Assembly (NCBI RefSeq): GCF_014836425.1
Contig: NZ_JACSQW010000010.1
Location: 1 to 57,655, forward strand
DNA: 57,655 bases
Direction: 5' to 3'
Source: Limosilactobacillus avistercoris
GTDB taxonomy: Bacteria > Bacillota > Bacilli > Lactobacillales > Lactobacillaceae
The position numbers and the translations under genes were made by a program. Shown here one piece after another: positions 1-57,655 of this stretch. Numbering within the stretch: position 1 is the first letter of the stretch; each line of letters begins with the position of its first letter. Under the pieces are notes generated by a model. The model did not search any database. It saw only the letters and a program-made list of their open reading frames with translations, and was not told the DNA's origin.

Positions 1-21
1 ATTTTTGATTAAATCAAAAAT
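1..21. repeat. Short perfect palindrome at window edge
   Basis: Ten-base arms (ATTTTTGATT and its complement) surround a single A. A second, imperfect hairpin follows at about 33-58. No gene is seen in 1-231. These may be 3' hairpins of a plus-strand gene lying outside the window. Function unknown. Confidence 0.4.
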
Positions 22-174
22 CATAGTTCGCATTTTCTTAGTTAGAAGCTAGAAAATAATAGTTAATTCCCAGCCTCATTCTATTTTTGTTTAATAAAAT
101 TATTCCACTATTAAATATATAAAAGAGCTCTATTTATCTTGCACCTTTTTAATTTTGTTCAAAATCGTTTAGAT

Positions 175-202
175 AACAAAAGACCGCAAGGGGATGCGAT
201 CT
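175..202 (-). terminator. Intrinsic terminator of the aminotransferase gene
   Basis: On the minus strand an 8-bp stem (AGATCGCA with TGCGGTCT, one wobble pair) has a six-base loop and runs into TTTTG. It lies about 30 nt past the aminotransferase stop codon. Confidence 0.7.
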
Positions 203-231
203 TCTACTCACATTAAGATTAAATCATTGGG

Positions 232-1356
232 TTAATTTAAGCCTTTTATAAACTTACTTACTTGTTCAAGGCCCTTTTTTAGGTTTTCTGCTTCAAAAGC
301 ATAGCCAATCCGCACTGAATGTTCAATGCCAAAGCAACTACCAGGAACTAATAAGGTATGGTATTCCTTCATTAACTGGTCACAGAATTCGGCACTCGGA
401 ATATCAAAGTCATAATGCAATAAGGTAGTTGTCCCTGCCTTAGGCTTTAACCATGAAATATGTGGTTCCTTCTTGACCCATTCCTCAAGAATTGCTAAGT
501 TCTTCCGAATGATTATCCGATTACGCTTTAAGATGGCATCTTGATGTTCAAGGGCTAAAGTACCAACCATTTCATCAAGTTGGCCACAACTAATTGTTGC
601 GTAGTCTCTGTGAGAAAGGAGATCACGCATCAATTGCTTATCGTGAGTTGCGATCCACCCGAGCCGAATTCCGGCTAGAGAGAAGACTTTCGAAAAGCTA
701 CTAGTTGAGATCCCTTTGTCATACAAATCAATAACCGATGGTGAATACTCATCATTTTGGACTAGGTGACGGTAAACTTCGTCACAAAGGATATAAGCAT
801 TGACACTTTTAGCAATATTAATAATTGTCATTAGTCCTTCCTTACTCATCAAGGAGCCAGTTGGGTTATCTGGATTATTGATCACGATCAACTTGGTCCT
901 CGATGTAATGAGTGACCGTAATTGATCTGCATCAGGTAAGTAATTATTTTCCCGTTTGAGAGGAAGTAACTTGACCGTTGCTCCAATTGCCTCAGGAATT
1001 GATTGCAATTGTTGGTAGGTCGGGGTAACTGCAATTACTTCGTCCCCTGGTTCAATGACAGTATTCAAGACTAGGTTATTAGCCCCGATTGCACCGTGCT
1101 CCGTAACAATTTCACTGGATGTTAAATTTTGATAGAGGCGGGTGATTTGCTCCTTTAATGGTATTGATCCTTCAATTGCACCGTAAGTCAGGCGGCGGTT
1201 AACCAGCTTATCCGCAAATTTCTTTTCATCTACTCCAGCTGTTTTGCAAAGCGAGTTAATACTAAAGGATGATACACAAGTTTCACCTAAATTGTATTTA
1301 GCCTTAGTTTCATATTCGTTCATCCATTGCTCAACACCAAAATCTTTAATCTTCAT
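232..1356 (-). CDS. PLP-dependent aminotransferase, class I/II
   Basis: A 374-residue fold-type I aminotransferase, probably cytosolic. Visible motifs are NNPDNPTG (about residues 159-166, cofactor/substrate loop), CDEVYR (about 191-196) with the Asp that contacts the pyridine nitrogen, and SFSKVFSLAGIRLGW (about 221-235) with the Schiff-base Lys. Length is typical. The start is ATG after AGAAAGGA. It lies 20 nt downstream of the ornithine cyclodeaminase-like gene and is probably cotranscribed with it from the promoter at 2571-2599. The pairing suggests amino-acid catabolism around ornithine/proline or a related imino acid. The substrate cannot be read from the sequence; class I/II enzymes range from aromatic and aspartate to alanine specificity. 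Confidence 0.85.
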   Translation of the reverse strand: MKIKDFGVEQWMNEYETKAKYNLGETCVSSFSINSLCKTAGVDEKKFADKLVNRRLTYGAIEGSIPLKEQITRLYQNLTSSEIVTEHGAIGANNLVLNTVIEPGDEVIAVTPTYQQLQSIPEAIGATVKLLPLKRENNYLPDADQLRSLITSRTKLIVINNPDNPTGSLMSKEGLMTIINIAKSVNAYILCDEVYRHLVQNDEYSPSVIDLYDKGISTSSFSKVFSLAGIRLGWIATHDKQLMRDLLSHRDYATISCGQLDEMVGTLALEHQDAILKRNRIIIRKNLAILEEWVKKEPHISWLKPKAGTTTLLHYDFDIPSAEFCDQLMKEYHTLLVPGSCFGIEHSVRIGYAFEAENLKKGLEQVSKFIKGLN

Positions 1357-1376
1357 TATTCTTTTTCCTTTCTAGA

Positions 1377-2432
1377 TTAGAGGTCAACTACTACACCAGC
1401 ATTGAATCTTTTAGCACGTTGAAGGGCTAAATTAGCAGCTTCAAGATCCTGAAGAGCAATCCCAGTACTATCAAAAATTGTGATCTCATTAGTATTCTGC
1501 CGACCAACAGACTTTTGGACGATAACGTCCCCAATTTCCGTAACATCACCTTTTTTAATAATGTTATCTTTAATTGGGTTCTGGGTTTCACCAACTCCAC
1601 TTGCTTGGTCAAGGTCATCAGCGAAGGCTCGAGCATTTTGATAAAGCTGTGTATCTAATTCTTGCTTACCTTCCATGTCGGCCCCAATTGCATTAATGTG
1701 TGTTCCCGATTGAACCCATTGAGCCTTAATTAGTGGTTTGGTTGAAGGTGTGGCTGTCACAATCACCTGAGCATTCTTTGTTGCTTCGATAATGTTGCTT
1801 GCAGCAATAAACTTAATTTGCTTAATCCGTTCTTTAATTTTGGCGGCCACTGTTGGTCGGTTCATTTGAATATTATCAGCAAAAAGGATTGTTAATTTTT
1901 GCGGAAGTTCTTGGGCAAACTTACCCGCGTTTTCGCTACTCATTGGATCATAGATTAGAACTTGCTTTAGTTTAGGCAAAACGCAAATCTGTGCCATGAT
2001 TTGGTATGCTGCTTGCCCTCCGGCACCAACTATTAACAGCGTTTCTGAATTCGGGTTAGCTAATTCCTTCGTTGCAACCGCACTAGCAGCACCGGTTCGG
2101 AAACCGGTTAAAGCTGGAGCATTAATAAACGCTTCAGGTACACCTGTCTCACTACTATATAGGGTCACTACCCCGTGTAATTCAGGCAAATTTTTCTTTG
2201 CGTTATCGCCAAACCACGTTAATTCCTTATTACCAAAAATTTTCTTTGGTTTCAAAAGACCGGAACGAATATCGGTATCAGCCATATCGCTAAAGGCATT
2301 GTAAACCATCGGCCAAATTTCACCATCTTTAGTGGTCTTTTCCGCATATGCGTCTTTAACTACTTGAATTACTGCTGGCATGTCCAACAATGTAGCAATA
2401 TCATGTGAATTAAGTACTGTTACTTTATCCAT
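1377..2432 (-). CDS. Ornithine cyclodeaminase / mu-crystallin family protein
   Basis: A 351-residue NAD(P)-dependent enzyme of the OCD/mu-crystallin family. Members convert L-ornithine to proline and ammonia, or act as alanine dehydrogenase or imino-acid reductase. A Rossmann GAGGQA motif lies at about residues 136-141. The N-terminal half holds the usual substrate region (SGLLKPKK, then TGFRTGAASAVA). The C-terminal part has an IGADMEGKQELD stretch typical of the family, with the conserved Asp. Start ATG follows GGAGGG at 8-nt spacing. It is first in a two-gene operon with an aminotransferase. Transcription starts at a consensus promoter (2571-2599) and crosses a leader hairpin with a U-tract (2447-2521), so control by premature termination is likely. 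The exact substrate is inferred from family only. Confidence 0.8.
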   Translation of the reverse strand: MDKVTVLNSHDIATLLDMPAVIQVVKDAYAEKTTKDGEIWPMVYNAFSDMADTDIRSGLLKPKKIFGNKELTWFGDNAKKNLPELHGVVTLYSSETGVPEAFINAPALTGFRTGAASAVATKELANPNSETLLIVGAGGQAAYQIMAQICVLPKLKQVLIYDPMSSENAGKFAQELPQKLTILFADNIQMNRPTVAAKIKERIKQIKFIAASNIIEATKNAQVIVTATPSTKPLIKAQWVQSGTHINAIGADMEGKQELDTQLYQNARAFADDLDQASGVGETQNPIKDNIIKKGDVTEIGDVIVQKSVGRQNTNEITIFDSTGIALQDLEAANLALQRAKRFNAGVVVDL

Positions 2433-2446
2433 TTAAATCCCTCCAG

Positions 2447-2521
2447 AATAAAAAGAAGGCACCCATTACAAGCCTTAAATGAAATTAATCATTATACTTA
2501 CGGCTCGTAATAAATGCCTTC
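2447..2521 (-). promoter_or_regulatory. Leader terminator/attenuator before the ornithine cyclodeaminase gene
   Basis: The 5' untranslated RNA (about 130 nt) folds into a long hairpin. GAAGGCA pairs perfectly with TGCCTTC, and ATTACGAGCC pairs with GGCTTGTAAT (one wobble). TTTTTATTC follows, ending only about 5 nt before the GGAGGG ribosome site. A competing small hairpin TTACG-AGC-CGTAA sits inside the 5' arm, and another possible stem (TTTACC with GGTAGA) lies just upstream. No leader peptide with a ribosome site is visible. This is the shape of a riboswitch or protein-controlled attenuator. I could not assign it to a known class: no T-box core and no recognised riboswitch consensus. Confidence 0.7.
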
Positions 2522-2570
2522 AATCTACCCAACCAGTGTCAGGTAAACTTGTTATTTAATTTACGCTTTT

Positions 2571-2599
2571 AAAATAGCACCAAGCGAAAACGCTGTCAA
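2571..2599 (-). promoter_or_regulatory. Promoter of the ornithine cyclodeaminase-aminotransferase operon
   Basis: TTGACA, a 17-nt spacer, then TATTTT on the minus strand. This is a near-consensus housekeeping promoter, about 140 nt upstream of the start codon. Confidence 0.8.
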
Positions 2600-2649
2600 G
2601 ATATTCTGAAACAGTTGATAATTAATCTTATTGCTTAGTGATTAAAATC

Positions 2650-3414
2650 CTATTGAACTGCCTTAATATTAATCACTGAATTATCACCATCAGTAGTCTT
2701 TAATCGAAGAAGATTTGCTGCAGAAGTATTTTGCTGAAGATCTTCTGAGCCATGCTCAACCCCGTCAAGTTTATTATCTCCATCGACAGTATGAAGGATA
2801 AAGCCATCCGCATGTGAAGCAATTACCTTATTATCACCATCGTCTGTCTTTACAGTGTAATGTCCCTTAAAGATTACTCCATGACTCGTAAAATCTCCTT
2901 GTCCCAGGGTCGTCTTTCCACCTTCAATTGCTAGTTTATTATAAGTAACGTCCCCATCTGCATCATTAATGTCCATGTTAGTTAAATCAACATTTGAAAT
3001 ATCTAAATCTCCATCAACCATTTCGATCTTTCCTGACAAAATTGTCCCCTTTGGAACAGTAATAATTAAGGTGTCCTCCCCATCATCACGGGTAAAAAAC
3101 GTTCCATGGCCATAATCCTGATTAACCGTCAATGTCTGCCCAGTAAGCTTGACCTTCGGAATCCGACCATTACTCCCCTGGTAGTTAACCGCAAACTTCT
3201 TTCCCGTTTTAATCAAAACATTTGAGCATGGGACATTCAGATCAAGCTCCTTAAATTCTTTATTACCAGCTAAGTGCTTAGTAGTCCGATGTTCAACAGT
3301 TGGCATTGTCCCTTTAAAATAAATATTTTTCACGCCATGCCCGGCAAAGCCAACAATCATTAAAATAATACCGACAATTAAAACCCCAAGACTAATTTTG
3401 AACATCTTTTTCAT
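2650..3414 (-). CDS. DUF4097-type membrane-anchored beta-repeat protein
   Basis: 254 residues. An N-terminal membrane segment (about residues 8-30, LGVLIVGIILMIVGFAG) is followed by an extracellular domain rich in repeated 'DGD' turns (VDGDLDISNV, DADGDVTYN, DDGDNKV, VDGDNKL, TDGDNSV). This is the beta-helix-like pattern of DUF4097 proteins found in cell-envelope stress loci. The start is the internal ATG (MKKMFKI) at 3414, which has GGAGG nine nt upstream; a longer reading frame from 3471 lacks a ribosome site. It overlaps the upstream DUF1700 gene by 23 nt, so translation is coupled. Its job is probably envelope sensing or protection. The biochemical role is not known to me. Confidence 0.8.
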   Translation of the reverse strand: MKKMFKISLGVLIVGIILMIVGFAGHGVKNIYFKGTMPTVEHRTTKHLAGNKEFKELDLNVPCSNVLIKTGKKFAVNYQGSNGRIPKVKLTGQTLTVNQDYGHGTFFTRDDGEDTLIITVPKGTILSGKIEMVDGDLDISNVDLTNMDINDADGDVTYNKLAIEGGKTTLGQGDFTSHGVIFKGHYTVKTDDGDNKVIASHADGFILHTVDGDNKLDGVEHGSEDLQQNTSAANLLRLKTTDGDNSVINIKAVQ

Positions 3415-4027
3415 GGTGGTTAGTCCTCCTTTGAAGTAGTTTTTGGTAAATATACTTAGACAAGTTCGCAATTGCTTGTGCCAACCAACGAATCACCCAA
3501 TAACCAATTGGAATACAGATGAGTAAAAGCCCTAATAACGCTATCCCTGCACCACTGTAAAAGATTCCAGTCATTGGTGCTGTAGCGATAACTCCAATTC
3601 CTGTGTAAAGTAGGACTCCTGTTGCAAAAACTAAGCCAAGGAGGGTTCCCAGAATTCCCACACTAATACCAAACACGGCAGCTAAAGCAGCAACTAATAC
3701 CCCTAATGCTCCTAAACTTAAAGCAAATGTAATTGGCGAAGTAATGATAGCAATAATTATTAACCAAAAAACGCGCCAACTAGACTTCGTTGAAGCGACA
3801 TGGCCCTCTTGTGTTTCTTTATCATTAGCCTTGATTGAGTAGTCAGCAAGGATTTGATTGCTCAACTGCCTTGGAGTCCCCAACTCCTTAACAATTTCCT
3901 GGTAGTCATCATAACCAGCATCTTCAATGTACTCGTTATAAAAATCGAGTGCATTTGTCCTTTCAGTTACTGTCAACGATTTTAAGTATTTTTCTAATTC
4001 CGTAATGTATTTTTGCCGAGCATCCAT
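3392..4027 (-). CDS. DUF1700 (HAAS-type) membrane protein
   Basis: 211 residues. The N-terminal cytosolic helical part (about 1-75) starts with a run typical of DUF1700 proteins (YITELEKYLKSL, then YNEYIEDAG and ELGTPRQLSNQI). Four or so hydrophobic segments follow between about 85 and 195. The start codon overlaps the padR stop (TAATG), so the two are translationally coupled. Genes of this family nearly always sit between a PadR regulator and a DUF4097 protein, as here. They are thought to form a membrane-linked regulatory or envelope-stress module. Confidence 0.8.
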   Translation of the reverse strand: MDARQKYITELEKYLKSLTVTERTNALDFYNEYIEDAGYDDYQEIVKELGTPRQLSNQILADYSIKANDKETQEGHVASTKSSWRVFWLIIIAIITSPITFALSLGALGVLVAALAAVFGISVGILGTLLGLVFATGVLLYTGIGVIATAPMTGIFYSGAGIALLGLLLICIPIGYWVIRWLAQAIANLSKYIYQKLLQRRTNHHEKDVQN

Positions 4028-4347
4028 TATTTTTCTTCCCCCTTTTGATAAAAGATTTGGTCTAAATTATCTTTATATTCTTCCCATAATCGTAAAATCT
4101 CATCTAATCGCTGCTTACCAGCAGTCGTTATTTGGTAATACCGCCTATTTCTCCCTTGAAATGGCTTATCGTAGGTGGTCAAGTCGCCATCCTTTTTTAA
4201 GCGTCGGAGAACCGGATACATTGTCGATTCTGAAATATCAATCACGTTCTTTACCTTTTGTGTTAAGGCGTATCCATAGTAATCATCCTGGTTCAAAAGC
4301 GCTAATACAAGACCATCAAGGAGTTCACCGGTTATTTGAATTTTCAT
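4027..4347 (-). CDS. PadR family transcriptional regulator
   Basis: 106 residues, a short PadR repressor with a winged helix-turn-helix. YGYALTQKV, then SESTMYPVLRRLKKDGDL (recognition helix and wing region), RRYYQIT (wing) and a C-terminal dimerisation helix are all present. Two start codons are possible. ATG at 4356 directly abuts the GGAGG, whereas ATG at 4347 has it at 9 nt, so 4347 is preferred. First gene of the PadR-DUF1700-DUF4097 operon. A 31-nt near-perfect inverted repeat just upstream (4369-4399) is the likely self-operator, so the operon is probably autorepressed. Confidence 0.88.
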   Translation of the reverse strand: MKIQITGELLDGLVLALLNQDDYYGYALTQKVKNVIDISESTMYPVLRRLKKDGDLTTYDKPFQGRNRRYYQITTAGKQRLDEILRLWEEYKDNLDQIFYQKGEEK

Positions 4348-4368
4348 TTTGAACATCCTCCTTAATTT

Positions 4369-4399
4369 ATATGATATTATATCAGATATAATATAGTAT
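4369..4399. promoter_or_regulatory. Inverted-repeat operator, probably for PadR
   Basis: Two 15-nt arms around a central A (ATATGATATTATATC and GATATAATATAGTAT) match at 13 of 15 positions when folded. It lies 22 nt upstream of the padR start codon, where the promoter must be. AT-rich palindromes of this kind are typical PadR targets. Confidence 0.65.
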
Positions 4400-4520
4400 T
4401 AAAATATAATAATGCTATCTTTTAAATTTGCTTAAATTTAATTAGCTTTTTCCCAAAGCAATAGCCCAATTTGATAAAATATTATTTACCTAAATTACTA
4501 GTAATATAAAGGAGACTCAT

Positions 4521-4895
4521 ATGATTAAAGAATTTAAAGACTTTATTTCACGAGGAAATGTTGTTGATATGGCAGTCGGGATTATCGTTGGGGCTGCATT
4601 TACATCAATCGTTAAGTCGTTGGTTAATAACCTTATCAACCCGTTAATTGGGATCTTCGTTGGTAAGATCGACCTTTCTAATCTCGTCTGGACAATTGGC
4701 GATGCCCAGTTCAAATACGGTAGTTTTCTTAACTCAGTAATTAACTTTTTGATCATCTCCTTTGTCGTCTTCCTGATGGTTAAAGCGATTAACCGCTTCA
4801 GAAAGAAAAAGGAGGAAGAGCCTGCAAAATTAAGTGAAGAGGCTCAATACCTCAAAGAAATTACTGAGCTGTTAAAGAAAAATGAAGGTAAATAA
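4521..4895 (+). CDS. mscL: Large-conductance mechanosensitive channel MscL
   Basis: 124 residues, normal MscL length. An N-terminal amphipathic helix (MIKEFKDFISRGNVVDMAVG) leads into TM1 (VGIIVGAAFTSIVKSLV, about 16-40), a short periplasmic loop, TM2 (about 68-92, FLIISFVVFLMVKAI) and a charged C-terminal coiled bundle (RKKKEEEPAKLSEEAQYLKEI). The homopentameric plasma-membrane channel opens under membrane tension and releases solutes during hypo-osmotic shock. GGAG lies six nt before the ATG. Single-gene unit with its own terminator at 4899. Confidence 0.95.
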   Translation: MIKEFKDFISRGNVVDMAVGIIVGAAFTSIVKSLVNNLINPLIGIFVGKIDLSNLVWTIGDAQFKYGSFLNSVINFLIISFVVFLMVKAINRFRKKKEEEPAKLSEEAQYLKEITELLKKNEGK

Positions 4896-4898
4896 CTA

Positions 4899-4951
4899 AA
4901 TAGATTCCTGCTAATAGATTTATTATTTTTTAACAGGAATCTATTATTTTT
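4899..4951 (+). terminator. Intrinsic terminator of mscL
   Basis: A perfect 12-bp stem (AATAGATTCCTG / CAGGAATCTATT) is followed by ATTTTTATT, starting four nt after the mscL stop codon. Confidence 0.85.
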
Positions 4952-5262
4952 ATTATCTACTTATCATTGAATTTAAGCTATTTTTCCTGTTAATATAGTC
5001 CAAAGGGGGTAGCAGTAAGTGAGGTGATTACAGGCAGAATTATAAGTAATAATCTACCTATTTGCAGAGGAATCTTTTCTACCCACACTGACTTACTAAT
5101 TAAATATTAGCAATTATTTTCTAAGCCTAGTTATTATAAAATATGAGCGTTTAATTAGTGTCTATTGTTCCCTTCACTAACCGGTATCGGCTAAAATTTT
5201 CTTGTTTAACATGTGCTTGCTAGTCTTGTTTCATTCGAATTGATTATAAGGAAAGATGCGTT
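4952..5262 (+). other. Long intergenic stretch, possibly a structured leader
   Basis: No gene is seen in these 311 nt. Two complementary pairs stand out: GGGTAG near 4997 with CTACCC near 5080, and AGTAAGT near 5014 with ACTTACT near 5093. The two pairings cross each other, so they would give alternative folds or a pseudoknot. The stretch sits just ahead of a small membrane-protein gene. Not assigned to any RNA class. Confidence 0.35.
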
Positions 5263-5550
5263 ATGTTTAACATTATTTTCTGGATTTTAGCTATTTGGTT
5301 TGTTGTTAACGTTATCTGGATGTGGTTCCAACTCGACAATCAAGTTCTGCAAAAGACTTTTGCCTGGATTAATGTTTGCGCAATCTTCATTGGATTCTGG
5401 GTTTACTACGGTGTAACCCATGACGTAAGCATGTTAAACGGCTGGTTCATTGCTTTGAATTGGATCAACATCGTTCTTGCTGCTATTCAATTCTACTTTG
5501 GTTACCGGGTCATTAATACTACAACTCACCACACTCACCCGGCAAACTAA
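5263..5550 (+). CDS. Small three-helix membrane protein, unknown function
   Basis: 95 residues, largely hydrophobic, with three predicted membrane segments (about 3-23, 33-50 and 60-82). It is rich in Trp (seven or so) and ends in a His-rich tail (TTTHHTHPAN) that could bind metal. GGAAAG lies about nine nt upstream of the ATG. No family recognised. It stands alone between mscL and rplL, behind a 311-nt non-coding stretch, and is followed by a hairpin. The His tail and leader hint at regulated expression, but I have no basis for a function. Confidence 0.7.
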   Translation: MFNIIFWILAIWFVVNVIWMWFQLDNQVLQKTFAWINVCAIFIGFWVYYGVTHDVSMLNGWFIALNWINIVLAAIQFYFGYRVINTTTHHTHPAN

Positions 5551-5598
5551 CCTAAATTGATAACACGAGAATTAGCGTATTCCATACACTAATAAAAA

Positions 5599-5634
5599 GG
5601 GCGCAACGAGAAATTAACTTTTCTCATTGCGTCC
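5599..5634. terminator. Hairpin after the small membrane protein gene
   Basis: A stem of about 15 pairs (GGGCGCAACGAGAAA with TTTCTCATTGCGTCC, a few wobbles) is followed by TCTTTC on the plus strand. The minus side has a better U-tract (TTTTTATT), so it may act on both strands. Confidence 0.65.
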
Positions 5635-5644
5635 TCTTTCTATA

Positions 5645-5680
5645 AAAAAAGAGGCTGAACAAAATTGTTCAACCTCTTTT
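5645..5680. terminator. Bidirectional terminator, 3' of rplL
   Basis: Stem AAAAGAGGTTGAACAA / TTGTTCAGCCTCTTTT on the minus strand with TTTTTTTATAG after it. It lies 20 nt beyond the rplL stop codon. Confidence 0.88.
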
Positions 5681-5700
5681 GGATATTATTTGAAGTTAGA

Positions 5701-6066
5701 TTACTTAAGGGTAACAGTAGCACCAGCGGCTTCAAGCTTTTCCTTGATGTCGTTAGCTTCGTCTTCCTTAACGTCTTCCTTAATTGCTGAAGGAGCACCG
5801 TCAACAAGGTCCTTAGCATCCTTAAGGCCAACACCAGTGATGTCCTTAACAGCCTTGATAACCTTAACCTTAGCAGCACCTGGTTCAGTCAATTCAACAG
5901 TGAAGCTGTCCTTAGCAGCACCGTCGCCACCAGCAGCACCTGCAACTGCAACTGGAGCAGCAGCAGAAACGTCGAATTCGTCTTCGATAGCCTTAACAAG
6001 ATCGTTAAGGTCAGAAATTGATGCTTCCTTTAATGAAGCAATGATAGCATCCTTATCAAAAGCCAT
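5701..6066 (-). CDS. rplL: 50S ribosomal protein L7/L12
   Basis: 121 residues. An N-terminal dimerisation helix (about 1-30), an Ala/Gly-rich hinge ([17 protein letters not shown], about 35-52) and the conserved C-terminal factor-binding domain (EKTEFTV-type start; [25 protein letters not shown], about 68-92) are all present. Multimeric stalk protein that recruits translation GTPases. Second gene of the rplJ-rplL operon, 63 nt after rplJ, with GGAGG before the ATG. Confidence 0.97.
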
Positions 6067-6129
6067 GATTATATTCCTCCAATATTTAGGTAATTAAATT
6101 TGATTTGATAGTATATGGTAATACAACAA

Positions 6130-6630
6130 TTATGCGGCTTCGTCTTCCTTGTCGGCAACGGCCTTGACTGCACGAGCAATCTTCCGCATTGGGTCTTGCA
6201 ATGCAGATGCAAGCATTGACAACAGATCTTCACGACTAGGCATAGTAGCGTATTCGTTAATTTCATCGAGAGTCTTAACGCTCTTTTCGATGAAGCCACC
6301 CTTAATTTCAAGAGCGTCGTGGTCATCGGCGAACTTCTTCAAGATCTTTGCTGGGGCAATTGGATCTTCGTTAGAAAATGCAACTGCAGTTGGGCCAACA
6401 AAAGTGCTCTTAAGATCTTCGTAATCAGTACCTTCAACGGCACGTTCAAGAATCTTGTTCTTGATAACTGACATCTTAACACCAGCGTCACGAAGTTGCT
6501 TACGTAAATCAGTAACTTCGGCAACAGTTAAACCACGGTAGTCAACAACGATAGCTGATTCAGCATCGTTAATCAAATCAACAGTTTGCTTAACGATTTC
6601 AGCCTTCTTAGCAATAGCTGCTTCACTCAT
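6130..6630 (-). CDS. rplJ: 50S ribosomal protein L10
   Basis: 166 residues. It anchors L7/L12 dimers to the 23S rRNA stalk base through its N-terminal domain ([35 protein letters not shown]) and carries them on its C-terminal helices. Start ATG has GGAGGTGA nine nt upstream. The upstream 150 nt hold a recognisable L10 leader, so the operon is autoregulated by the L10-L12 complex. Confidence 0.97.
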
Positions 6631-6639
6631 GAATTTTCA

Positions 6640-6782
6640 CCTCCTGCAATGTAGTTTGATCGGATTTATAAAAAAATCCCTATGACCGCAGACATAGAGA
6701 AGGAACTTAATTTCTTCCTCGGCAGGCATACAAATTAAGGCTTTCGCCACCTGAGTCTTAGGCAGAGTCATATTTAATCAAC
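6640..6782 (-). ncRNA. L10 leader (ribosomal protein autoregulatory RNA)
   Basis: The minus strand contains the two hallmark blocks CCTAAGACTCAGGTGG and CCTGCCGAGG, about 25 nt apart, which form the L10-binding kink-turn region in Firmicutes. A terminator-like hairpin follows at 6677-6699 (TCTCTATG / CATAGGGA, then seven T). Binding of L10(L12)4 is expected to favour termination before rplJ. Confidence 0.9.
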
Positions 6783-6788
6783 TTCGAT

Positions 6789-6817
6789 AGTATAACATCT
6801 TCTCGAATCCTTGTAAA
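6789..6817 (-). promoter_or_regulatory. Promoter of rplJ-rplL
   Basis: TTTACA, 17-nt spacer, TATACT on the minus strand, placed immediately before the L10 leader. Confidence 0.8.
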
Positions 6818-6911
6818 GAATTATTCGGGGATTATTTATTTAGGACAGCTAGTCCCTTATTCTATTTGGTGTACAATTGATTTATTAACTTCATTTAAGG
6901 AGTACGAATCT

Positions 6912-7847
6912 ATGAAAGAATACGGTCTCTTACTTGTTAATCTCGGTTCACCTGCAAAGCCAACAACTTCTGCCGTTAAGGAATACTTACGTCAATTCCT
7001 CGGTGACCATAATGTTGTGGAAGTACCGGCAATGGTTTGGAAACCAATATTAAACGGAATTATCCTCCCAATGCGTTCTTGGCGTTCAGCAACGTTTTAT
7101 CGAGATTGTTGGCTACCAAATGGTTCACCTTTGATAGTCAATACGACCAACCTTACCAAAAAAGTTCAATCACTGCTTCCTCAATGGTCTGTCAAAATGG
7201 CAATGACTTATGGTAAACCAAGTATTGAAAAAACTTTGCTCCAAATGAAGCAGGAGTGCAAAAAGATCATCATTCTTTCATTATTTCCCCACTTCACCCA
7301 AAGTACTACTCAGTCAATAATTGACCAAGTAAAAGCAGTTGACCCAACCTTGCCAATTATTGATAGGTTTGCTGATGATCCACGCTATATTAGTATTCTT
7401 AGCCGTCATATTCAAACCGCATGGAATAAAGGAAACTACGATATGTTGATTATTTCCTATCACGGAATTCCTGTTTCAATGGTTAAACACGGTGATCCTT
7501 ACCAAGATGAAACAGAACGAACAACTAGGAAATTACGAAAGCATCTAGCCATCCCTCAAAATAAGATTAAAATGGCATACCAATCAAAATTTGGCCCGAT
7601 GCCGTGGCTAAAACCTTACCTAAAGAATACGCTCCTACAGCAAGTGCAACTCGGTAATCGAAATATTTTAATTGCTACACCATCATTTGTTACTGACTGC
7701 TTAGAAACCATTGAAGAAAATTCAATCCAAAATTATCAAGCATTTCGTGAAAGCGGCGGGAATAATCTTGAGATTGTCCCCGCACTAAATGATAGTTCCC
7801 AATTTGCTAACTTTATCGCTGATCTTGCTAAGGAGTACCTAAAATAA
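6912..7847 (+). CDS. hemH: Ferrochelatase (coproporphyrin/protoporphyrin type)
   Basis: 311 residues, normal for Gram-positive enzymes. It inserts Fe2+ into a porphyrin (coproporphyrin III or protoporphyrin IX). Seen: the N-terminal LLLVNLGSP, ISYHGIP (about 178-184) with the metal-site His, YQSKFGPMPWLKP (about 218-230), and TPSFVTDCLETIEE (about 254-267) with the catalytic Glu. Start ATG follows AAGGAG. The stop overlaps the mntH start (TAATG), so the two are coupled. No other heme-synthesis gene is in the window. Lactobacilli usually lack the pathway, so the enzyme would act on imported porphyrin, or have a side role in iron or porphyrin handling. Confidence 0.93.
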   Translation: MKEYGLLLVNLGSPAKPTTSAVKEYLRQFLGDHNVVEVPAMVWKPILNGIILPMRSWRSATFYRDCWLPNGSPLIVNTTNLTKKVQSLLPQWSVKMAMTYGKPSIEKTLLQMKQECKKIIILSLFPHFTQSTTQSIIDQVKAVDPTLPIIDRFADDPRYISILSRHIQTAWNKGNYDMLIISYHGIPVSMVKHGDPYQDETERTTRKLRKHLAIPQNKIKMAYQSKFGPMPWLKPYLKNTLLQQVQLGNRNILIATPSFVTDCLETIEENSIQNYQAFRESGGNNLEIVPALNDSSQFANFIADLAKEYLK

Positions 7848-9151
7848 TGGAGAAAAAAAGCTTAGATGATATTAACGGAAGTGTTAATGTTCCCACAGTT
7901 TATGAAACAGCATTCTGGCAAAAATTCCTTGCATATAGCGGTCCCGGAGCACTTGTAGCTGTTGGCTATATGGATCCGGGTAATTGGTTGACCTCTCTCG
8001 CTAGTGGTAGCCAATATGGTTATTCACTACTTGGTGTACTTTTCGTCTCTATTATCGTGGCAATGATTATGCAGTCACTTTCAATTAAATTGGGAGTTGT
8101 CACAAGAACCGATCTAGCGCAAGCAATTGCTAAACGAGTCCCTAAATCGATCAGAATCGGACTCTGGTTATTAAACGAACTTGCAATGATGGCAACCGAT
8201 TTAACGGGAGTAGTTGGTACATCGATTGCGCTCTACTTTCTTTTTCATCTACCACTCATTATCGGAATCTTCCTCACTATTGCCGATGTTTTTATTGTCC
8301 TTGCCTTTCTTCGCTTTGGAATTCGGCGGGTTGAGTTTATTGTCCTTGCAACAATCTTAATAGTAGGGACAATCTTTGCGGTTGAGGTATGCCGAGCCCA
8401 CCCAAGCTGGACCGCCATCTTAAATGGTCTTATCCCTCAATCACAAATCGTTATCAATCACTCAGAACTTCTTTTAAGCCTGGGAATTATTGGTGCAACA
8501 ATCATGCCCCATAATATTTACCTCCACTCCGCATTAGCGCAAAGTAGGCGTTATGATGAACACGATCCAGCTCAGGTCGCTGAAACCATTAAATTTGCTA
8601 ATTGGGATTCAATTATTCATCTCATCGCTGCATTAATTGTAAATGCCCTTTTGCTTATCCTGGGTGGAACTCTTTTCTTCCACACTACAAACTTAAACAG
8701 TTTAGCAGACGTTTTTTACGGACTTAAAGATCCGCAAATTGTCGGTTCATTATCTAGTTCAATCATGAGCTGGCTATTTGGTTTTGCACTTCTCATTACA
8801 GGATTGATATCATCCATAACAAGTACACTAGCTGGACAAATTGTTATGGAAGGCTATATCAATATCCGGCTTCCATTATGGAAACGCCGGTTATTAACCC
8901 GATTTGTAACATTAATTCCAATCATTATTATCGGAATTTTTATTCGCTTTAACGAGCAACAATTTGAGCAGTTAATTATCTACGCCCAAGTTATTCTAAG
9001 CATTGCCCTCCCGTTTACTCTTTTTCCGCTCGTTAAAATTACGAGTAATCAAAAATTAATGGGAAAATATGCTAATCATCGCTGGCAAGCAACCATTGAA
9101 TATGCCATTGTAATCTTACTAACTGGGCTAAATCTTTCGGCATTATTCTAA
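7847..9151 (+). CDS. mntH: Nramp family divalent metal transporter (manganese)
   Basis: 434 residues with about 11 membrane helices. The two metal-binding helices are canonical: DPGNW in TM1 (about 44-48) and the ATIMPHNIYLHSAL stretch in TM6 (about 217-230), with the Met and His expected for Mn2+/Fe2+ selectivity. Proton-driven import across the plasma membrane. Lactobacilli use high Mn2+ as an antioxidant. Translationally coupled to hemH (one-base overlap) and followed 10 nt later by a PAP2 gene, so a three-gene operon is likely. Confidence 0.93.
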   Translation: MEKKSLDDINGSVNVPTVYETAFWQKFLAYSGPGALVAVGYMDPGNWLTSLASGSQYGYSLLGVLFVSIIVAMIMQSLSIKLGVVTRTDLAQAIAKRVPKSIRIGLWLLNELAMMATDLTGVVGTSIALYFLFHLPLIIGIFLTIADVFIVLAFLRFGIRRVEFIVLATILIVGTIFAVEVCRAHPSWTAILNGLIPQSQIVINHSELLLSLGIIGATIMPHNIYLHSALAQSRRYDEHDPAQVAETIKFANWDSIIHLIAALIVNALLLILGGTLFFHTTNLNSLADVFYGLKDPQIVGSLSSSIMSWLFGFALLITGLISSITSTLAGQIVMEGYINIRLPLWKRRLLTRFVTLIPIIIIGIFIRFNEQQFEQLIIYAQVILSIALPFTLFPLVKITSNQKLMGKYANHRWQATIEYAIVILLTGLNLSALF

Positions 9152-9161
9152 GGAGATAATT

Positions 9162-9809
9162 ATGAAGAAAAAATCACAACTGGCAACCGGTATAATTTGC
9201 TGGTTATTATTCGGTATTCTCTTAATCAACGTTAGTCATAACTCACCCTGGATTACCCGTCTTGACCAACTTGGTTATCAATTAACACAACCGACTTTTT
9301 CGTTGAAAACTCAGGTCATGATTATCCTGACTCATTTTGGGGATCCAATCATTATCCAAGCCCTTACAATCCTGATTGCACTCTACCTTTGGTGGCAAAG
9401 CAAGTTCAATCTTAGCCTCTGGTATGTTCTCCTTCAATTTGTCGGCTATTCACTGGTTATCCTTGTTAAGTATAACGTTCTCCGTATTCGACCAAGCAAT
9501 AAACTCTTTCCGGCTAACGGTTATAGTTTCCCTAGCGGTCATACCTTTGCAACCGTCATCTTTGTGCTTACCATTCTCTCACTAATTCTTCCTTACCTTC
9601 ATCACCAAAGTTGGAAAATTGCGTGGCAAGTAATTGGCGCACTTTGGATCATCATAATCATGATTACCCGAGTTTACCTCCGTGACCACTTTACCAGTGA
9701 CGTTATCAGTGGTCTTCTTCTCGCTAGTGGCTGGTGGTTAATTACAGCTGCTTTTCGCCACCAGCTTTCTCAATGGTTAATTAAACCGATAACAAAGATA
9801 AGAATATGA
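9162..9809 (+). CDS. PAP2 family membrane phosphatase
   Basis: 215 residues, six membrane segments. The tripartite phosphatase signature is complete: KYNVLRIRP (about 103-111), PSGHT (about 124-128) and RVYLRDHFTSD (about 171-181) with the catalytic His residues. Members dephosphorylate undecaprenyl pyrophosphate, phosphatidic acid or phosphatidylglycerol phosphate on the outer face of the membrane. AAGGAG lies before the ATG. Last gene of the hemH-mntH-PAP2 unit. Lipid-carrier recycling is the most likely role, but the substrate is not decided by sequence. Confidence 0.88.
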   Translation: MKKKSQLATGIICWLLFGILLINVSHNSPWITRLDQLGYQLTQPTFSLKTQVMIILTHFGDPIIIQALTILIALYLWWQSKFNLSLWYVLLQFVGYSLVILVKYNVLRIRPSNKLFPANGYSFPSGHTFATVIFVLTILSLILPYLHHQSWKIAWQVIGALWIIIIMITRVYLRDHFTSDVISGLLLASGWWLITAAFRHQLSQWLIKPITKIRI

Positions 9810-9814
9810 TTCAT

Positions 9815-9856
9815 AAAAAAAGAATCCAAGAGGAATAACCTCTTGGATTCTTTTTT
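9815..9856. terminator. Bidirectional terminator between PAP2 and tRNA-His
   Basis: Perfect 18-bp stem (AAAAAAGAATCCAAGAGG / complement) with a five-base loop and T-runs on both strands. It ends the hemH operon on one side and tRNA-His on the other. Confidence 0.9.
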
Positions 9857-9862
9857 GGACAG

Positions 9863-9938
9863 GGCGGTATGTGGGATTCGAACCCACGCGTGCCGGACCC
9901 ACAAACCGGTGTGTTAACCAAACTTCACCAATACCGCC
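9863..9938 (-). tRNA. tRNA-His (GTG)
   Basis: 76 nt including the extra G at -1. The acceptor stem GCGGTAT/ATACCGC is perfect with C73, TTCGAAT is the T-loop, and the anticodon loop reads TTGTGGG. The CCA end is not encoded. The top pair of the anticodon stem is a T-T mismatch. Confidence 0.92.
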
Positions 9939-9986
9939 ATAATATAAGTCCAGAAATAATAATAACATATATTTGCTATGGAATAC

Positions 9987-10021
9987 AATAAAAAGAGCCA
10001 AACAATTAAGTTTAGCTCTTT
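9987..10021 (-). terminator. Terminator of the PLP decarboxylase gene
   Basis: Stem AAAGAGCTAAAC / GTTTGGCTCTTT on the minus strand, then TTTATTG. It lies about 65 nt past the stop codon. Confidence 0.82.
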
Positions 10022-10086
10022 CGTATTTATGTTTAGATTTTCGTAATTACATAATAAGGTTAGAAGGAGATAGGAACATATTAGTA

Positions 10087-11925
10087 TTAAAGGATCTCAT
10101 TTAATTTTTCTTTCATGGATTTAGCAATCCCTTTTGTATAATCATTAAATAACTCTGTATTGTTTAAGAATGGAGTCATGATCGCAGCACGCAATAACGT
10201 AACTGCACCAACCTTTTCCCAATCATTCTTGGAAAAGCCCATCTTTTCAATAAATGGAACTGGCGAATCACCATAAGTATCCTTCTTAAAGATTGTGTGT
10301 GATGTTAAGAACCGGTTAGCGTAAACATGACTATCGTAGAATGATGATAGATCAAACATCTTTTCATTTAAGGCATTAGTCTTTTCTAAGCTAGTTTCAC
10401 CTTCAACTTTAAGGACCCAATCAACCATATTAAAGTCTGGATTATCAAGTGGATATGCCTTAATAGTCTTTCCTTTAACATTAAATTCCAGTCCTTCGAG
10501 GAACTTGTGGAATCGTTGAGCCGTCTCAATTGAAGAACCAATCAACCGACCATAACCGGTAATATTAAGTGGTAATGTTCGGTGAGCAGCCCAAACTCCT
10601 GTAGCTGTAGCTCCGCCCTTAGAACCACCAATAATATAAGAACCAAGCATATCTGGAGCTGTTGCTGTCTTCTTTTCAAAGACATATGGTGCAAAGTAAG
10701 AAATTACGTTCCGCATACTCTGGTACTTAATAGCAATTCCACCAGCACAATATGGGACATATCCCATCTTATGGGGATCGATTGTAACTGATTCAGCATC
10801 CCTGATAGCTTTGTAACTATTATAAACATGCTTAGAAATTCGAACAGGATAGTGAAAGACATCGTGTTTCTTAAACATGTCTTCCAATTGATCATATTCT
10901 ACAAAATGATCATTTTCATCTTTAAATAAAGCACGAGCATAACCACCATAAGCAGCATCAACGTGGAGGTAGAAGTAAACTCCCTGTTTTTCCATTTCTT
11001 TACGGAACTTAACGATCCGGTCAACTTCATCAACTTGACCTTCTTCAGTAGTACCGACAACAGCAACAACACCAAGGATTGGCGTCTTTTCTGCTGCCAA
11101 CTTTTTAATAGTATCTTCCAGAATATCAATATTCATTCGGAAGTCGCTCATGACTGGGATTTGAACCATCTGATCTAATCCAATCCCTGAAATATCAAGA
11201 GCTTTCAACCATGAATAGTGTTTGGTGTAAGAAACAATAAATTTACCTAACTTCTGAATGTTTTTACCGCTCCGTGATGAATGTGCCTTAACAGCATCAA
11301 TTTGCTCTGGCGTCAGCGTCTTTAAGATTTTGAGAACTTTTTCAACAGACATATTAAAAAGTTCCCATTCACTTAATCCCTTAACCTTATCAGGAACAAC
11401 TTCCTTGAACGCTAATGGCATCGACTTAAATTGACGCATATACCAAATACCTTCAAGATTTTCAATCGAACCATCGTGAGTTAAGTGAGCCCAGCCATCT
11501 TTGAAACCAAGCAATTGCGAAAGATCTTCACCTACTTCAGCTTCCATTTTAGAATTTGCCATTGAACATTCAATAGTAACGTTGTTAGCATTCCAAAGCA
11601 TTGCATCTGAATAGGCTAACATAGCTGGTGTTAATGTATCCGAGAGCATTTGCCCCCAGTAGCGACCAGCTGACATCCAAGGAACACTACCAGCACGTAG
11701 TCGATGATCAAGTTCATCTAAAACGTTATGTTGACGTTGTAATGATTGTTGATAGTCCTCTTTTTCCTTTTCTTTATCAGAAATAGCAGGGACATCTCCT
11801 GGAATATAATTTTTACGCCAGCCAAAGTGATTTGTAATTAATCGATCAAGCTCGTTCCCGTAAATGGAGCTATTCTCTGACTTGTCACCAATAAACAGTG
11901 ACTTAAAATTCATATCTTCACTCAT
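10087..11925 (-). CDS. Tyrosine/aromatic amino acid decarboxylase (PLP, group II)
   Basis: 612 residues, very close in layout to enterococcal/lactobacillar tyrosine decarboxylases (about 620 aa). Conserved blocks include LFIGDKSEN at the N-terminus, AGRYWGQMLSDTLTP, HVDAAYGGYARALF (about 317-330, cofactor Asp), TIDPHKMGYVPYCAGG (about 382-397, Schiff-base Lys), YVFEKK, and TVLRAA-like LLRAAIMTP near the C-terminus. It decarboxylates tyrosine and probably phenylalanine or dopa, consuming a proton and giving the amine. The start at 11925 is chosen because AAGGAG sits 8 nt upstream. A pyruvoyl decarboxylase homologue and an APC transporter lie next to it, giving an amine-production, acid-resistance cluster. 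Sequence differs enough from typical TyrDC that substrate preference is open. Confidence 0.85.
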   Translation of the reverse strand: MSEDMNFKSLFIGDKSENSSIYGNELDRLITNHFGWRKNYIPGDVPAISDKEKEKEDYQQSLQRQHNVLDELDHRLRAGSVPWMSAGRYWGQMLSDTLTPAMLAYSDAMLWNANNVTIECSMANSKMEAEVGEDLSQLLGFKDGWAHLTHDGSIENLEGIWYMRQFKSMPLAFKEVVPDKVKGLSEWELFNMSVEKVLKILKTLTPEQIDAVKAHSSRSGKNIQKLGKFIVSYTKHYSWLKALDISGIGLDQMVQIPVMSDFRMNIDILEDTIKKLAAEKTPILGVVAVVGTTEEGQVDEVDRIVKFRKEMEKQGVYFYLHVDAAYGGYARALFKDENDHFVEYDQLEDMFKKHDVFHYPVRISKHVYNSYKAIRDAESVTIDPHKMGYVPYCAGGIAIKYQSMRNVISYFAPYVFEKKTATAPDMLGSYIIGGSKGGATATGVWAAHRTLPLNITGYGRLIGSSIETAQRFHKFLEGLEFNVKGKTIKAYPLDNPDFNMVDWVLKVEGETSLEKTNALNEKMFDLSSFYDSHVYANRFLTSHTIFKKDTYGDSPVPFIEKMGFSKNDWEKVGAVTLLRAAIMTPFLNNTELFNDYTKGIAKSMKEKLNEIL

Positions 11926-11986
11926 CAAATTGTCTCCTTCCACAATCATAATTTCTTAAAAGTACTTTTTAATTTCGTTTTTTGTT

Positions 11987-12001
11987 ATAAAAATAATTAT
12001 T
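11987..12001. promoter_or_regulatory. Shared 15-nt AT-rich element upstream of the decarboxylase
   Basis: ATAAAAATAATTATT lies in a near-palindromic 23-nt stretch 62 nt upstream of the PLP decarboxylase start. The identical 15-mer recurs at 13514 before the second decarboxylase. Possible operator; chance recurrence in AT-rich DNA is not excluded. Confidence 0.4.
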
Positions 12002-12055
12002 TTATAATAAAGTACCTATTATCTTTTGCCAAGCAATATACAAATAGGCTCTAAA

Positions 12056-12083
12056 GCCCGGAAAAGTCCGAACTCTGGAGCCT
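12056..12083 (-). terminator. Hairpin between the two decarboxylase genes (dispersed type)
   Basis: An imperfect GGCTC...GAGCC hairpin with an inner TTCGGA/TCCGGG stem, followed by TATTTGTAT on the minus strand. It is about 75 nt past the stop of the PsiD-like gene. Similar hairpins occur at 17906, 21975 and 30948. Confidence 0.55.
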
Positions 12084-12157
12084 ATCTGCGCTTATGAGGA
12101 ACATGAAAACGAACTTATATGCATGGGTGTTTTCTTGTTCTTTTTAATTATTAATTT

Positions 12158-13441
12158 TTACTTTACACGAGCAATTTCACTATTTACCTTAATATCTGAA
12201 CTACCTAAGCCAGGTTCTTGACCGTGCAAATTGAATTCAAGTTGGGTTTCTGGTCTGAATAGCATAACATGAGTAGATCCACCAAAGTGGAAGAGTCCAA
12301 GTTGATCACCTTTCTTAACGTGTTGACCGACTTTAACGGTGATTTCGTCACTTGATACTTCAGACATACCAACGGCAACGAAGCACATAAGGCCAATCTT
12401 AGGATTATCTGACTTAATGTAAATAACAGCACGGGTAGCAGTTGACGTTAAGAAGCCTTGTGATGCAGTAGCTTGCGTGTCATCTGGTGTGGTACTAGTA
12501 AAGCCTTCATAGAAGTTTTCTGCATAGTATGAGCCAGGGAGATTATAAGCTTTAACGATAGTCCCATCAACTGGACTGTTCCAACGGTGGAAACTAAATA
12601 CACTTAAGAATGCTTGGTAGAGAGTACCACCCTTAAATTTATCAGCCCACGGATCATTTTGAAGTAAGTCTAATAGGGAGTAAGGTTGCCCCTTCATCCA
12701 GAACTTAGCTTGCATTGGAAGGTTACGAGCAATCTTCAGCGGTGCTGATTCACAAGAAGCACAGATTGAATCTGGGTCATCAGGATTTTCTACTGGACGA
12801 ATACCAGGATTGAATTCACGAGTAAAGTAATCATCCCATGATGTAAAGCCAAGGTGTTTATCCAAATCGTTAGAACGGCAATGGAAGGCCTTTTCAAAAT
12901 CATCACCATAAGCCTTCTTAGCCATCCGTTCACGTGCATCATCACAAAGCCAACCACGTGAACTAGTATTAAGAACATATGTTGATTTTTCACTCTTTAA
13001 GAATTTACCCCAGTAATCCAGGATATCACGTAACTTAGCGTTAACCTTATCATTCATGAAAAATGCGTACCCTGCACGCGTTGCCATTGGGTAATTAAAC
13101 AATGCAGCCATTGGGGTACCAACAAAACTAGTTAAATTATATTCAGGTGCCCGTTGAATAATCCGGTTAATCATTAATAACATTTGGTGGTAATCACTTA
13201 CTTGTGGAAGATCAGCAGGAGCATCTACGTGATTTGCTGGAATTTCATCAAACATCATTTGTGCAAGGTTCCAAATATAATGATTATTTTCAATTAACTC
13301 TTTAAAAGCCTGAACAGGTGGTAAAAGCTTTTGGTTTTCTTCTGCCTTAGCTTCTTCTAACACCTTGTTTAGCCATTCATTATAAGCTTTTTGATCACTT
13401 GGTTGCCATTTAGTAACGTTATAGGGAATATCGTTTGTCAT
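12158..13441 (-). CDS. Phosphatidylserine decarboxylase-related (PsiD-like) pyruvoyl decarboxylase
   Basis: 427 residues. The N-terminal half (about 10-160) resembles the extra domain found ahead of the catalytic region in PsiD-type tryptophan decarboxylases. The C-terminal half carries the phosphatidylserine-decarboxylase fold with FFTREFNPGIRP-like YFTREFNPGIRP (about 215-226), FHRWNSPVDG (about 288-297) and FHFGGSTHVMLF (about 390-401). The GGS-T step is where such proenzymes self-cleave to form the pyruvoyl group. No membrane anchor is evident, so a soluble amino-acid substrate is more likely than a phospholipid. It lies between, and is transcribed divergently from, the APC transporter. 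Start ATG has GAGGAG eight nt upstream. The substrate (Trp, Phe or other) is inference. Confidence 0.75.
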   Translation of the reverse strand: MTNDIPYNVTKWQPSDQKAYNEWLNKVLEEAKAEENQKLLPPVQAFKELIENNHYIWNLAQMMFDEIPANHVDAPADLPQVSDYHQMLLMINRIIQRAPEYNLTSFVGTPMAALFNYPMATRAGYAFFMNDKVNAKLRDILDYWGKFLKSEKSTYVLNTSSRGWLCDDARERMAKKAYGDDFEKAFHCRSNDLDKHLGFTSWDDYFTREFNPGIRPVENPDDPDSICASCESAPLKIARNLPMQAKFWMKGQPYSLLDLLQNDPWADKFKGGTLYQAFLSVFSFHRWNSPVDGTIVKAYNLPGSYYAENFYEGFTSTTPDDTQATASQGFLTSTATRAVIYIKSDNPKIGLMCFVAVGMSEVSSDEITVKVGQHVKKGDQLGLFHFGGSTHVMLFRPETQLEFNLHGQEPGLGSSDIKVNSEIARVK

Positions 13442-13513
13442 AAAAAAATCTCCTCTCGTTTATTTCCTAGTGATTACGATTCCAAGAGCACTCCGGTCAT
13501 TTCTGAATTTTTA

Positions 13514-13528
13514 ATAAAAATAATTATT
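13514..13528. promoter_or_regulatory. Second copy of the shared 15-nt element
   Basis: Identical to the 15-mer at 11987-12001, here 73 nt upstream of the PsiD-like gene. A partial copy (AAAATAATTAT) follows at 13593-13603, on the transporter side of the divergent promoter region. Confidence 0.4.
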
Positions 13529-13745
13529 AAATAAGCTCTTATTTAAATATAGAAAAAGCACTTCACAAAGTTGATTATTCCCAATTGTAATTAAAATAAT
13601 TATGTAAAAATATAAATTATTTTATTTCAAGCTTTTTTTATTTACCTATTACTCCTCTGAGCTAATACAATGATTGTGTAGTGCTTCTATAACAAATATT
13701 TTCATACTATAAATACTGATATTTAGGTGTTTATGGTACGATGCT

Positions 13746-13774
13746 TTGACTTAATCCAAATTATTAATTATATT
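13746..13774 (+). promoter_or_regulatory. Promoter of the APC transporter
   Basis: TTGACT, 17-nt spacer, TATATT, about 58 nt upstream of the ATG at 13832. Confidence 0.7.
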
Positions 13775-13831
13775 TTCTATATTTACTACAGTCATTTTAG
13801 AAAAACGAAAATTACGGGAGGTTGTATTTAT

Positions 13832-15252
13832 ATGTCGAAAAAAACTTGTCCACAGTTAGTTTAGGGACATTTATAGGTATGACCATTGCGTTAGCTGCAA
13901 GTATTCGTAATATCCCTGATGTTGCAGCTGCTGGATGGCCAATGTTTCTTTATATGGGAATAGCGACATTCCTATTTGCATTACCTATTTGTTTAATTGC
14001 CGGTGAATTTGGAAGTACATTTCCGGAAAAAGGTGGACCTGAACTTTGGGTACGTAATACCTTAGGAGATAATTTTGGGTTTGCAACCTCATGGCTTCTA
14101 TGGACCATCTTATTTCCAAGTATGGTTGTAGTTGCTTCCGCTCTACCTCCACTTATAGCAACAGCTATTAACATTCCTAAGCTCGGAACAGATAACATTT
14201 TTACATTGATCGTAATTCTTGTTTCATTTTGGGGAATGACCTTTTTAAATCGTGTTCTGGATATGGCACAAATCACTGGTAAATGGGCTAACTGGATTGG
14301 AATTTATATTCCATTTATAATCATGACAATCCTTGGTGTTGCAGTCTTAATTAAAACAGGTATTCATCCCAATTCTATTTTGCATAGTTTCTCTCCAGAA
14401 AAGATTATCCCTTTAGGTAGCGGTGCAAAGTCATTAGCCTACTTCTCACCAATTGCACTTATCTTCGTTGGGATTGAACTATCATCCGTTTATATTACCC
14501 GTTTGAAGAAAACAAAGGAATATCCAATTGGTGTCCTAGCTACGTTACTATTCATGTTAGTGTTAAACCTTATAAACGGGTTTATGGAATCAGCTATGAT
14601 CTCATCAGCTAAAATTAATCTTAACAATATTGTTCAACCAATCATAATTTACAATAAGATTTTAGGATTACCATCATGGTTCAATAACCTATTCAGTATT
14701 TTAGTTACCATTGGTGTATGTATCCAGCTATCAGCTTGGGTATCAGGACCTGATAAAACTATGCTAGCTTCTGCAAGAGACGGTTATATTTCACCAAAAT
14801 TAAAATTCTGGAAGAAAGATAAATTTGGTGATTCACCATCCATTATGTATGTACAGGCAATTATTGTTTCTGTCTTTTCATGTGCTTACCTGTTAATTCC
14901 TGATATTAACAGCGCATTCCTAGACTTAGTCAATGCAACTAACGTAATTTACTGTACAGTTTATGTATTTATGGCAATTGGATTTATTAAGATGCGGGTT
15001 AAGGAACCTAACCTCAAGTCAGACTTCCAAGTCGGAAACCAATTTATGGCTTGGCTAATTGGTCTTGTCTTAATTGTCACTATTGGAGTAATTATGGTAG
15101 CCACCTTTATTGTTGGAACCCTATTTAACTTCCTTGTCGTTGCAGGTATTAGTGCGGTTATCATTATTCTGCCATTTATCTTCTTCCACTTTAAGAAACC
15201 ACGTTGGGCTACCGAAGTGAAAGCTTTGATAAAAGACAACAGTAGAAAGTGA
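13832..15252 (+). CDS. APC family amino acid/amine antiporter, frameshifted at its start
   Basis: About 474 residues, about 12 membrane helices, of the amino acid-polyamine-organocation group that includes tyrosine/tyramine and glutamate/GABA exchangers (STVSLGTFIGMT at the start, EFGSTFPEKGGPELWV at about 45-60, SAWVSGPDKTMLASARDGY in the middle). It would exchange the decarboxylase substrate for the amine product. The natural start is ATG at 13832, ten nt after GGGAGG, but it reads MSKKTCPQLV then stop. One extra A in the seven-A run at 13838-13844 would give MSKKNLSTVSLG and join the full frame. The only start in the long frame is a TTG directly against the ribosome site, which is implausible. 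Whether this is a true mutation, slippage control or a base-calling error cannot be told here. Confidence 0.75.
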
Positions 15253-15287
15253 TCATTAATATAAAAAGCGTCATTATCAATATAACT

Positions 15288-15332
15288 AAAAGGCCAGATA
15301 GAACAGCAATGTCCTACTTGGCCCTTTTTATA
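15288..15332 (+). terminator. Terminator of the APC transporter
   Basis: AAAAGGCCA...TGGCCCTTTTTA hairpin, about 35 nt after the stop codon. Confidence 0.75.
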
Positions 15333-15342
15333 CCACAATAAA

Positions 15343-15370
15343 AAAGCTTCGAGAAAATTCTCGAAGCTTT
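15343..15370 (-). terminator. Terminator of rplK-rplA
   Basis: Perfect 13-bp stem AAAGCTTCGAGAA/TTCTCGAAGCTTT followed by TTTATTG on the minus strand. Confidence 0.88.
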
Positions 15371-15391
15371 TCTTTCTAAATTAAATTTAAC

Positions 15392-16084
15392 TTAGAAGCT
15401 TTCCAAATCAAGTGTAACACTTGGTCCAAAAGTAGATGCGATTGAAGCATGTTGTACATAAGTACCACGTACAGAAGCTGGACGTGCCTTAATAATAATG
15501 TCTTCAATAGTCTTTAAGTTTTCAACTAACTTGTCAGTGTCGAATGAAGACTTACCGAATGGAACAGCAACGTTACCATCACGGTCAGTCCGGTAGGTAA
15601 CCTTACCAGCCTTAGATTCTTCAACTGCCTTAGCAACATCCATAGTAACAGTACCAGTCTTAGGGTTTGGCATTAAGCCCTTAGGTCCAAGAATACGACC
15701 TAAACGACCAACAACTGGCATCATGTCTGGAGTTGCGATTGCAACGTCAAAGTCTAACCAACCGTCTTGGATCTTGTCAGCCAAGTCAGCGTCACCAACA
15801 AAGTCAGCACCGGCTTCCTTAGCAGCCTTAGCATTTTCACCCTTAGCGAAAACAATAACAGTTTGATCCTTACCAGTACCGTTTGGTAATACAACGGCAC
15901 CACGTAATTGTTGATCAGCTTGCTTAGTATCAACGTTTAACTTAAATGCAACTTCAACAGTTGAGTCAAAGTTAGCGAAATCAATATCTTTTACTAATTG
16001 GACAGCGTCGTTAACAGCGTATTTCTTCTTGCTGTCAACCTTTTTAAGCGCGTCTTGGTACTTCTTACCACGTTTTTTAGCCAT
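15392..16084 (-). CDS. rplA: 50S ribosomal protein L1
   Basis: 230 residues. Binds 23S rRNA at the L1 stalk and acts as a translational repressor of its own mRNA. Begins [17 protein letters not shown]. The signature [31 protein letters not shown] is present in the middle, though split by no insertion. The start at 16084 has GGAGG ten nt upstream; the open frame runs further to 16144 but lacks signals. Downstream of rplK with an L1-type RNA site between the genes. Confidence 0.97.
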
Positions 16085-16107
16085 CTTGTGTTTTCCTCCT
16101 TGCAAAT

Positions 16108-16135
16108 GTGGTCTAGCGGAGTTCATACCTCCCAC
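16108..16135 (-). promoter_or_regulatory. Possible second L1-binding RNA site, before rplA
   Basis: On the minus strand GTGG-GAG...CTC-N7-CCAC forms a short helix with an asymmetric loop ending in GA, like the L1 site upstream of rplK but with a shorter upper stem. It lies 24 nt before the rplA start codon. Confidence 0.45.
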
Positions 16136-16179
16136 GGGGTCCACTACTTTAATAGCGTACCCGGTCTGCTACTTAGCAA

Positions 16180-16605
16180 TTAGTCTTCAACAGTGAAGCC
16201 CATGCTCCGTGCAGTACCTTCGATCATGCGCATAGCTGCTTCAACGTCAGCGGCGTTTAGATCTTGCATCTTAGTTTCGGCGATTTCCTTAACTTGAGCC
16301 TTGGTTACAGAAGCAACCTTGTTAGTGTTAGGTTCACCGGAACCGTGTTCAACACCAGCGGCCTTCTTCAATAAGACAGCAGCAGGTGGCGTCTTGGTAA
16401 TGAAGTCGAATGAACGGTCCTCATAAACGGTAATAACAACTGGGATCAACATACCCTTTTGGTCTGCAGTCCGAGCGTTAAATTCCTTAGTGAAGCCCAT
16501 AATGTTAATACCTGCTTGCCCAAGTGCAGGACCTACTGGTGGAGCTGGTGTAGCAGCACCGGCAGGAATTTGCAACTTGACAACGTTAGCTACTTTCTTT
16601 GCCAC
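16180..16605 (-). CDS. rplK: 50S ribosomal protein L11
   Basis: 141 residues, standard length. An N-terminal proline-rich segment ([23 protein letters not shown], about 10-32) and a C-terminal rRNA-binding domain ([17 protein letters not shown] end) are visible. Forms the GTPase-associated centre with L10/L12. Start codon is GTG with GGAGG nine nt upstream. First gene of rplK-rplA, with its own promoter at 16693-16721. Confidence 0.97.
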
Positions 16606-16631
16606 GAGACAAAACCTCCTTAGTCCGTGTT

Positions 16632-16667
16632 GTGGTCATGATGAGGCAGTAAATTTACCTCTCCCAC
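16632..16667 (-). promoter_or_regulatory. L1-binding leader site of rplK-rplA
   Basis: The mRNA helix GTGG-GAGAGG / CCTC-ATCATGA-CCAC matches the known L1 mRNA target: a lower GTGG/CCAC stem, an asymmetric loop with ATGA opposite G, and an upper stem. It lies 27 nt before the rplK start codon. Confidence 0.7.
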
Positions 16668-16692
16668 AGTATGTCGAATAGCATACTTAGGT

Positions 16693-16721
16693 AAAATACC
16701 ACATTTATAATAAATTTTCAA
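16693..16721 (-). promoter_or_regulatory. Promoter of rplK-rplA
   Basis: TTGAAA, 17-nt spacer, TATTTT on the minus strand. Confidence 0.75.
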
Positions 16722-16812
16722 GATTTATTAAGCGAAAAACAATCAACAATTATTCAGAAAATCATTTACCCGAAACTTATTAGTTCCGGCATCCCTTTCT
16801 TAAACTGATTAT

Positions 16813-17358
16813 TTATTCCACTGTATCGATCTGATCAAAACCAAGTTCAGCTGAAGTTTCCCGGCCAAACATTTCTACGTTAACCTTCAACTTCATCTTT
16901 TCATGGTCAACTTCAGTCACCTTGCCAGTTAAGTCGGCAAATGGTCCGGCAATAACCTTAACACTATCACCAACACTAACGTCAATATCATGTTGAACGG
17001 TTTGGACACCCATCCGCTTCATGATCCGGTCAACTTCTTCTGGAAGCAATGGTGTTGGCTTTGAACCACCACCGTGTGAACCTAAGAAACCAGTAACGCC
17101 CGGCGTATTCCGTGCAATGTACCATGCTTGATCGGTCATTACCATTTCTACCAAAACGTAGCCTGGGAATGTCTTCTCAACAATTTCCTTAGCTTGACCA
17201 TCCTTAACTTGACGAACTTCATCTTCAGGAACAACTACCCGAAAAATGTAGTCTTGCATTCCCATTGATTGGGCACGTGATTCCAAGTTACTCTTTACTC
17301 GGTTTTCGTAACCTGAGTATGTATGTAGGACGTACCAACGTTTTTCATTTGATTCCAC
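16813..17358 (-). CDS. nusG: Transcription termination/antitermination factor NusG
   Basis: 181 residues. The NGN domain (RWYVLHTYSGYENRVKSNLESRA, about 7-29; FPGYVLVEM, about 64-72; ARNTPGVTGFLG, about 82-93) is followed by a C-terminal KOW domain (VSVGDSVKVIAGPFADLTGKV, about 126-146). Binds RNA polymerase and affects pausing and termination. Start is GTG with GGAGG seven nt upstream. Unlike in many relatives it has a separate promoter (17433-17461) and a terminator-shaped leader (17391-17421) after secE. Confidence 0.96.
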   Translation of the reverse strand: MESNEKRWYVLHTYSGYENRVKSNLESRAQSMGMQDYIFRVVVPEDEVRQVKDGQAKEIVEKTFPGYVLVEMVMTDQAWYIARNTPGVTGFLGSHGGGSKPTPLLPEEVDRIMKRMGVQTVQHDIDVSVGDSVKVIAGPFADLTGKVTEVDHEKMKLKVNVEMFGRETSAELGFDQIDTVE

Positions 17359-17390
17359 GATGAATCCTCCTTAATAATTTTTAAATTCAA

Positions 17391-17421
17391 AATAAAAAAC
17401 CCCGCGGATCCCCACGAAGCT
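17391..17421 (-). promoter_or_regulatory. Terminator-like hairpin in the nusG leader
   Basis: AGCTTCGTGG, loop GGAT, CCGCGGGGTT then TTTTATTTT on the minus strand: ten pairs including several wobbles, directly followed by a U-tract. It lies downstream of the nusG promoter and 33 nt before the start codon, so it would terminate most nusG transcripts unless antiterminated. Autocontrol by NusG is a guess. Confidence 0.65.
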
Positions 17422-17432
17422 CAATTGCACTT

Positions 17433-17461
17433 AGTATAACAAATCTTCGGTAAATTGACTA
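17433..17461 (-). promoter_or_regulatory. Promoter of nusG
   Basis: TAGTCA, 17-nt spacer, TATACT on the minus strand, overlapping the end of the secE region. Confidence 0.6.
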
Positions 17462-17465
17462 CTAC

Positions 17466-17642
17466 TTAGACGAATAACTTCATTAAGAGTTGGATTAACC
17501 AATCAAATAATGCAAAGAATAGGACGAAGAAAAGTGTCAAAGAAATAACAATGGTTGTATCACGCCGATTTTCACGGGCAGTTGGCCAAACAACCAGTTT
17601 CATTTCATGATTTACACTTTTAATAAAACGAAACAGATGCAT
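17466..17642 (-). CDS. secE: Preprotein translocase subunit SecE
   Basis: 58 residues, too short for routine ORF listing but clear. A basic N-terminus (MHLFRFIKSVNHEMKLVVWP) holds the conserved VVWPT amphipathic region (about 17-21), then RENRRDTTIV, then one membrane helix (about 31-56). Essential partner of SecY in the translocon. It sits 16 nt after rpmG, the usual order rpmG-secE-nusG. CTGGAGGAAATT lies upstream of the ATG. Confidence 0.95.
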   Translation of the reverse strand: MHLFRFIKSVNHEMKLVVWPTARENRRDTTIVISLTLFFVLFFALFDWLIQLLMKLFV

Positions 17643-17658
17643 AATTTCCTCCAGCTAA

Positions 17659-17808
17659 TTAACGAGTTTCACGATGGAGAGTATACTCCCCACAATGTTT
17701 ACAAAACTTTTTTAATTCTAATCGTTCTTGACGTTGAGGATTTGCGGTAATCGTATAGTTATGAGCACCGCACTTGGTACATTCCAGTGCAACTTTCTTT
17801 TGGGACAT
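17659..17808 (-). CDS. rpmG: 50S ribosomal protein L33
   Basis: 49 residues, the zinc-binding (C+) form with CTKC (about 10-13) and CKHC (about 36-39). Start at 17808 is set by GGAGGTGA seven nt upstream; the open frame upstream to 17841 is not needed. First gene of rpmG-secE. Confidence 0.95.
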
Positions 17809-17831
17809 ACTTTCACCTCCACACATGTTTA

Positions 17832-17860
17832 AGATTAGCATGTTCCAACCGCCAAAACAA
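17832..17860 (-). promoter_or_regulatory. Promoter of rpmG-secE
   Basis: TTGTTT, 17-nt spacer, TAATCT on the minus strand, 24 nt before the start codon. Confidence 0.6.
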
Positions 17861-17905
17861 GTCCTGACAACTAACCATAAGCAATAATACTAAGAATACA
17901 TTAAT

Positions 17906-17942
17906 AGGCTCCAAAGTTCGGACAAGCCGAACTCTAAAGCCT
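17906..17942 (-). terminator. Terminator of sigH (dispersed hairpin type)
   Basis: GGCTTTAGAGTTCGG, loop CTTGT, CCGAACTTTGGAGCC: a 15-bp stem with wobbles, then TATTAATGT. It lies 26 nt past the sigH stop. Related hairpins at 12056, 21975 and 30948. Confidence 0.65.
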
Positions 17943-17967
17943 ACTCTAAAATTATACTCTTGTCTGG

Positions 17968-18534
17968 TCACTCACCCGCCAAAAGCTTGACTAATTTTGT
18001 TCGTGTTCGTGAAAGGGCACTTTGAACTTGTCGTTTACTGCATTGCAGCTCCCGGCATACATGTTCAATTGATCTACCTGTTACAATCATTGATAAAACA
18101 TCTCGTTCAAACGGTGAACTAATCCTGATAATCTCTTCAATACTTTTATGACAATAAACGATATCCTCAAGTGATGCACTTTTTTGCATCATCATTTCGT
18201 CATCATTTTCTCCAAGAGCATCGAGTTGTTCAATTGGAATTCGTTTATTTGCCTGTCGAGCTCGGTATAAATCAAGAAGACGATTAACCAAACTCTGCTT
18301 ATAAAAACCGCTGAATTGGTGAATATCTTTTCCACTATAAGAATAGATAACTTTTAGTAAGACAAGCTGTGCCTCTTGACACCAATCTTCAAATTCAAGG
18401 TCAGAGATATGATATCTCTGCCATAATCGCTTAACCATTGAAGAATAACAATTGAATAAAGCCATAAATTTATCCTCATTGCCGACTTGTACTTGGATGA
18501 GTAATCCGAGATCAGCTGAATGATTTTCCATCAT
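17968..18534 (-). CDS. sigH: RNA polymerase sigma factor, SigH/ComX type
   Basis: 188 residues of the sigma-70 family, SigH-like. Region 2 is at about 30-90 (LEFEDWCQEAQLVLLKVIYSY and FSGFYKQSLVNRLLDLYRARQANKRIP) and region 4 at about 130-185 (SPFERDVLSMIVTGRSIEHVCRELQCSKRQVQSALSRTRTKL) with its helix-turn-helix. In lactic acid bacteria this gene sits between rlmB and rpmG and is linked to competence genes. Two adjacent ATGs are possible; the ribosome site (AAGG) is weak. The 230 nt upstream look highly structured (18570-18770), so expression may be controlled in the leader. Confidence 0.85.
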   Translation of the reverse strand: MMENHSADLGLLIQVQVGNEDKFMALFNCYSSMVKRLWQRYHISDLEFEDWCQEAQLVLLKVIYSYSGKDIHQFSGFYKQSLVNRLLDLYRARQANKRIPIEQLDALGENDDEMMMQKSASLEDIVYCHKSIEEIIRISSPFERDVLSMIVTGRSIEHVCRELQCSKRQVQSALSRTRTKLVKLLAGE

Positions 18535-18569
18535 TATTTAACCTTAACTACTTCGTTAAGGATTACCTT

Positions 18570-18770
18570 TCTTGAATTTGGCTCCTCCACCCATTCCTTA
18601 GATTGCATTTGCATTCATGCTGTATAGTGGTTTCCTTTTTCGTCAAGAAGGAAGCCCCTTTACAGGTGATTGCCCGGTCGACAGGGTATCATCCCCATCG
18701 TCAGGAAGATTTCAGTTCTTAATACCGGTTCCTTATATTAATTCCTCAAATCTTGGTGACTAATGCCTGA
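18570..18770 (-). other. Structured region upstream of sigH
   Basis: Several stacked stems can be drawn on the minus strand. One is CGA-T-GGG...CCC-TG-TCG near 18680-18703. Another is a multi-part arm near 18621-18666 (CTGTA...TACAG outside, GG/CC, then TTCCTT/AAGGAA closing a loop). The GC content is higher than in the AT-rich flanks. No open frame with a ribosome site is seen. It resembles none of the riboswitch or housekeeping RNA consensus sequences I can recall. Either a 5' leader of sigH or an independent RNA. Confidence 0.45.
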
Positions 18771-19060
18771 AAATAATCTACCAAATTTTTATCAGTTTGA
18801 ACAGCCCTTTCTTGTGATTTGATGAACAACCATTCAAATGATAGTTAGAAAAATATTTATTCAGATTAGAATTTATTTTTTTATAAAATCATCTTCGTAA
18901 TTTAGTAACTAAAAAGAGACAACTGTCGTATATAGATGATCAAAGTTTATTATGGGATATTTTATATTTTGAAAAAATTTTGTTTTCAACTAATTCACTT
19001 AACCTAATAAGGTGAACCGCTTGCATTTCTTGTTCACAATTTAACATTACTAGAAAAAGA
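18771..19060. other. Intergenic AT-rich stretch
   Basis: No gene seen. It probably holds the promoter for the sigH leader; TTCAAA with GATTAT at 17-nt spacing near 18776-18803 on the minus strand is a candidate. Nothing else is recognisable. Confidence 0.3.
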
Positions 19061-19085
19061 ATACTGGTATATACCAGTATCCCTT
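19061..19085 (-). terminator. Terminator of rlmB
   Basis: Perfect 8-bp stem ATACTGGT/ACCAGTAT with ATAT loop (19061-19080), then TCTTTTTC on the minus strand. It lies just past the rlmB stop. Confidence 0.82.
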
Positions 19086-19090
19086 TTCTC

Positions 19091-19837
19091 TTATAGTGGG
19101 TGACGAGAATTAAAGCCCTGATAAATCAATAGACTTGCAGCAACACTTGCATTCAAGCTTTGAACATGACCAACCATTGGAATTGTCAACATTTCGTCAC
19201 AATTTTTCTTTAGTAACGACGAGATTCCCTTCCCTTCGTTACCAATTACTAGTGCAACTGCACCTTTGGCATTCCAACGTCGATAATCAGTCCCCTTCAT
19301 ATCAGTTCCAAATAACCATACTCCCCGATCTTTTAACTCTTTTGCAGTCTGAACAAGGTTGGTAACCCGGGCAACGGGAACGTGTTCAATTGCCCCCGTC
19401 GATGTTTTAGCAACTACTGAGGTTAATCCCACAGCCCGCCGACGAGGAATAATAATTCCATGAACTCCCGCTGCATCCGCGGTCCGGATAATTGAGCCAA
19501 GGTTATGTGGATCCTCAAGTTCATCTAGGATCAAAAAAAACGGGTCCTCACCATGCTTAGCCGCATTATCAAATAAGTCATCAATTGTGGCATAGTGGTA
19601 CGCAGCAACTGCCAAAGCGACCCCCTGGTGATTTTGGTGATCACTCATCTGGTCTAGCTTAGTTTTTGGAACATTGGAGACAACTAACCGCTTTTCCTTT
19701 GCTAATTTAATAATTTGCGAAATTGCGTCAGATTTTAGTCCTGATTGAATAAAGACCTTATTAATCTCCTGATCGGACTTTAACGCCATTATCGCTGGGT
19801 GGCGTCCAATAATAAATTCACTGTTATCATTTTTCAT
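19091..19837 (-). CDS. rlmB: 23S rRNA (guanosine-2'-O-)-methyltransferase RlmB / TrmH family
   Basis: 248 residues, SPOUT (knotted) methyltransferase. The N-terminal substrate domain ([12 protein letters not shown]) is followed by the three SpoU motifs: [26 protein letters not shown] (about 104-129), [11 protein letters not shown] (about 195-205) and [21 protein letters not shown] (about 218-238). Uses S-adenosylmethionine to methylate 23S rRNA, by analogy at G2251. Its start overlaps mrnC by 11 nt, giving the conserved cysS-mrnC-rlmB operon. Confidence 0.93.
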
Positions 19838-20240
19838 GTTTTATTCTCCCTGCTTCAACTTGTTGAATGCACCATTCTGCCAACTCTTCAATCCGGTCCT
19901 GCTTTCCAGCTAATTGAAGATAGCCCATCATTGCCTCAAAGCCGGTAGAAATTCGATAAGTTAGCACAGAAGTATGTTTTGCATGAGTATGGCTATTAGC
20001 ATTCCGGCCCCGCTTAAAGTAACCCCATTCATCTTCAGTTAAAATATCATCCTGCTTCATCAAGTCAATCAATGCTGCCTGTGCCTTTGCTGAAACATAG
20101 TGTGTTGCGAGATGCTGGAGCTTAGTGGGCTTTGCTAGTCCCTTACTCAAAAGGTGTTGGCGAATAAATACTTCATAAACTGCATCTCCCAAATAAGCGA
20201 GCGCAATTCCATTTAATTGTCGATAATCTGCTTGTTCCAT
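19827..20240 (-). CDS. mrnC: Mini-ribonuclease III
   Basis: 137 residues. An RNase III catalytic domain without a double-strand RNA-binding domain: [23 protein letters not shown] (about 9-31) holds the metal-binding signature and [13 protein letters not shown] (about 74-86) follows. It matures 23S rRNA ends. Between cysS (15 nt gap) and rlmB (overlap), the normal Firmicutes order. Confidence 0.93.
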
Positions 20241-20255
20241 TAATTTCCTTCCTGT

Positions 20256-21674
20256 CTACTTTTTTACTCGTTTAAAGCGTGTTCCCTGTGGCGTATCTTC
20301 AAGGATAATTCCTTGCTCCTTTAATTCATCACGAATCTGATCACTCCGAGCAAAATCCTTATTTTTCCGCGCTTCGTTTCGTTCCTCAATTAGTGCCTGA
20401 ATGTGTTCATCATTCAATTCATTATTCGTTGAAGCTAATTTTACACCAAAAATACTAACCAACTCAGCAATCAAATTCTTCATCTCATTAAGTATATCCG
20501 CCTTAACTACTTCTTGTTGACTATAAACATTTACGTATTTAACTAGTTCATAAACAACGGTAATCCCGTTTTGGACGTTAATATCACCATCCATCGCTTC
20601 AATAAATTTCTGCTTAAAGTCAGCAAGTTTTTGACTGACTGCTGAATCAGTCCCTTTTTCGGCATCCTTTTGCCGGTAAGTCAAGTTATCAAAGGCTGTT
20701 TGAATGTGATCCAAATTATTTTTAGCATCAATTAGGTTATCCTTGCTGTACTGAATTGGCCGCCGGTACTGGGTAGTGGCCATAAAGAACCGTAATACCT
20801 GTGGATCAACTTCTTTAATAATGTCGTGAACCGTAATAAAGTTGTGCAAAGACTTACTCATCTTTTCGTTATCTTTGCCAATAGTCACAAAGCCATTATG
20901 CATCCAGTAACGAACAAATTTTTGTCCCGTTTCCGCTTCACTTTGAGCAATCTCATTTTCATGGTGTGGGAATTCAAGATCCTGGCCACCACCGTGAATA
21001 TCAATCGTTTTGCCGAGGTACTTCGTCGACATTACTGAACATTCAATGTGCCAACCTGGTCGTCCCTTTCCCCACGGAGAATCCCAGCTGATCTCGCCAG
21101 GTTTAGCAGCTTTCCAAAGGGCAAAGTCCATTGGATCCTCTTTCTTATTAACTTCATCGGCACTAACATGTTCACTAGCACCTACTTCCAGATCGTCAAT
21201 TGATTGGCCTGATAGCTGACCATAATTTTTAAATTTCCGTGCACGATAGTATACGTCACCATCTTTTTCGTAGGCGTACCCCTTTTCAATCAAGCCCTGA
21301 ACAAATTCAATGATCTCAGGAATATTTTCGGTTGCCCGGGGATGCATGGTTGCTGGCTCAATATTAAGGGCATTCGTATCTTCCATAAATGCCTGAATAT
21401 ACTTTTCAGCTAATTGAGGAACGGTAATTCCCTGCTCGTGGGCAGCTTTGATCATCTTATCATCGACATCGGTGAAATTAGAAACATAGTTTACTTTATA
21501 TCCCTTAAATTCAAGGTAGCGACGAACTGTATCAAATGCAATTGCTGACCGCGCATTCCCAATATGGATATAGTTGTATACCGTCGGACCACAGACATAC
21601 ATGTTAACAACTCCTGGGGTTTGCGGCTTAAATTCTTCTTGTTTACGAGTCAATGTATTATATATCGTTAGCAT
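20256..21674 (-). CDS. cysS: Cysteinyl-tRNA synthetase
   Basis: 472 residues, class I synthetase. [14 protein letters not shown] (HIGN version of HIGH, about 32-45), zinc ligands beginning at CGPTVY (about 28), the zinc/substrate site [10 protein letters not shown] (about 206-215) and KMSKSLHN (about 268-275, KMSKS loop) are present. Charges tRNA-Cys in the cytosol. First gene of cysS-mrnC-rlmB. No T-box leader is seen; a plain promoter-like TTCAAT / TATTAT pair lies just upstream. Its product sets the Cys-tRNA level that the leader peptide at 36146 would sense. Confidence 0.96.
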
Positions 21675-21777
21675 GACTGTCTGCTCCTTTCATTCCTATA
21701 TTCATAATACTAACATATCTAGTTAATTGAACGTATTGTTGGATCTTTTTTGATGAAAAAAGTTTTTTAACTTTATG

Positions 21778-21794
21778 GTCACAATTTCTTCACA
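21778..21794 (+). promoter_or_regulatory. Direct-repeat box (PhoP-type) upstream of a candidate sRNA
   Basis: GTCACA-ATTTC-TTCACA: two near-identical hexamers with 5-nt spacing, the layout bound by PhoP-type response regulators. A TATAAA -10 candidate lies 14 nt downstream (21809-21814), as in activator-dependent promoters. Confidence 0.5.
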
Positions 21795-21820
21795 TTCTCC
21801 TGCTAGTATATAAAGCGTAG

Positions 21821-21967
21821 TAAAGATACCAAACTTTACTACTAATGAAACCTATTATTTTTCAATTACTCCTCCCAATAGTAACCGAAAAAATAATCTA
21901 TATGGGGATACCCCAAGTCCTCATAATACTCCTCAAGAGATAGCTTCCCAAGCTATCTCTTCTTTTT
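21821..21967 (+). ncRNA. Candidate small regulatory RNA, ~147 nt
   Basis: An intergenic plus-strand unit between two minus-strand genes. A -10 element (TATAAA at 21809) predicts a start near 21821. The RNA region has a 9-bp 5' hairpin (GTAGTAAAG/CTTTACTAC, 21817-21842), which may begin one or two pairs later in the RNA. A GGGG-ATA-CCCC mini-hairpin lies at 21904-21914. A perfect 12-bp terminator stem (21935-21961, AAGAGATAGCTT arm) is followed by CTTTTT. Unpaired stretches carry ACTCCTCCC, GTCCTC and ACTCCTC, which are complementary to Shine-Dalgarno sequences. No ribosome site or credible reading frame. Not matched to any known RNA family by me. Confidence 0.6.
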
Positions 21968-21974
21968 ACATACT

Positions 21975-22019
21975 AAGGCTCCAAAGCACGGGAAACCGCA
22001 CTTTGGAGCCTTTTTTTAA
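21975..22019 (+). terminator. Second plus-strand terminator (dispersed hairpin type)
   Basis: AAGGCTCCAAAG...CTTTGGAGCCTT stem with seven T after it on the plus strand. Tandem with the sRNA terminator, it would stop leakage into the antisense of fhs. On the minus strand it may end fhs, though the U-tract there is poor. Confidence 0.7.
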
Positions 22020-22034
22020 GTGAAATTATTTAAT

Positions 22035-23693
22035 TTAGAATAATCCTGTTATTTTACCATTAGCATCAATCGTCATGTTAGCGGCGGCTGGTGTCTTAGA
22101 AAGTCCCGGCATAGTCATCATATTTCCAGAAAGGGCAACGATAAAACCAGCACCTAGCTTTGGTACGAATTCACGAATATGGAATGTAAAGTCCGTTGGT
22201 GCTCCTAGCTGACTTTGATCGTCAGTAAAGGAATACTGAGTCTTAGCAATGCAGACAGGTAAATCATTCCACCCATACTTAGCAAACTGCTTTAATTGCT
22301 TCTTGGCTTTCTTGCTAAATGAAACATCTTTTGCTCCATAAATTGATTTAGCAATCGTATTTACCTTTTCTTCAATTGAATCACTAGCCTTGTAAAGCGG
22401 CTTAAAATCACTCTTTTGTTCAGCTAAGCGAACAACTTCTTTGGCAAGGTCCTGGGTACCTTGACCACCCTTAGCCCAGCTGTCAGCAACCACAACATTA
22501 ACTCCTAGACGCTTGCAATTATCTTCAATAAACTTAATTTCAGCATCAGTATCGTTAACAAAGTGGTTAATCGCAACAACAACCGGTAAACCGTAACGTT
22601 GCATATTCTTAATATGACGGTTTAAATTAACAATTCCCTTTTCGAGTGCAGGCAGTTGTTCTTCTTTAATTTCATCCAAACTAGCCCCACCGTTATATTC
22701 AAGGGCACGGACAGTTGCAACAATTACAACGGCATCTGGGTTCTTCCCCAAAACAGGACGCTTAATATCAAGGAACTTTTCAGCTCCAAGGTCAGCACCA
22801 AACCCGGCTTCCGTTACTGTATAATCAGCTAACTTGAGTGCAGTTTGGGTAGCCAAAATACTATTGCAGCCATGAGCAATATTAGCGAATGGTCCCCCAT
22901 GAACAATTGCCGGGGTATGATCAAGGGTTTGCACTAAGTTAGGCTTAATTGCATCTTTCAGGAGGATCGTAATTGCATCTTCAAAACCAAGCTGGCCTAC
23001 AGTTACAGGCTCACGATCGTAGGTATAGCCAACGACGATCTGACTAATCCGTTTCTTTAGATCCATTAAGTCAGTAGACAGGCACAAGATCGCCATTAAT
23101 TCTGAAGCTGCTGTAATATCAAAGCCAGTTTGCCGCGGAATTCCTTGCATAATCCCACCAAGGCCAGTAATTACATTTCGTAATGCTCGATCGTTAACAT
23201 CTTCTACCCGTTTCCAAATAATCCGCCGGGGATCAAGATTTAACTTATTATCCCGCATAACATAATTATCGATTAAGGCTGCTAAGGTATTGTTAGCACT
23301 AGTTAAAGCATGGAGATCTCCAGTAAAGTGCAGGTTAATGTCCTCCATCGGGATTACTTGACTGTAACCTCCACCAGTAGCACCACCCTTAATTCCAAAG
23401 ACAGGTCCCATTGATGGTTCCCGCATGGCGATAATTGTTTGGTGGTGCAATTGGTTCAGGGCATCCCCTAGGCCAACTAAGACGGTTGATTTCCCCTCAC
23501 CAGCTGGAGTGGGATTGATTGAGGTTACCAGAATTAGCTTATGCTTCTTTCCTGGCTTTTCGGCAACCGGTAATGAAATCTTTGCCTTATACTTCCCGTA
23601 TTGTTCAATTTGATCGTCATTAAGTCCCATTTTCTCGGCAATCTTACTAATTGGTTTGAGCGTGGCTTGGTCAGCAATTTCTATATCTGTCAT
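22035..23693 (-). CDS. fhs: Formate-tetrahydrofolate ligase
   Basis: 552 residues. ATP-dependent formation of 10-formyl-THF from formate for purine synthesis. Seen: the P-loop [18 protein letters not shown] (about 62-79), [36 protein letters not shown] (about 92-127), and [13 protein letters not shown] (about 266-278). Length is normal. Single gene with AGGAGAGAG before the ATG. Confidence 0.96.
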
Positions 23694-23735
23694 TTCAACT
23701 CTCTCCTATCTTTAATACGAACAATTTCTAAAAAA

Positions 23736-23770
23736 ACACCGATAAAGTTAAGAAATAACTCTTACGGTGT
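23736..23770 (-). terminator. Terminator of the radA-PIN/TRAM operon
   Basis: ACACCG...CGGTGT outer stem with an inner TAAGAGTTA/TTAACTTTA stem, followed by seven T on the minus strand. Confidence 0.82.
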
Positions 23771-23804
23771 CTAGAATATAAAACTATGTGACATTTGTAA
23801 ACAA

Positions 23805-24965
23805 CTATTTAGAATCTTTACCAGATTTTGTTGTCTTTTTTTCTCCCTTAGAGGATTCACTATTCTTTTCATTAATTTCCCGTCGAGAATGAAGTGGTCG
23901 AGCAAAGATCATCCGCCCAGCGTCGGTTTGTAAGGCACTAGTAACTTCGACTTCAATTCGTTCGTTCATGAAGTAACGACCATCTTCAACAACGACCATT
24001 GTTCCGTCATCCAAGTAAGCAACCCCTTGTTGGCGCTCAGTCCCGGTCTTTACAACGACAACGTTAAGCGTTTCTCCAGGAATTACCCGCGGCCGTAACG
24101 ACTTTGCAAGGTTATTAATATTCAAGACCTGAACATTTTGGAACTGAATAACCTTATTTAAATTATAGTCATTAGTCACAATTACCCCATTAACCTTCTT
24201 GGCTAACGCTATTAGCTTGCTATCAACTTCAGGTATGTCTTCAAAATCGCCATCATACATCTCAATTGGAACAATCTTCTCTTTACGCAACTTATTCAAG
24301 ATATCCAAACCACGCCGTCCCCGAACTCGTTTAATACTTTCGCCTGAATCGGCAATGTATTGCAATTCGTAAAGGACAAAGTTTGGAACCAATAACGTTC
24401 CTTCTAAGAACCCGGTCTTAACCAGATCATAAATCCGCCCATCAATTAAGATATTAGTATCCAGGATTTTATAATGGTGGTAATTTTCATCCTTTTGGTC
24501 AATAACCTCAGTATTGGGATTTTTTGGTCGAACTCGGTGCCCAGAGAGTAAAGTCTTCCAATCATCAAGTCGTGTTGTCCCAATCCGATATCCAAAATAA
24601 CTAAAGGCGATCATTAATAAAATCGGTAAAACGTTATTAACAACTGGGAGCCCAGTTCGCCAAAGTGGAATTGAGACTAAAACTGCAAGGACCAACCCAA
24701 CAATTGTTAATAGTGTCCCAAAAAATAAGTAGACCGGGCTTAACTTTGTCAGGCTCTTTTCAATTCGCACAACTAACTGTTCGGTTGGTTTAGCAAGTAG
24801 TAACGAAAGAATAAAGAAAATAAGAGCTCCCAGAATGATATCAATAAAAACTAAGAGTGCATTATTTAAGTGAACTTTAACTAAGTCCCAAAATAATGGC
24901 AGGTAATAAAAACCAATTGCGGCCCCAACAACAACGTATATTAATCGAATAATTCTTTTTCGCAT
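23805..24965 (-). CDS. PIN/TRAM domain membrane protein (YacL family)
   Basis: 386 residues. Four N-terminal membrane helices (about 5-125), then a PIN nuclease-like domain (DTNILIDGRIYDLVKTGFL, about 166-184; the second acidic cluster ESIKRVRGRRGLDIL about 208-222; VTNDYNLNKV about 260-269) and a C-terminal TRAM RNA-binding domain (about 288-360), then a charged Lys/Ser tail. The start is ATG at 24965, six nt after GGAGGG, rather than the upstream TTG. Family members sit next to radA, as here. Possible membrane-bound RNase; activity unproven. Confidence 0.88.
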   Translation of the reverse strand: MRKRIIRLIYVVVGAAIGFYYLPLFWDLVKVHLNNALLVFIDIILGALIFFILSLLLAKPTEQLVVRIEKSLTKLSPVYLFFGTLLTIVGLVLAVLVSIPLWRTGLPVVNNVLPILLMIAFSYFGYRIGTTRLDDWKTLLSGHRVRPKNPNTEVIDQKDENYHHYKILDTNILIDGRIYDLVKTGFLEGTLLVPNFVLYELQYIADSGESIKRVRGRRGLDILNKLRKEKIVPIEMYDGDFEDIPEVDSKLIALAKKVNGVIVTNDYNLNKVIQFQNVQVLNINNLAKSLRPRVIPGETLNVVVVKTGTERQQGVAYLDDGTMVVVEDGRYFMNERIEVEVTSALQTDAGRMIFARPLHSRREINEKNSESSKGEKKTTKSGKDSK

Positions 24966-24985
24966 AATCAACCCTCCTTTTCAAA

Positions 24986-26365
24986 TTAGCCTAAAGCAAG
25001 ACGCAACGCTTGACGCAGAGTTGTTACTCCAATAACTTCAATCCCGGTTGGTGCTTGCCAACCCTTTAAGTTATTTTTAGGAACAAAGATCCGCTTAAAA
25101 CCAAGCTTCTGTGCTTCAGCGACCCGTTGTTCAATCCGGTTAACCCGCCGGATTTCGCCAGTCAAGCCGACTTCACCGACAAATGCGTCCGTGGCTTGGG
25201 TCCCCTTATCTCGATAACTTGATGCAATACTAATTGCAATTGCTAAGTCAATTGCGGGTTCATCTAATTTTACACCACCAGCCGCTTTAAGGTAGGCGTC
25301 CTGGTTTTGTAACATCAAACTTGCTCGTTTTTCAAGAACGGCCATTATCAATGATACTCGATTTCTGTTTAAACCTGTAGCAGTTCGTTGAGCATTTCCA
25401 TAAACAGTTGGTGTGACCAAAGCCTGAATTTCAACTAAAATCGGTCGAGTCCCCTCTAATGAGACCACCACCGCCGATCCAGTAGCATCCTTCAATCGTT
25501 CTTCAAGAAAAATTTCTGAAGGATTCTTAACCTCAGATAGGCCATTGGTGTGCATTTCAAAGATTCCTAACTCATTAGTCGAGCCAAAACGATTCTTTAC
25601 CGATCTCAGTATCCGGTAAGTATGGTGAAGATCACCTTCAAAATACAGAACGGTATCTACCATGTGCTCCAAAATCTTTGGACCGGCAATTGCACCGCCC
25701 TTAGTAACATGACCAACCACGAATATCGTAATGTTATTACTCTTGGCAATCTGCATTAACTGTGCTGTTACTTCTCGAATCTGAGAAACACTCCCGATAG
25801 CAGAAGTGACATCGGTAGCCTGCATCGTCTGTACAGAATCAATCACGACATATTCTGGCTTTAATTCTCGAATCGTGTCCTTAATGCTGTCCATATTTGT
25901 TTCTGGATAGATATAGAAATCATCTGCCGCCACATCAAGTCGTTCTGCCCGCATCTTGATCTGGGTAGCACTTTCTTCTCCAGAAACATATAAAACTCGG
26001 TGGTGTTCGCTAGACAGTTGACCGGAAACCTGAAGAAGAAGTGTTGACTTTCCAATTCCGGGATCACCACCAATTAAAATCAACGAACCCGGGACAATTC
26101 CTCCACCAAGAACCCGGTTGAGTTCATTTAGTTTTGTCTTTACCCGGGGTGTTTCGTGACTATTAATTTCACTAATTTTTTGTGGCTTGGCAACTAGACC
26201 AGTTAAGGTTGTGGTTGGTCGCCGAGTAGCTGCACTTGAACTTGAAGACTGAACTTGCTCTTCAACTAACGTATTCCATTCTCCACAGTTAGGACACCTT
26301 CCTAAATACCGCGGTGAACTATAGCCACAATTTTGACAAACATATTGCGTTTTAACTCTGGCCAT
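24986..26365 (-). CDS. radA: DNA repair protein RadA
   Basis: 459 residues. A zinc finger ([21 protein letters not shown], about 9-29 in pieces CxxC...CxxC), RecA-like ATPase with Walker [12 protein letters not shown] (about 98-108) and Walker B YVVIDS (about 170), the RadA-specific KNRFG motif (about 253-257) and a C-terminal Lon-protease-like domain. A helicase acting in branch migration of recombination intermediates. 20 nt upstream of the PIN/TRAM gene. Confidence 0.95.
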
Positions 26366-26537
26366 TCATGCCATCCTTTCTTCTTTAAAGACTACTTACA
26401 AACAACGATCCTGAAATAAAAGTGCGCCCTACCAATTACTGTTAAAAATAGTATTGGACCGTTCCACCGGTAAAAATATGGGCAATTTCAGAAAAAATTG
26501 TCCGAAATTATTCCGATTTTATTCAAGATTTGCTATA
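26366..26537. other. Gap between dut and radA
   Basis: 172 nt without a gene. On the minus strand a weak hairpin TTTCGGA/TCTGAAA near 26484-26507 may end dut, and CCAATACT/AGTAATTGG near 26436-26460 forms another. The radA promoter must lie here. No T-box or riboswitch consensus seen. Confidence 0.35.
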
Positions 26538-27074
26538 TTACTTTTTGGTTGAGCCAAAGCCACCAACCCGCTGAGCACGTGGTTGTTTCTCATCATCGGC
26601 AGTAAGGAATGGCATAAAAATTCCTTGGCCAATTCGCTCACCCTTCTTAATATGATAATCCGTTAAGCCGTAGTTAATGAGTTGGAAGAAGATTTCCCCT
26701 TCATTACTATCATTATCGTAATAGTCCGCGTCTACGATTCCGACCCCATTTGGGAGAATCAACCGGCGTTTAAATGGACCACTAGAGCGGTTTGCTAATA
26801 ACAAGAATTCATCGTCTTGCATATAAGCTTTAATCCCAGTTGGTACGAGATACGGTTTAAGACATTGATCAGCATCCTTAAGCTCTTCATCAGTTAACTT
26901 TGTTTGCTGGTGGAGTTTCCACAAGGTTTTCAAAAAATTCCCCTTCCAAATAGATGGGAGAACAAAATCTTCTGCAGCTTCAAAGTCATACCCTGCTGCA
27001 TTAGCAGTTTGCCGGCTTGGTAAATGAAGCCCCTGGTCTTGCTTACTAGAAACAATCTTAAATCCGCGTTTCAT
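26538..27074 (-). CDS. dut: dUTP diphosphatase (trimeric dUTPase family)
   Basis: 178 residues, longer than the minimal 150 by an insertion (about 42-72). Motifs: AGYDFEA (motif 1, about 27-33), NRSSGPFKR (motif 2, about 95-103), LPNGVGIVDADYYDN (motif 3, about 106-120), KKGERIGQGIF (motif 4, about 142-152) and RVGGFGSTKK (motif 5, C-terminus). Hydrolyses dUTP to dUMP, keeping uracil out of DNA. Divergent from the GNAT gene. Confidence 0.9.
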   Translation of the reverse strand: MKRGFKIVSSKQDQGLHLPSRQTANAAGYDFEAAEDFVLPSIWKGNFLKTLWKLHQQTKLTDEELKDADQCLKPYLVPTGIKAYMQDDEFLLLANRSSGPFKRRLILPNGVGIVDADYYDNDSNEGEIFFQLINYGLTDYHIKKGERIGQGIFMPFLTADDEKQPRAQRVGGFGSTKK

Positions 27075-27178
27075 TTATATCACCTAATCCTTTTTATAAA
27101 CTATCTACTTATTATAAAATAGATGTAGGATTTATGGTATGACTTTACCTTGAATTAAGATTGAATGGACGTGATCAA

Positions 27179-27472
27179 ATGGATTACAGAATTGAAGAGG
27201 ATCGAATTGTCGCTAGTGATGACCAACAGCCCTTTGTTGGCGAAATTAGTTTTCCAAAAGTAGCGGGGGTTCCTAATCGGGTCGTTGTTGAACGAGTTTT
27301 CGTTCATCCCGATTATCGTGGTCAAGGTATCGCGGCAGAATTGGTTAACCGATTCGTTAAATACGCCACCGCACACCAACTAACAGTAAAATTAATATGT
27401 CCTTATGCTGTCAAGCAATTTAAGGTGCATCCTGAATATCAGCAGTTATTGTTACCAGAAGATCGTTTCTAA
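27179..27472 (+). CDS. GNAT family N-acetyltransferase, small type
   Basis: 97 residues, like the short YjdJ-type acetyltransferases. VERVFVHPDYRGQGIAAELVNRFVKYA (about 38-64) contains the acetyl-CoA motif (RGQGIA). The start codon is uncertain: ATG at 27179 (MDYRIEED) gives the family-typical start but has only a weak ribosome site; the frame extends to a TTG at 27161. Followed 18 nt later by rpiA. Substrate unknown. Confidence 0.78.
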   Translation: MDYRIEEDRIVASDDQQPFVGEISFPKVAGVPNRVVVERVFVHPDYRGQGIAAELVNRFVKYATAHQLTVKLICPYAVKQFKVHPEYQQLLLPEDRF

Positions 27473-27490
27473 AACCTAAGGAGGAAACTC

Positions 27491-28183
27491 ATGAATCAAG
27501 ATGAGCTAAAACAACAAGTTGGCCGTGAAGCAGTTAAGTATATTCGTCCAGGAATGGTTGTCGGTCTTGGTACCGGCTCTACCGTTCACTGCTTAGTTGA
27601 GGCCCTTGGTGAACACATTAAAAATGGTGATTTAACTGATATTGTTTGTGTTACAACCTCAAACAGAACTACTCGCCAAGCTGAAAGCTTAGGAATTAAG
27701 GTTGAAGAAATTGATGATGTAGATCACATCGACCTTACTATCGATGGAGCCGATGAAATTAGTGAAGACTTCCAAGGAATTAAAGGTGGCGGTGGCGCCC
27801 TTCTCTGGGAAAAGATCGTTTCTAATTACTCTGACCACGTAATGTGGATTGTTGATGAATCAAAGTTAGTTCACCACTTAGGAGCATTTCCACTACCAGT
27901 TGAAGTAACCCCCTACGGAAGCCAACACCTCTTTACTAAGTTGGCCCGTCGTGGTTACAATCCAACTTGGCGGATGCTCCCTGATAATAGTGACAAGTTC
28001 CGCACTCACCAACGAAACTTCATCATTGACTTACACCTTGAAGACATCAATGATCCATTTGCCCTTCATGAAGAATTAATTGGCATGGTTGGTTTAATTG
28101 AAGATGGTTTATTCTTGAACCAAGTTAATGATGTTCTTGTCGGAACTCAAAACGGGCCAAAGTTCCTTCACGCCCGTCCATAA
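27491..28183 (+). CDS. rpiA: Ribose-5-phosphate isomerase A
   Basis: 230 residues. [15 protein letters not shown] (about 25-39), TIDGADEIS (about 82-90, catalytic Asp) and [13 protein letters not shown] (about 95-107, catalytic Glu) are the family signatures. Interconverts ribose-5-P and ribulose-5-P in the pentose phosphate/phosphoketolase route of heterofermenters. GGAGG before the ATG. Short operon with the GNAT gene. Confidence 0.95.
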
Positions 28184-28225
28184 TATACAAGACGTTAAAA
28201 ATAGCAAATGATCTTAATTTAAATT

Positions 28226-28267
28226 TAAAAATGAGGCTGGAATTTTATTTCCAGTCTCATTTTTTTA
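28226..28267. terminator. Bidirectional terminator between rpiA and mleR
   Basis: AAAAATGAGGCTGGAA/TTTCCAGTCTCATTTTTTT stem with T-runs on both sides. Confidence 0.88.
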
Positions 28268-28273
28268 TAAAGT

Positions 28274-29173
28274 TCAATCATGCTCTTTAACTTTTGCCCC
28301 ATAATTAAGAACTGTCTTCCATAACTTTTCTTTAGCAGGAGAAAGGATTTCGTTATCTCGAGTGGCAAGAGAAAGATGAAATGACGGCTGTCGCAAATCG
28401 GCTAATGCTAAGTCGGCTAAGCGATCATTGGGAGTGATTGCTAATTCTGTTAGGAACGAAATCCCTAAATTTTCAGCAACCATGTTCTTAATAATGTGAA
28501 TATCATTTGTCCGATAAATTACTTTAGGACGGATATGAGCAAGACGACAAATTTGGCGGAAAGCTTGTTGGTGAATAAAGTCTGCATCGGGTAATATAAA
28601 GGACTGTCCCTTAAGGTCACTAAATTGTACTTCCTTCTTCTGAGCCAAGCGGTGGTGGCGACTTACGATGATGTGAAAAGGATAGCAGGCAAATTCTTTT
28701 ACTAATAACTCTGGCTGCTGGAGTGAACTTGCAGACCCGAGAAGTGCCATATCAAGTTCTCCCCTTAGTAACATTTGGAGCAAATTTTTTGATCCAGCTT
28801 CAGTAACTTCTAACTTATCAATTAGTCCCTCGCGAAGCAGTTGTGGACTAAGCGGTGGAAAGTAATAGTTACCAATAATTGGTGGTAAACCAAAGCGAAT
28901 CTTGTTTAACTTAGCATGTTCGATCTCTTGGCGGGCAATTGCTAGTTCTCTCAATATTGTCTTAACGTGTTGGGCATACTGCTGACCAATTTTAGTAACT
29001 TTTATCTGGTGATGAACATGATCACGGATAAAAAAAGTGGCTCCGTATTCTTCTTCTAAGCGGTTAATTGCCATTGTGATAGTTGGCTGACTAACATGGA
29101 AACGATCGGCAACTACCGAAAAGTTTTTATCTTTGACAAGTTCAATAAAGTATTCTAAGTCTCTAATTTTCAT
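28274..29173 (-). CDS. mleR: LysR family regulator, MleR-like
   Basis: 299 residues. An N-terminal winged helix (MKIRDLEYFIELVKDKNFSVVADRFHVSQPTITMAINRLEEEYG within about 1-43) and a C-terminal periplasmic-binding-like effector domain. The start is set at 29173, where GAGG is six nt away; two upstream starts in frame are closer to or overlap it. Divergent from the malolactic enzyme gene, with a perfect inverted repeat between them overlapping the mleS -35. By analogy it activates malolactic fermentation in response to L-malate. Confidence 0.83.
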   Translation of the reverse strand: MKIRDLEYFIELVKDKNFSVVADRFHVSQPTITMAINRLEEEYGATFFIRDHVHHQIKVTKIGQQYAQHVKTILRELAIARQEIEHAKLNKIRFGLPPIIGNYYFPPLSPQLLREGLIDKLEVTEAGSKNLLQMLLRGELDMALLGSASSLQQPELLVKEFACYPFHIIVSRHHRLAQKKEVQFSDLKGQSFILPDADFIHQQAFRQICRLAHIRPKVIYRTNDIHIIKNMVAENLGISFLTELAITPNDRLADLALADLRQPSFHLSLATRDNEILSPAKEKLWKTVLNYGAKVKEHD

Positions 29174-29209
29174 TTTCATCCTCAAAAGTAGCTTTTCATT
29201 CGGGTATAT

Positions 29210-29239
29210 CAAATTTATTTATAGGATAGCATAAATTTG
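29210..29239. promoter_or_regulatory. Probable MleR operator
   Basis: A perfect 9-bp inverted repeat, CAAATTTAT-N12-ATAAATTTG. Its right arm overlaps the mleS -35 (29237-29242), and its left arm lies 36 nt from the mleR start. This is typical geometry for a LysR regulator controlling both genes. Confidence 0.7.
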
Positions 29240-29266
29240 ACTATATACTAATGACCTTCCTATCAT
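29237..29266 (+). promoter_or_regulatory. Promoter of the malolactic enzyme gene
   Basis: TTGACT, 18-nt spacer, TATCAT. Confidence 0.65.
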
Positions 29267-29304
29267 TAAGTTATACATAATCAATTAAAAGGAGAACTTT
29301 AATA

Positions 29305-30924
29305 ATGTCAGATGCAATGTCAATCCTCAATAACCCTTTCAAGAATAAGGGAACCGCGTTTACAATGGACGAACGAAAGAAATTGGGATTGATTGGTACC
29401 CTACCACCACGAGTAAAAACCATTGAAGAACAAGAAGCTGATACTTACGCTCTTTATGAAAGTAAGACATCCCGGATTGAAAAGCGGCACTTCTTAATGG
29501 AAGTCTTCAACGCTAACCGGACACTTTTCTTCTACTTAATGGAAAAGCACATTACAGAAATGATGCCAATCGTTTACGATCCAGTGATCGCTGAAGCCAT
29601 TGAAAAGTATAATGAACGTTACCTTCGTCCCCAAGACGCTGTTTACCTTTCCGTTAAGCATCCTGAAAACATCAAGGAGAGTCTTCAAAACGTTATTTGC
29701 GGTCGAGATATCCGCCTAATTGTTGTTACTGATTCTCAAGGAATCTTAGGAATCGGTGACTGGGGTGTCGATGGTGTTGACATTGCCGTTGGGAAGCTAA
29801 TGGTTTACACTGCCGCTGCCGGAGTTAACCCTTCTCAAGTTCTGCCAATTTCTATCGATGCAGGAACAGATAATGAATTTCTCCTAAAAGATCCAAACTA
29901 CCTTGGTGAACGACATCACCGGATCACTGGTCAAGAATACTTTGACTTTATCGACAAGTTCGTTGATACGGTTGAAGAACTATTTCCAAAGAGCCTTCTC
30001 CACTTTGAAGACTTTGGTCGGGGAACTGCTGCACGGATCCTTGATAAGTACCAAGATAAGATATTGACCTTTAATGATGATATTCAAGGAACCGGTATCA
30101 TTGCCCTTGCCGGTGTCTTGGGCGCACTAAACATTTCTAAGGAAAAATTAGCTGATCAAAAGTTCTTAACCTTTGGTGCTGGAAGTGCCGGAATGGGAAT
30201 TGCCAAGATGCTCTTTGACGAACTAGTTCGCCAAGGAATGGATCCTGCTGAAGCAAAGAAACACTTCTACTTAGTTGATAAGCAAGGATTGCTCTTTGAC
30301 GATACTGAAGGCTTAACACCAAAGCAAAAGCCATTTACCCGGCAACGAAGTGAATTTGCAAATGCCGATGAATTGACTAACTTAGTGGCAGTAGTGAAGA
30401 CGATTCACCCAACTGTCATGATCGGGACTTCTACCCAACCAGGAACCTTCACTGAAGAGATTGTTAAAGAAATGGCAGCCCACACTGAACGGCCAATCAT
30501 CTTCCCACTTTCTAACCCAACTAAGCTTGCCGAAGCCCGCGCTGCAGACCTCTTAAAGTGGACTGACGGTCGGGCATTAGTTGCAACCGGGATCCCAGTT
30601 GATGACATTGAATATAATGGTGTTACCTACAACATCGGTCAAGCAAACAATGCGTTAATTTACCCAGGAGTTGGTTTTGGGGCAATTGCAACGGAAGCAA
30701 AGCATATTAATAATGCAATGCTCGCTGCCGCAGCTCATTCACTTGTTGGTTTAGTTGATCCAGACAAGCCTGGGGCTGCTGTCCTTCCTCCCGTTAAGGA
30801 TATGGCAAAGTTCTCCAAGACGGTTGCAATTGCAGTCGCTCAATCCGCTATTGATCAGGGCCTTTCTTCAGCTAAAGATGCTAAAGAGGCTGTAGAAAAG
30901 ATGACCTGGGAAGCAAAGTACTAA
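29305..30924 (+). CDS. mleS: Malolactic enzyme (NAD-malic enzyme family)
   Basis: 539 residues. Belongs to the malic enzyme family: [16 protein letters not shown] (about 69-84), MPIVYDPVI (about 90-98), [41 protein letters not shown] (about 134-174), [11 protein letters not shown] (about 253-263, metal-binding Asp) and a Rossmann [11 protein letters not shown] (about 293-303). Converts L-malate to L-lactate and CO2 with NAD+ and Mn2+. A malic enzyme making pyruvate is the alternative, but the divergent LysR gene and length favour the malolactic enzyme. No malate permease is adjacent. Confidence 0.87.
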
Positions 30925-30947
30925 GATAAATAACAGTTATTCAAATA

Positions 30948-30990
30948 GACTCCAAGCTCGTTAAAACGGACTATGGAGTCATTTGTGTTT
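30948..30990 (+). terminator. Hairpin after mleS (dispersed hairpin type)
   Basis: GACTCCA...TGGAGTC stem with inner pairing, followed by ATTTGTGTTT; diverged member of the family seen at 12056, 17906 and 21975. Confidence 0.55.
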
Positions 30991-31061
30991 ATAAGGGATT
31001 TTCTTTCCGCATGTAAATCACTATAATATTAAGTAATACTATTTAAGGAGTGTGAACTGTC

Positions 31062-32402
31062 GTGAGTTTTAATATTACTAATTCAGCAATTAACGATTTT
31101 CACCAGGACTATCACCAAAGGAAAGAAAGCAGCGTGCTTGAGAATGCCGTTACCAAAAATGGGGTAAACGCTGCTAGCTTTAACTGGCACTCAATTGCTG
31201 ATAATGCTCCCCACTTTTCAATTGATCTAAAGACCGGGGATGTTGCCGACCAAAAGCAATCAGGTCGTTGCTGGATGTTTGCAGCATTAAACACGATGCG
31301 TCATGACATGCAACACCGGTTTAACTTGCCTGACAACTTTGAGCTTTCCCAATCTTACCAATTCTTCTGGGATAAGTTTGAAAAGGCAAACTACTTCTAC
31401 GAAAACGTAATTAAAACTGCTAGTCTTCCTACTAGTGACCGGAAAATTGCCTGGTTAATGGAAGCACCACAATCTGATGGTGGCCAATGGGACATGCTCT
31501 GCGCTTTAATCGAAAAGTACGGGGTAATGCCAAAATCTGCAATGCCGGAATCATTTAACTCTAACCGCTCAAACGGGATTAATTCTCTGCTCAACAATAA
31601 ATTACGCCACGATGCAGTAATTTTACGAAAGATGATTAATGAAGACCACGCAGATGAAGAAGCCGTCAATGCAAAGCGGAAGGAAATGTTGAATGATGTT
31701 TACCGGATGCTTGCATATGCCTTTGGTGAACCAGCTAGCCACTTTGATTTTGAATACCGGACAAAGAAAGATAATGAATTCCACCGTGAAGAAAACATTA
31801 CTCCACAAGAATTCTTCAAAAAGTATGTTGGTTGGAACCTTGATGATTACATTTCAATTATTCAAGCGCCAACCGCGGATAAGGAGTATTACAAGACTTA
31901 CACTATCGATATGTTAGGTAACGTTGTTGGTGGTCGTCAAATTAAACACTTAAACCTTCCAATGGCTGAATTCAAGCAACTGGCAATCGATCAATTGAAG
32001 GCCGGAGAAAGTGTTTGGTTTGGTTCCGACGTTGTTAAATATTCTGAGACTAAGCTCGGGATCATGGCATTAAACACCTATGATTACGCTCAATTATTTG
32101 ATACGGATCTCGAAATGACTAAGGCGGATGCCCTTGACTATGGTCAAAGTATGATGGATCACGCAATGGTCCTTACTGGTGTTGACCTGGTAAATGACAA
32201 GCCAACCAAGTGGAAAGTAGAAAATTCTTGGGGAACAAAAGTTGGTACCAAGGGTTACTTCGTAATGAGCGATGCTTGGATGAACAAGTATTGCTACCAA
32301 ATTGTTGTTAACAAGAAATATCTTAGTGACAAGCTAAAGAAGGCTCAGGCTCAAGAACCAATTGTTTTGAAGCCTTGGGATCCAATGGGAACATTAGCTT
32401 AA
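31062..32402 (+). CDS. pepC: Aminopeptidase C (bleomycin hydrolase family, C1B)
   Basis: 446 residues, cytosolic cysteine aminopeptidase. Catalytic Cys in DQKQSGRCWMFAALN (about 62-76), His in DHAMVLTG (about 366-373) and Asn in WKVENSWG (about 384-391). Forms hexamers and trims peptides imported by di/tripeptide and oligopeptide systems. Start codon is GTG, 11 nt after AAGGAG. A TATAAT -10 sits about 40 nt upstream. PepE or PepG paralogues are the alternative label. Confidence 0.92.
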   Translation: MSFNITNSAINDFHQDYHQRKESSVLENAVTKNGVNAASFNWHSIADNAPHFSIDLKTGDVADQKQSGRCWMFAALNTMRHDMQHRFNLPDNFELSQSYQFFWDKFEKANYFYENVIKTASLPTSDRKIAWLMEAPQSDGGQWDMLCALIEKYGVMPKSAMPESFNSNRSNGINSLLNNKLRHDAVILRKMINEDHADEEAVNAKRKEMLNDVYRMLAYAFGEPASHFDFEYRTKKDNEFHREENITPQEFFKKYVGWNLDDYISIIQAPTADKEYYKTYTIDMLGNVVGGRQIKHLNLPMAEFKQLAIDQLKAGESVWFGSDVVKYSETKLGIMALNTYDYAQLFDTDLEMTKADALDYGQSMMDHAMVLTGVDLVNDKPTKWKVENSWGTKVGTKGYFVMSDAWMNKYCYQIVVNKKYLSDKLKKAQAQEPIVLKPWDPMGTLA

Positions 32403-32420
32403 ACTAGGCAATAATTAAAA

Positions 32421-32457
32421 TAAATTCCCCTCAGCATGCTGAGGGGAATTTATTTTT
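32421..32457 (+). terminator. Terminator of pepC
   Basis: A 32-nt perfect palindrome with AAATTCCCCTCAGC arms, followed by TTTTTG. Confidence 0.9.
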
Positions 32458-32501
32458 GTGTTATGCAACTTATGTCCTACCGAATAGGCTTGCTTCGCTG
32501 C

Positions 32502-32578
32502 GGCTTCCTCGAGCTAACGACCTCCCCCTCTGACGACAAGATGTCATTCGGGGGGAGAAATCGTTAGCCACCGGAAGC
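32502..32578. repeat. Large palindromic intergenic element
   Basis: A nested inverted repeat: GCTTCC/GGAAGC outside, GCTAACGA/TCGTTAGC, then CTCCCCC/GGGGGAG and a loop containing GACA/TGTC. Markedly GC-richer than its flanks and without a U-tract. It lies between pepC and the ABC transporter operon. Its shape is that of a REP/MITE-like repeat or a strong transcript-end stabiliser. Only one copy is seen in this window. Confidence 0.6.
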
Positions 32579-32597
32579 TTTTAACGGACTCACACTC

Positions 32598-33389
32598 TTA
32601 TTCCGTAATATCCGCTCCGAAGTATTTTTGGGAGAGTTTTTTAACGGTACCATCCTTTTGAAGTTTCTTTAGAGCTTGGTTATAAGAGGATTGAATGGCT
32701 TTATCTTTTTTATTGAAGAGAGCAGAGATGTTTGCTGGCTTTACTTCACTAGAAACATCAATCATCTTTAACCCCTTTGTGTTGTACTTCTTGCCATAAG
32801 CATACCAAGCTTCACGTGAGTTAACCGTTCCCTCAGCCCGGCCTTGCTTAATCATTGCTAGTGAATTACTAAAGTCACCACTTGGAACAAGCGTACCGTG
32901 ATACTTTTTAACAACATCAGCATTATTTGTTCCGGTACCAGCAACAATCTTCTTCCCTTTAATCTGTTTAAGATTCTTAATCTTACTATCCTTAGGCACA
33001 ATCAAAGCGTACCGTGACTTAATGTACGGGGTAGAGAAATTATACTTTTTTGCCCGTTCTGGAGTCTGAGTAATGTTATTCATTACTACATCATATTTTC
33101 CAGAACCTAATCCAGCTACTAAAGAATCCCACTTACTAGGAACAAATTTAGCTTTTAACCCCATCTCCTTGGCAACCGCTTTTCCAAGATCAACTTCAAA
33201 ACCAGTTAACTTATTGTTTTTCCGGTATGAATAAGGAGAGTAAGTTCCCTCCAATCCAATTGTGAGCTCACCCTTTTGCTTTAATTCCGAATTAACCTTT
33301 GATGAGGCCGCATGAATACTACCAATCCCAGCACTTGTTCCGAGTGTAATTGCAGCTAATGTTACCAGTACTTTTTTCCACATTTTCAT
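32598..33389 (-). CDS. ABC transporter substrate-binding protein, amino acid (cystine type)
   Basis: 263 residues. Signal sequence (MWKKVLVTLAAITLGTSAGIGSIHAASS, in part) with a charged N-terminus and hydrophobic core; no lipobox Cys is evident, so export by a standard or uncleaved signal is possible. Then the family-3 binding-protein fold: KGELTIGLEGTYSPYSYRKNNKLTGFEVDLGKAVAKEMGLK (about 39-79) and a C-terminal lobe. Last gene of the operon led by the Cys leader peptide; cystine or a related sulfur amino acid is the likely ligand, by context. GGAG before ATG. Confidence 0.87.
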   Translation of the reverse strand: MKMWKKVLVTLAAITLGTSAGIGSIHAASSKVNSELKQKGELTIGLEGTYSPYSYRKNNKLTGFEVDLGKAVAKEMGLKAKFVPSKWDSLVAGLGSGKYDVVMNNITQTPERAKKYNFSTPYIKSRYALIVPKDSKIKNLKQIKGKKIVAGTGTNNADVVKKYHGTLVPSGDFSNSLAMIKQGRAEGTVNSREAWYAYGKKYNTKGLKMIDVSSEVKPANISALFNKKDKAIQSSYNQALKKLQKDGTVKKLSQKYFGADITE

Positions 33390-33405
33390 TTTAACTTTCT
33401 CCTTT

Positions 33406-34155
33406 TTACTTTAAGTTTTCCATTGTCATCGAAGCAATAAAATTCTTGATTCGTTCATTTGGATTATCCTGAGAAAAGAATTCTTCCGGGTTACCATCAT
33501 AAATAATTTCACCATTTTCCACGAAAATGATCTTATCTGCAATCTGTTTAGCAAACGCCATATTGTGAGTTACCAGAACCATTGATTGCTTTTCACGGGC
33601 TAGTTGGAGGAGAACCTTCAAGACACTTAGCTCTAATTCTGGATCTAAAGCAGAAGTTGGTTCATCAAGGAGAACATATTGTGGCTTCATTGCCAGTGCC
33701 CGCGCGATTGCTACCCGCTGTGCTTGTCCACCTGACAATTCACTTGGATATACATCCCCATAGTCTGCTAGCCCCACCTTAGCCAATAACTCCCTAGCTA
33801 CTTCAATTGCCTGCTTTTTTCCCATCTTCAAAACCTGAGTGGGCCCTTCGATGATATTTCCCAGAACCGTTTTATGCGGGAAAAGATTGTAATCCTGAAA
33901 GACCATCCCCGTTTCCCGACGAACTGCTAACTTTTCTTTATTGCTTATACTCTGACTAAAATCAATCTGGTGGTCATTGAATTCATACTGACCACTTTCC
34001 GGCGTTACCAGGAAATTCAGTGACCGAAGAATTGTTGACTTTCCAGAACCGGATGGACCAACGAGAACCGTCACCTTCCCCGCAGGAAAATCTAATGTTA
34101 TATCTTTCAACACGTGCTTATTGCCATATGTTTTGTTAATCCGAGTTAACTTCAT
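33406..34155 (-). CDS. Amino acid ABC transporter ATP-binding protein
   Basis: 249 residues. Walker A GPSGSGKST (about 33-41), Q-loop MVFQDYNLFPHKTV (about 85-98), ABC signature LSGGQAQRVAIARAL (about 140-154), Walker B YVLLDEPTSALDPEL (about 160-174) and switch His in LVTHNMAFA (about 194-202). Energises import together with the permease and binding protein on either side. Fits the TcyC/GlnQ polar amino acid group. Confidence 0.93.
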   Translation of the reverse strand: MKLTRINKTYGNKHVLKDITLDFPAGKVTVLVGPSGSGKSTILRSLNFLVTPESGQYEFNDHQIDFSQSISNKEKLAVRRETGMVFQDYNLFPHKTVLGNIIEGPTQVLKMGKKQAIEVARELLAKVGLADYGDVYPSELSGGQAQRVAIARALAMKPQYVLLDEPTSALDPELELSVLKVLLQLAREKQSMVLVTHNMAFAKQIADKIIFVENGEIIYDGNPEEFFSQDNPNERIKNFIASMTMENLK

Positions 34156-34169
34156 TGCATTTCACCTCT

Positions 34170-34865
34170 CTAACTTACCCTGAGCTGACTACCCAATCGT
34201 TTCTCTAAGTAATGTTGAATGATTGTAAGGGCCGTGGTAAACACTGCATAAATCAATGCCACCAATGTGTACATTAACAATGGCTGGTAATTTGCAGCCG
34301 CAATTTGCTGGCTAACTTCAAACATTTCCATAATCGTAATCGAGGCTGCCAACGAAGTATCTTTTACCAAGCTGATGAAGCTATTTGATAAGGGTGGTAA
34401 TGCCACTTGAAGTGCTTGGGGAATTATAATGCGCCACAATATTTGGAGACGAGTCATCCCAATTGCTGCACCAGCTTCCCATTGCCCCTTAGCAACTGAA
34501 CTAATTGCTGCCCGAATCGTTTCTGAAGCATACGCCCCTGTGTTTAATGAAAAGGTAACAACTCCAGCAGTAAATGGCTCTAATTTTATCCCGTGAGGAA
34601 AGATTCCTTTAATCCGTAAATATGGTAACCCGAAGAACACAATGAATAATTGAACTAAAAGTGGGGTTGACCGGAAAAGCCAGACATAAAATTGAGCAAA
34701 CCATTTAAGTAGGGTAAACAGCCCGCGTTGGTGTGACAGCCTAATCAATGCAGTTACTAAGGCAATGATTAACCCAAAGAAAAATGAAATTAACGCTAAG
34801 GGAATCGTATATTTAAATCCCGCTGCTAAAAGCTGGGGTAATGATGTTCTGATTATTTCCCACAT
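34170..34865 (-). CDS. Amino acid ABC transporter permease
   Basis: 231 residues with about five membrane helices, of the HisM/TcyB polar amino acid family. The EAA motif that docks the ATPase is EAGAAIGMTRLQILWRIIIPQAL (about 128-150, written here in part: EAGAAIGMTR...IIIPQAL). An early FRSTPLLVQLF stretch (about 63-73) is also typical. Seven nt after the lyase gene and 14 nt before the ATPase gene, so one transcript. Confidence 0.92.
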   Translation of the reverse strand: MWEIIRTSLPQLLAAGFKYTIPLALISFFFGLIIALVTALIRLSHQRGLFTLLKWFAQFYVWLFRSTPLLVQLFIVFFGLPYLRIKGIFPHGIKLEPFTAGVVTFSLNTGAYASETIRAAISSVAKGQWEAGAAIGMTRLQILWRIIIPQALQVALPPLSNSFISLVKDTSLAASITIMEMFEVSQQIAAANYQPLLMYTLVALIYAVFTTALTIIQHYLEKRLGSQLRVS

Positions 34866-34872
34866 AATTAGA

Positions 34873-36027
34873 TTATCCTTTCTCTTGCTTTAATTTACCT
34901 AGAGCTTGTTTCAGATCAGCGATAATATCTTCAGGATCTTCAATTCCGACTGATAAACGAATTAGCTCATCCTTAATCCCGTTTTCTAATCTTATTTCCC
35001 GGGGAATTGAACCATGAGTCATTACTGCTGGAACTTCAATCAGGCTTTCAATTCCACCAAGACTTTCTGCCAAGTCAATCAAGTGCAGACTTTCAACAAA
35101 TTTCTTAGCATCTAATCCTGACTTCAACTCAAAACTAATCATTGCTCCAAAGTTACGCATCTGTTTTGCCGCAATCCTATGACCAGGGAAATCAGTTAAT
35201 CCAGGGTAATAAATCTTGGCAATTCGTGGATCATCTTGCAAAAATTTAATCACCGCATCAGCATTTTCTTGGTGGACTCTTAACCGTGCCCCTAAAGTCT
35301 TAATTCCCCGTTGGAGCAACCAACTATCGTCTGGTCCAAGCGTACTTCCAATTGAATTCTGTAAGAAGGCTAACTCATCAGCAATTTGTTGGTCACTGGT
35401 TACCGCCAATCCGGCAACCACATCACTATGTCCACCAAGGTATTTTGTTGCGGAATGAACCACAATATCTGCTCCTAGGGTTAACGGCTGCTGGTTATAA
35501 GGTGTTGCAAATGTATTATCAACAATCGTTTTAATCCCATGTTTCTTTGCAATATTACTAATTGCTTCAATATCTGCAACCTGAAGAAGAGGATTAGTTG
35601 GTGTCTCAAAGTAAATTGCAACGGTCTCATCTTGGATTGCTTTTTCCACAGCCCCTAAATCTTGCATATTAACAACCGTAAATTTCAAGCTGAACCGTTT
35701 TAACACCTTATTGATCAGTCGAAACGTCCCACCGTACACATCACTTCCAACAACAAAGTGATCCCCCTGAGAATATAAGGAAAATACAGCGTGAATTGCG
35801 GCAGAGCCAGATGAAAAGGCAAAGCCGGCTAACCCATCCTCTAACTCGGCAATTAACTTCTCTAATGATGCTCGAGTTGGATTTCCTGTTCGTGAATATT
35901 CCCATTGGGGGTTAGCACCGAGTCGATATTGGTGAAAGGTTGAGGAACGATAAATTGGTGTTGAAACGGCACCCGTAATTTTGTCTTCACTGTTGCCGCC
36001 ATGAATTAATTGAGTATTAAAACGCAT
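34873..36027 (-). CDS. Cystathionine gamma-lyase / gamma-synthase / beta-lyase (Cys/Met PLP family)
   Basis: 384 residues, normal length. PIYRSSTFHQ and YSRTGNPTRASLEKLIAELEDG (about 44-65) near the N-terminus, FSSGSAAIHAV (about 71-81), VDNTFATPYNQQPLTLGADIVVHSATKYLGGHSDVVAG (about 170-207) with the PLP Lys, and GGIESLIEVPAVMTHGSIP (about 324-342) near the C-terminus. Transsulfuration enzyme; lyase versus synthase cannot be separated by eye. First structural gene of an operon with an amino-acid ABC importer and a Cys leader peptide, so a role in cysteine supply or cystine breakdown is favoured. Confidence 0.88.
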   Translation of the reverse strand: MRFNTQLIHGGNSEDKITGAVSTPIYRSSTFHQYRLGANPQWEYSRTGNPTRASLEKLIAELEDGLAGFAFSSGSAAIHAVFSLYSQGDHFVVGSDVYGGTFRLINKVLKRFSLKFTVVNMQDLGAVEKAIQDETVAIYFETPTNPLLQVADIEAISNIAKKHGIKTIVDNTFATPYNQQPLTLGADIVVHSATKYLGGHSDVVAGLAVTSDQQIADELAFLQNSIGSTLGPDDSWLLQRGIKTLGARLRVHQENADAVIKFLQDDPRIAKIYYPGLTDFPGHRIAAKQMRNFGAMISFELKSGLDAKKFVESLHLIDLAESLGGIESLIEVPAVMTHGSIPREIRLENGIKDELIRLSVGIEDPEDIIADLKQALGKLKQEKG

Positions 36028-36075
36028 AATATTTCTCCTTATGAATTAGCTGATTCCGAATAAAATGATATAAAG

Positions 36076-36112
36076 AAGGCGCAATTCCAAGAAAAACTTG
36101 AAATTGCGCCTT
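36076..36112 (-). terminator. Leader terminator of the cysteine operon
   Basis: AAGGCGCAATTTCAAG, loop TTTTT, CTTGGAATTGCGCCTT (16 pairs, one wobble), then TCTTTATATC, on the minus strand, 49 nt before the lyase start codon. Its 5' arm (with GCATAA just before, 36106-36116) is complementary to leader-peptide codons at 36175-36185, giving an 11-nt antiterminator. Confidence 0.82.
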
Positions 36113-36145
36113 ATGCACTTACCCCGACTGTATTAGCAGGCCAAA

Positions 36146-36232
36146 TTAATTTTGGATACGCCAAAACGTGGGTCGCATAAGACGCGATCCACAGCAACAA
36201 ACAACAGCGTTAACAAATTGAATGTTATTCAT
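36146..36232 (-). CDS. Cys-rich leader peptide (transcription attenuation)
   Basis: 28 codons, too short for ORF listing: it begins MNNIQFVNAVV, then CCCGSRLM, then RPTFWRIQN and stop. The three consecutive Cys codons are TGT TGC TGT at positions 12-14. GGAGG lies eight nt before the ATG, and the promoter is just upstream. Downstream RNA can form either an antiterminator (36175-36185 with 36106-36116) or the terminator at 36076-36112. Within the leader, GGATCGC can also pair with GCGACCC and hide the antiterminator strand. When Cys-tRNA is scarce a ribosome stalled at the Cys codons should free the antiterminator and let the lyase-transporter operon be transcribed. Mechanism inferred from layout. 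Confidence 0.8.
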   Translation of the reverse strand: MNNIQFVNAVVCCCGSRLMRPTFWRIQN

Positions 36233-36262
36233 GACGTGTTCCTCCTAATAAAGTATGAATAA

Positions 36263-36291
36263 AATATAACTTATTTATAGTAAGGTGTCAA
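36263..36291 (-). promoter_or_regulatory. Promoter of the Cys leader-lyase-ABC operon
   Basis: TTGACA, 17-nt spacer, TATATT on the minus strand, about 30 nt before the leader peptide start codon. Confidence 0.85.
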
Positions 36292-36376
36292 CATATAAAT
36301 TTTAAAAATAACGGAAGAACTACCGAAATTGCTTTATTTTCAGTAATTACTCCCGTTATTTTCCTTTAATGTAATA

Positions 36377-37246
36377 TTAATGCTTTAACTTCTTATCCAA
36401 GAATTCAAGGACTGTATCATAAATTCGTTGGCTCCAAAAGTCACGTTCATGATTAGCATTAGTAACTCGATAAGCTTCAACACTTGCATCAACAGATTTC
36501 AACTTCTCGTACATTTCTTCCATTTGGTGGTAAGGGACAACCTTATCTGCATCTCCATGGAATAATTCAAATGGTGGGTACTGTTTCCCTACTTCTACCC
36601 GGTATAAGGGACTCATTTCACGCATAATTTCAGGCCACTTCTTCTTGTCAGTACCAAAAAGGCAATACTTTAGAATTTCATTTCCCGGAACATTCGTCGT
36701 ATACTTAAACGTTTCGGCAACATCCATCGGAGCAAAGCACGATACAACCGCTGAAACGGCATCGGATTGATCATCATAGGCAGCGGTCTTGTACTTAGGG
36801 TCATCACCTGTAAGGCCAACCAACATTGCGGCATTCGCACCAGAAGATGTTCCCCAAATAGCAACCTGCTCAGGATCAATAGCGTACTTTTTCGCATTTG
36901 CCCGTAGAAAACGAATTGCGGTTTTGACATCCTGAAGAAATGCTGGGAAAGGATAACCATCTAATGAATTGCGATGTTGCACTGTGGCAACAATATAGCC
37001 ATTCTTAACAAATTGTACTAGTTGAGGAACCTCTTCACCAAATGTTGGCAACCGCCAAGAGCTTCCTTGGACAAACACAATTAGCGGCCGTGGTTCAGTC
37101 TTGTATTGTTGAGGGTACCGTTGTGTCCATGGGGTTAAAAGTTCAAGTTTTAATGCTTGACCATCAGCCGCACCATATGTGACATTTTCGATTAAACGAA
37201 TTTGTCCACTCAGGCTCGGGTTATTTTTAATCTCATGAATTGCCAT
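36377..37246 (-). CDS. Alpha/beta hydrolase, esterase type
   Basis: 289 residues. Nucleophile elbow GTSSGA (GxSxG, about 136-141), oxyanion-hole segment VFVQGSSWRLPTFG (in place of the usual HGGG), acid Asp in HGDADKVVPYHQ (about 237-248) and His in NANHERDFW (about 268-276). Resembles hormone-sensitive-lipase-like or acyl-carbohydrate esterases. No signal peptide. The start at 37246 has GGTGA six nt upstream; ATG at 37258 is possible. Either start overlaps the gpmA end, so it is cotranscribed with gpmA. Substrate unknown. Confidence 0.8.
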   Translation of the reverse strand: MAIHEIKNNPSLSGQIRLIENVTYGAADGQALKLELLTPWTQRYPQQYKTEPRPLIVFVQGSSWRLPTFGEEVPQLVQFVKNGYIVATVQHRNSLDGYPFPAFLQDVKTAIRFLRANAKKYAIDPEQVAIWGTSSGANAAMLVGLTGDDPKYKTAAYDDQSDAVSAVVSCFAPMDVAETFKYTTNVPGNEILKYCLFGTDKKKWPEIMREMSPLYRVEVGKQYPPFELFHGDADKVVPYHQMEEMYEKLKSVDASVEAYRVTNANHERDFWSQRIYDTVLEFLDKKLKH

Positions 37247-37931
37247 TTTCTTCACCATCCATCGTAATAAAAGTCTTCTTAACGATATTTAATGCTGGAT
37301 CAAATTCATACATAATCGGTTTACCGTTTGGAACTTCAACCTTATCAATTTGATCGTCAGGAATTTGATCAAGGTACTTAATTAATGCCCGTAAGGAACT
37401 CCCATGAGCAACTATCAACTGGTTCTTTCCGTCTAGCAGTCGTGGAGCAATCTGATCTTGCCAGTAAGGTAATAATCGCTTCTGGGTCATCGCAAGGCTT
37501 TCACTGTAAGGCATCTTTACACCAAGGCGATCATAGCGTCGCTCATGCTGACGATGCTTCAACTTTGGTGGAAGCTCACTATAGCCACGGCGCCAACGAT
37601 GAAGTTGTTCTGCACCAACTTCTTCTTTAACCTTAGCTTTATTTAACCCACTAAGTGCTCCGTAGTGACGTTCATTCAACCGCCATGTCTTATGTACTGG
37701 GATATAAAGTTGATCTACCCTATCCAGAATAATATTCATTGTCTTAATTGCTCGTGACATATAGGAGGTGTGAGCATCGTCAAATTGGATCCCCATCTTG
37801 GCCAACTCTTCACCTACCATCTTTCCTTGTTCAATTCCCTTTTCAGTCAGTGGAACATCAGTCCATCCTGTGAAAATATTATCACGGTTTGCCTGACTCT
37901 GACCATGACGAACAATTACTAACTTTGCCAT
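37233..37931 (-). CDS. gpmA: 2,3-bisphosphoglycerate-dependent phosphoglycerate mutase
   Basis: 232 residues. Phosphohistidine motif LVIVRHGQSQANRDNIFTGWTDVPLT (about 4-29), second arginine/Glu region RLNERHYGALSGLNK (about 85-99) and the second catalytic His in VAHGSSLRALIKYL. Interconverts 3- and 2-phosphoglycerate in glycolysis. A minus-strand promoter TTGTTA / TATGAT (18-nt spacing) lies just upstream. May be one of several gpm paralogues. Confidence 0.94.
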   Translation of the reverse strand: MAKLVIVRHGQSQANRDNIFTGWTDVPLTEKGIEQGKMVGEELAKMGIQFDDAHTSYMSRAIKTMNIILDRVDQLYIPVHKTWRLNERHYGALSGLNKAKVKEEVGAEQLHRWRRGYSELPPKLKHRQHERRYDRLGVKMPYSESLAMTQKRLLPYWQDQIAPRLLDGKNQLIVAHGSSLRALIKYLDQIPDDQIDKVEVPNGKPIMYEFDPALNIVKKTFITMDGEENGNS

Positions 37932-38129
37932 TCTCTCACTTCCCTAACACACTAATCATAGCGCATTTGTATATTTCATAACAAGAATAACTTTCCCAAC
38001 ATTTTAGCTGAAAGTAACTAATCTTTTCTTCATGATCACAATCATAGCGTATAATTAAACTATTACATTCATAATGAAAGGAATAAGCTAGCCTAAAGAA
38101 AATATTTTTCTCTACCTAACTAAGAAACC

Positions 38130-39858
38130 ATGAAAGAAAAAACCATCAAGCTAATTGAGCAGGGCCTCCCTTATTACATCATCATTATAATGAGTTGCTT
38201 GATAATATTACCGCAAATAATACCCCATGGAGTTACCCTCGGGACAGATTCAATTTTTCATTTTAACCGTTTTTATGAAACAGCCCAGCAAATCCGGCAC
38301 TGGAATTTTAGTTACTTCCAAAGTAATTATTCTTTTCAACAAAGTGGCCGAATTATTAATGCTACATACTGTCTCCTATTTGCCTACTTTAATGGGATAA
38401 TCCTCTTGCTTGCTAGAAGTTGGTATCGGTACCAAATTATCACTAATCTTCTTATTTACTTCATCGGTGAAACCGGAATGTATAAACTATGCATTAAGCT
38501 CCACAGTAAGCAAAGTATCGCACTAATTATCGCTTTTATTTACATGAATCGGCTGGTTACCTCGCTGGGGATTAGCACAAAACATGAATGCATGGGGTGC
38601 CGCACTTTCTCCCTATATGGTCATCTGTGGTATCAGAATGATACAAAATAGAGAACAACCAATCAATGCTCTTCAGTTAATGACTCTCATGACCATCATC
38701 ATGCAAATCCATCTTCTGAGTTCCGTATTTTTTGCGGTTGCCTTGATTCCATTTTTTTGCTGGACTCATTTATTCCAGCAACCCCCGATTAATGTGGGCG
38801 GAATTAATCGAGGCAGTAATTGGAACAATAATCTTAACTGCTAATGTCTGGGGAGCATTGCTCATGATTAATCTCAATAACCATATTGCCTATCCAGCAA
38901 ACCTTAGCCTATTAGCCAATGCCCTCCGTCCAGCAATCTTTAGTAATAACCGAAGATTGCTTGCATTCCCCATTTGGTTCCTTTTTATTGCTCAATTGGT
39001 ATTTGTTATTAGAAAGCCACGACGCTCGTTCCTCAATACATTTATCACAAGTTGGGGATCCTTAATCTTGATCCTAAGTTCTGTTATTACTCCCTGGAGG
39101 AAACTTCAGTAGTGGCTTCCTTTTCTTTCGCATACATTACAATTTCCCAGCCGTCTAACAATTATCGCTTACCCACTTCTCTTCGCTAGGATCGCTATGA
39201 CCGTTACAGCAATCGTCAAATCAACTCCCAAATACTCACTTAGTCACATCTCCTCGATTGGCATTCTCATTGCAACCCTTCTCCTTGTATTTATCCCAAC
39301 TAAAATAACGATATCAATGGAAAGCCAAAACTTCCATTCTGATGCACTCTTAGCTAACCTCAGTGCATTATCAAAAGCCAGCACTAATAAAGAGGCAATT
39401 CGTCATTCCACTCAATCTTCACACCCTGAGCAACTACTAAACTTAATTGAAAAACGTAGTCCTGACTACCTGCCTCTCCCTTCAAACTATGCAGGAGATA
39501 AGTCCAAACACTCCTATGATTACCAATCCTAGATCATTGAGGACGCCAAGAACTTCCATCATACTGTTCTTAAGGGTGGAAAATTAAAGCTTACTTGGAC
39601 AGCTGATCATTCCGGAACACAGCGTCTCCCCCTAATCACTTATCACGAATCTGTCCTTACGGTAAATGGTAAAAAAGTTCCCCACTATCAACGCTCATCA
39701 ATCGGTGCCCTTTACATTCATGAGCAGCAAGGTATTAATACCGCTACTTTGAAATTCAAGCCAGCTAGCTGATTTAACTACCTATTAGTAATCTGGCTAA
39801 TTAGTTCAACCCTCTATTGGATATATGGTGGCTACTACCTTTATAAGCATAAATACTA
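38130..39858 (+). pseudogene. Decayed large membrane protein (6-pyruvoyl-tetrahydropterin synthase-related type)
   Basis: About 1.7 kb of one ancestral gene now spread over at least three frames. Its start (IIPHGVTLGTDSIFHFNRFYE, in part) resembles large lactobacillar membrane proteins with a PTPS-related domain. The frame breaks near 38583 and again near 38800-38840 and 39110-39200. In-frame stops occur at about 39530 and 39770. The last intact piece carries an extracellular beta-rich region (KGGKLKLTWTADHSG) and a final membrane helix with a YKHKY tail. The promoter region (TATAAT near 38052) survives but the ribosome site is poor. Not functional as written. Confidence 0.82.
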
Positions 39859-39859
39859 A

Positions 39860-39908
39860 AATAAGCCTCTGAGGACAGTATATTACCGTGCCCAGAGGCT
39901 TATTTTTA
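39860..39908. terminator. Terminator shared by the pseudogene and lacLM
   Basis: AATAAGCCTCTG...CAGAGGCTTATT stem with TTTTTATT on the plus side and a short T-run on the minus side. Confidence 0.75.
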
Positions 39909-39912
39909 TTTA

Positions 39913-40881
39913 CTATTTAGCTGGGTTAATTATAAATGAAAATTCAATATCTTGATCAGCTGGAATGTGGTATTGCTTTTCAACATCTGCACCCCAACTA
40001 TCAATTCCCCCAACACCACGAACAGCACCAGCCATTACCAATACTGTTCGCCGTGCTAACGGTAATTCTTCAATATGGGTTGCTGACTCAAGTTCTTCAG
40101 CAGTGTATGGTAAACAGCTAAAGTTAAATGGCTGATCTGCTTGGCTGAACTTTAAGGAAAATGGTTTGGTAGAATGATCAGCATTATTTTCAGTTATTTC
40201 CCGGGTAATGCTGAGTTGTTCAGTTTCCATATGCATCCCATTTTCTTGAGGAACTAAGTATGGGGTAACCGGAAGACCGTCAACATGGTACTTACCGTGA
40301 CGAGCTCCAGCCATCCGGTCAGGATATGTTTCGCCAGATAGCCCCTCGTAATCAAAGCCAGTTGCTAGTGTTGGCATGATAAAGCGTAGGCCAAAAACTG
40401 GTAAGCCGGGAAGATCTTCATGGCCAAAATAATGGGCACTAACATTAATTTGCCCAGTAGCGTCAACCACATAGGTTACAGTGACCTTGGTTGCAGGAAC
40501 AGTTAATGTTTCATAGGTAAAAGTAATTTTTACTTTATTTGCCGTCTCATGATTAGTAAACTTATTTGTTTCTGGAGCAACTGGTAAGTGATCAAAGTGG
40601 CGATCATCAACTACTAAGTCAGTCTGATCATTAAGACATTTACTAAAAGTATCAGCTGCCACCCATTGAGCAGACTTAATATTAAAGCCACTTCCCCGAT
40701 CATTATCAGTTGTGGCGCGCCAAAAGGTCGGTGTTGGAACCCGATAAAGCCATTCTTTGCCATTTAACTTTAACGATTCCAGGCCACCCTTTTCATAACT
40801 AAAGATATAGTGGAAATTATCCCCACCAAGTCCTAACGTTCCGTCACCGTAGATCACGTGCATTTTATTTGTGTAAGCCAT
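39913..40881 (-). CDS. lacM: Beta-galactosidase small subunit LacM
   Basis: 322 residues. Corresponds to the C-terminal domains of a GH2 beta-galactosidase (domain 5, beta-sandwich; [30 protein letters not shown] start; [10 protein letters not shown] at about 55-64 contributes to the active site). It forms a heterodimer with LacL. The start ATG at 40881 (MAYTNKM) overlaps the lacL end by 17 nt, the usual lacLM arrangement; the open frame extends upstream to 40929 only because lacL is read in another frame. Confidence 0.95.
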
Positions 40882-42814
40882 AGTAATACCGTACCTCCTG
40901 CATAGCTGGTTTAGGTGTCCGATCGGCAAACATTAGACCATCGCCAGAAAATTCATAGTCTGAATGACGATCATCAAAGTCACCGCCATAACGCATAACC
41001 ATTTGTCCACTGATTGGATCCTTTACTTGAAGTGCTTGATCAATAAAGTCCCAAATAAAGCCACCGAAATATTGTGGGTACTTATCAAGGAGTTTTATGT
41101 AAGATCCCATTCCACCAGCAGAATTGCCCATATCATGCATGTATTCACATTCCATAAATGGCTTATCCGGATTATTCTTCAAATATTCTTCAACCTGCTT
41201 TGGTGGTAAGTACATCCAACTTTCTACATCTGATAACTCATCACGATAATCATGGGTTTCTCCTTGTGGAAGGTAGTTTCCCTTATTCAAACTTGGAATT
41301 TGGTCGCTGTAATCATGCGTGTGACAAACACCTTCATAGTGAACCAAACGGCTATCATCATGTTCCTTATAGAATTGTTGCATAGCTACAAGGTTATCAC
41401 CGGCAAATGATTCATTCCCAAGTGACCAGAAAAGAATTGCGGCATGGTTTTTGAAGAATTCATAGTTACTTCGTGCACGGTCAACAACAACTTTTCGCCA
41501 TTGAGGAACAGAACCAGGAACGTTATATGATGGTTCAACTGCTCCCATCTTTTGCCAGGTAGCGTGTGATTCAAGGTTATTTTCGGCCATCATGTAAATT
41601 CCATTTTGATCACAAAGGTAATACCAAGGGATCTGATCTGGATAGTGACATGTCCGGACAGCATTAATATTATTTTCTCTGAAGGTATGGATATCACTCA
41701 GCATATCCTTCATTGTGACTGAACGACCACGGTGATCATCCCACTCGTGACGGTTAACCCCATTAATAATGAGGCGCTTCCCATTTAACAGGACAACGTG
41801 TTCTGGGCTAATTTCAATCCTCCGGAAACCAAATTGGTAAGGAACCAATTCAAGAAGGTTTCCTTTAGCATCCTTAACTTCGATCAAAAGTTGATAGAGG
41901 TATGGATCATGGTTATCCCAAAGGTGGACATCCTTAAATTCGTGCGGTTCAACTGTAACTTTTTTGGTAACTGGCTTTGTTTCATCAAGTAAGGCCTTGC
42001 CATCATGATCCTTTACCACAAGATGGACATTACCAGCTTGCTCGCCAGCAAAAGCAAGATCAATTGATAACTCACCATCACGGTAATTATCAGCTACCCG
42101 TGGCTTTAAGGTAAAGTCCTCCAGGTGAGTTACCGGTTGGGCAAGTAATTCAACGCTCCTAAAAATACCAGAGAAACGGAACATATCCTGATCTTCAATC
42201 CAGGAAGCGGTACTGTGCTTAAATACTTCTACTGCCATCACGTTATCTTTATCCTGGATGTATGGTGTCAAATCAAACTCAGACGGCGTAAAGCTATCCT
42301 CTGCATATCCAATAAAGTGACCATTAAGCCACAGGTACATTGACCGTTCAACGCCTTCGAAGCGAACCCGAATTTGCTTCCCCCGAAGTTCGTCATTTAA
42401 GTCAAAATGCTTCAGGTAAAGGCCAACGGTGTTATCCTTCCCTTCACTAAACGATCCTTCTTCAGGATCATCCTGGCTCAAAGCATAAGCAGGACGCCGG
42501 AAAATTTTTCCTTCCCACGGCATCAGCGTATTAATGTAATTATTTTGTGTATAGTTACTTAATTCAATTTCACTAGGAACTTCAATGTGCCCAAAGTTAC
42601 TAGCGTCAAAGTCAACTTTATAAAAATCCTTAACCCTTTCTTGAGGCGTTTGGGCAAACTTAAACTGCCACTGTCCATCCAAGCTTTGTTCAAAACTACT
42701 TTTATGCTGTTGCCACTCTGCATAATTACGGTAGAAATGATGGTCACTATGTGCCGGTAACTGATTAACCCGGAAGGTCTCTGGGTCATCTAACCATTTT
42801 ATCTCTGCTTCCAT
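40865..42814 (-). CDS. lacL: Beta-galactosidase large subunit LacL
   Basis: 649 residues, GH2 family, slightly longer than usual. Sugar-binding domain ([19 protein letters not shown]), immunoglobulin-like domain, and TIM barrel with acid/base Glu in [13 protein letters not shown] (about 407-419) and nucleophile Glu in [17 protein letters not shown] (about 515-531). Hydrolyses lactose and makes galacto-oligosaccharides. GGAGG lies before the ATG. A cre-like site overlaps the -10 region (42851-42864), so catabolite repression by CcpA is likely. Confidence 0.95.
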
Positions 42815-42850
42815 CGACGAAATTCCTCCTCAAAAATTATTACAATTTAA

Positions 42851-42864
42851 GTATAGCGCTTTCA
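42851..42864 (-). promoter_or_regulatory. cre-like (CcpA) site at the lacLM promoter
   Basis: TGAAAGCGCTATAC matches the cre consensus at 12 of 14 positions. It overlaps a TATACT -10 element on the minus strand, so bound CcpA would block initiation. Confidence 0.65.
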
Positions 42865-42954
42865 TAACTGTAAGGATAGGATTTTCTAGACAGGGTAAAT
42901 TAATAATGGCTATTTTCTTTGTCAAAAGCTAAACTCAGTTTAATTTTTAAACGA

Positions 42955-42989
42955 AAAAAGCACTTAACTAAAAAAGTTAAGTGCTTTTT
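42955..42989 (-). terminator. Terminator of tRNA-Leu
   Basis: AAAAAGCACTTAACT/AGTTAAGTGCTTTTTT stem with T-run on the minus strand. Confidence 0.85.
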
Positions 42990-42994
42990 GTTAG

Positions 42995-43080
42995 TGCGGC
43001 CGAGAGGACTTGAACCTCCACGGTCATAATCGACCATAAGATCCTTAATCTTACGCGTCTGCCAGTTCCGCCACGGCCGC
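42995..43080 (-). tRNA. tRNA-Leu (AAG)
   Basis: 86 nt with the long variable arm of class II tRNAs. Acceptor stem GCGGCCG/CGGCCGC with A73, T-loop TTCAAGT. The anticodon stem TAAGA/TCTTA closes loop TTAAGGA, so the anticodon is AAG. CCA not encoded. Confidence 0.92.
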
Positions 43081-43137
43081 ATATCAACCAACGAATATTA
43101 TTATAGCAAGATACTTATTCGTTGGCAACAACTTTTT

Positions 43138-43590
43138 TCAATTTTTTTGAATAAAATGGTGACCACACCGACGACACACGTACCGATTAGTATTAAACCG
43201 GCGTTGGCGAACAATTTGGACCCCACATCCTGTACATTGGTAACGCCAATAATGGTGCGTTCGCCGCCTGGCCTTACTCGTTACCGGAGCATATCGTGAA
43301 CCACCTACACGAGTAAGTAACTGACGAAAATCCGCACTTCAGTGATGATAATCACGACCTGTCAAGTGTAAATAATAGTGACAAAGTTCATGAAGAACCA
43401 CCCGCTTTAAGTTATCCAAATCAAATTCGGTATACATTAAAGGATTAATATCAATATGGTGATCATCGAGGTGGTAACGCCCACCAGTGGTTCGTAAACG
43501 GGAATTAAAGAAGATCCGATGCAGAAATGGCCGCTGGAAATACTCCACCGACCATTTTTCAGTTAGCTCTTGTAATTGCTGATTATGCAT
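43138..43590 (-). pseudogene. SprT family metallo-domain protein, interrupted by one TGA
   Basis: Residues before the stop include VVLHELCHYYLHLTG, the zinc HExxH motif of SprT proteins, and end YHH. An in-frame TGA follows (43339-43341). The same frame then continues SADFRQLLTRVGGSRYAP and a C-terminal zinc ribbon (CTGC and CRRC pairs) to a natural stop at 43138. Relatives carry an Arg at the stop position, so a single C-to-T change (CGA to TGA) explains it. Start uncertain; MHNQQ at 43590 overlaps tex by 8 nt. Confidence 0.75.
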
Positions 43591-45760
43591 CTGCTTCATC
43601 TTGTGGTGCAATCATTGTTAATTGAATCCGTTGGCGCTTAAGATCAACATCTTCAATCCAAACATCCACAATATCACCAACTGAAACCGCAGCGCGGGGA
43701 TCCTTAATGAATTGCTTACTCATCTTTGAAACGTGAACTAGGCCATCATGCTTTACGCCAATATCAACAAAGGCACCAAAGTCCACAACGTTTCTAACAG
43801 TTCCCTGGAGTTTCATCCCCGTCTTAAGGTCATCAATCTTCATTACATCCTGACGAAGCAACGGTGCTGGCATTGAATCACGCAAATCACGACCTGGCTT
43901 TTGAAGTGAAGCAATGATATCCTTCACCGTTTCTTCACCGGCCTTTTCGGTAGTAAAGTCATCAATATTGATCTTCTTTAACTGCTCTTCAGCGGCTGAC
44001 GAGCCAAGATTATCAACATTAATCTCAGCGGTTTCCATGATCTTCTTCGCAATTGGGTAACTTTCCGGGTGAACATCAGTATTATCAAGCGGGTTATCCC
44101 CGTTAACAATCCGCAGGAACCCAACAGATTGTTGGTAGGCTTTTGGCCCCAACCTTGGAACATCCTTCAATTGCTTCCGGTTAGTATACTTACCGTGTTC
44201 ATCACGGTATTTAACGATATTTTTAGCAGTCGTCTTATTTAGACCGGAAATCTGGGTGAGAAGCTGGTAACTTGCGGTATTAAGGTTAACCCCGACCCGG
44301 TTAACGGCTCGCTCCACAACAGCATCCAATTCACCTGATAGCTCTTTTTTCGGCAAGTCGTGTTGGTACTGGCCAACACCAATCGCTTGTGGCTCAATTT
44401 TAACTAATTCGGCAAGTGGATCCTGAAGCCGTCGACCAATACTGATCGCACTTCGTTGTTCAACATGAAGATCAGGGAACTCATCCCGTGCCTCCTTACT
44501 TGCAGAGTATACAGAGGCACCAGCTTCATTGACAATTACATAATAAACAGGCCGCTTGATCTTCTTCAGGGTGTTCACAACAAACTGTTCAGATTCCCGA
44601 CTGGCTGTTCCGTTACCGATCGCGATCATTTCAACATGGTACTTTTCAATCAGATCAATTAATTGACCTTCAGCTTTTACCCGGTCTTCTTCAGGTGCTG
44701 GCTTGTGGGGATAAATAACAGCCTTAGTAAGGAACTTCCCGTTTTCATCCAACACGGCTAACTTGCACCCCGTCCTGTAAGCCGGATCAAAACCAAGAAC
44801 AACCTTTCCCTTAATTGGTGCTTGCATCAACAAGTGATAAAGGTTTTCTCCAAATACTTTTATTGCTTGTTGGTCCGCATTTTCCGTTAATTGGCGGCGA
44901 ATCTCCCGTTCAATTGCTGGACCCAAGAAACGCTTATAGGAGTCAGCATAGGCCTCTTCAATCAACTTAACAGCCGCATTCTCCTTACTTGTCCGGATTA
45001 ACCGAAAGTGAAGGTAATTGAGCACCGCATCATCATCTACGGTGACCTTAACATTTAGGACACCTTCCTTTTCTCCACGGTTAATTGCCAAGACTTGATA
45101 AGAACTTAATTCCTTTACTGGACTCGCAAAATCGTAGTACTGTTCGTAAGTTTTTAATTCGTCCTTTTCCTTACCATTACGCTTAACAGTAGTTACTAGT
45201 TGACCATGTTGGTTCATAAAGTTTCTTAACCAACTCCGAACAGTTGACATTTCACTAATTGCTTCAGCCAAAATTTCGTGAGCGTCATTCAAAGCATCGT
45301 CAACCGTTTTAACGTCATCATTGATGTACTTTGCCGCCTCAGTTTGTGGGTCATCGTCTGAATATGTTAATAACCAATTAGCAAGGGGAGCTAAACCATG
45401 TTCCCGGGCTACCTGCGCTTTTGTTTGCCGTTTTTGCTTATAAGGCAAGTAAAGGTCTTCAACCGTTTGGAGTTCCGTTGCAGCCAAGATTTGCTTCTCT
45501 AAGGCCGGAGTTAGCTTACCAGCTTCCTTAATCTTATTAATAACGGTTTGCTGCCGATCAAGTAATGATGTTGCGTGCCGATATTGATCATGGATTTCCT
45601 GAAGTTGAACTTCATCCAACGTACCCGTAGCCTCTTTCCGGTACCGAGCAATAAACGGAATCGTGTCTCCTTCATCCATTAACTTCAAAGATGCCTTAAT
45701 CTGTGATTCACGTAGTTTTGGAAGTTGTTTACTAACTAACTTAATTGCTTTTTCGTCCAT
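43583..45760 (-). CDS. Tex family RNA-binding transcription accessory protein
   Basis: 725 residues. Tex N-terminal helical region (about 1-190), YqgF/RNase H-like fold (GFDPAYRTGCKLAVLDENGKF, about 330-350), helix-hairpin-helix (VNLNTASYQLLTQISGLNKTTAKNIV, about 500-525) and a C-terminal S1 RNA-binding domain (GMKLQGTVRNVVDFGAFVDIGVKHDGLVHVSKMS, about 645-678). Starts at ATG 45760 with GGAGG seven nt upstream. Nucleic-acid binding protein; role in transcription/toxin expression described only in a few species. Confidence 0.92.
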   Translation of the reverse strand: MDEKAIKLVSKQLPKLRESQIKASLKLMDEGDTIPFIARYRKEATGTLDEVQLQEIHDQYRHATSLLDRQQTVINKIKEAGKLTPALEKQILAATELQTVEDLYLPYKQKRQTKAQVAREHGLAPLANWLLTYSDDDPQTEAAKYINDDVKTVDDALNDAHEILAEAISEMSTVRSWLRNFMNQHGQLVTTVKRNGKEKDELKTYEQYYDFASPVKELSSYQVLAINRGEKEGVLNVKVTVDDDAVLNYLHFRLIRTSKENAAVKLIEEAYADSYKRFLGPAIEREIRRQLTENADQQAIKVFGENLYHLLMQAPIKGKVVLGFDPAYRTGCKLAVLDENGKFLTKAVIYPHKPAPEEDRVKAEGQLIDLIEKYHVEMIAIGNGTASRESEQFVVNTLKKIKRPVYYVIVNEAGASVYSASKEARDEFPDLHVEQRSAISIGRRLQDPLAELVKIEPQAIGVGQYQHDLPKKELSGELDAVVERAVNRVGVNLNTASYQLLTQISGLNKTTAKNIVKYRDEHGKYTNRKQLKDVPRLGPKAYQQSVGFLRIVNGDNPLDNTDVHPESYPIAKKIMETAEINVDNLGSSAAEEQLKKINIDDFTTEKAGEETVKDIIASLQKPGRDLRDSMPAPLLRQDVMKIDDLKTGMKLQGTVRNVVDFGAFVDIGVKHDGLVHVSKMSKQFIKDPRAAVSVGDIVDVWIEDVDLKRQRIQLTMIAPQDEADA

Positions 45761-45780
45761 ACAATCCTCCGTCGATCGTT

Positions 45781-46608
45781 TTACCGCCACCAAGTATCAG
45801 CGGGATTAATTGGCTGGTGACGCTTATGTTGTGTCTTCTTGTACCAGCCTTCAATTATCGTTGCTGCTTGAGGACTAACCTCTTTTCCCTCAAGGTAATC
45901 ATCAATTTCTTGGTAGGAAACTCCAAGGACCTTCTCATCCGGAAGCATTGGCTTGTCATCTTCCAAATCAGCCGTTGGAACCTTTTCATACAAGTGCGCT
46001 GGAGCACCAAGGTATTCCAGCAAGGCTTTTCCTTGTCGTTTATCCAAGCCGGAGAGTGGTGTAATATCAGCACCACCATCCCCAAATTTAGTATAAAATC
46101 CAGTGACCGCTTCTGCCGCATGGTCAGTTCCCACAACGGCACCACCGTGTTCACCCGCAATTGCGTATTGGACAATCATCCGTTCACGGGCCTTAATATT
46201 CCCTTTATTAAAGTCACTAATGTTAGCACCAGCAGTTGTTAACGAATCAAGCATCGCGTCTGTAGCAGGCTTAATGTTAACCCGCATCATCTTATCAGGA
46301 TGGATAAACTGGTCAATTGCCATCATCGCATCTGATTCATCCGCCTGTTCACCATAAGGTAAGCGAACTGCAATAAATTGGTAGCCTTGATCTTGCGTTT
46401 CTTGCCGAAGCTTCTCGACTGCCAATTGTGATAAGCGTCCCGCTAATGAGGAATCCTGACCACCAGAAATCCCCAGGACCAAAGTCTTCATCCCCGTCTT
46501 TTTAAGGAAGTCTGCTAAGAATTCAACCCGTTGCGCAACTTCCGCCTTTGGATCAATCTCTGGTCGCACATGAAGCGTCTCAATGATCGTTTCTTGTAAA
46601 CTAGTCAT
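45781..46608 (-). CDS. nadE: NH3-dependent NAD+ synthetase
   Basis: 275 residues. The PP-loop [16 protein letters not shown] (about 43-58) binds ATP, with [34 protein letters not shown] (about 159-192) downstream. Amidates nicotinic acid adenine dinucleotide to NAD+ using ammonia (no glutaminase domain). 11 nt after pncB: a salvage operon for nicotinate. Confidence 0.95.
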
Positions 46609-46619
46609 TTTTCTGCCCC

Positions 46620-48086
46620 CTAATTATCAAGTGTTTTTACGTATTCATGGATCCGGTGAATCATATTAAGCTTATTATCATAGCACTTCTGTGACAAATC
46701 CACTGGGTAAACTTCCGGATTAAGATCGCGTTTGTATTCATCCCACAATGTATCAAGGTTTTTCTTTCGCCGTTGTCGTGTTTCTTCCAGGCTCGGTTCA
46801 TCATAAACAAATTGACCGTCTTTCCAAATATCCTTTAACATTGGACGTGCCTTAAAATCATCAACATCCTTTTGTTGGAGTGGGAAGTCTGGATTAAACA
46901 TATTTAATGACCGTTGCTTACGGGGATCCTCATCGTCGAGGGTGATATAGTCCCCTTCACTCTTATTATCTGCGCAGTCATTAATCCGCCAAACCTGCTT
47001 TTTCCCTGGGGTAGACATTTTACTGAGGTTATTTGAAAGCTTAATTGTATCAACCATCTTGCCATTTTCATCTTCAATGGCAACAAGCTTATAAACGGCT
47101 CCTAAGGTTGGTTGGTCATAAGCAGTAATTAACTTAGTTCCGATTCCCCAAACATCAATCTTAGCTCCCTGCATTTGAAGGTTTTGGATTGTCTTTTCAT
47201 CGAGACCGTTAGAAGCATAAATCTTTGCATCCTTAAAGCCAGCATCATCAAGAAGTTTACGGACCCGCTTTGAGAGGTAGGCCATATCACCACTATCAAT
47301 CCGCACACCAAGGAAATTAATTCGGTCACCAAATTCTTTGGCCACCTTTATTGCAGCTGGAACACCACTCTTCAGGGTATCAAACGTATCTACAAGGAAA
47401 ACACAATCATGGTGAGTTTCAGCGTACGCCTTAAAGGCATCGTAATCATTCCGGTATGCCTGAACTAAAGCATGGGCATGGGTTCCAGAAATTGGAATTC
47501 CAAATAGTTTGCCCGCACGAACATTACTTGTTGCATCAAAACCACCAATATAGGCAGCCCGCGTTCCCCACAAGGCCGCGTCAAATTCTTGAGCCCGGCG
47601 TGAGCCAAATTCCATCACTGGCTGATCGCCAACGATCGACTTGATCCGGGAAGCCTTAGTAGCAATCATTATTTGGTAATTAATGATGTTTAATAATGCC
47701 GTCTCAATTAATTGGGCCTCGAGCATTGGTGCATCGACCTGGATAATTGGTTCATGGTTAAACACCAATTCTCCTTCTTCAAAACTCTTAATAGATCCCG
47801 TAAATTTAAAGTCTTTCAGATAGTCCAAAAAATCATCAGCAAACTGCCCCGTTGACCGAAGATATTCAATATCACTAGCCGTAAAGTGAAGGGCCTTAAT
47901 ATAACGAATAATATGATCCAGACCGGCAAAAACTGCATACCCATTTTGGAAGGGCATCTTACGGAAAAAAGCTTCAAAAACGGCGCGGCGATTTCCCTGT
48001 CCCTGTTTCCAATATGTTTGCATCATACTGAGTTCATAAGCATCGGTATGAAGAGCTGTACTATCATCTGGATAATTGAATTTCAT
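46620..48086 (-). CDS. pncB: Nicotinate phosphoribosyltransferase
   Basis: 488 residues. [15 protein letters not shown] (about 12-26), [50 protein letters not shown] (about 161-210) with the phosphoribosyl and active-site His region, and [15 protein letters not shown] (about 265-279). Makes nicotinate mononucleotide from nicotinate, PRPP and ATP. First gene of pncB-nadE, which together supply NAD from nicotinate. Confidence 0.95.
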
Positions 48087-48137
48087 TGTCTAGTATCCTC
48101 TCAAATTGAATTAATAACCAACATTGTAGCACGAATT

Positions 48138-48839
48138 TTACTTTTCCAAAACGAACTCAAATCGTGAACCAACATATTGGGTATGAACATATTCAAATGG
48201 TGTTCCGTCTTGTAAATATGAAAGTTGTGTCATCCGCAATAATGGGTCGCCACGTTTAACATTTAAGTAAGTTGCAATCCGTTCGTTAGCCTTGGTAGCG
48301 GAAATATGTTGAACAGCATGTCCGGGATAAAGGTGGGCCTTGTGCTCAAGCGTTTCCCAAAATGAAGTTGTTACTTCCTCTTTGCTTAATCCCTTAACTA
48401 ATCTTGCTGGGATTGTTGCCACTTCAAAGCAGATTGGAACATCGTTTCCTGAACGAATTCGTTCCATTCGAATAACCTGATCGCCATCCTTTAAACCTAG
48501 CTTTTCGATTTCAACTTGGGAAGGAATCGTTAAGTGGTAAGAAATTGTTGTACTAGATGGTTCCTTACCAATTGACTTCATTAGATCCGTAAAACTTGTT
48601 ACCCCCGACATTTTTTCTTGGACTTTCCGGTTAGCAACAAAGGTTCCGGACCCAACATGCCGTTCAAGAATTCCTTCATCAACCAATTCTTGGATTGCTT
48701 GACGCAACGTCATTCGACTAACACCAAATTGGCTAGCTAGTCCCCGTTCAGCAGGAATTTTATCGCCAACCTTCCACTTACCATCTTCAATATTTTCCCG
48801 TAGTTGATTATGGATTTTAATATATATCGGTGAACTCAT
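48138..48839 (-). CDS. GntR family regulator, HutC/UTRA subfamily
   Basis: 233 residues. Winged helix PAERGLASQFGVSRMTLRQAIQELVDEGILERHVGSGTFV (about 28-67) and a C-terminal UTRA ligand-binding domain (about 90-230). Similar proteins sense amino-sugar or other sugar phosphates. No structural target gene is adjacent on the same strand, so it is probably a stand-alone regulator. GGAGG lies before the ATG. Confidence 0.85.
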   Translation of the reverse strand: MSSPIYIKIHNQLRENIEDGKWKVGDKIPAERGLASQFGVSRMTLRQAIQELVDEGILERHVGSGTFVANRKVQEKMSGVTSFTDLMKSIGKEPSSTTISYHLTIPSQVEIEKLGLKDGDQVIRMERIRSGNDVPICFEVATIPARLVKGLSKEEVTTSFWETLEHKAHLYPGHAVQHISATKANERIATYLNVKRGDPLLRMTQLSYLQDGTPFEYVHTQYVGSRFEFVLEK

Positions 48840-48952
48840 TTTGGCTTTATCCTCCTTACACCATTTAAAACAATAATTAACTATCTACAATTGTAACATC
48901 ATTTAATAGGATTAGACCAATTTTAGTAAGATTAACGAATTAAACAAAAAGG

Positions 48953-49009
48953 CCGAAAAACAACCCTTCTAACAAGCCCCCACCACTTAGGCTAATGGTC
49001 ATTTTTCGG
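48953..49009 (-). terminator. Long-stem terminator of the racemase gene
   Basis: CCGAAAAA/TTTTTCGG outer stem and ACC/GGGT-type inner pairing around a 30-nt internal part, then CCTTTTTG on the minus strand. Confidence 0.7.
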
Positions 49010-49027
49010 TTCCCTATTTTATAATTT

Positions 49028-49744
49028 TTATTTTTCCCCGTTGCGAATCTTTAATGCCCGCTCAAGTGTCCGATCGACAATGATTGATTGTGAATCTGCA
49101 ACGGGGTACTTAGTTTCTGGATCCATCTCTTCAGCATACGAAAGTTCTGTACAGCCAAGGATAACAATATCACAGTGTTCTTCTTCGATCATCTTACGCA
49201 CAAGTTCATGATACTTTTTACCATCAGAATGGCCCTTTTCCTTAATGTCATGATAGATTAAGTCCTCGGTCATTTCTTGAATTTCAGGAGTTGCCTTAAC
49301 CTCTTCATAACCCGCATTTTTGATGTAAGAATCATAAATTCCAGACTTCATGGTACCGTCTGTTCCTAAAAGGCCAACTCGCTTAGCATCCGGCTTCAAG
49401 CGCTTAATTTCATTAACCGTTTCTTGAAGCATATTCAGAATTGGAACCTTCGTCGCTGCTTGTAATTCATCGTAAGAATAGTGAGCGGTATTACAAATCA
49501 AGACAAAGAATTCCGGATTAAGAAGGCTTTGCTGTTTGATATCTTCAATCAGTGCCTTAGCCGGACTAGGCTTACTATGATCAAGGATCCAGCTTGTCCG
49601 GTCAGGAACAGTCGCATGGTTAACCACGAGGTAGTCCAAATAATCCTGATCACGATGTGTTGGTGTCCGCTGATCCAAAATCCGTACGTAACTCTCAGTG
49701 GCTAATGTTCCCATTCCGCCAAGAACTGTAAAAAACTTTTTCAT
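49028..49744 (-). CDS. Aspartate/glutamate racemase family protein
   Basis: 238 residues. Two catalytic cysteines: CNTAHYSYDEL (about 86-96) and LGCTELSYAEEM (about 199-210). The N-terminal LGGMGTLATESYV is typical of aspartate racemases. PLP-independent. It follows an AspT-type antiporter gene by 37 nt on the same strand, so the pair may handle D- or L-aspartate. Substrate not certain. Confidence 0.87.
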   Translation of the reverse strand: MKKFFTVLGGMGTLATESYVRILDQRTPTHRDQDYLDYLVVNHATVPDRTSWILDHSKPSPAKALIEDIKQQSLLNPEFFVLICNTAHYSYDELQAATKVPILNMLQETVNEIKRLKPDAKRVGLLGTDGTMKSGIYDSYIKNAGYEEVKATPEIQEMTEDLIYHDIKEKGHSDGKKYHELVRKMIEEEHCDIVILGCTELSYAEEMDPETKYPVADSQSIIVDRTLERALKIRNGEK

Positions 49745-49781
49745 GACTCATAACCTCACTTTATGGTTTAACTTTAATACT

Positions 49782-51431
49782 TTAAGATAACAACGCGACA
49801 AAAATTGGTCCTAGTAGGGTAATACCAATATTCCCCATGATGTAAGCCGGGGTTAAGGCAGCGGCAAAATATGCCCCACCTTCAGCACCAGCCTGATCGG
49901 CAATTTCTGTCATTACAGCAGCACAGGTACCTGAACCAGTCAATCCACCAATCAAAGCTAAGGGTTCCATATGCAAGACATAACGACCAAACAATAACGT
50001 TAAAAGGTGGGGAGCAATTGCAACGACTGCACCAATAAATAGGACACCAATTCCTAATGCTTTAATCGCACTAGTAAATGCTTGGGCAGATTGGAGACCA
50101 ACCGTCCCCACAAAAAGGGTTAACCCTAAGTTTTGGAAGAAGGCGGTAACCGTCGGTGGAATCGAATCATGATCCCGGTGACGTGAAATCCATGTACTCA
50201 ATGCCAACCCCATTAGTAAGGCCGCAACACCATTCCCCAATTGTAACGGAATACCATTTAACTTCAATCCAAGGATTCCAAGTAAAGAGGCACCCCCAAT
50301 TCCAAGGGAGAACAATGAGTAGTTAATTGCTACCGCACTCGTATGCCAACGTCCCATCTTCTTTAAGATTGCGGACGTCCGTGATGTATTCCCAGTCAAA
50401 GAAATTACATCCCCGGGCTTTAACTGGTTAAATAATTGTTCATTCCCCGTATCAGGATCTTGAATATTAATGAAAACCCCATGTTGACGCAAATGTGCTA
50501 ATTGAGTTGGCTTAAAATGTTTCCCTAAAACAAATTTTCGTTCCCGCGGAGCATTAGTTGGGGTTAAGACTTCAGTTGTCCCCTTAATTCCGTGCATCTG
50601 ATCAAAGTGAATTGCATAACCAATCACGGTTAGCAGATCGCCTGGCTTTAGCTTATATTCCAAGTGATCTGTCATTTCATCCCCATGAAAAGCAACTAAC
50701 GCAATTATCCGGTAATGGGTCCACTTATTAAAGCCACCAATCGTTTTACCAACTAACGGTGAGTCAGGTTCAATTCGGTATGTCCGCCGCCATGTCGGGT
50801 TAGGATTTTTCGCGTGAAAGTGATACTTCCGGGCCATTAATGGTCCCCGTTTGCTTACCTTGATTCCCAAAAGTTTTGGTGCAACATCACGAAGAAAAAT
50901 GATAACACCTAATGTTCCAAAAACATAGGTTAATGCATAGGCAACTGGCAACTGTGCTTCATACGTTGACCTGACTGCACTACTAACTGGCAGAGAACCA
51001 ATCGTCCGCAATGAACTAGCAACAGTAGATGATTGGGTTAGTGAACCAGCAATAATTCCTGATGCAACTCCTGGTCCAATATGGAATGCAACAAATAATC
51101 CCCACGAAACAAGGAAAGCCGTTACTAACCAAAAAATACTGATAATCAGGATTCGCGAACCAAAGATTTTTAAACTGGTTAGCATCTGTGGTCCAATCCG
51201 GTAGCCCACTGAAAACATGAAGGCACCAAAGAAGATCGTTCCCAACATCTCATTTCGTGGAAACGCTCCGATCTGACCAACAATTAAAGTAACAACCAGT
51301 GTAGCCACGGTTGCACCAATGCTAAATTTACCCCCAATTTTATAATCCCCAATTGCAAAACCTAGGGCCATACAGATAAACAAGGTAAAAACTTGGTTAT
51401 GAACCATAAAATGAATAATTGTATCAACCAT
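49782..51431 (-). CDS. AspT/YidE-type aspartate:alanine antiporter family transporter
   Basis: 549 residues. Two halves of about five membrane helices flank a central hydrophilic region (about 205-350) with two TrkA-C-like domains. A GSLTQSSTVASSLRTIG motif in the first half and GGLTGSGTCAAVMTEIADQAG (about 495-515) in the second are the paired GxxTxS signatures of the AAE family. In tetragenococci AspT swaps aspartate for alanine beside a decarboxylase. Here a racemase takes that place. Confidence 0.88.
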   Translation of the reverse strand: MVDTIIHFMVHNQVFTLFICMALGFAIGDYKIGGKFSIGATVATLVVTLIVGQIGAFPRNEMLGTIFFGAFMFSVGYRIGPQMLTSLKIFGSRILIISIFWLVTAFLVSWGLFVAFHIGPGVASGIIAGSLTQSSTVASSLRTIGSLPVSSAVRSTYEAQLPVAYALTYVFGTLGVIIFLRDVAPKLLGIKVSKRGPLMARKYHFHAKNPNPTWRRTYRIEPDSPLVGKTIGGFNKWTHYRIIALVAFHGDEMTDHLEYKLKPGDLLTVIGYAIHFDQMHGIKGTTEVLTPTNAPRERKFVLGKHFKPTQLAHLRQHGVFINIQDPDTGNEQLFNQLKPGDVISLTGNTSRTSAILKKMGRWHTSAVAINYSLFSLGIGGASLLGILGLKLNGIPLQLGNGVAALLMGLALSTWISRHRDHDSIPPTVTAFFQNLGLTLFVGTVGLQSAQAFTSAIKALGIGVLFIGAVVAIAPHLLTLLFGRYVLHMEPLALIGGLTGSGTCAAVMTEIADQAGAEGGAYFAAALTPAYIMGNIGITLLGPIFVALLS

Positions 51432-51550
51432 AAGAATTTCTCTTTTTATACCTCAGACAATCCCTCAATTTTGTTATTACAACCACTCATTTTAACATTA
51501 TCTAAGAGTGAAGGCTATCAACTCGACCATCTTATTTATCTTTGCGTTAA

Positions 51551-52192
51551 TCAGGATTTTTCTAGCGTTATTAGCCACTCCTTAGTTCCCCGATCTAGTC
51601 CTGGATCAATTACTAAAGGAAATGGTTTAAACAAGATTGCAATCTGCTGCCAGTTAATTTGACCATTTTTGTAAATGGTTTGAAGAAGTCGTTGTTGTGT
51701 TAATTCTCGAATCTGGTTATTTACTGGCCGGTTCAAAAACGTCATAGCGGTTGCCTTAGTTGCTAGTTCTTCCGCAACCATTTTAGTTAACTCTTCTTTA
51801 CTAATTGTTCCCGAAACAAAAATTTGTTGCGTTAATGGAACACTAGGAACCTCACGTTGAATAAAATGTTGGAGGTCTTCCCAGCCATCAATTATTTGAC
51901 GGTAAAATTGCCAAGGAACACGGCTATTTAACTTTTTAAGTAGATCTGGAATGGTACTTTCTAAATCTAAACGTTGTCCCTGACAAGTGTTCAAAATTTC
52001 AATTAAAAATCGTTGATTACTCTCTTGAATCTTCTTTGCTAATTTCTTCTTACTTGTTAGATTAAATCGTAAAACGACATAGTCAACAAATTGATTATCA
52101 TCGATTGCAGACTGGTGAGAATGCTTTTTTACTTTAAACTGGTTTAATTGCTTTAGTCGACTTGACTTTGCAAACTGCCCTTGTTTAGGCAT
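51551..52192 (-). CDS. Conserved unknown protein next to tRNA genes
   Basis: 213 residues, no family recognised. The first 30 residues are basic (MPKQGQFAKSSRLKQLNQFKVKKH), the rest soluble and helical with several Leu-rich stretches (LTQQRLLQTIYKNGQINWQQIAILFKPF near the C-terminus). No membrane segment. Start at 52192 with GGAG upstream. Basic N-terminus suggests contact with nucleic acid or ribosome, but this is a guess. Confidence 0.65.
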   Translation of the reverse strand: MPKQGQFAKSSRLKQLNQFKVKKHSHQSAIDDNQFVDYVVLRFNLTSKKKLAKKIQESNQRFLIEILNTCQGQRLDLESTIPDLLKKLNSRVPWQFYRQIIDGWEDLQHFIQREVPSVPLTQQIFVSGTISKEELTKMVAEELATKATAMTFLNRPVNNQIRELTQQRLLQTIYKNGQINWQQIAILFKPFPLVIDPGLDRGTKEWLITLEKS

Positions 52193-52226
52193 TGTATTTT
52201 CTCCTTTACATAATTTCTTGATAAAC

Positions 52227-52258
52227 AAAAAAGCCACCAACCAAACAGTTGGTGACTT
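52227..52258 (-). terminator. Terminator of tRNA-Tyr-tRNA-Gln
   Basis: AAGTCACCAAC/GTTGGTGGCTT stem then TTTTTG on the minus strand. Confidence 0.82.
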
Positions 52259-52264
52259 ATGCAG

Positions 52265-52336
52265 TTGGGCTAGCTGGATTCGAACCAGCGCATGACGGTA
52301 CCAAAAACCGTTGCCTTACCGCTTGGCTATAGCCCA
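52265..52336 (-). tRNA. tRNA-Gln (TTG)
   Basis: 72 nt. Acceptor TGGGCTA/TAGCCCA with A73, T-loop TTCGAAT, anticodon loop TTTTGGT, anticodon TTG. CCA not encoded. Confidence 0.93.
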
Positions 52337-52346
52337 ATAATAAAAG

Positions 52347-52429
52347 TGGAGGAGGGTGGATTCGAACCGCCGAACCCGAAGGAACGGTTTTACAGACCGT
52401 CGCGTTTAGCCAGACTTCGCTACTCCTCC
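52347..52429 (-). tRNA. tRNA-Tyr (GTA)
   Basis: 83 nt with a class II variable arm. Acceptor GGAGGAG/CTCCTCC with A73, T-loop TTCGAAT, anticodon loop CTGTAAA, anticodon GTA. Ten nt upstream of tRNA-Gln in one transcript. Confidence 0.93.
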
Positions 52430-52516
52430 ATCACAACGTGAAAGTTATAAGTAACAATCAACGTTTATTATAATATCGAACTTTAGCTAAAATTGCAAGA
52501 ACTTTTTGAAGAAAAT

Positions 52517-52565
52517 TTTTAAAAAATAAGAAGCTGAGAAAACAAAATCGTTTTTCCTCAGCTTC
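52517..52565 (-). terminator. Terminator of dtpT
   Basis: GAAGCTGA...TCAGCTTC stem then TTATTTTTT on the minus strand, just past the dtpT stop. Confidence 0.85.
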
Positions 52566-52574
52566 AAGCTATTA

Positions 52575-54071
52575 TTAATCTACTCCGTCCATTAATCCAT
52601 GGATCTTCTTAACGAAGAACATCAGGATAATTCCGAAGACAATGCTTACAAGACCCACAGCAATGAAGTATGGAACTTCAGTTGCGGATGAGTAGTACTT
52701 AACAATTTGAGCGTTAACAGCTTGACCAGCTGAATCGGCTAAGAACCACATACTCATCATTTGTGACTTAAATGCTTTAGGTGCAAGCTTAGTAGTCACT
52801 GACAAACCAATTGGTGAGATTAACATTTCACCAATTTCAACAATGAACCATGAACCAACAAGCCAGAATGGACTAACCCGTCCTGCTGTCCCAAACATCA
52901 TCCCTGGTAATGCCATGAGAATATAGGATAATCCGGCAAAGACAAGACCAGCGGAGAACTTACCAGGAGCACTTGGTTGACCCTTCCAATGATCCCAAAG
53001 GGCAACGAATACTGGTGTTAAAAGCATAATGAATAATGGGTTCAAAGTCTGGAAGTTAGCAGCAGCAAAGTGCCAACTACCAATATGAAGAACTGTCCGT
53101 TGTTCAGCAAACAATGCTAAAACAACTGAACCTGATTCTTCAATTGCCCAGAAGATTGCCGCAGCAATGAAAAGTGGAATATAGGCAAGAACACGTGACT
53201 TTTCAGGCTTAGTAACTTTCTTTGAATTCAACATCATAATGAAGTAGTAGATCGGTAATGCAATCGCAATAAAGGTAATGATGTTGATAATGTTGTTAAT
53301 ATTAAGTTGACCCATTGCAGCTAACAAACCAAGAACAACAACTAATACAGCTACTCCAACACAAGTCCAAATAATAATTGGCCGTAAATCATCTTTTTCG
53401 ATCGGGTCGTTAGGATATAAGCTGTCCTTTGAAAGGTACTTTCGACCATCCAAAGTATATTGAAGTAAACCAAAGAACATCCCGATTGCAGCTAGTGAAA
53501 AACCAGCGTGGAAGTTCATTTCGTTACCAAACAAATGAAGGCCAAAACCATTAGCAGCCCACGGAACAGCCCATGGAGCAACAGCAGCACCCAAGTTAAT
53601 CCCGAAAACAAACATACTGAATCCAGAATCACGCCGTTCATCATCTGAGCTATATAAGCCACCAACCATTTCAGAAACGTTTGGCTTTAATAAACCAGTC
53701 CCGGCAACGATTAATGCGATTGAAATATATAAGGCTGTAACACCGGCTGGTAATGATAAGGCAATGTGCCCAAACATAATTAACACACCACCGATAAAGA
53801 CGGTCTTACGAGAGCCCCAAACACGGTCAGAAAGCCAACCACCAACAACACTTGAGAGGTAAACTAACGAACCATAGATTGACATGATTGAAGCAGCAGT
53901 AGCTTGGTCCATGCCCAAACCACCCTTAGTGACAGCGTAGTACATGTAGAATAGCAGGATTGCCCGCATTCCGTAGTAACTAAACCGTTCCCACATTTCA
54001 GTGAAGAACAGTGTGGATAGTCCTCTTGGCTGCCCGAAGAAGGCTGTATCCAAGTTTTTCTCTTTACTCAT
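52575..54071 (-). CDS. dtpT: Di-/tripeptide proton symporter, POT family
   Basis: 498 residues with about 14 membrane helices. The first helix has the PTR2 signature (LFFTEMWERFSYYGMRAILLFYM, about 21-43, containing ExxER), then GGWLSDRVWGSRKTVFIGG (about 77-95) and the POT motif GTGLLKPNVSEMVGGLY (about 122-138), ending in FGINLGAAVAPW (about 156-167). Imports small peptides, feeding PepC and other peptidases. Confidence 0.95.
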   Translation of the reverse strand: MSKEKNLDTAFFGQPRGLSTLFFTEMWERFSYYGMRAILLFYMYYAVTKGGLGMDQATAASIMSIYGSLVYLSSVVGGWLSDRVWGSRKTVFIGGVLIMFGHIALSLPAGVTALYISIALIVAGTGLLKPNVSEMVGGLYSSDDERRDSGFSMFVFGINLGAAVAPWAVPWAANGFGLHLFGNEMNFHAGFSLAAIGMFFGLLQYTLDGRKYLSKDSLYPNDPIEKDDLRPIIIWTCVGVAVLVVVLGLLAAMGQLNINNIINIITFIAIALPIYYFIMMLNSKKVTKPEKSRVLAYIPLFIAAAIFWAIEESGSVVLALFAEQRTVLHIGSWHFAAANFQTLNPLFIMLLTPVFVALWDHWKGQPSAPGKFSAGLVFAGLSYILMALPGMMFGTAGRVSPFWLVGSWFIVEIGEMLISPIGLSVTTKLAPKAFKSQMMSMWFLADSAGQAVNAQIVKYYSSATEVPYFIAVGLVSIVFGIILMFFVKKIHGLMDGVD

Positions 54072-54392
54072 ATAATTCCTCCAAATAATATCTTCAGGAG
54101 ATAAATTAGGTGTAAAAGTTAATTAAATTAAGAAACTTTCACATTAAAATTTCAGAATATAACTATTATAGGCGTCTATTTGGTAGTCGTCAATTCAAAA
54201 ATAAATTTTTGATGAGAAAAACATGTTTAAACACTCGTCTCCACACAATTAATCAAAGCCCCTCATGTTATTTTTTTAGAAATATAACATGAGTTCGTTA
54301 AGAATATTAAGAATAGTGTCTGATGTGGCCTAACTTAATAAAGTTAATCTCATTTTCAATTTAAAGGAACACTAAAGCCACTTTCTTAATAG
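54072..54392. other. Gap between glutaminase and dtpT
   Basis: 321 nt without a gene, AT-rich. It holds the dtpT promoter region and an inverted repeat at 54262-54293. No other RNA or reading frame stands out. Confidence 0.4.
54262..54293. repeat. Perfect 10-bp inverted repeat (CTCATGTTAT arms)
   Basis: CTCATGTTAT, 12-nt spacer, ATAACATGAG. No U-tract on the minus strand, so an operator for dtpT or a weak glutaminase terminator are both possible. Confidence 0.45.
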
Positions 54393-55313
54393 CTAATACC
54401 TAAATAAATCTACTTTTAATTCGCAGCCAAGTTCGTTTAGAGCACTTAACCCCGCAATACTATTACCCACGTCATCTAGTGGTGGATTAAAAATCCCAAT
54501 TCCGTATTTACCTGTCGCAGCACTCATTAAGCCGCCACCAACACCACTTTTAGTTGGAATTCCAATAATTGCAGAATATGTTCCGGACTCATTATATAGT
54601 CCCGTAGTCATCATCAAAGATTTGGTGTATGTTGCCGCTTCACTTGAAATCAACCGTTCATTGTCCCATGGTTTAATTCCATCATTTGCCAGAACCGCCC
54701 CTAGGTTAGCCAGCTCTTCTGCCGTCACCATCATTGAACACTATTTAAAGTAAATTTTTAAACTTGTTGGTACGTCCGCTTTTAGTATCTTCTTCGCTTT
54801 GAGATAATATGCTAAAGAACGATCCATATTACCTGTCCGTTCTTCCGACTCAAATATTTCCGTACTAAGTGTAATCTGCGGGTCATGACAAATTTCACGA
54901 GCAAAACGAATGAGCTGTTCAAACGGCTGCATGTTATTTACTGCCTTTAAAAGCGACGTTACTTCGATTGCCCCCGCGTTAACAAATGGATTCAGTGGGT
55001 GATTGTTCCCCTCAATCTCTAAATTTAAAATTGAGTTGAACGGAAAACCAGTTTGGCGGGCACCAACACGCTGGGTAACATAATCCATTCCTAATTGTTT
55101 TACCGCATATAAAAAAGTAATGACCTTTGAAATACTCTCGATCGCAAATCGTACCTGTGAGTCACCAACTTGTTCTATATCATTTTCTTTAAGATCATAA
55201 ATTGCGATTCCTAATTGATTTGGTTCAACTTTACCTAGTGCAGGAGTATAGTCAGCTACTTTTCCTTCTTTAGTTTTAGCTAAATTATTTTTTATTATTT
55301 GTTCTAAATTCAA
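54393..55313 (-). pseudogene. glsA: Glutaminase, interrupted by one TAG
   Basis: The full frame would give about 306 residues, normal for glutaminase A. SISKVITFLYAV (Ser-x-x-Lys catalytic pair, about 61-72), NPFVNAGAIEV (about 110-120) and GIPTKSGVGGG (about 250-260) are present. In the conserved YFKQCS motif the Gln codon is TAG (54741-54743), after which the frame resumes CSMMVTAEELANLGAVLAN. A single C-to-T change explains it. The start is TTG at 55313, eight nt after GGAGG. It would hydrolyse glutamine to glutamate and ammonia, aiding acid resistance, if suppressed or repaired. Confidence 0.85.
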
Positions 55314-55425
55314 GCGAACCACCTCCTAATTGGCATAATACGTGATTTAAATAAAATAGCAAAAGAAATGCATTTTATCACAATCAAGATAATTAATTAC
55401 TTAATATAATAAAAATTTAAAATAA

Positions 55426-55457
55426 AAAAAGCGCTAGCCAGAATAGCTAACGTTTTT
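55426..55457 (-). terminator. Terminator of tRNA-Asn (first copy)
   Basis: AAAAACGTTAGCTA/GGCTAGCGCTTTTT-type stem with a long T-run on the minus strand. Confidence 0.8.
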
Positions 55458-55464
55458 ATCATGA

Positions 55465-55537
55465 CTCCGGCAGTCAGACTCGAACTGACGACAACCTGAT
55501 TAACAGTCAGGTGCTCTACCAACTGAGCTATGCCGGA
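55465..55537 (-). tRNA. tRNA-Asn (GTT), first copy
   Basis: 73 nt. Acceptor TCCGGCA/TGCCGGA with G73, T-loop TTCGAGT, anticodon loop CTGTTAA. Identical in sequence to the copy at 57500. Confidence 0.95.
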
Positions 55538-55689
55538 ATAAGAAAATATCAAAGATAAATCTTAACAACAATAGTTATTATACAAGATAACATTCTAAGT
55601 AGCAAGAAGAGATTTAAATTAATTAAAAAATTCCCGCAATTTGCGATATAATGCTTATAAAAAGTAAGAAATTTTAAGGAGGTAATCCC

Positions 55690-56175
55690 ATGGCAAATAC
55701 TTTAGTTCTCTACTACTCCGCTACTGGTACAACGAAAAAAGTAGCAGAAGAAATTGCACAAAAGTTGAATGCTGATATTGCGGAAATTCATCCAGTAAAG
55801 CCATACTCAAATGAGGATCTTAATTGGCATGATGAATCTACACGGGCGACTGTAGAACAGAAACAAGAACATGACGGTCGTGTTCCAATTAAAGATGATC
55901 TACCTTCGCTTGATAATTACGATAACGTTATGATTGGTCACCCAATTTGGTGGGGAATTCCACCACGTCTTATTGCCGCAACCATCGATAAACTTGCATT
56001 GAATGGCAAAAATTTGGCAACCTTTGGGACCTCCAGTAGTACAGGCTATGATCGCGCCCAATCTAATATTGAACGAACAATTAAAGAAAATAATTATGAG
56101 GTTAAATTAAATCGGGGAGACGTTCTCAATTCTCAATCAGCTATTGATAATTGGCTCGCTTCATTGAACTTCTAA
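55690..56175 (+). CDS. Flavodoxin-like protein
   Basis: 161 residues. N-terminal FMN phosphate loop LYYSATGTTKKVAEEIA (about 7-23), GHPIWWGIPPRLI (about 82-94) and FGTSSSTGYDRA (about 111-122). Small electron carrier or FMN-dependent reductase of the flavodoxin_4 group. Preceded by TATAAT and an AAGGAGG ribosome site; single-gene unit. Confidence 0.9.
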   Translation: MANTLVLYYSATGTTKKVAEEIAQKLNADIAEIHPVKPYSNEDLNWHDESTRATVEQKQEHDGRVPIKDDLPSLDNYDNVMIGHPIWWGIPPRLIAATIDKLALNGKNLATFGTSSSTGYDRAQSNIERTIKENNYEVKLNRGDVLNSQSAIDNWLASLNF

Positions 56176-56193
56176 CTATCCCCTACTTAAGGT

Positions 56194-56236
56194 AATGCAT
56201 GAACCTGATCCATCATTGGGTTCATGCATTTTATTT
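56194..56236 (+). terminator. Terminator of the flavodoxin gene
   Basis: AATGCATGAACC/GGTTCATGCATT stem followed by TTATTTT. Confidence 0.82.
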
Positions 56237-56313
56237 TCTGTTTTTTGACCAGTAGTCAGTATTCCCAAACGAGTATAATAATATTAATGATTAATTCTAA
56301 AAGGGGCTAAATC

Positions 56314-56916
56314 ATGCGGGAAATTCCAATTAAGCAAGCACATGCAATCCTTAAACGTTTTCTAAAAGGAAAAGGTATTCAACAAATTCAATTATTAACA
56401 AAGAAAAAAGACCGCTCCTTAAGTGTTAAAACAAATAAAGGTGAATTAATGATAATTGAGCAAGGATACGTCGATAAAATTACCAACTACTCATTAAATA
56501 ATGGAGAAGCCAAGCACGCATTAATGACCGCGTTTAAACGAGAATTCCCCCGGAGTCACCAATTATACTTAAATCAAAGAGGCTAAAATAAAACGCAGAT
56601 CGAGTTTAATGAACATGGCTGTAAACCTTTTTTCAAAAAGCATCGGCAACAAAAAGAAATAATTAAGGAATCAATTAATACAGCAGTTGAGAGAGAAATT
56701 GCAACAGGAATGACTAAAGTTAAAGTGGCTACCAAAAAGAAGATCGCTAAACAAACTATTTATGAGTTTCGTTTGAATCTTGGTAAGCTTGGTTCAGCAC
56801 GATTAGCTTTTTCAGCAACGCAAAATCGAGTAATAATTTATTTCATCAGCAGTCATCTCCAAAAATCAACATTCAGTCATGAATTTGAACAAGTAATTGA
56901 CAAAATTGATTACTAA
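56314..56916 (+). pseudogene. Unknown protein interrupted by one TAA
   Basis: A 200-codon frame runs from 56314 to 56916 with one in-frame TAA at 56584-56586 (after YLNQRG); the next codons continue NKTQIEFNEHG in the same frame. Highly basic, with a Lys/Arg-rich N-terminus (LKRFLKGKG, TKKKDRSL) and a basic middle. No known domain. The stop could be a mutated CAA. Alternatively the locus may encode two proteins: 90 residues, and 68 residues from an ATG at 56710, but that ATG lacks a ribosome site. Confidence 0.6.
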
Positions 56917-57207
56917 TAAACTCATTATTACTATTCATAATCATTATTCACTAAATCTACTAAATAAAATAACAGCTAATCAAGAATTGATTAACTGTTA
57001 TAATTCTATCCAAGTAAATTAATATAAAACATTAAATTAAACACACTGGAAATATCACCACAAATCATTGATATATCAGCGTTAGTAGTCTCCTCAAAAT
57101 TGGTCTAAACACACTGAGCCATATTGGCATTTCAGTGTGTTTGCTAGTGTGTTTGAAACAGTAATTCAGAACATTTCAGAACCATTCACTTTACTTCTTA
57201 AGTGTAC
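56917..57207. other. Intergenic repeats before tRNA-Thr
   Basis: No gene. An imperfect hairpin (AACAG-C-TAATCAA / TTGATTA-A-CTGTT) near 56970-57000 may end the upstream gene. AACACACTG or its complement appears near 57040, 57107, 57132 and as AGTGTGTTT near 57146. Confidence 0.4.
57107..57142. repeat. 11-bp inverted repeat with nested hairpin
   Basis: AAACACACTGA and its complement flank GCCA-TAT-TGGC. A further AGTGTGTTT copy lies a few nt downstream. May be a terminator or remnant of an integration site near the tRNA; unresolved. Confidence 0.4.
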
Positions 57208-57252
57208 AAAAAAGCCTACAGATTAAGCTTTGGTGGCTTTTTCTGTAGGCTT
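57208..57252 (-). terminator. Terminator of tRNA-Thr
   Basis: AAGCCTACAGA/TCTGTAGGCTT stem with inner AAGCC/GGCTT-type pairing, then TTTTTTG on the minus strand. Confidence 0.8.
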
Positions 57253-57277
57253 CCGAACTTTACTAAATTCTATCTAG

Positions 57278-57350
57278 TGCTAACTAGAGGAGTCGAACCT
57301 CCGACCTTCTCTTTACGAGGGAGATGCTCTACCAGCTGAGCTAAGTTAGC
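57278..57350 (-). tRNA. tRNA-Thr (CGT)
   Basis: 73 nt. Acceptor GCTAACT/AGTTAGC with A73, T-loop TTCGACT, anticodon loop CTCGTAA, anticodon CGT. The innermost anticodon-stem pair is a C-A mismatch. Confidence 0.88.
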
Positions 57351-57456
57351 AAATAATCAACGTTTATTATTATATCATGACAATAAACGAGTTGAAACAC
57401 CTATTCTTAATTTTATCTAGGTGATTTTTTAACAGGTGTTGTCTTAATAATGAAAC

Positions 57457-57491
57457 AAAAAAGCTGTTAGCCCAATAGCTAACAGCTTTTT
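57457..57491 (-). terminator. Terminator of the rRNA operon / tRNA-Asn
   Basis: AAAAAGCTGTTAGC/GCTAACAGCTTTTTT stem with T-run, directly after tRNA-Asn on the minus strand. Confidence 0.88.
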
Positions 57492-57499
57492 ATCAATGA

Positions 57500-57572
57500 C
57501 TCCGGCAGTCAGACTCGAACTGACGACAACCTGATTAACAGTCAGGTGCTCTACCAACTGAGCTATGCCGGA
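57500..57572 (-). tRNA. tRNA-Asn (GTT), second copy
   Basis: 73 nt, same sequence as the copy at 55465. Here it follows the 5S gene by about six nt, so it is processed from the rRNA precursor. Confidence 0.95.
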
Positions 57573-57578
57573 ATAATA

Positions 57579-57655
57579 GCGTGGCAACGTCCTATCCTCG
57601 CAGGGAGCGATCCCCCAACTACTTTTGGCGTGTTGAAGCTTAACTTCTGTGTTCG
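57579..57655 (-). rRNA. 5S rRNA, 3' part
   Basis: On the minus strand CGAACACAGAAGTTAAGC, then AGTAGTTGGGGGATCGC, GCGAGGATAGGACGTTGCC. Matches 5S rRNA from about position 40 to its 3' end. The 5' part lies beyond the window edge. Confidence 0.95.

Follow-up and report, generated by a model that had tools for sequence, protein, structure and literature searches.

A leader peptide with consecutive cysteine codons as a probable ribosome-mediated transcription attenuator of cysteine-supply genes in Lactobacillaceae

In the 57,655-nucleotide stretch of Limosilactobacillus avistercoris DNA analysed here (hereafter the window), a 5′ leader on the minus strand (36291–36076) lies between an esterase-like gene (37258–36377) and a lyase/importer operon, and encodes a short peptide with three cysteine codons in a row, which raises the question of whether this leader couples the supply of cysteine to transcription of the genes behind it. 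Ribosome-mediated attenuators are known from the trp, his, ilv, and leu operons of enterobacteria. Among the Firmicutes, leader peptides have been described for hisS/hisZ in bacilli (PMC2965389), and a leucine-rich attenuator peptide has been described in Staphylococcus aureus (PMC5794164). An earlier note on this DNA had read the leader as an attenuator of the classical kind, a reading supported by the in-frame Cys codons, covarying pairings, and cysteine-supply targets reported below; we place the probability that the leader is a cysteine-specific, ribosome-mediated transcription attenuator at roughly 0.88.

The operon is on the minus strand and begins with a gene for a cystathionine-lyase-like PLP enzyme (Cys_Met_Meta_PP; 34873–36027), whose NCBIfam matches lie below curated cut-offs, followed by an ABC importer permease (34170–34865), an ABC importer ATPase (33406–34155), and a substrate-binding protein (32598–33389), for which the best NCBIfam matches, each likewise below the curated cut-off, are cystine permease, TcyN, and cystine-binding protein, respectively. 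Elsewhere in the window, on the plus strand at 38130–39532, a group of four ORFs, overlapping or adjacent and not in one frame, resembles a single broken membrane-protein gene.

The promoter TTGACA-17-TATATT, the GGAGG site, the 28-codon ORF with its TGT TGC TGT codons, and the 16-pair terminator listed in the earlier note were all found as claimed on the minus strand. The putative promoter (36263–36291; TTGACA 36291–36286, TATATT 36268–36263) was assigned by consensus match, with 11 of 12 consensus positions matched against nine at the eight other promoter-like sites between 32000 and 40000. The −10 hexamer is followed 31 nt later by the leader start codon; between the two lies a Shine-Dalgarno site, AGGAGG (36241–36246), and the start codon opens an ORF of 28 codons plus stop (36146–36232; MNNIQFVNAVVCCCGSRLMRPTFWRIQN) in which codons 12–14 are the three Cys control codons TGT TGC TGT (36191–36199). 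Cysteine accounts for 13 of the 3624 codons of ten ORFs in the window, so three Cys codons in a row would arise by chance at about 5e-8 per codon position. The 1.8 Mb genome contains the pattern TGYTGYTGYGRNNNNCG twice, the second copy being out of frame within a gene (judged by eye).

Beginning within the third Cys codon is a hairpin, P1 (36168–36192), made of ten pairs, GUGG/CCAC and UCGCGU/AUGCGA, around one A.C mismatch; the masking pairing GGATCGC/GCGACCC that had been proposed exists, and the real hairpin (36192–36168) is longer. Inside P1 lies the antiterminator strand GCGTCTTATGC (= GCGUCUUAUGC; 36175–36185), which can form 11 pairs, one of them G-U, with the partner GCATAAGGCGC (= GCAUAAGGCGC; 36106–36116). 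The complementarity claimed for this 11-nt segment, including its single G-U, was thus borne out, and its start is corrected to the sixth, not the seventh, nucleotide after the last Cys codon. The partner overlaps the 5′ arm of an intrinsic terminator of 16 pairs (36076–36112), behind which the U-tract is weak, reading CTTTATAT in this strain. P1 and the antiterminator are mutually exclusive, as are the antiterminator and the terminator base, and the 197-nt leader folds with z = −4.81, a value that 0 of 200 dinucleotide shuffles reach.

The leading edge of a ribosome lies about 13 nt ahead of its A-site codon. We infer stalling, an order of events, and a cysteine response in this species as follows. 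When Cys-tRNA is short, the ribosome would stall on the first Cys codon, where it would cover the 5′ side of P1 and leave GCGUCUUAUGC free; the free strand would capture the nascent 5′ arm of the terminator, and RNA polymerase would read on. When Cys-tRNA is ample, the ribosome would pass the Cys codons and cover the antiterminator strand, which would stay masked by the ribosome or refold into P1; the terminator would then form and transcription would end before the lyase/importer operon.

A total of 80 lyase-related loci were found, and the 20 from Lactobacillaceae were examined for leaders. The alignment check suggested in the earlier note gave the predicted outcome: a short ORF with at least two consecutive Cys codons was present at 20 of 20 loci, with three in a row at 18, and the stems show compensatory changes. 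Two loci (L001 and L017) read Cys-Cys-Ser, without the third Cys codon. The leader stands directly before the lyase gene at 16 loci (13 labelled Limosilactobacillus, two Lactobacillus sp., and Companilactobacillus nuruki, L013) and before a cysteine synthase gene preceding the lyase at the other four (L012, L014, L018, and L030), of which L014 is Oenococcus kitaharae (read by eye), L018 is L. equigenerosi, and L030 is Ligilactobacillus agilis. As judged by eye, the leader ORF of O. kitaharae (L014:1859–1963) contains seven Cys codons, CCC followed towards the end by CC and CC, and its Shine-Dalgarno site is weak. In Limosilactobacillus coleohominis An574 (L004:182–226), a TGA stop directly follows the three Cys codons and the RNA parts are kept, which makes this variant a natural test of whether the remainder of the leader peptide matters; locus L088 appears to be the same contig as L004.

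The family was surveyed with a covariance model, R1, that covers the leader start, the Cys codons, P1, and a further helix, P0, treated below, and excludes the terminator and antiterminator. It was built from 13 sequences, namely the window and 12 of the 20 Lactobacillaceae loci, L014 being omitted because it was misaligned. Run over 396 Lactobacillaceae genomes from 40 genera, R1 matched, at E values up to 0.01, at least 66 copies in at least 57 genomes belonging to 7 genera; these counts are lower bounds because R1 misses divergent copies and the large searches used stricter filters. Even in small searches, the Oenococcus and Lacticaseibacillus copies scored only E 0.01–0.8 with R1. In an order-level sample of 295 genomes, nine had an R1 match, all of them from the same family, divergent copies being missed by R1. 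Fifty congeneric genomes were searched for the lyase, 22 of these also with R1; among the 22, all 11 whose lyase reaches 76% identity or more carry the leader, as do two further genomes, one of them with a degraded lyase and the other with the leader ahead of an HTS gene; the leader was absent from the other nine.

The gene next to the 66 survey copies is cysteine synthase CysK in 31, the lyase in 23, an importer permease in four, an HTS-family acyltransferase (PF04204) in four, and other or unclear in four; a cysteine-supply gene (CysK, lyase, cystine permease, or HTS-family acyltransferase) therefore stands behind 62 of 66. The HTS-family genes may serve cysteine supply, because the metA-designated gene of L. 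paracasei ATCC 334 is listed as a serine O-acetyltransferase (PMC6004538). The remaining four copies are L087, L090, L120 (short contig end), and L143. At L087 (G045:C1; leader 344662–344765, lyase 345959), about 1.1 kb of other DNA separates the terminator from the lyase; this DNA is by its look an insertion and may uncouple the attenuator from the operon. The leader at L090 (G276:C21) precedes a lyase gene interrupted by one or more in-frame stop codons, and that at L143 (genus g22) has a GTG start and four Cys codons in a row, with a gene for an oligopeptide-binding-like protein next, perhaps serving a peptide-borne cysteine source (both copies read by eye).

In all 66 survey copies, the Cys run is in frame with the leader start, as scored by script in 64 and by eye in L097 and L143, for which the script had taken the wrong Cys match and the wrong start codon, respectively. 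The distance from the leader start to the first Cys codon is 27, 30, 33, 36, or 39 nt among the 64 script-scored copies, and this variation in steps of three argues for translation of the leader. In 61 copies the run comprises three consecutive Cys codons and in three copies two; the other two copies read Cys-Leu-Cys. A hairpin followed by at least five T in eight positions lies behind the leader in 66 of 66 copies by a script rule applied with no chance control, and a promoter-like site lies upstream of 55 of 66 under a looser rule, likewise with no chance control.

The pairing, footprint, and P0 tests used the 63 distinct sequences among the 66 copies. The cognate antiterminator duplex has a mean energy of −24.2 kcal/mol. 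Permuting the partners across the whole set gives −16.8 (sd 0.46), and permuting them within genera gives −20.3 (sd 0.41), the lowest value in 2000 permutations being −21.8; 0 of 2000 permutations reach the cognate value in either case, and the duplex finder picks paired bases for cognate and permuted partners alike. For shuffled antiterminator strands the mean is −12.6, with 0 of 100 shuffles reaching the cognate energy in 44 of 63 copies, and the cognate duplex beats every other-genus partner in 34 of 63. The longest uninterrupted antiterminator helix measures at least 9 bp in 52 of 63 copies (median longest run, 12 bp), and positions 5–18 behind the Cys run each show three to six pair types. 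The six strongly divergent copies of genus g22 give −24.4 for cognate and −13.9 for non-cognate pairs, and the differences are small in g3 (−25.8 versus −25.0) and g33 (−28.2 versus −26.2), where the copies are alike. Four copies pair poorly: L148 fails (−4.6), and L113, L115, and L116 are weak (−13.3 to −15.1).

Conservation of P1 was evaluated in an alignment, A6, of 50 of the 63 copies, in which identical P1 regions were entered once and from which L097, L142, L143, L144, L146, and L148 were left out. Standard pairs make up 91.4% of its 499 cells, a result favoured by the search, since P1 was part of the model that retrieved the loci. Double-sided changes occur at seven of the ten pairs, a count reached by 8 of 500 shuffles, and the covariation score is reached by 0 of 500; sliding the P1 partner by one to three columns reduces pairing to 23–51%. 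The fold z lies below −2 in 61 of the 63 copies.

The conservation of the leader could also be read as that of an arrest peptide, in which the leader peptide CCCGSRLMRPTFW itself would stall the ribosome, perhaps sensing free cysteine and not uncharged tRNA-Cys. The residues after CCC (G-S-R-L-M-R-P-T) are indeed nearly invariant among Limosilactobacillus lyase leaders, but P1 and the antiterminator strand explain this conservation. In copies elsewhere, the pairings are kept but the peptide is not, the Cys run being followed by EVRFLYFTTWRT, VPRLSRYTDCATQK, or RTTRFWRCSAC, and the An574 leader, which stops right after CCC with its RNA parts kept, also argues against peptide arrest, which we consider unlikely.

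A leader of the same design as the proposed attenuator precedes an operon with published expression data. In L. paracasei FAM18149, cysK2-ctl1-cysE2, which the title of PMC6200037 calls a highly mobile gene cluster, is expressed more strongly in medium deficient in cysteine than in medium deficient in methionine (log2 2.9 to 3.2; PMC6004538). The same report describes high 5′-UTR read coverage, an intrinsic terminator, and no T-box at this operon, calls the mechanism "yet to be discovered," and also proposes an antisense RNA there; its authors invoke RNase III fragmentation for the 5′-UTR coverage of their T-boxes (PMC6004538), and such fragmentation may account for part of the coverage at cysK2-ctl1-cysE2. 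The leader, on plasmid pFAM18149.25, reads MMSQSMFNAINCCCRTTRFWRCSAC; a hairpin follows its Cys run, its terminator is AAGGGCGCGAAAATTC..., and its antiterminator has an energy of −25.8 kcal/mol, reached by 6 of 200 shuffles. The published FAM18149 RNA-seq fits the attenuator reading. L. paracasei IBB3423 has nearly the same leader (7/200 shuffles reach the antiterminator energy), L. casei ATCC 393 has a leader with weaker pairing (35/200), and Limosilactobacillus fermentum DR9 has a strong copy (0/200). Outside the family, an annotated 45-codon hypothetical protein of Enterococcus faecalis (WP_002355203.1; NZ_CP143580.1, L160:2343–2480) contains Cys-Cys-Cys; its ORF precedes a terminator and cysK-lyase, has weak pairing (24/200 shuffles), and looks like a related or convergent cysteine leader.

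The L. paracasei copy also bears on a second alternative, in which the inverted repeat would be a protein-binding palindrome serving as a regulator site, or a plain terminator, and the leader ORF would be incidental. In lactobacilli, a palindromic motif, AAAGGGCGCGAA-N11-18-TTCGCGCCTTTT, has been reported upstream of genes for cystathionine synthase/lyase (Liu et al. 2012, cited in PMC6004538); the L. paracasei terminator arm matches it, and its FAM18149 version is the terminator stem of that copy. As cited in PMC6004538, the motif comes with no mention of a leader ORF, Cys codons, or an antiterminator. The terminator arms differ between copies, and they covary with the strand that follows the Cys codons, a dependence for which a protein site would have no need; moreover, the Cys codons are in frame in every survey copy; we therefore hold this explanation to be very unlikely.

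For the ribosome-mediated attenuator, folding with and without a ribosome footprint, a check proposed in the earlier note, gave the predicted direction on RNA cut before the 3′ arm of the terminator but was weak at full-length equilibrium in most copies. The footprint was modelled by keeping the first P-site base and the 15 nt on either side of it unpaired (the sites of L097 are shifted by its wrong Cys match). On the cut RNA, the mean probability of the antiterminator over the 63 copies was 0.97, 0.95, and 0.65 with the A-site at the first, second, and third Cys codon. It was 0.05 and 0.00 with the ribosome on the fourth and sixth codons past the run, 0.77 with it on the stop codon, 0.92 with it four codons before the first Cys codon, and 0.68 with no ribosome. 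The corresponding values for the window copy were 1.00, 1.00, and 0.90 at the Cys codons, 0.00 and 0.00 behind the run, and 1.00 at the stop codon, at four codons before the first Cys codon, and with no ribosome. In these models, a ribosome stalled at the Cys codons would not obstruct the antiterminator, and one positioned on the hairpin would mask it. The cut RNA prefers the antiterminator in 43 of 63 copies without a ribosome and in 49 with a ribosome at the stop codon, the window copy included, so that equilibrium alone does not predict termination of an RNA lacking a nearby ribosome, and such an RNA might read through unless P1 forms first and holds.

At full-length equilibrium, the antiterminator exceeded 0.5 in nine of 63 copies with the ribosome at the first Cys codon, six at the second, and one at the third, compared with none on the second, fourth, or sixth codon behind the run, one at the stop codon, and two without a ribosome. 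With the ribosome at the first Cys codon, the terminator base fell below 0.5 in 17 of 63, the terminator still winning in most copies. The window copy is among the better ones, with antiterminator core values of 0.60, 0.64, and 0.50 at the three Cys codons; past the run they drop to between 0.06 and 0.00, and they are 0.35 with the ribosome on the stop codon and 0.00 without one. Its terminator-base measure includes weak outer pairs (0.26 even without a ribosome). Full-length equilibrium folding as proof of the switch thus fails in most copies, and because it flips so few of them (9/63), the switch would have to rely on the order of events during transcription, P1 and the terminator forming in sequence.

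In some genera only, a further helix, P0, reaches back to the leader start. In the window, on the minus strand, its 5′ strand ACGUCA (36232–36237) lies between the Shine-Dalgarno site and the start codon, its last base being the A of the start, and its 3′ strand UGGCGU (36158–36163) lies behind P1. Over the 63 copies, cognate P0 pairing averages −7.7 compared with −6.6 when permuted within genera, 0 of 2000 permutations reaching it, and this within-genus signal comes mainly from g1 and g22. P0 in g33 pairs well (−12.3) but the copies are alike (−12.5 for non-cognate partners within the genus), and in g3 the cognate value is little better (−6.0 versus −5.2). Hits of R1 lean towards P0 because R1 contained it. 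As a general feature P0 was rejected, since in g4 cognate partners (−5.4) show no advantage over partners from other genera (−5.6). Where present, P0 might hide the leader start after the first ribosome has passed; we know of no such second layer in classical attenuators.

That the leader is a T-box or metabolite riboswitch is exceedingly improbable and was rejected, for although T-boxes are a common amino-acid sensor here (27 matches to RF00230 in the own genome, 12 of them over the cut-off), no RF00230 core was found at the locus, the window's contig C1 has no T-box match, and Rfam gave no match at gathering score at the leader (four matches at E up to 5, each far below the gathering score of its family) and none in 12 relatives. 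A covariance model search found one copy of the Cys attenuator in the own genome. Elsewhere in this genome, a tandem of two distant lyase paralogues (G000:C2:40007–42576) has a T-box match just upstream (77.6 bits, cut-off 93), and the genome seems to use a T-box for one lyase operon and the Cys attenuator for another. T-box leaders (RF00230) of lactobacilli perform the same task, sensing uncharged tRNA and controlling amino-acid supply genes. Tentatively, the Cys attenuators of Lactobacillaceae could be doing a job that falls to T-boxes elsewhere in the same genomes, with P0 in some genera possibly holding each nascent RNA to one ribosome and one decision.

The Cys leader has in common with the classical and Firmicutes attenuators an ORF with control codons, alternative hairpins, an intrinsic terminator, and an operon for the same amino acid, and differs from them in sensing cysteine, in a P1 that is contained entirely within the ORF and begins at the last Cys codon, in its long antiterminator, and in the P0 that reaches the leader start in some genera. 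Cysteine leader peptides have been reported from actinobacteria (Seliverstov et al. 2005, PMC1262725), and polycysteine leaderless ORFs from mycobacteria (Canestrari et al. 2020, cited in PMC13236596); like the lactobacillar leader, these are described as short ORFs that contain Cys codons in runs and stand ahead of cysteine operons. In the accounts given there, the actinobacterial leaders have no conserved terminator hairpin and carry their runs near the stop codon, and the mycobacterial ORFs are leaderless and act by translation attenuation, whereas the lactobacillar leader has a Shine-Dalgarno start, a run in the middle of the ORF, and an intrinsic terminator with an antiterminator. With its Shine-Dalgarno start and terminator, it falls outside the mycobacterial class of polycysteine leaderless ORFs. 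The literature searched, outside of which most subscription journals lie, yielded no description of a cysteine leader-peptide attenuator in lactobacilli, consistent within that scope with the earlier note, which had been aware of none of this kind; the logic of attenuation is known, and the lactobacillar cysteine family was not found described there.

The finding would place a cysteine leader peptide with an intrinsic terminator in seven genera of a family where T-boxes were the predicted RNA control of genes for sulfur amino acids. For cysK2-ctl1-cysE2 of L. paracasei FAM18149, a published regulatory puzzle, the attenuator would offer a concrete, testable mechanism, and the 63 distinct copies provide natural variants for studying the evolution of such switches.
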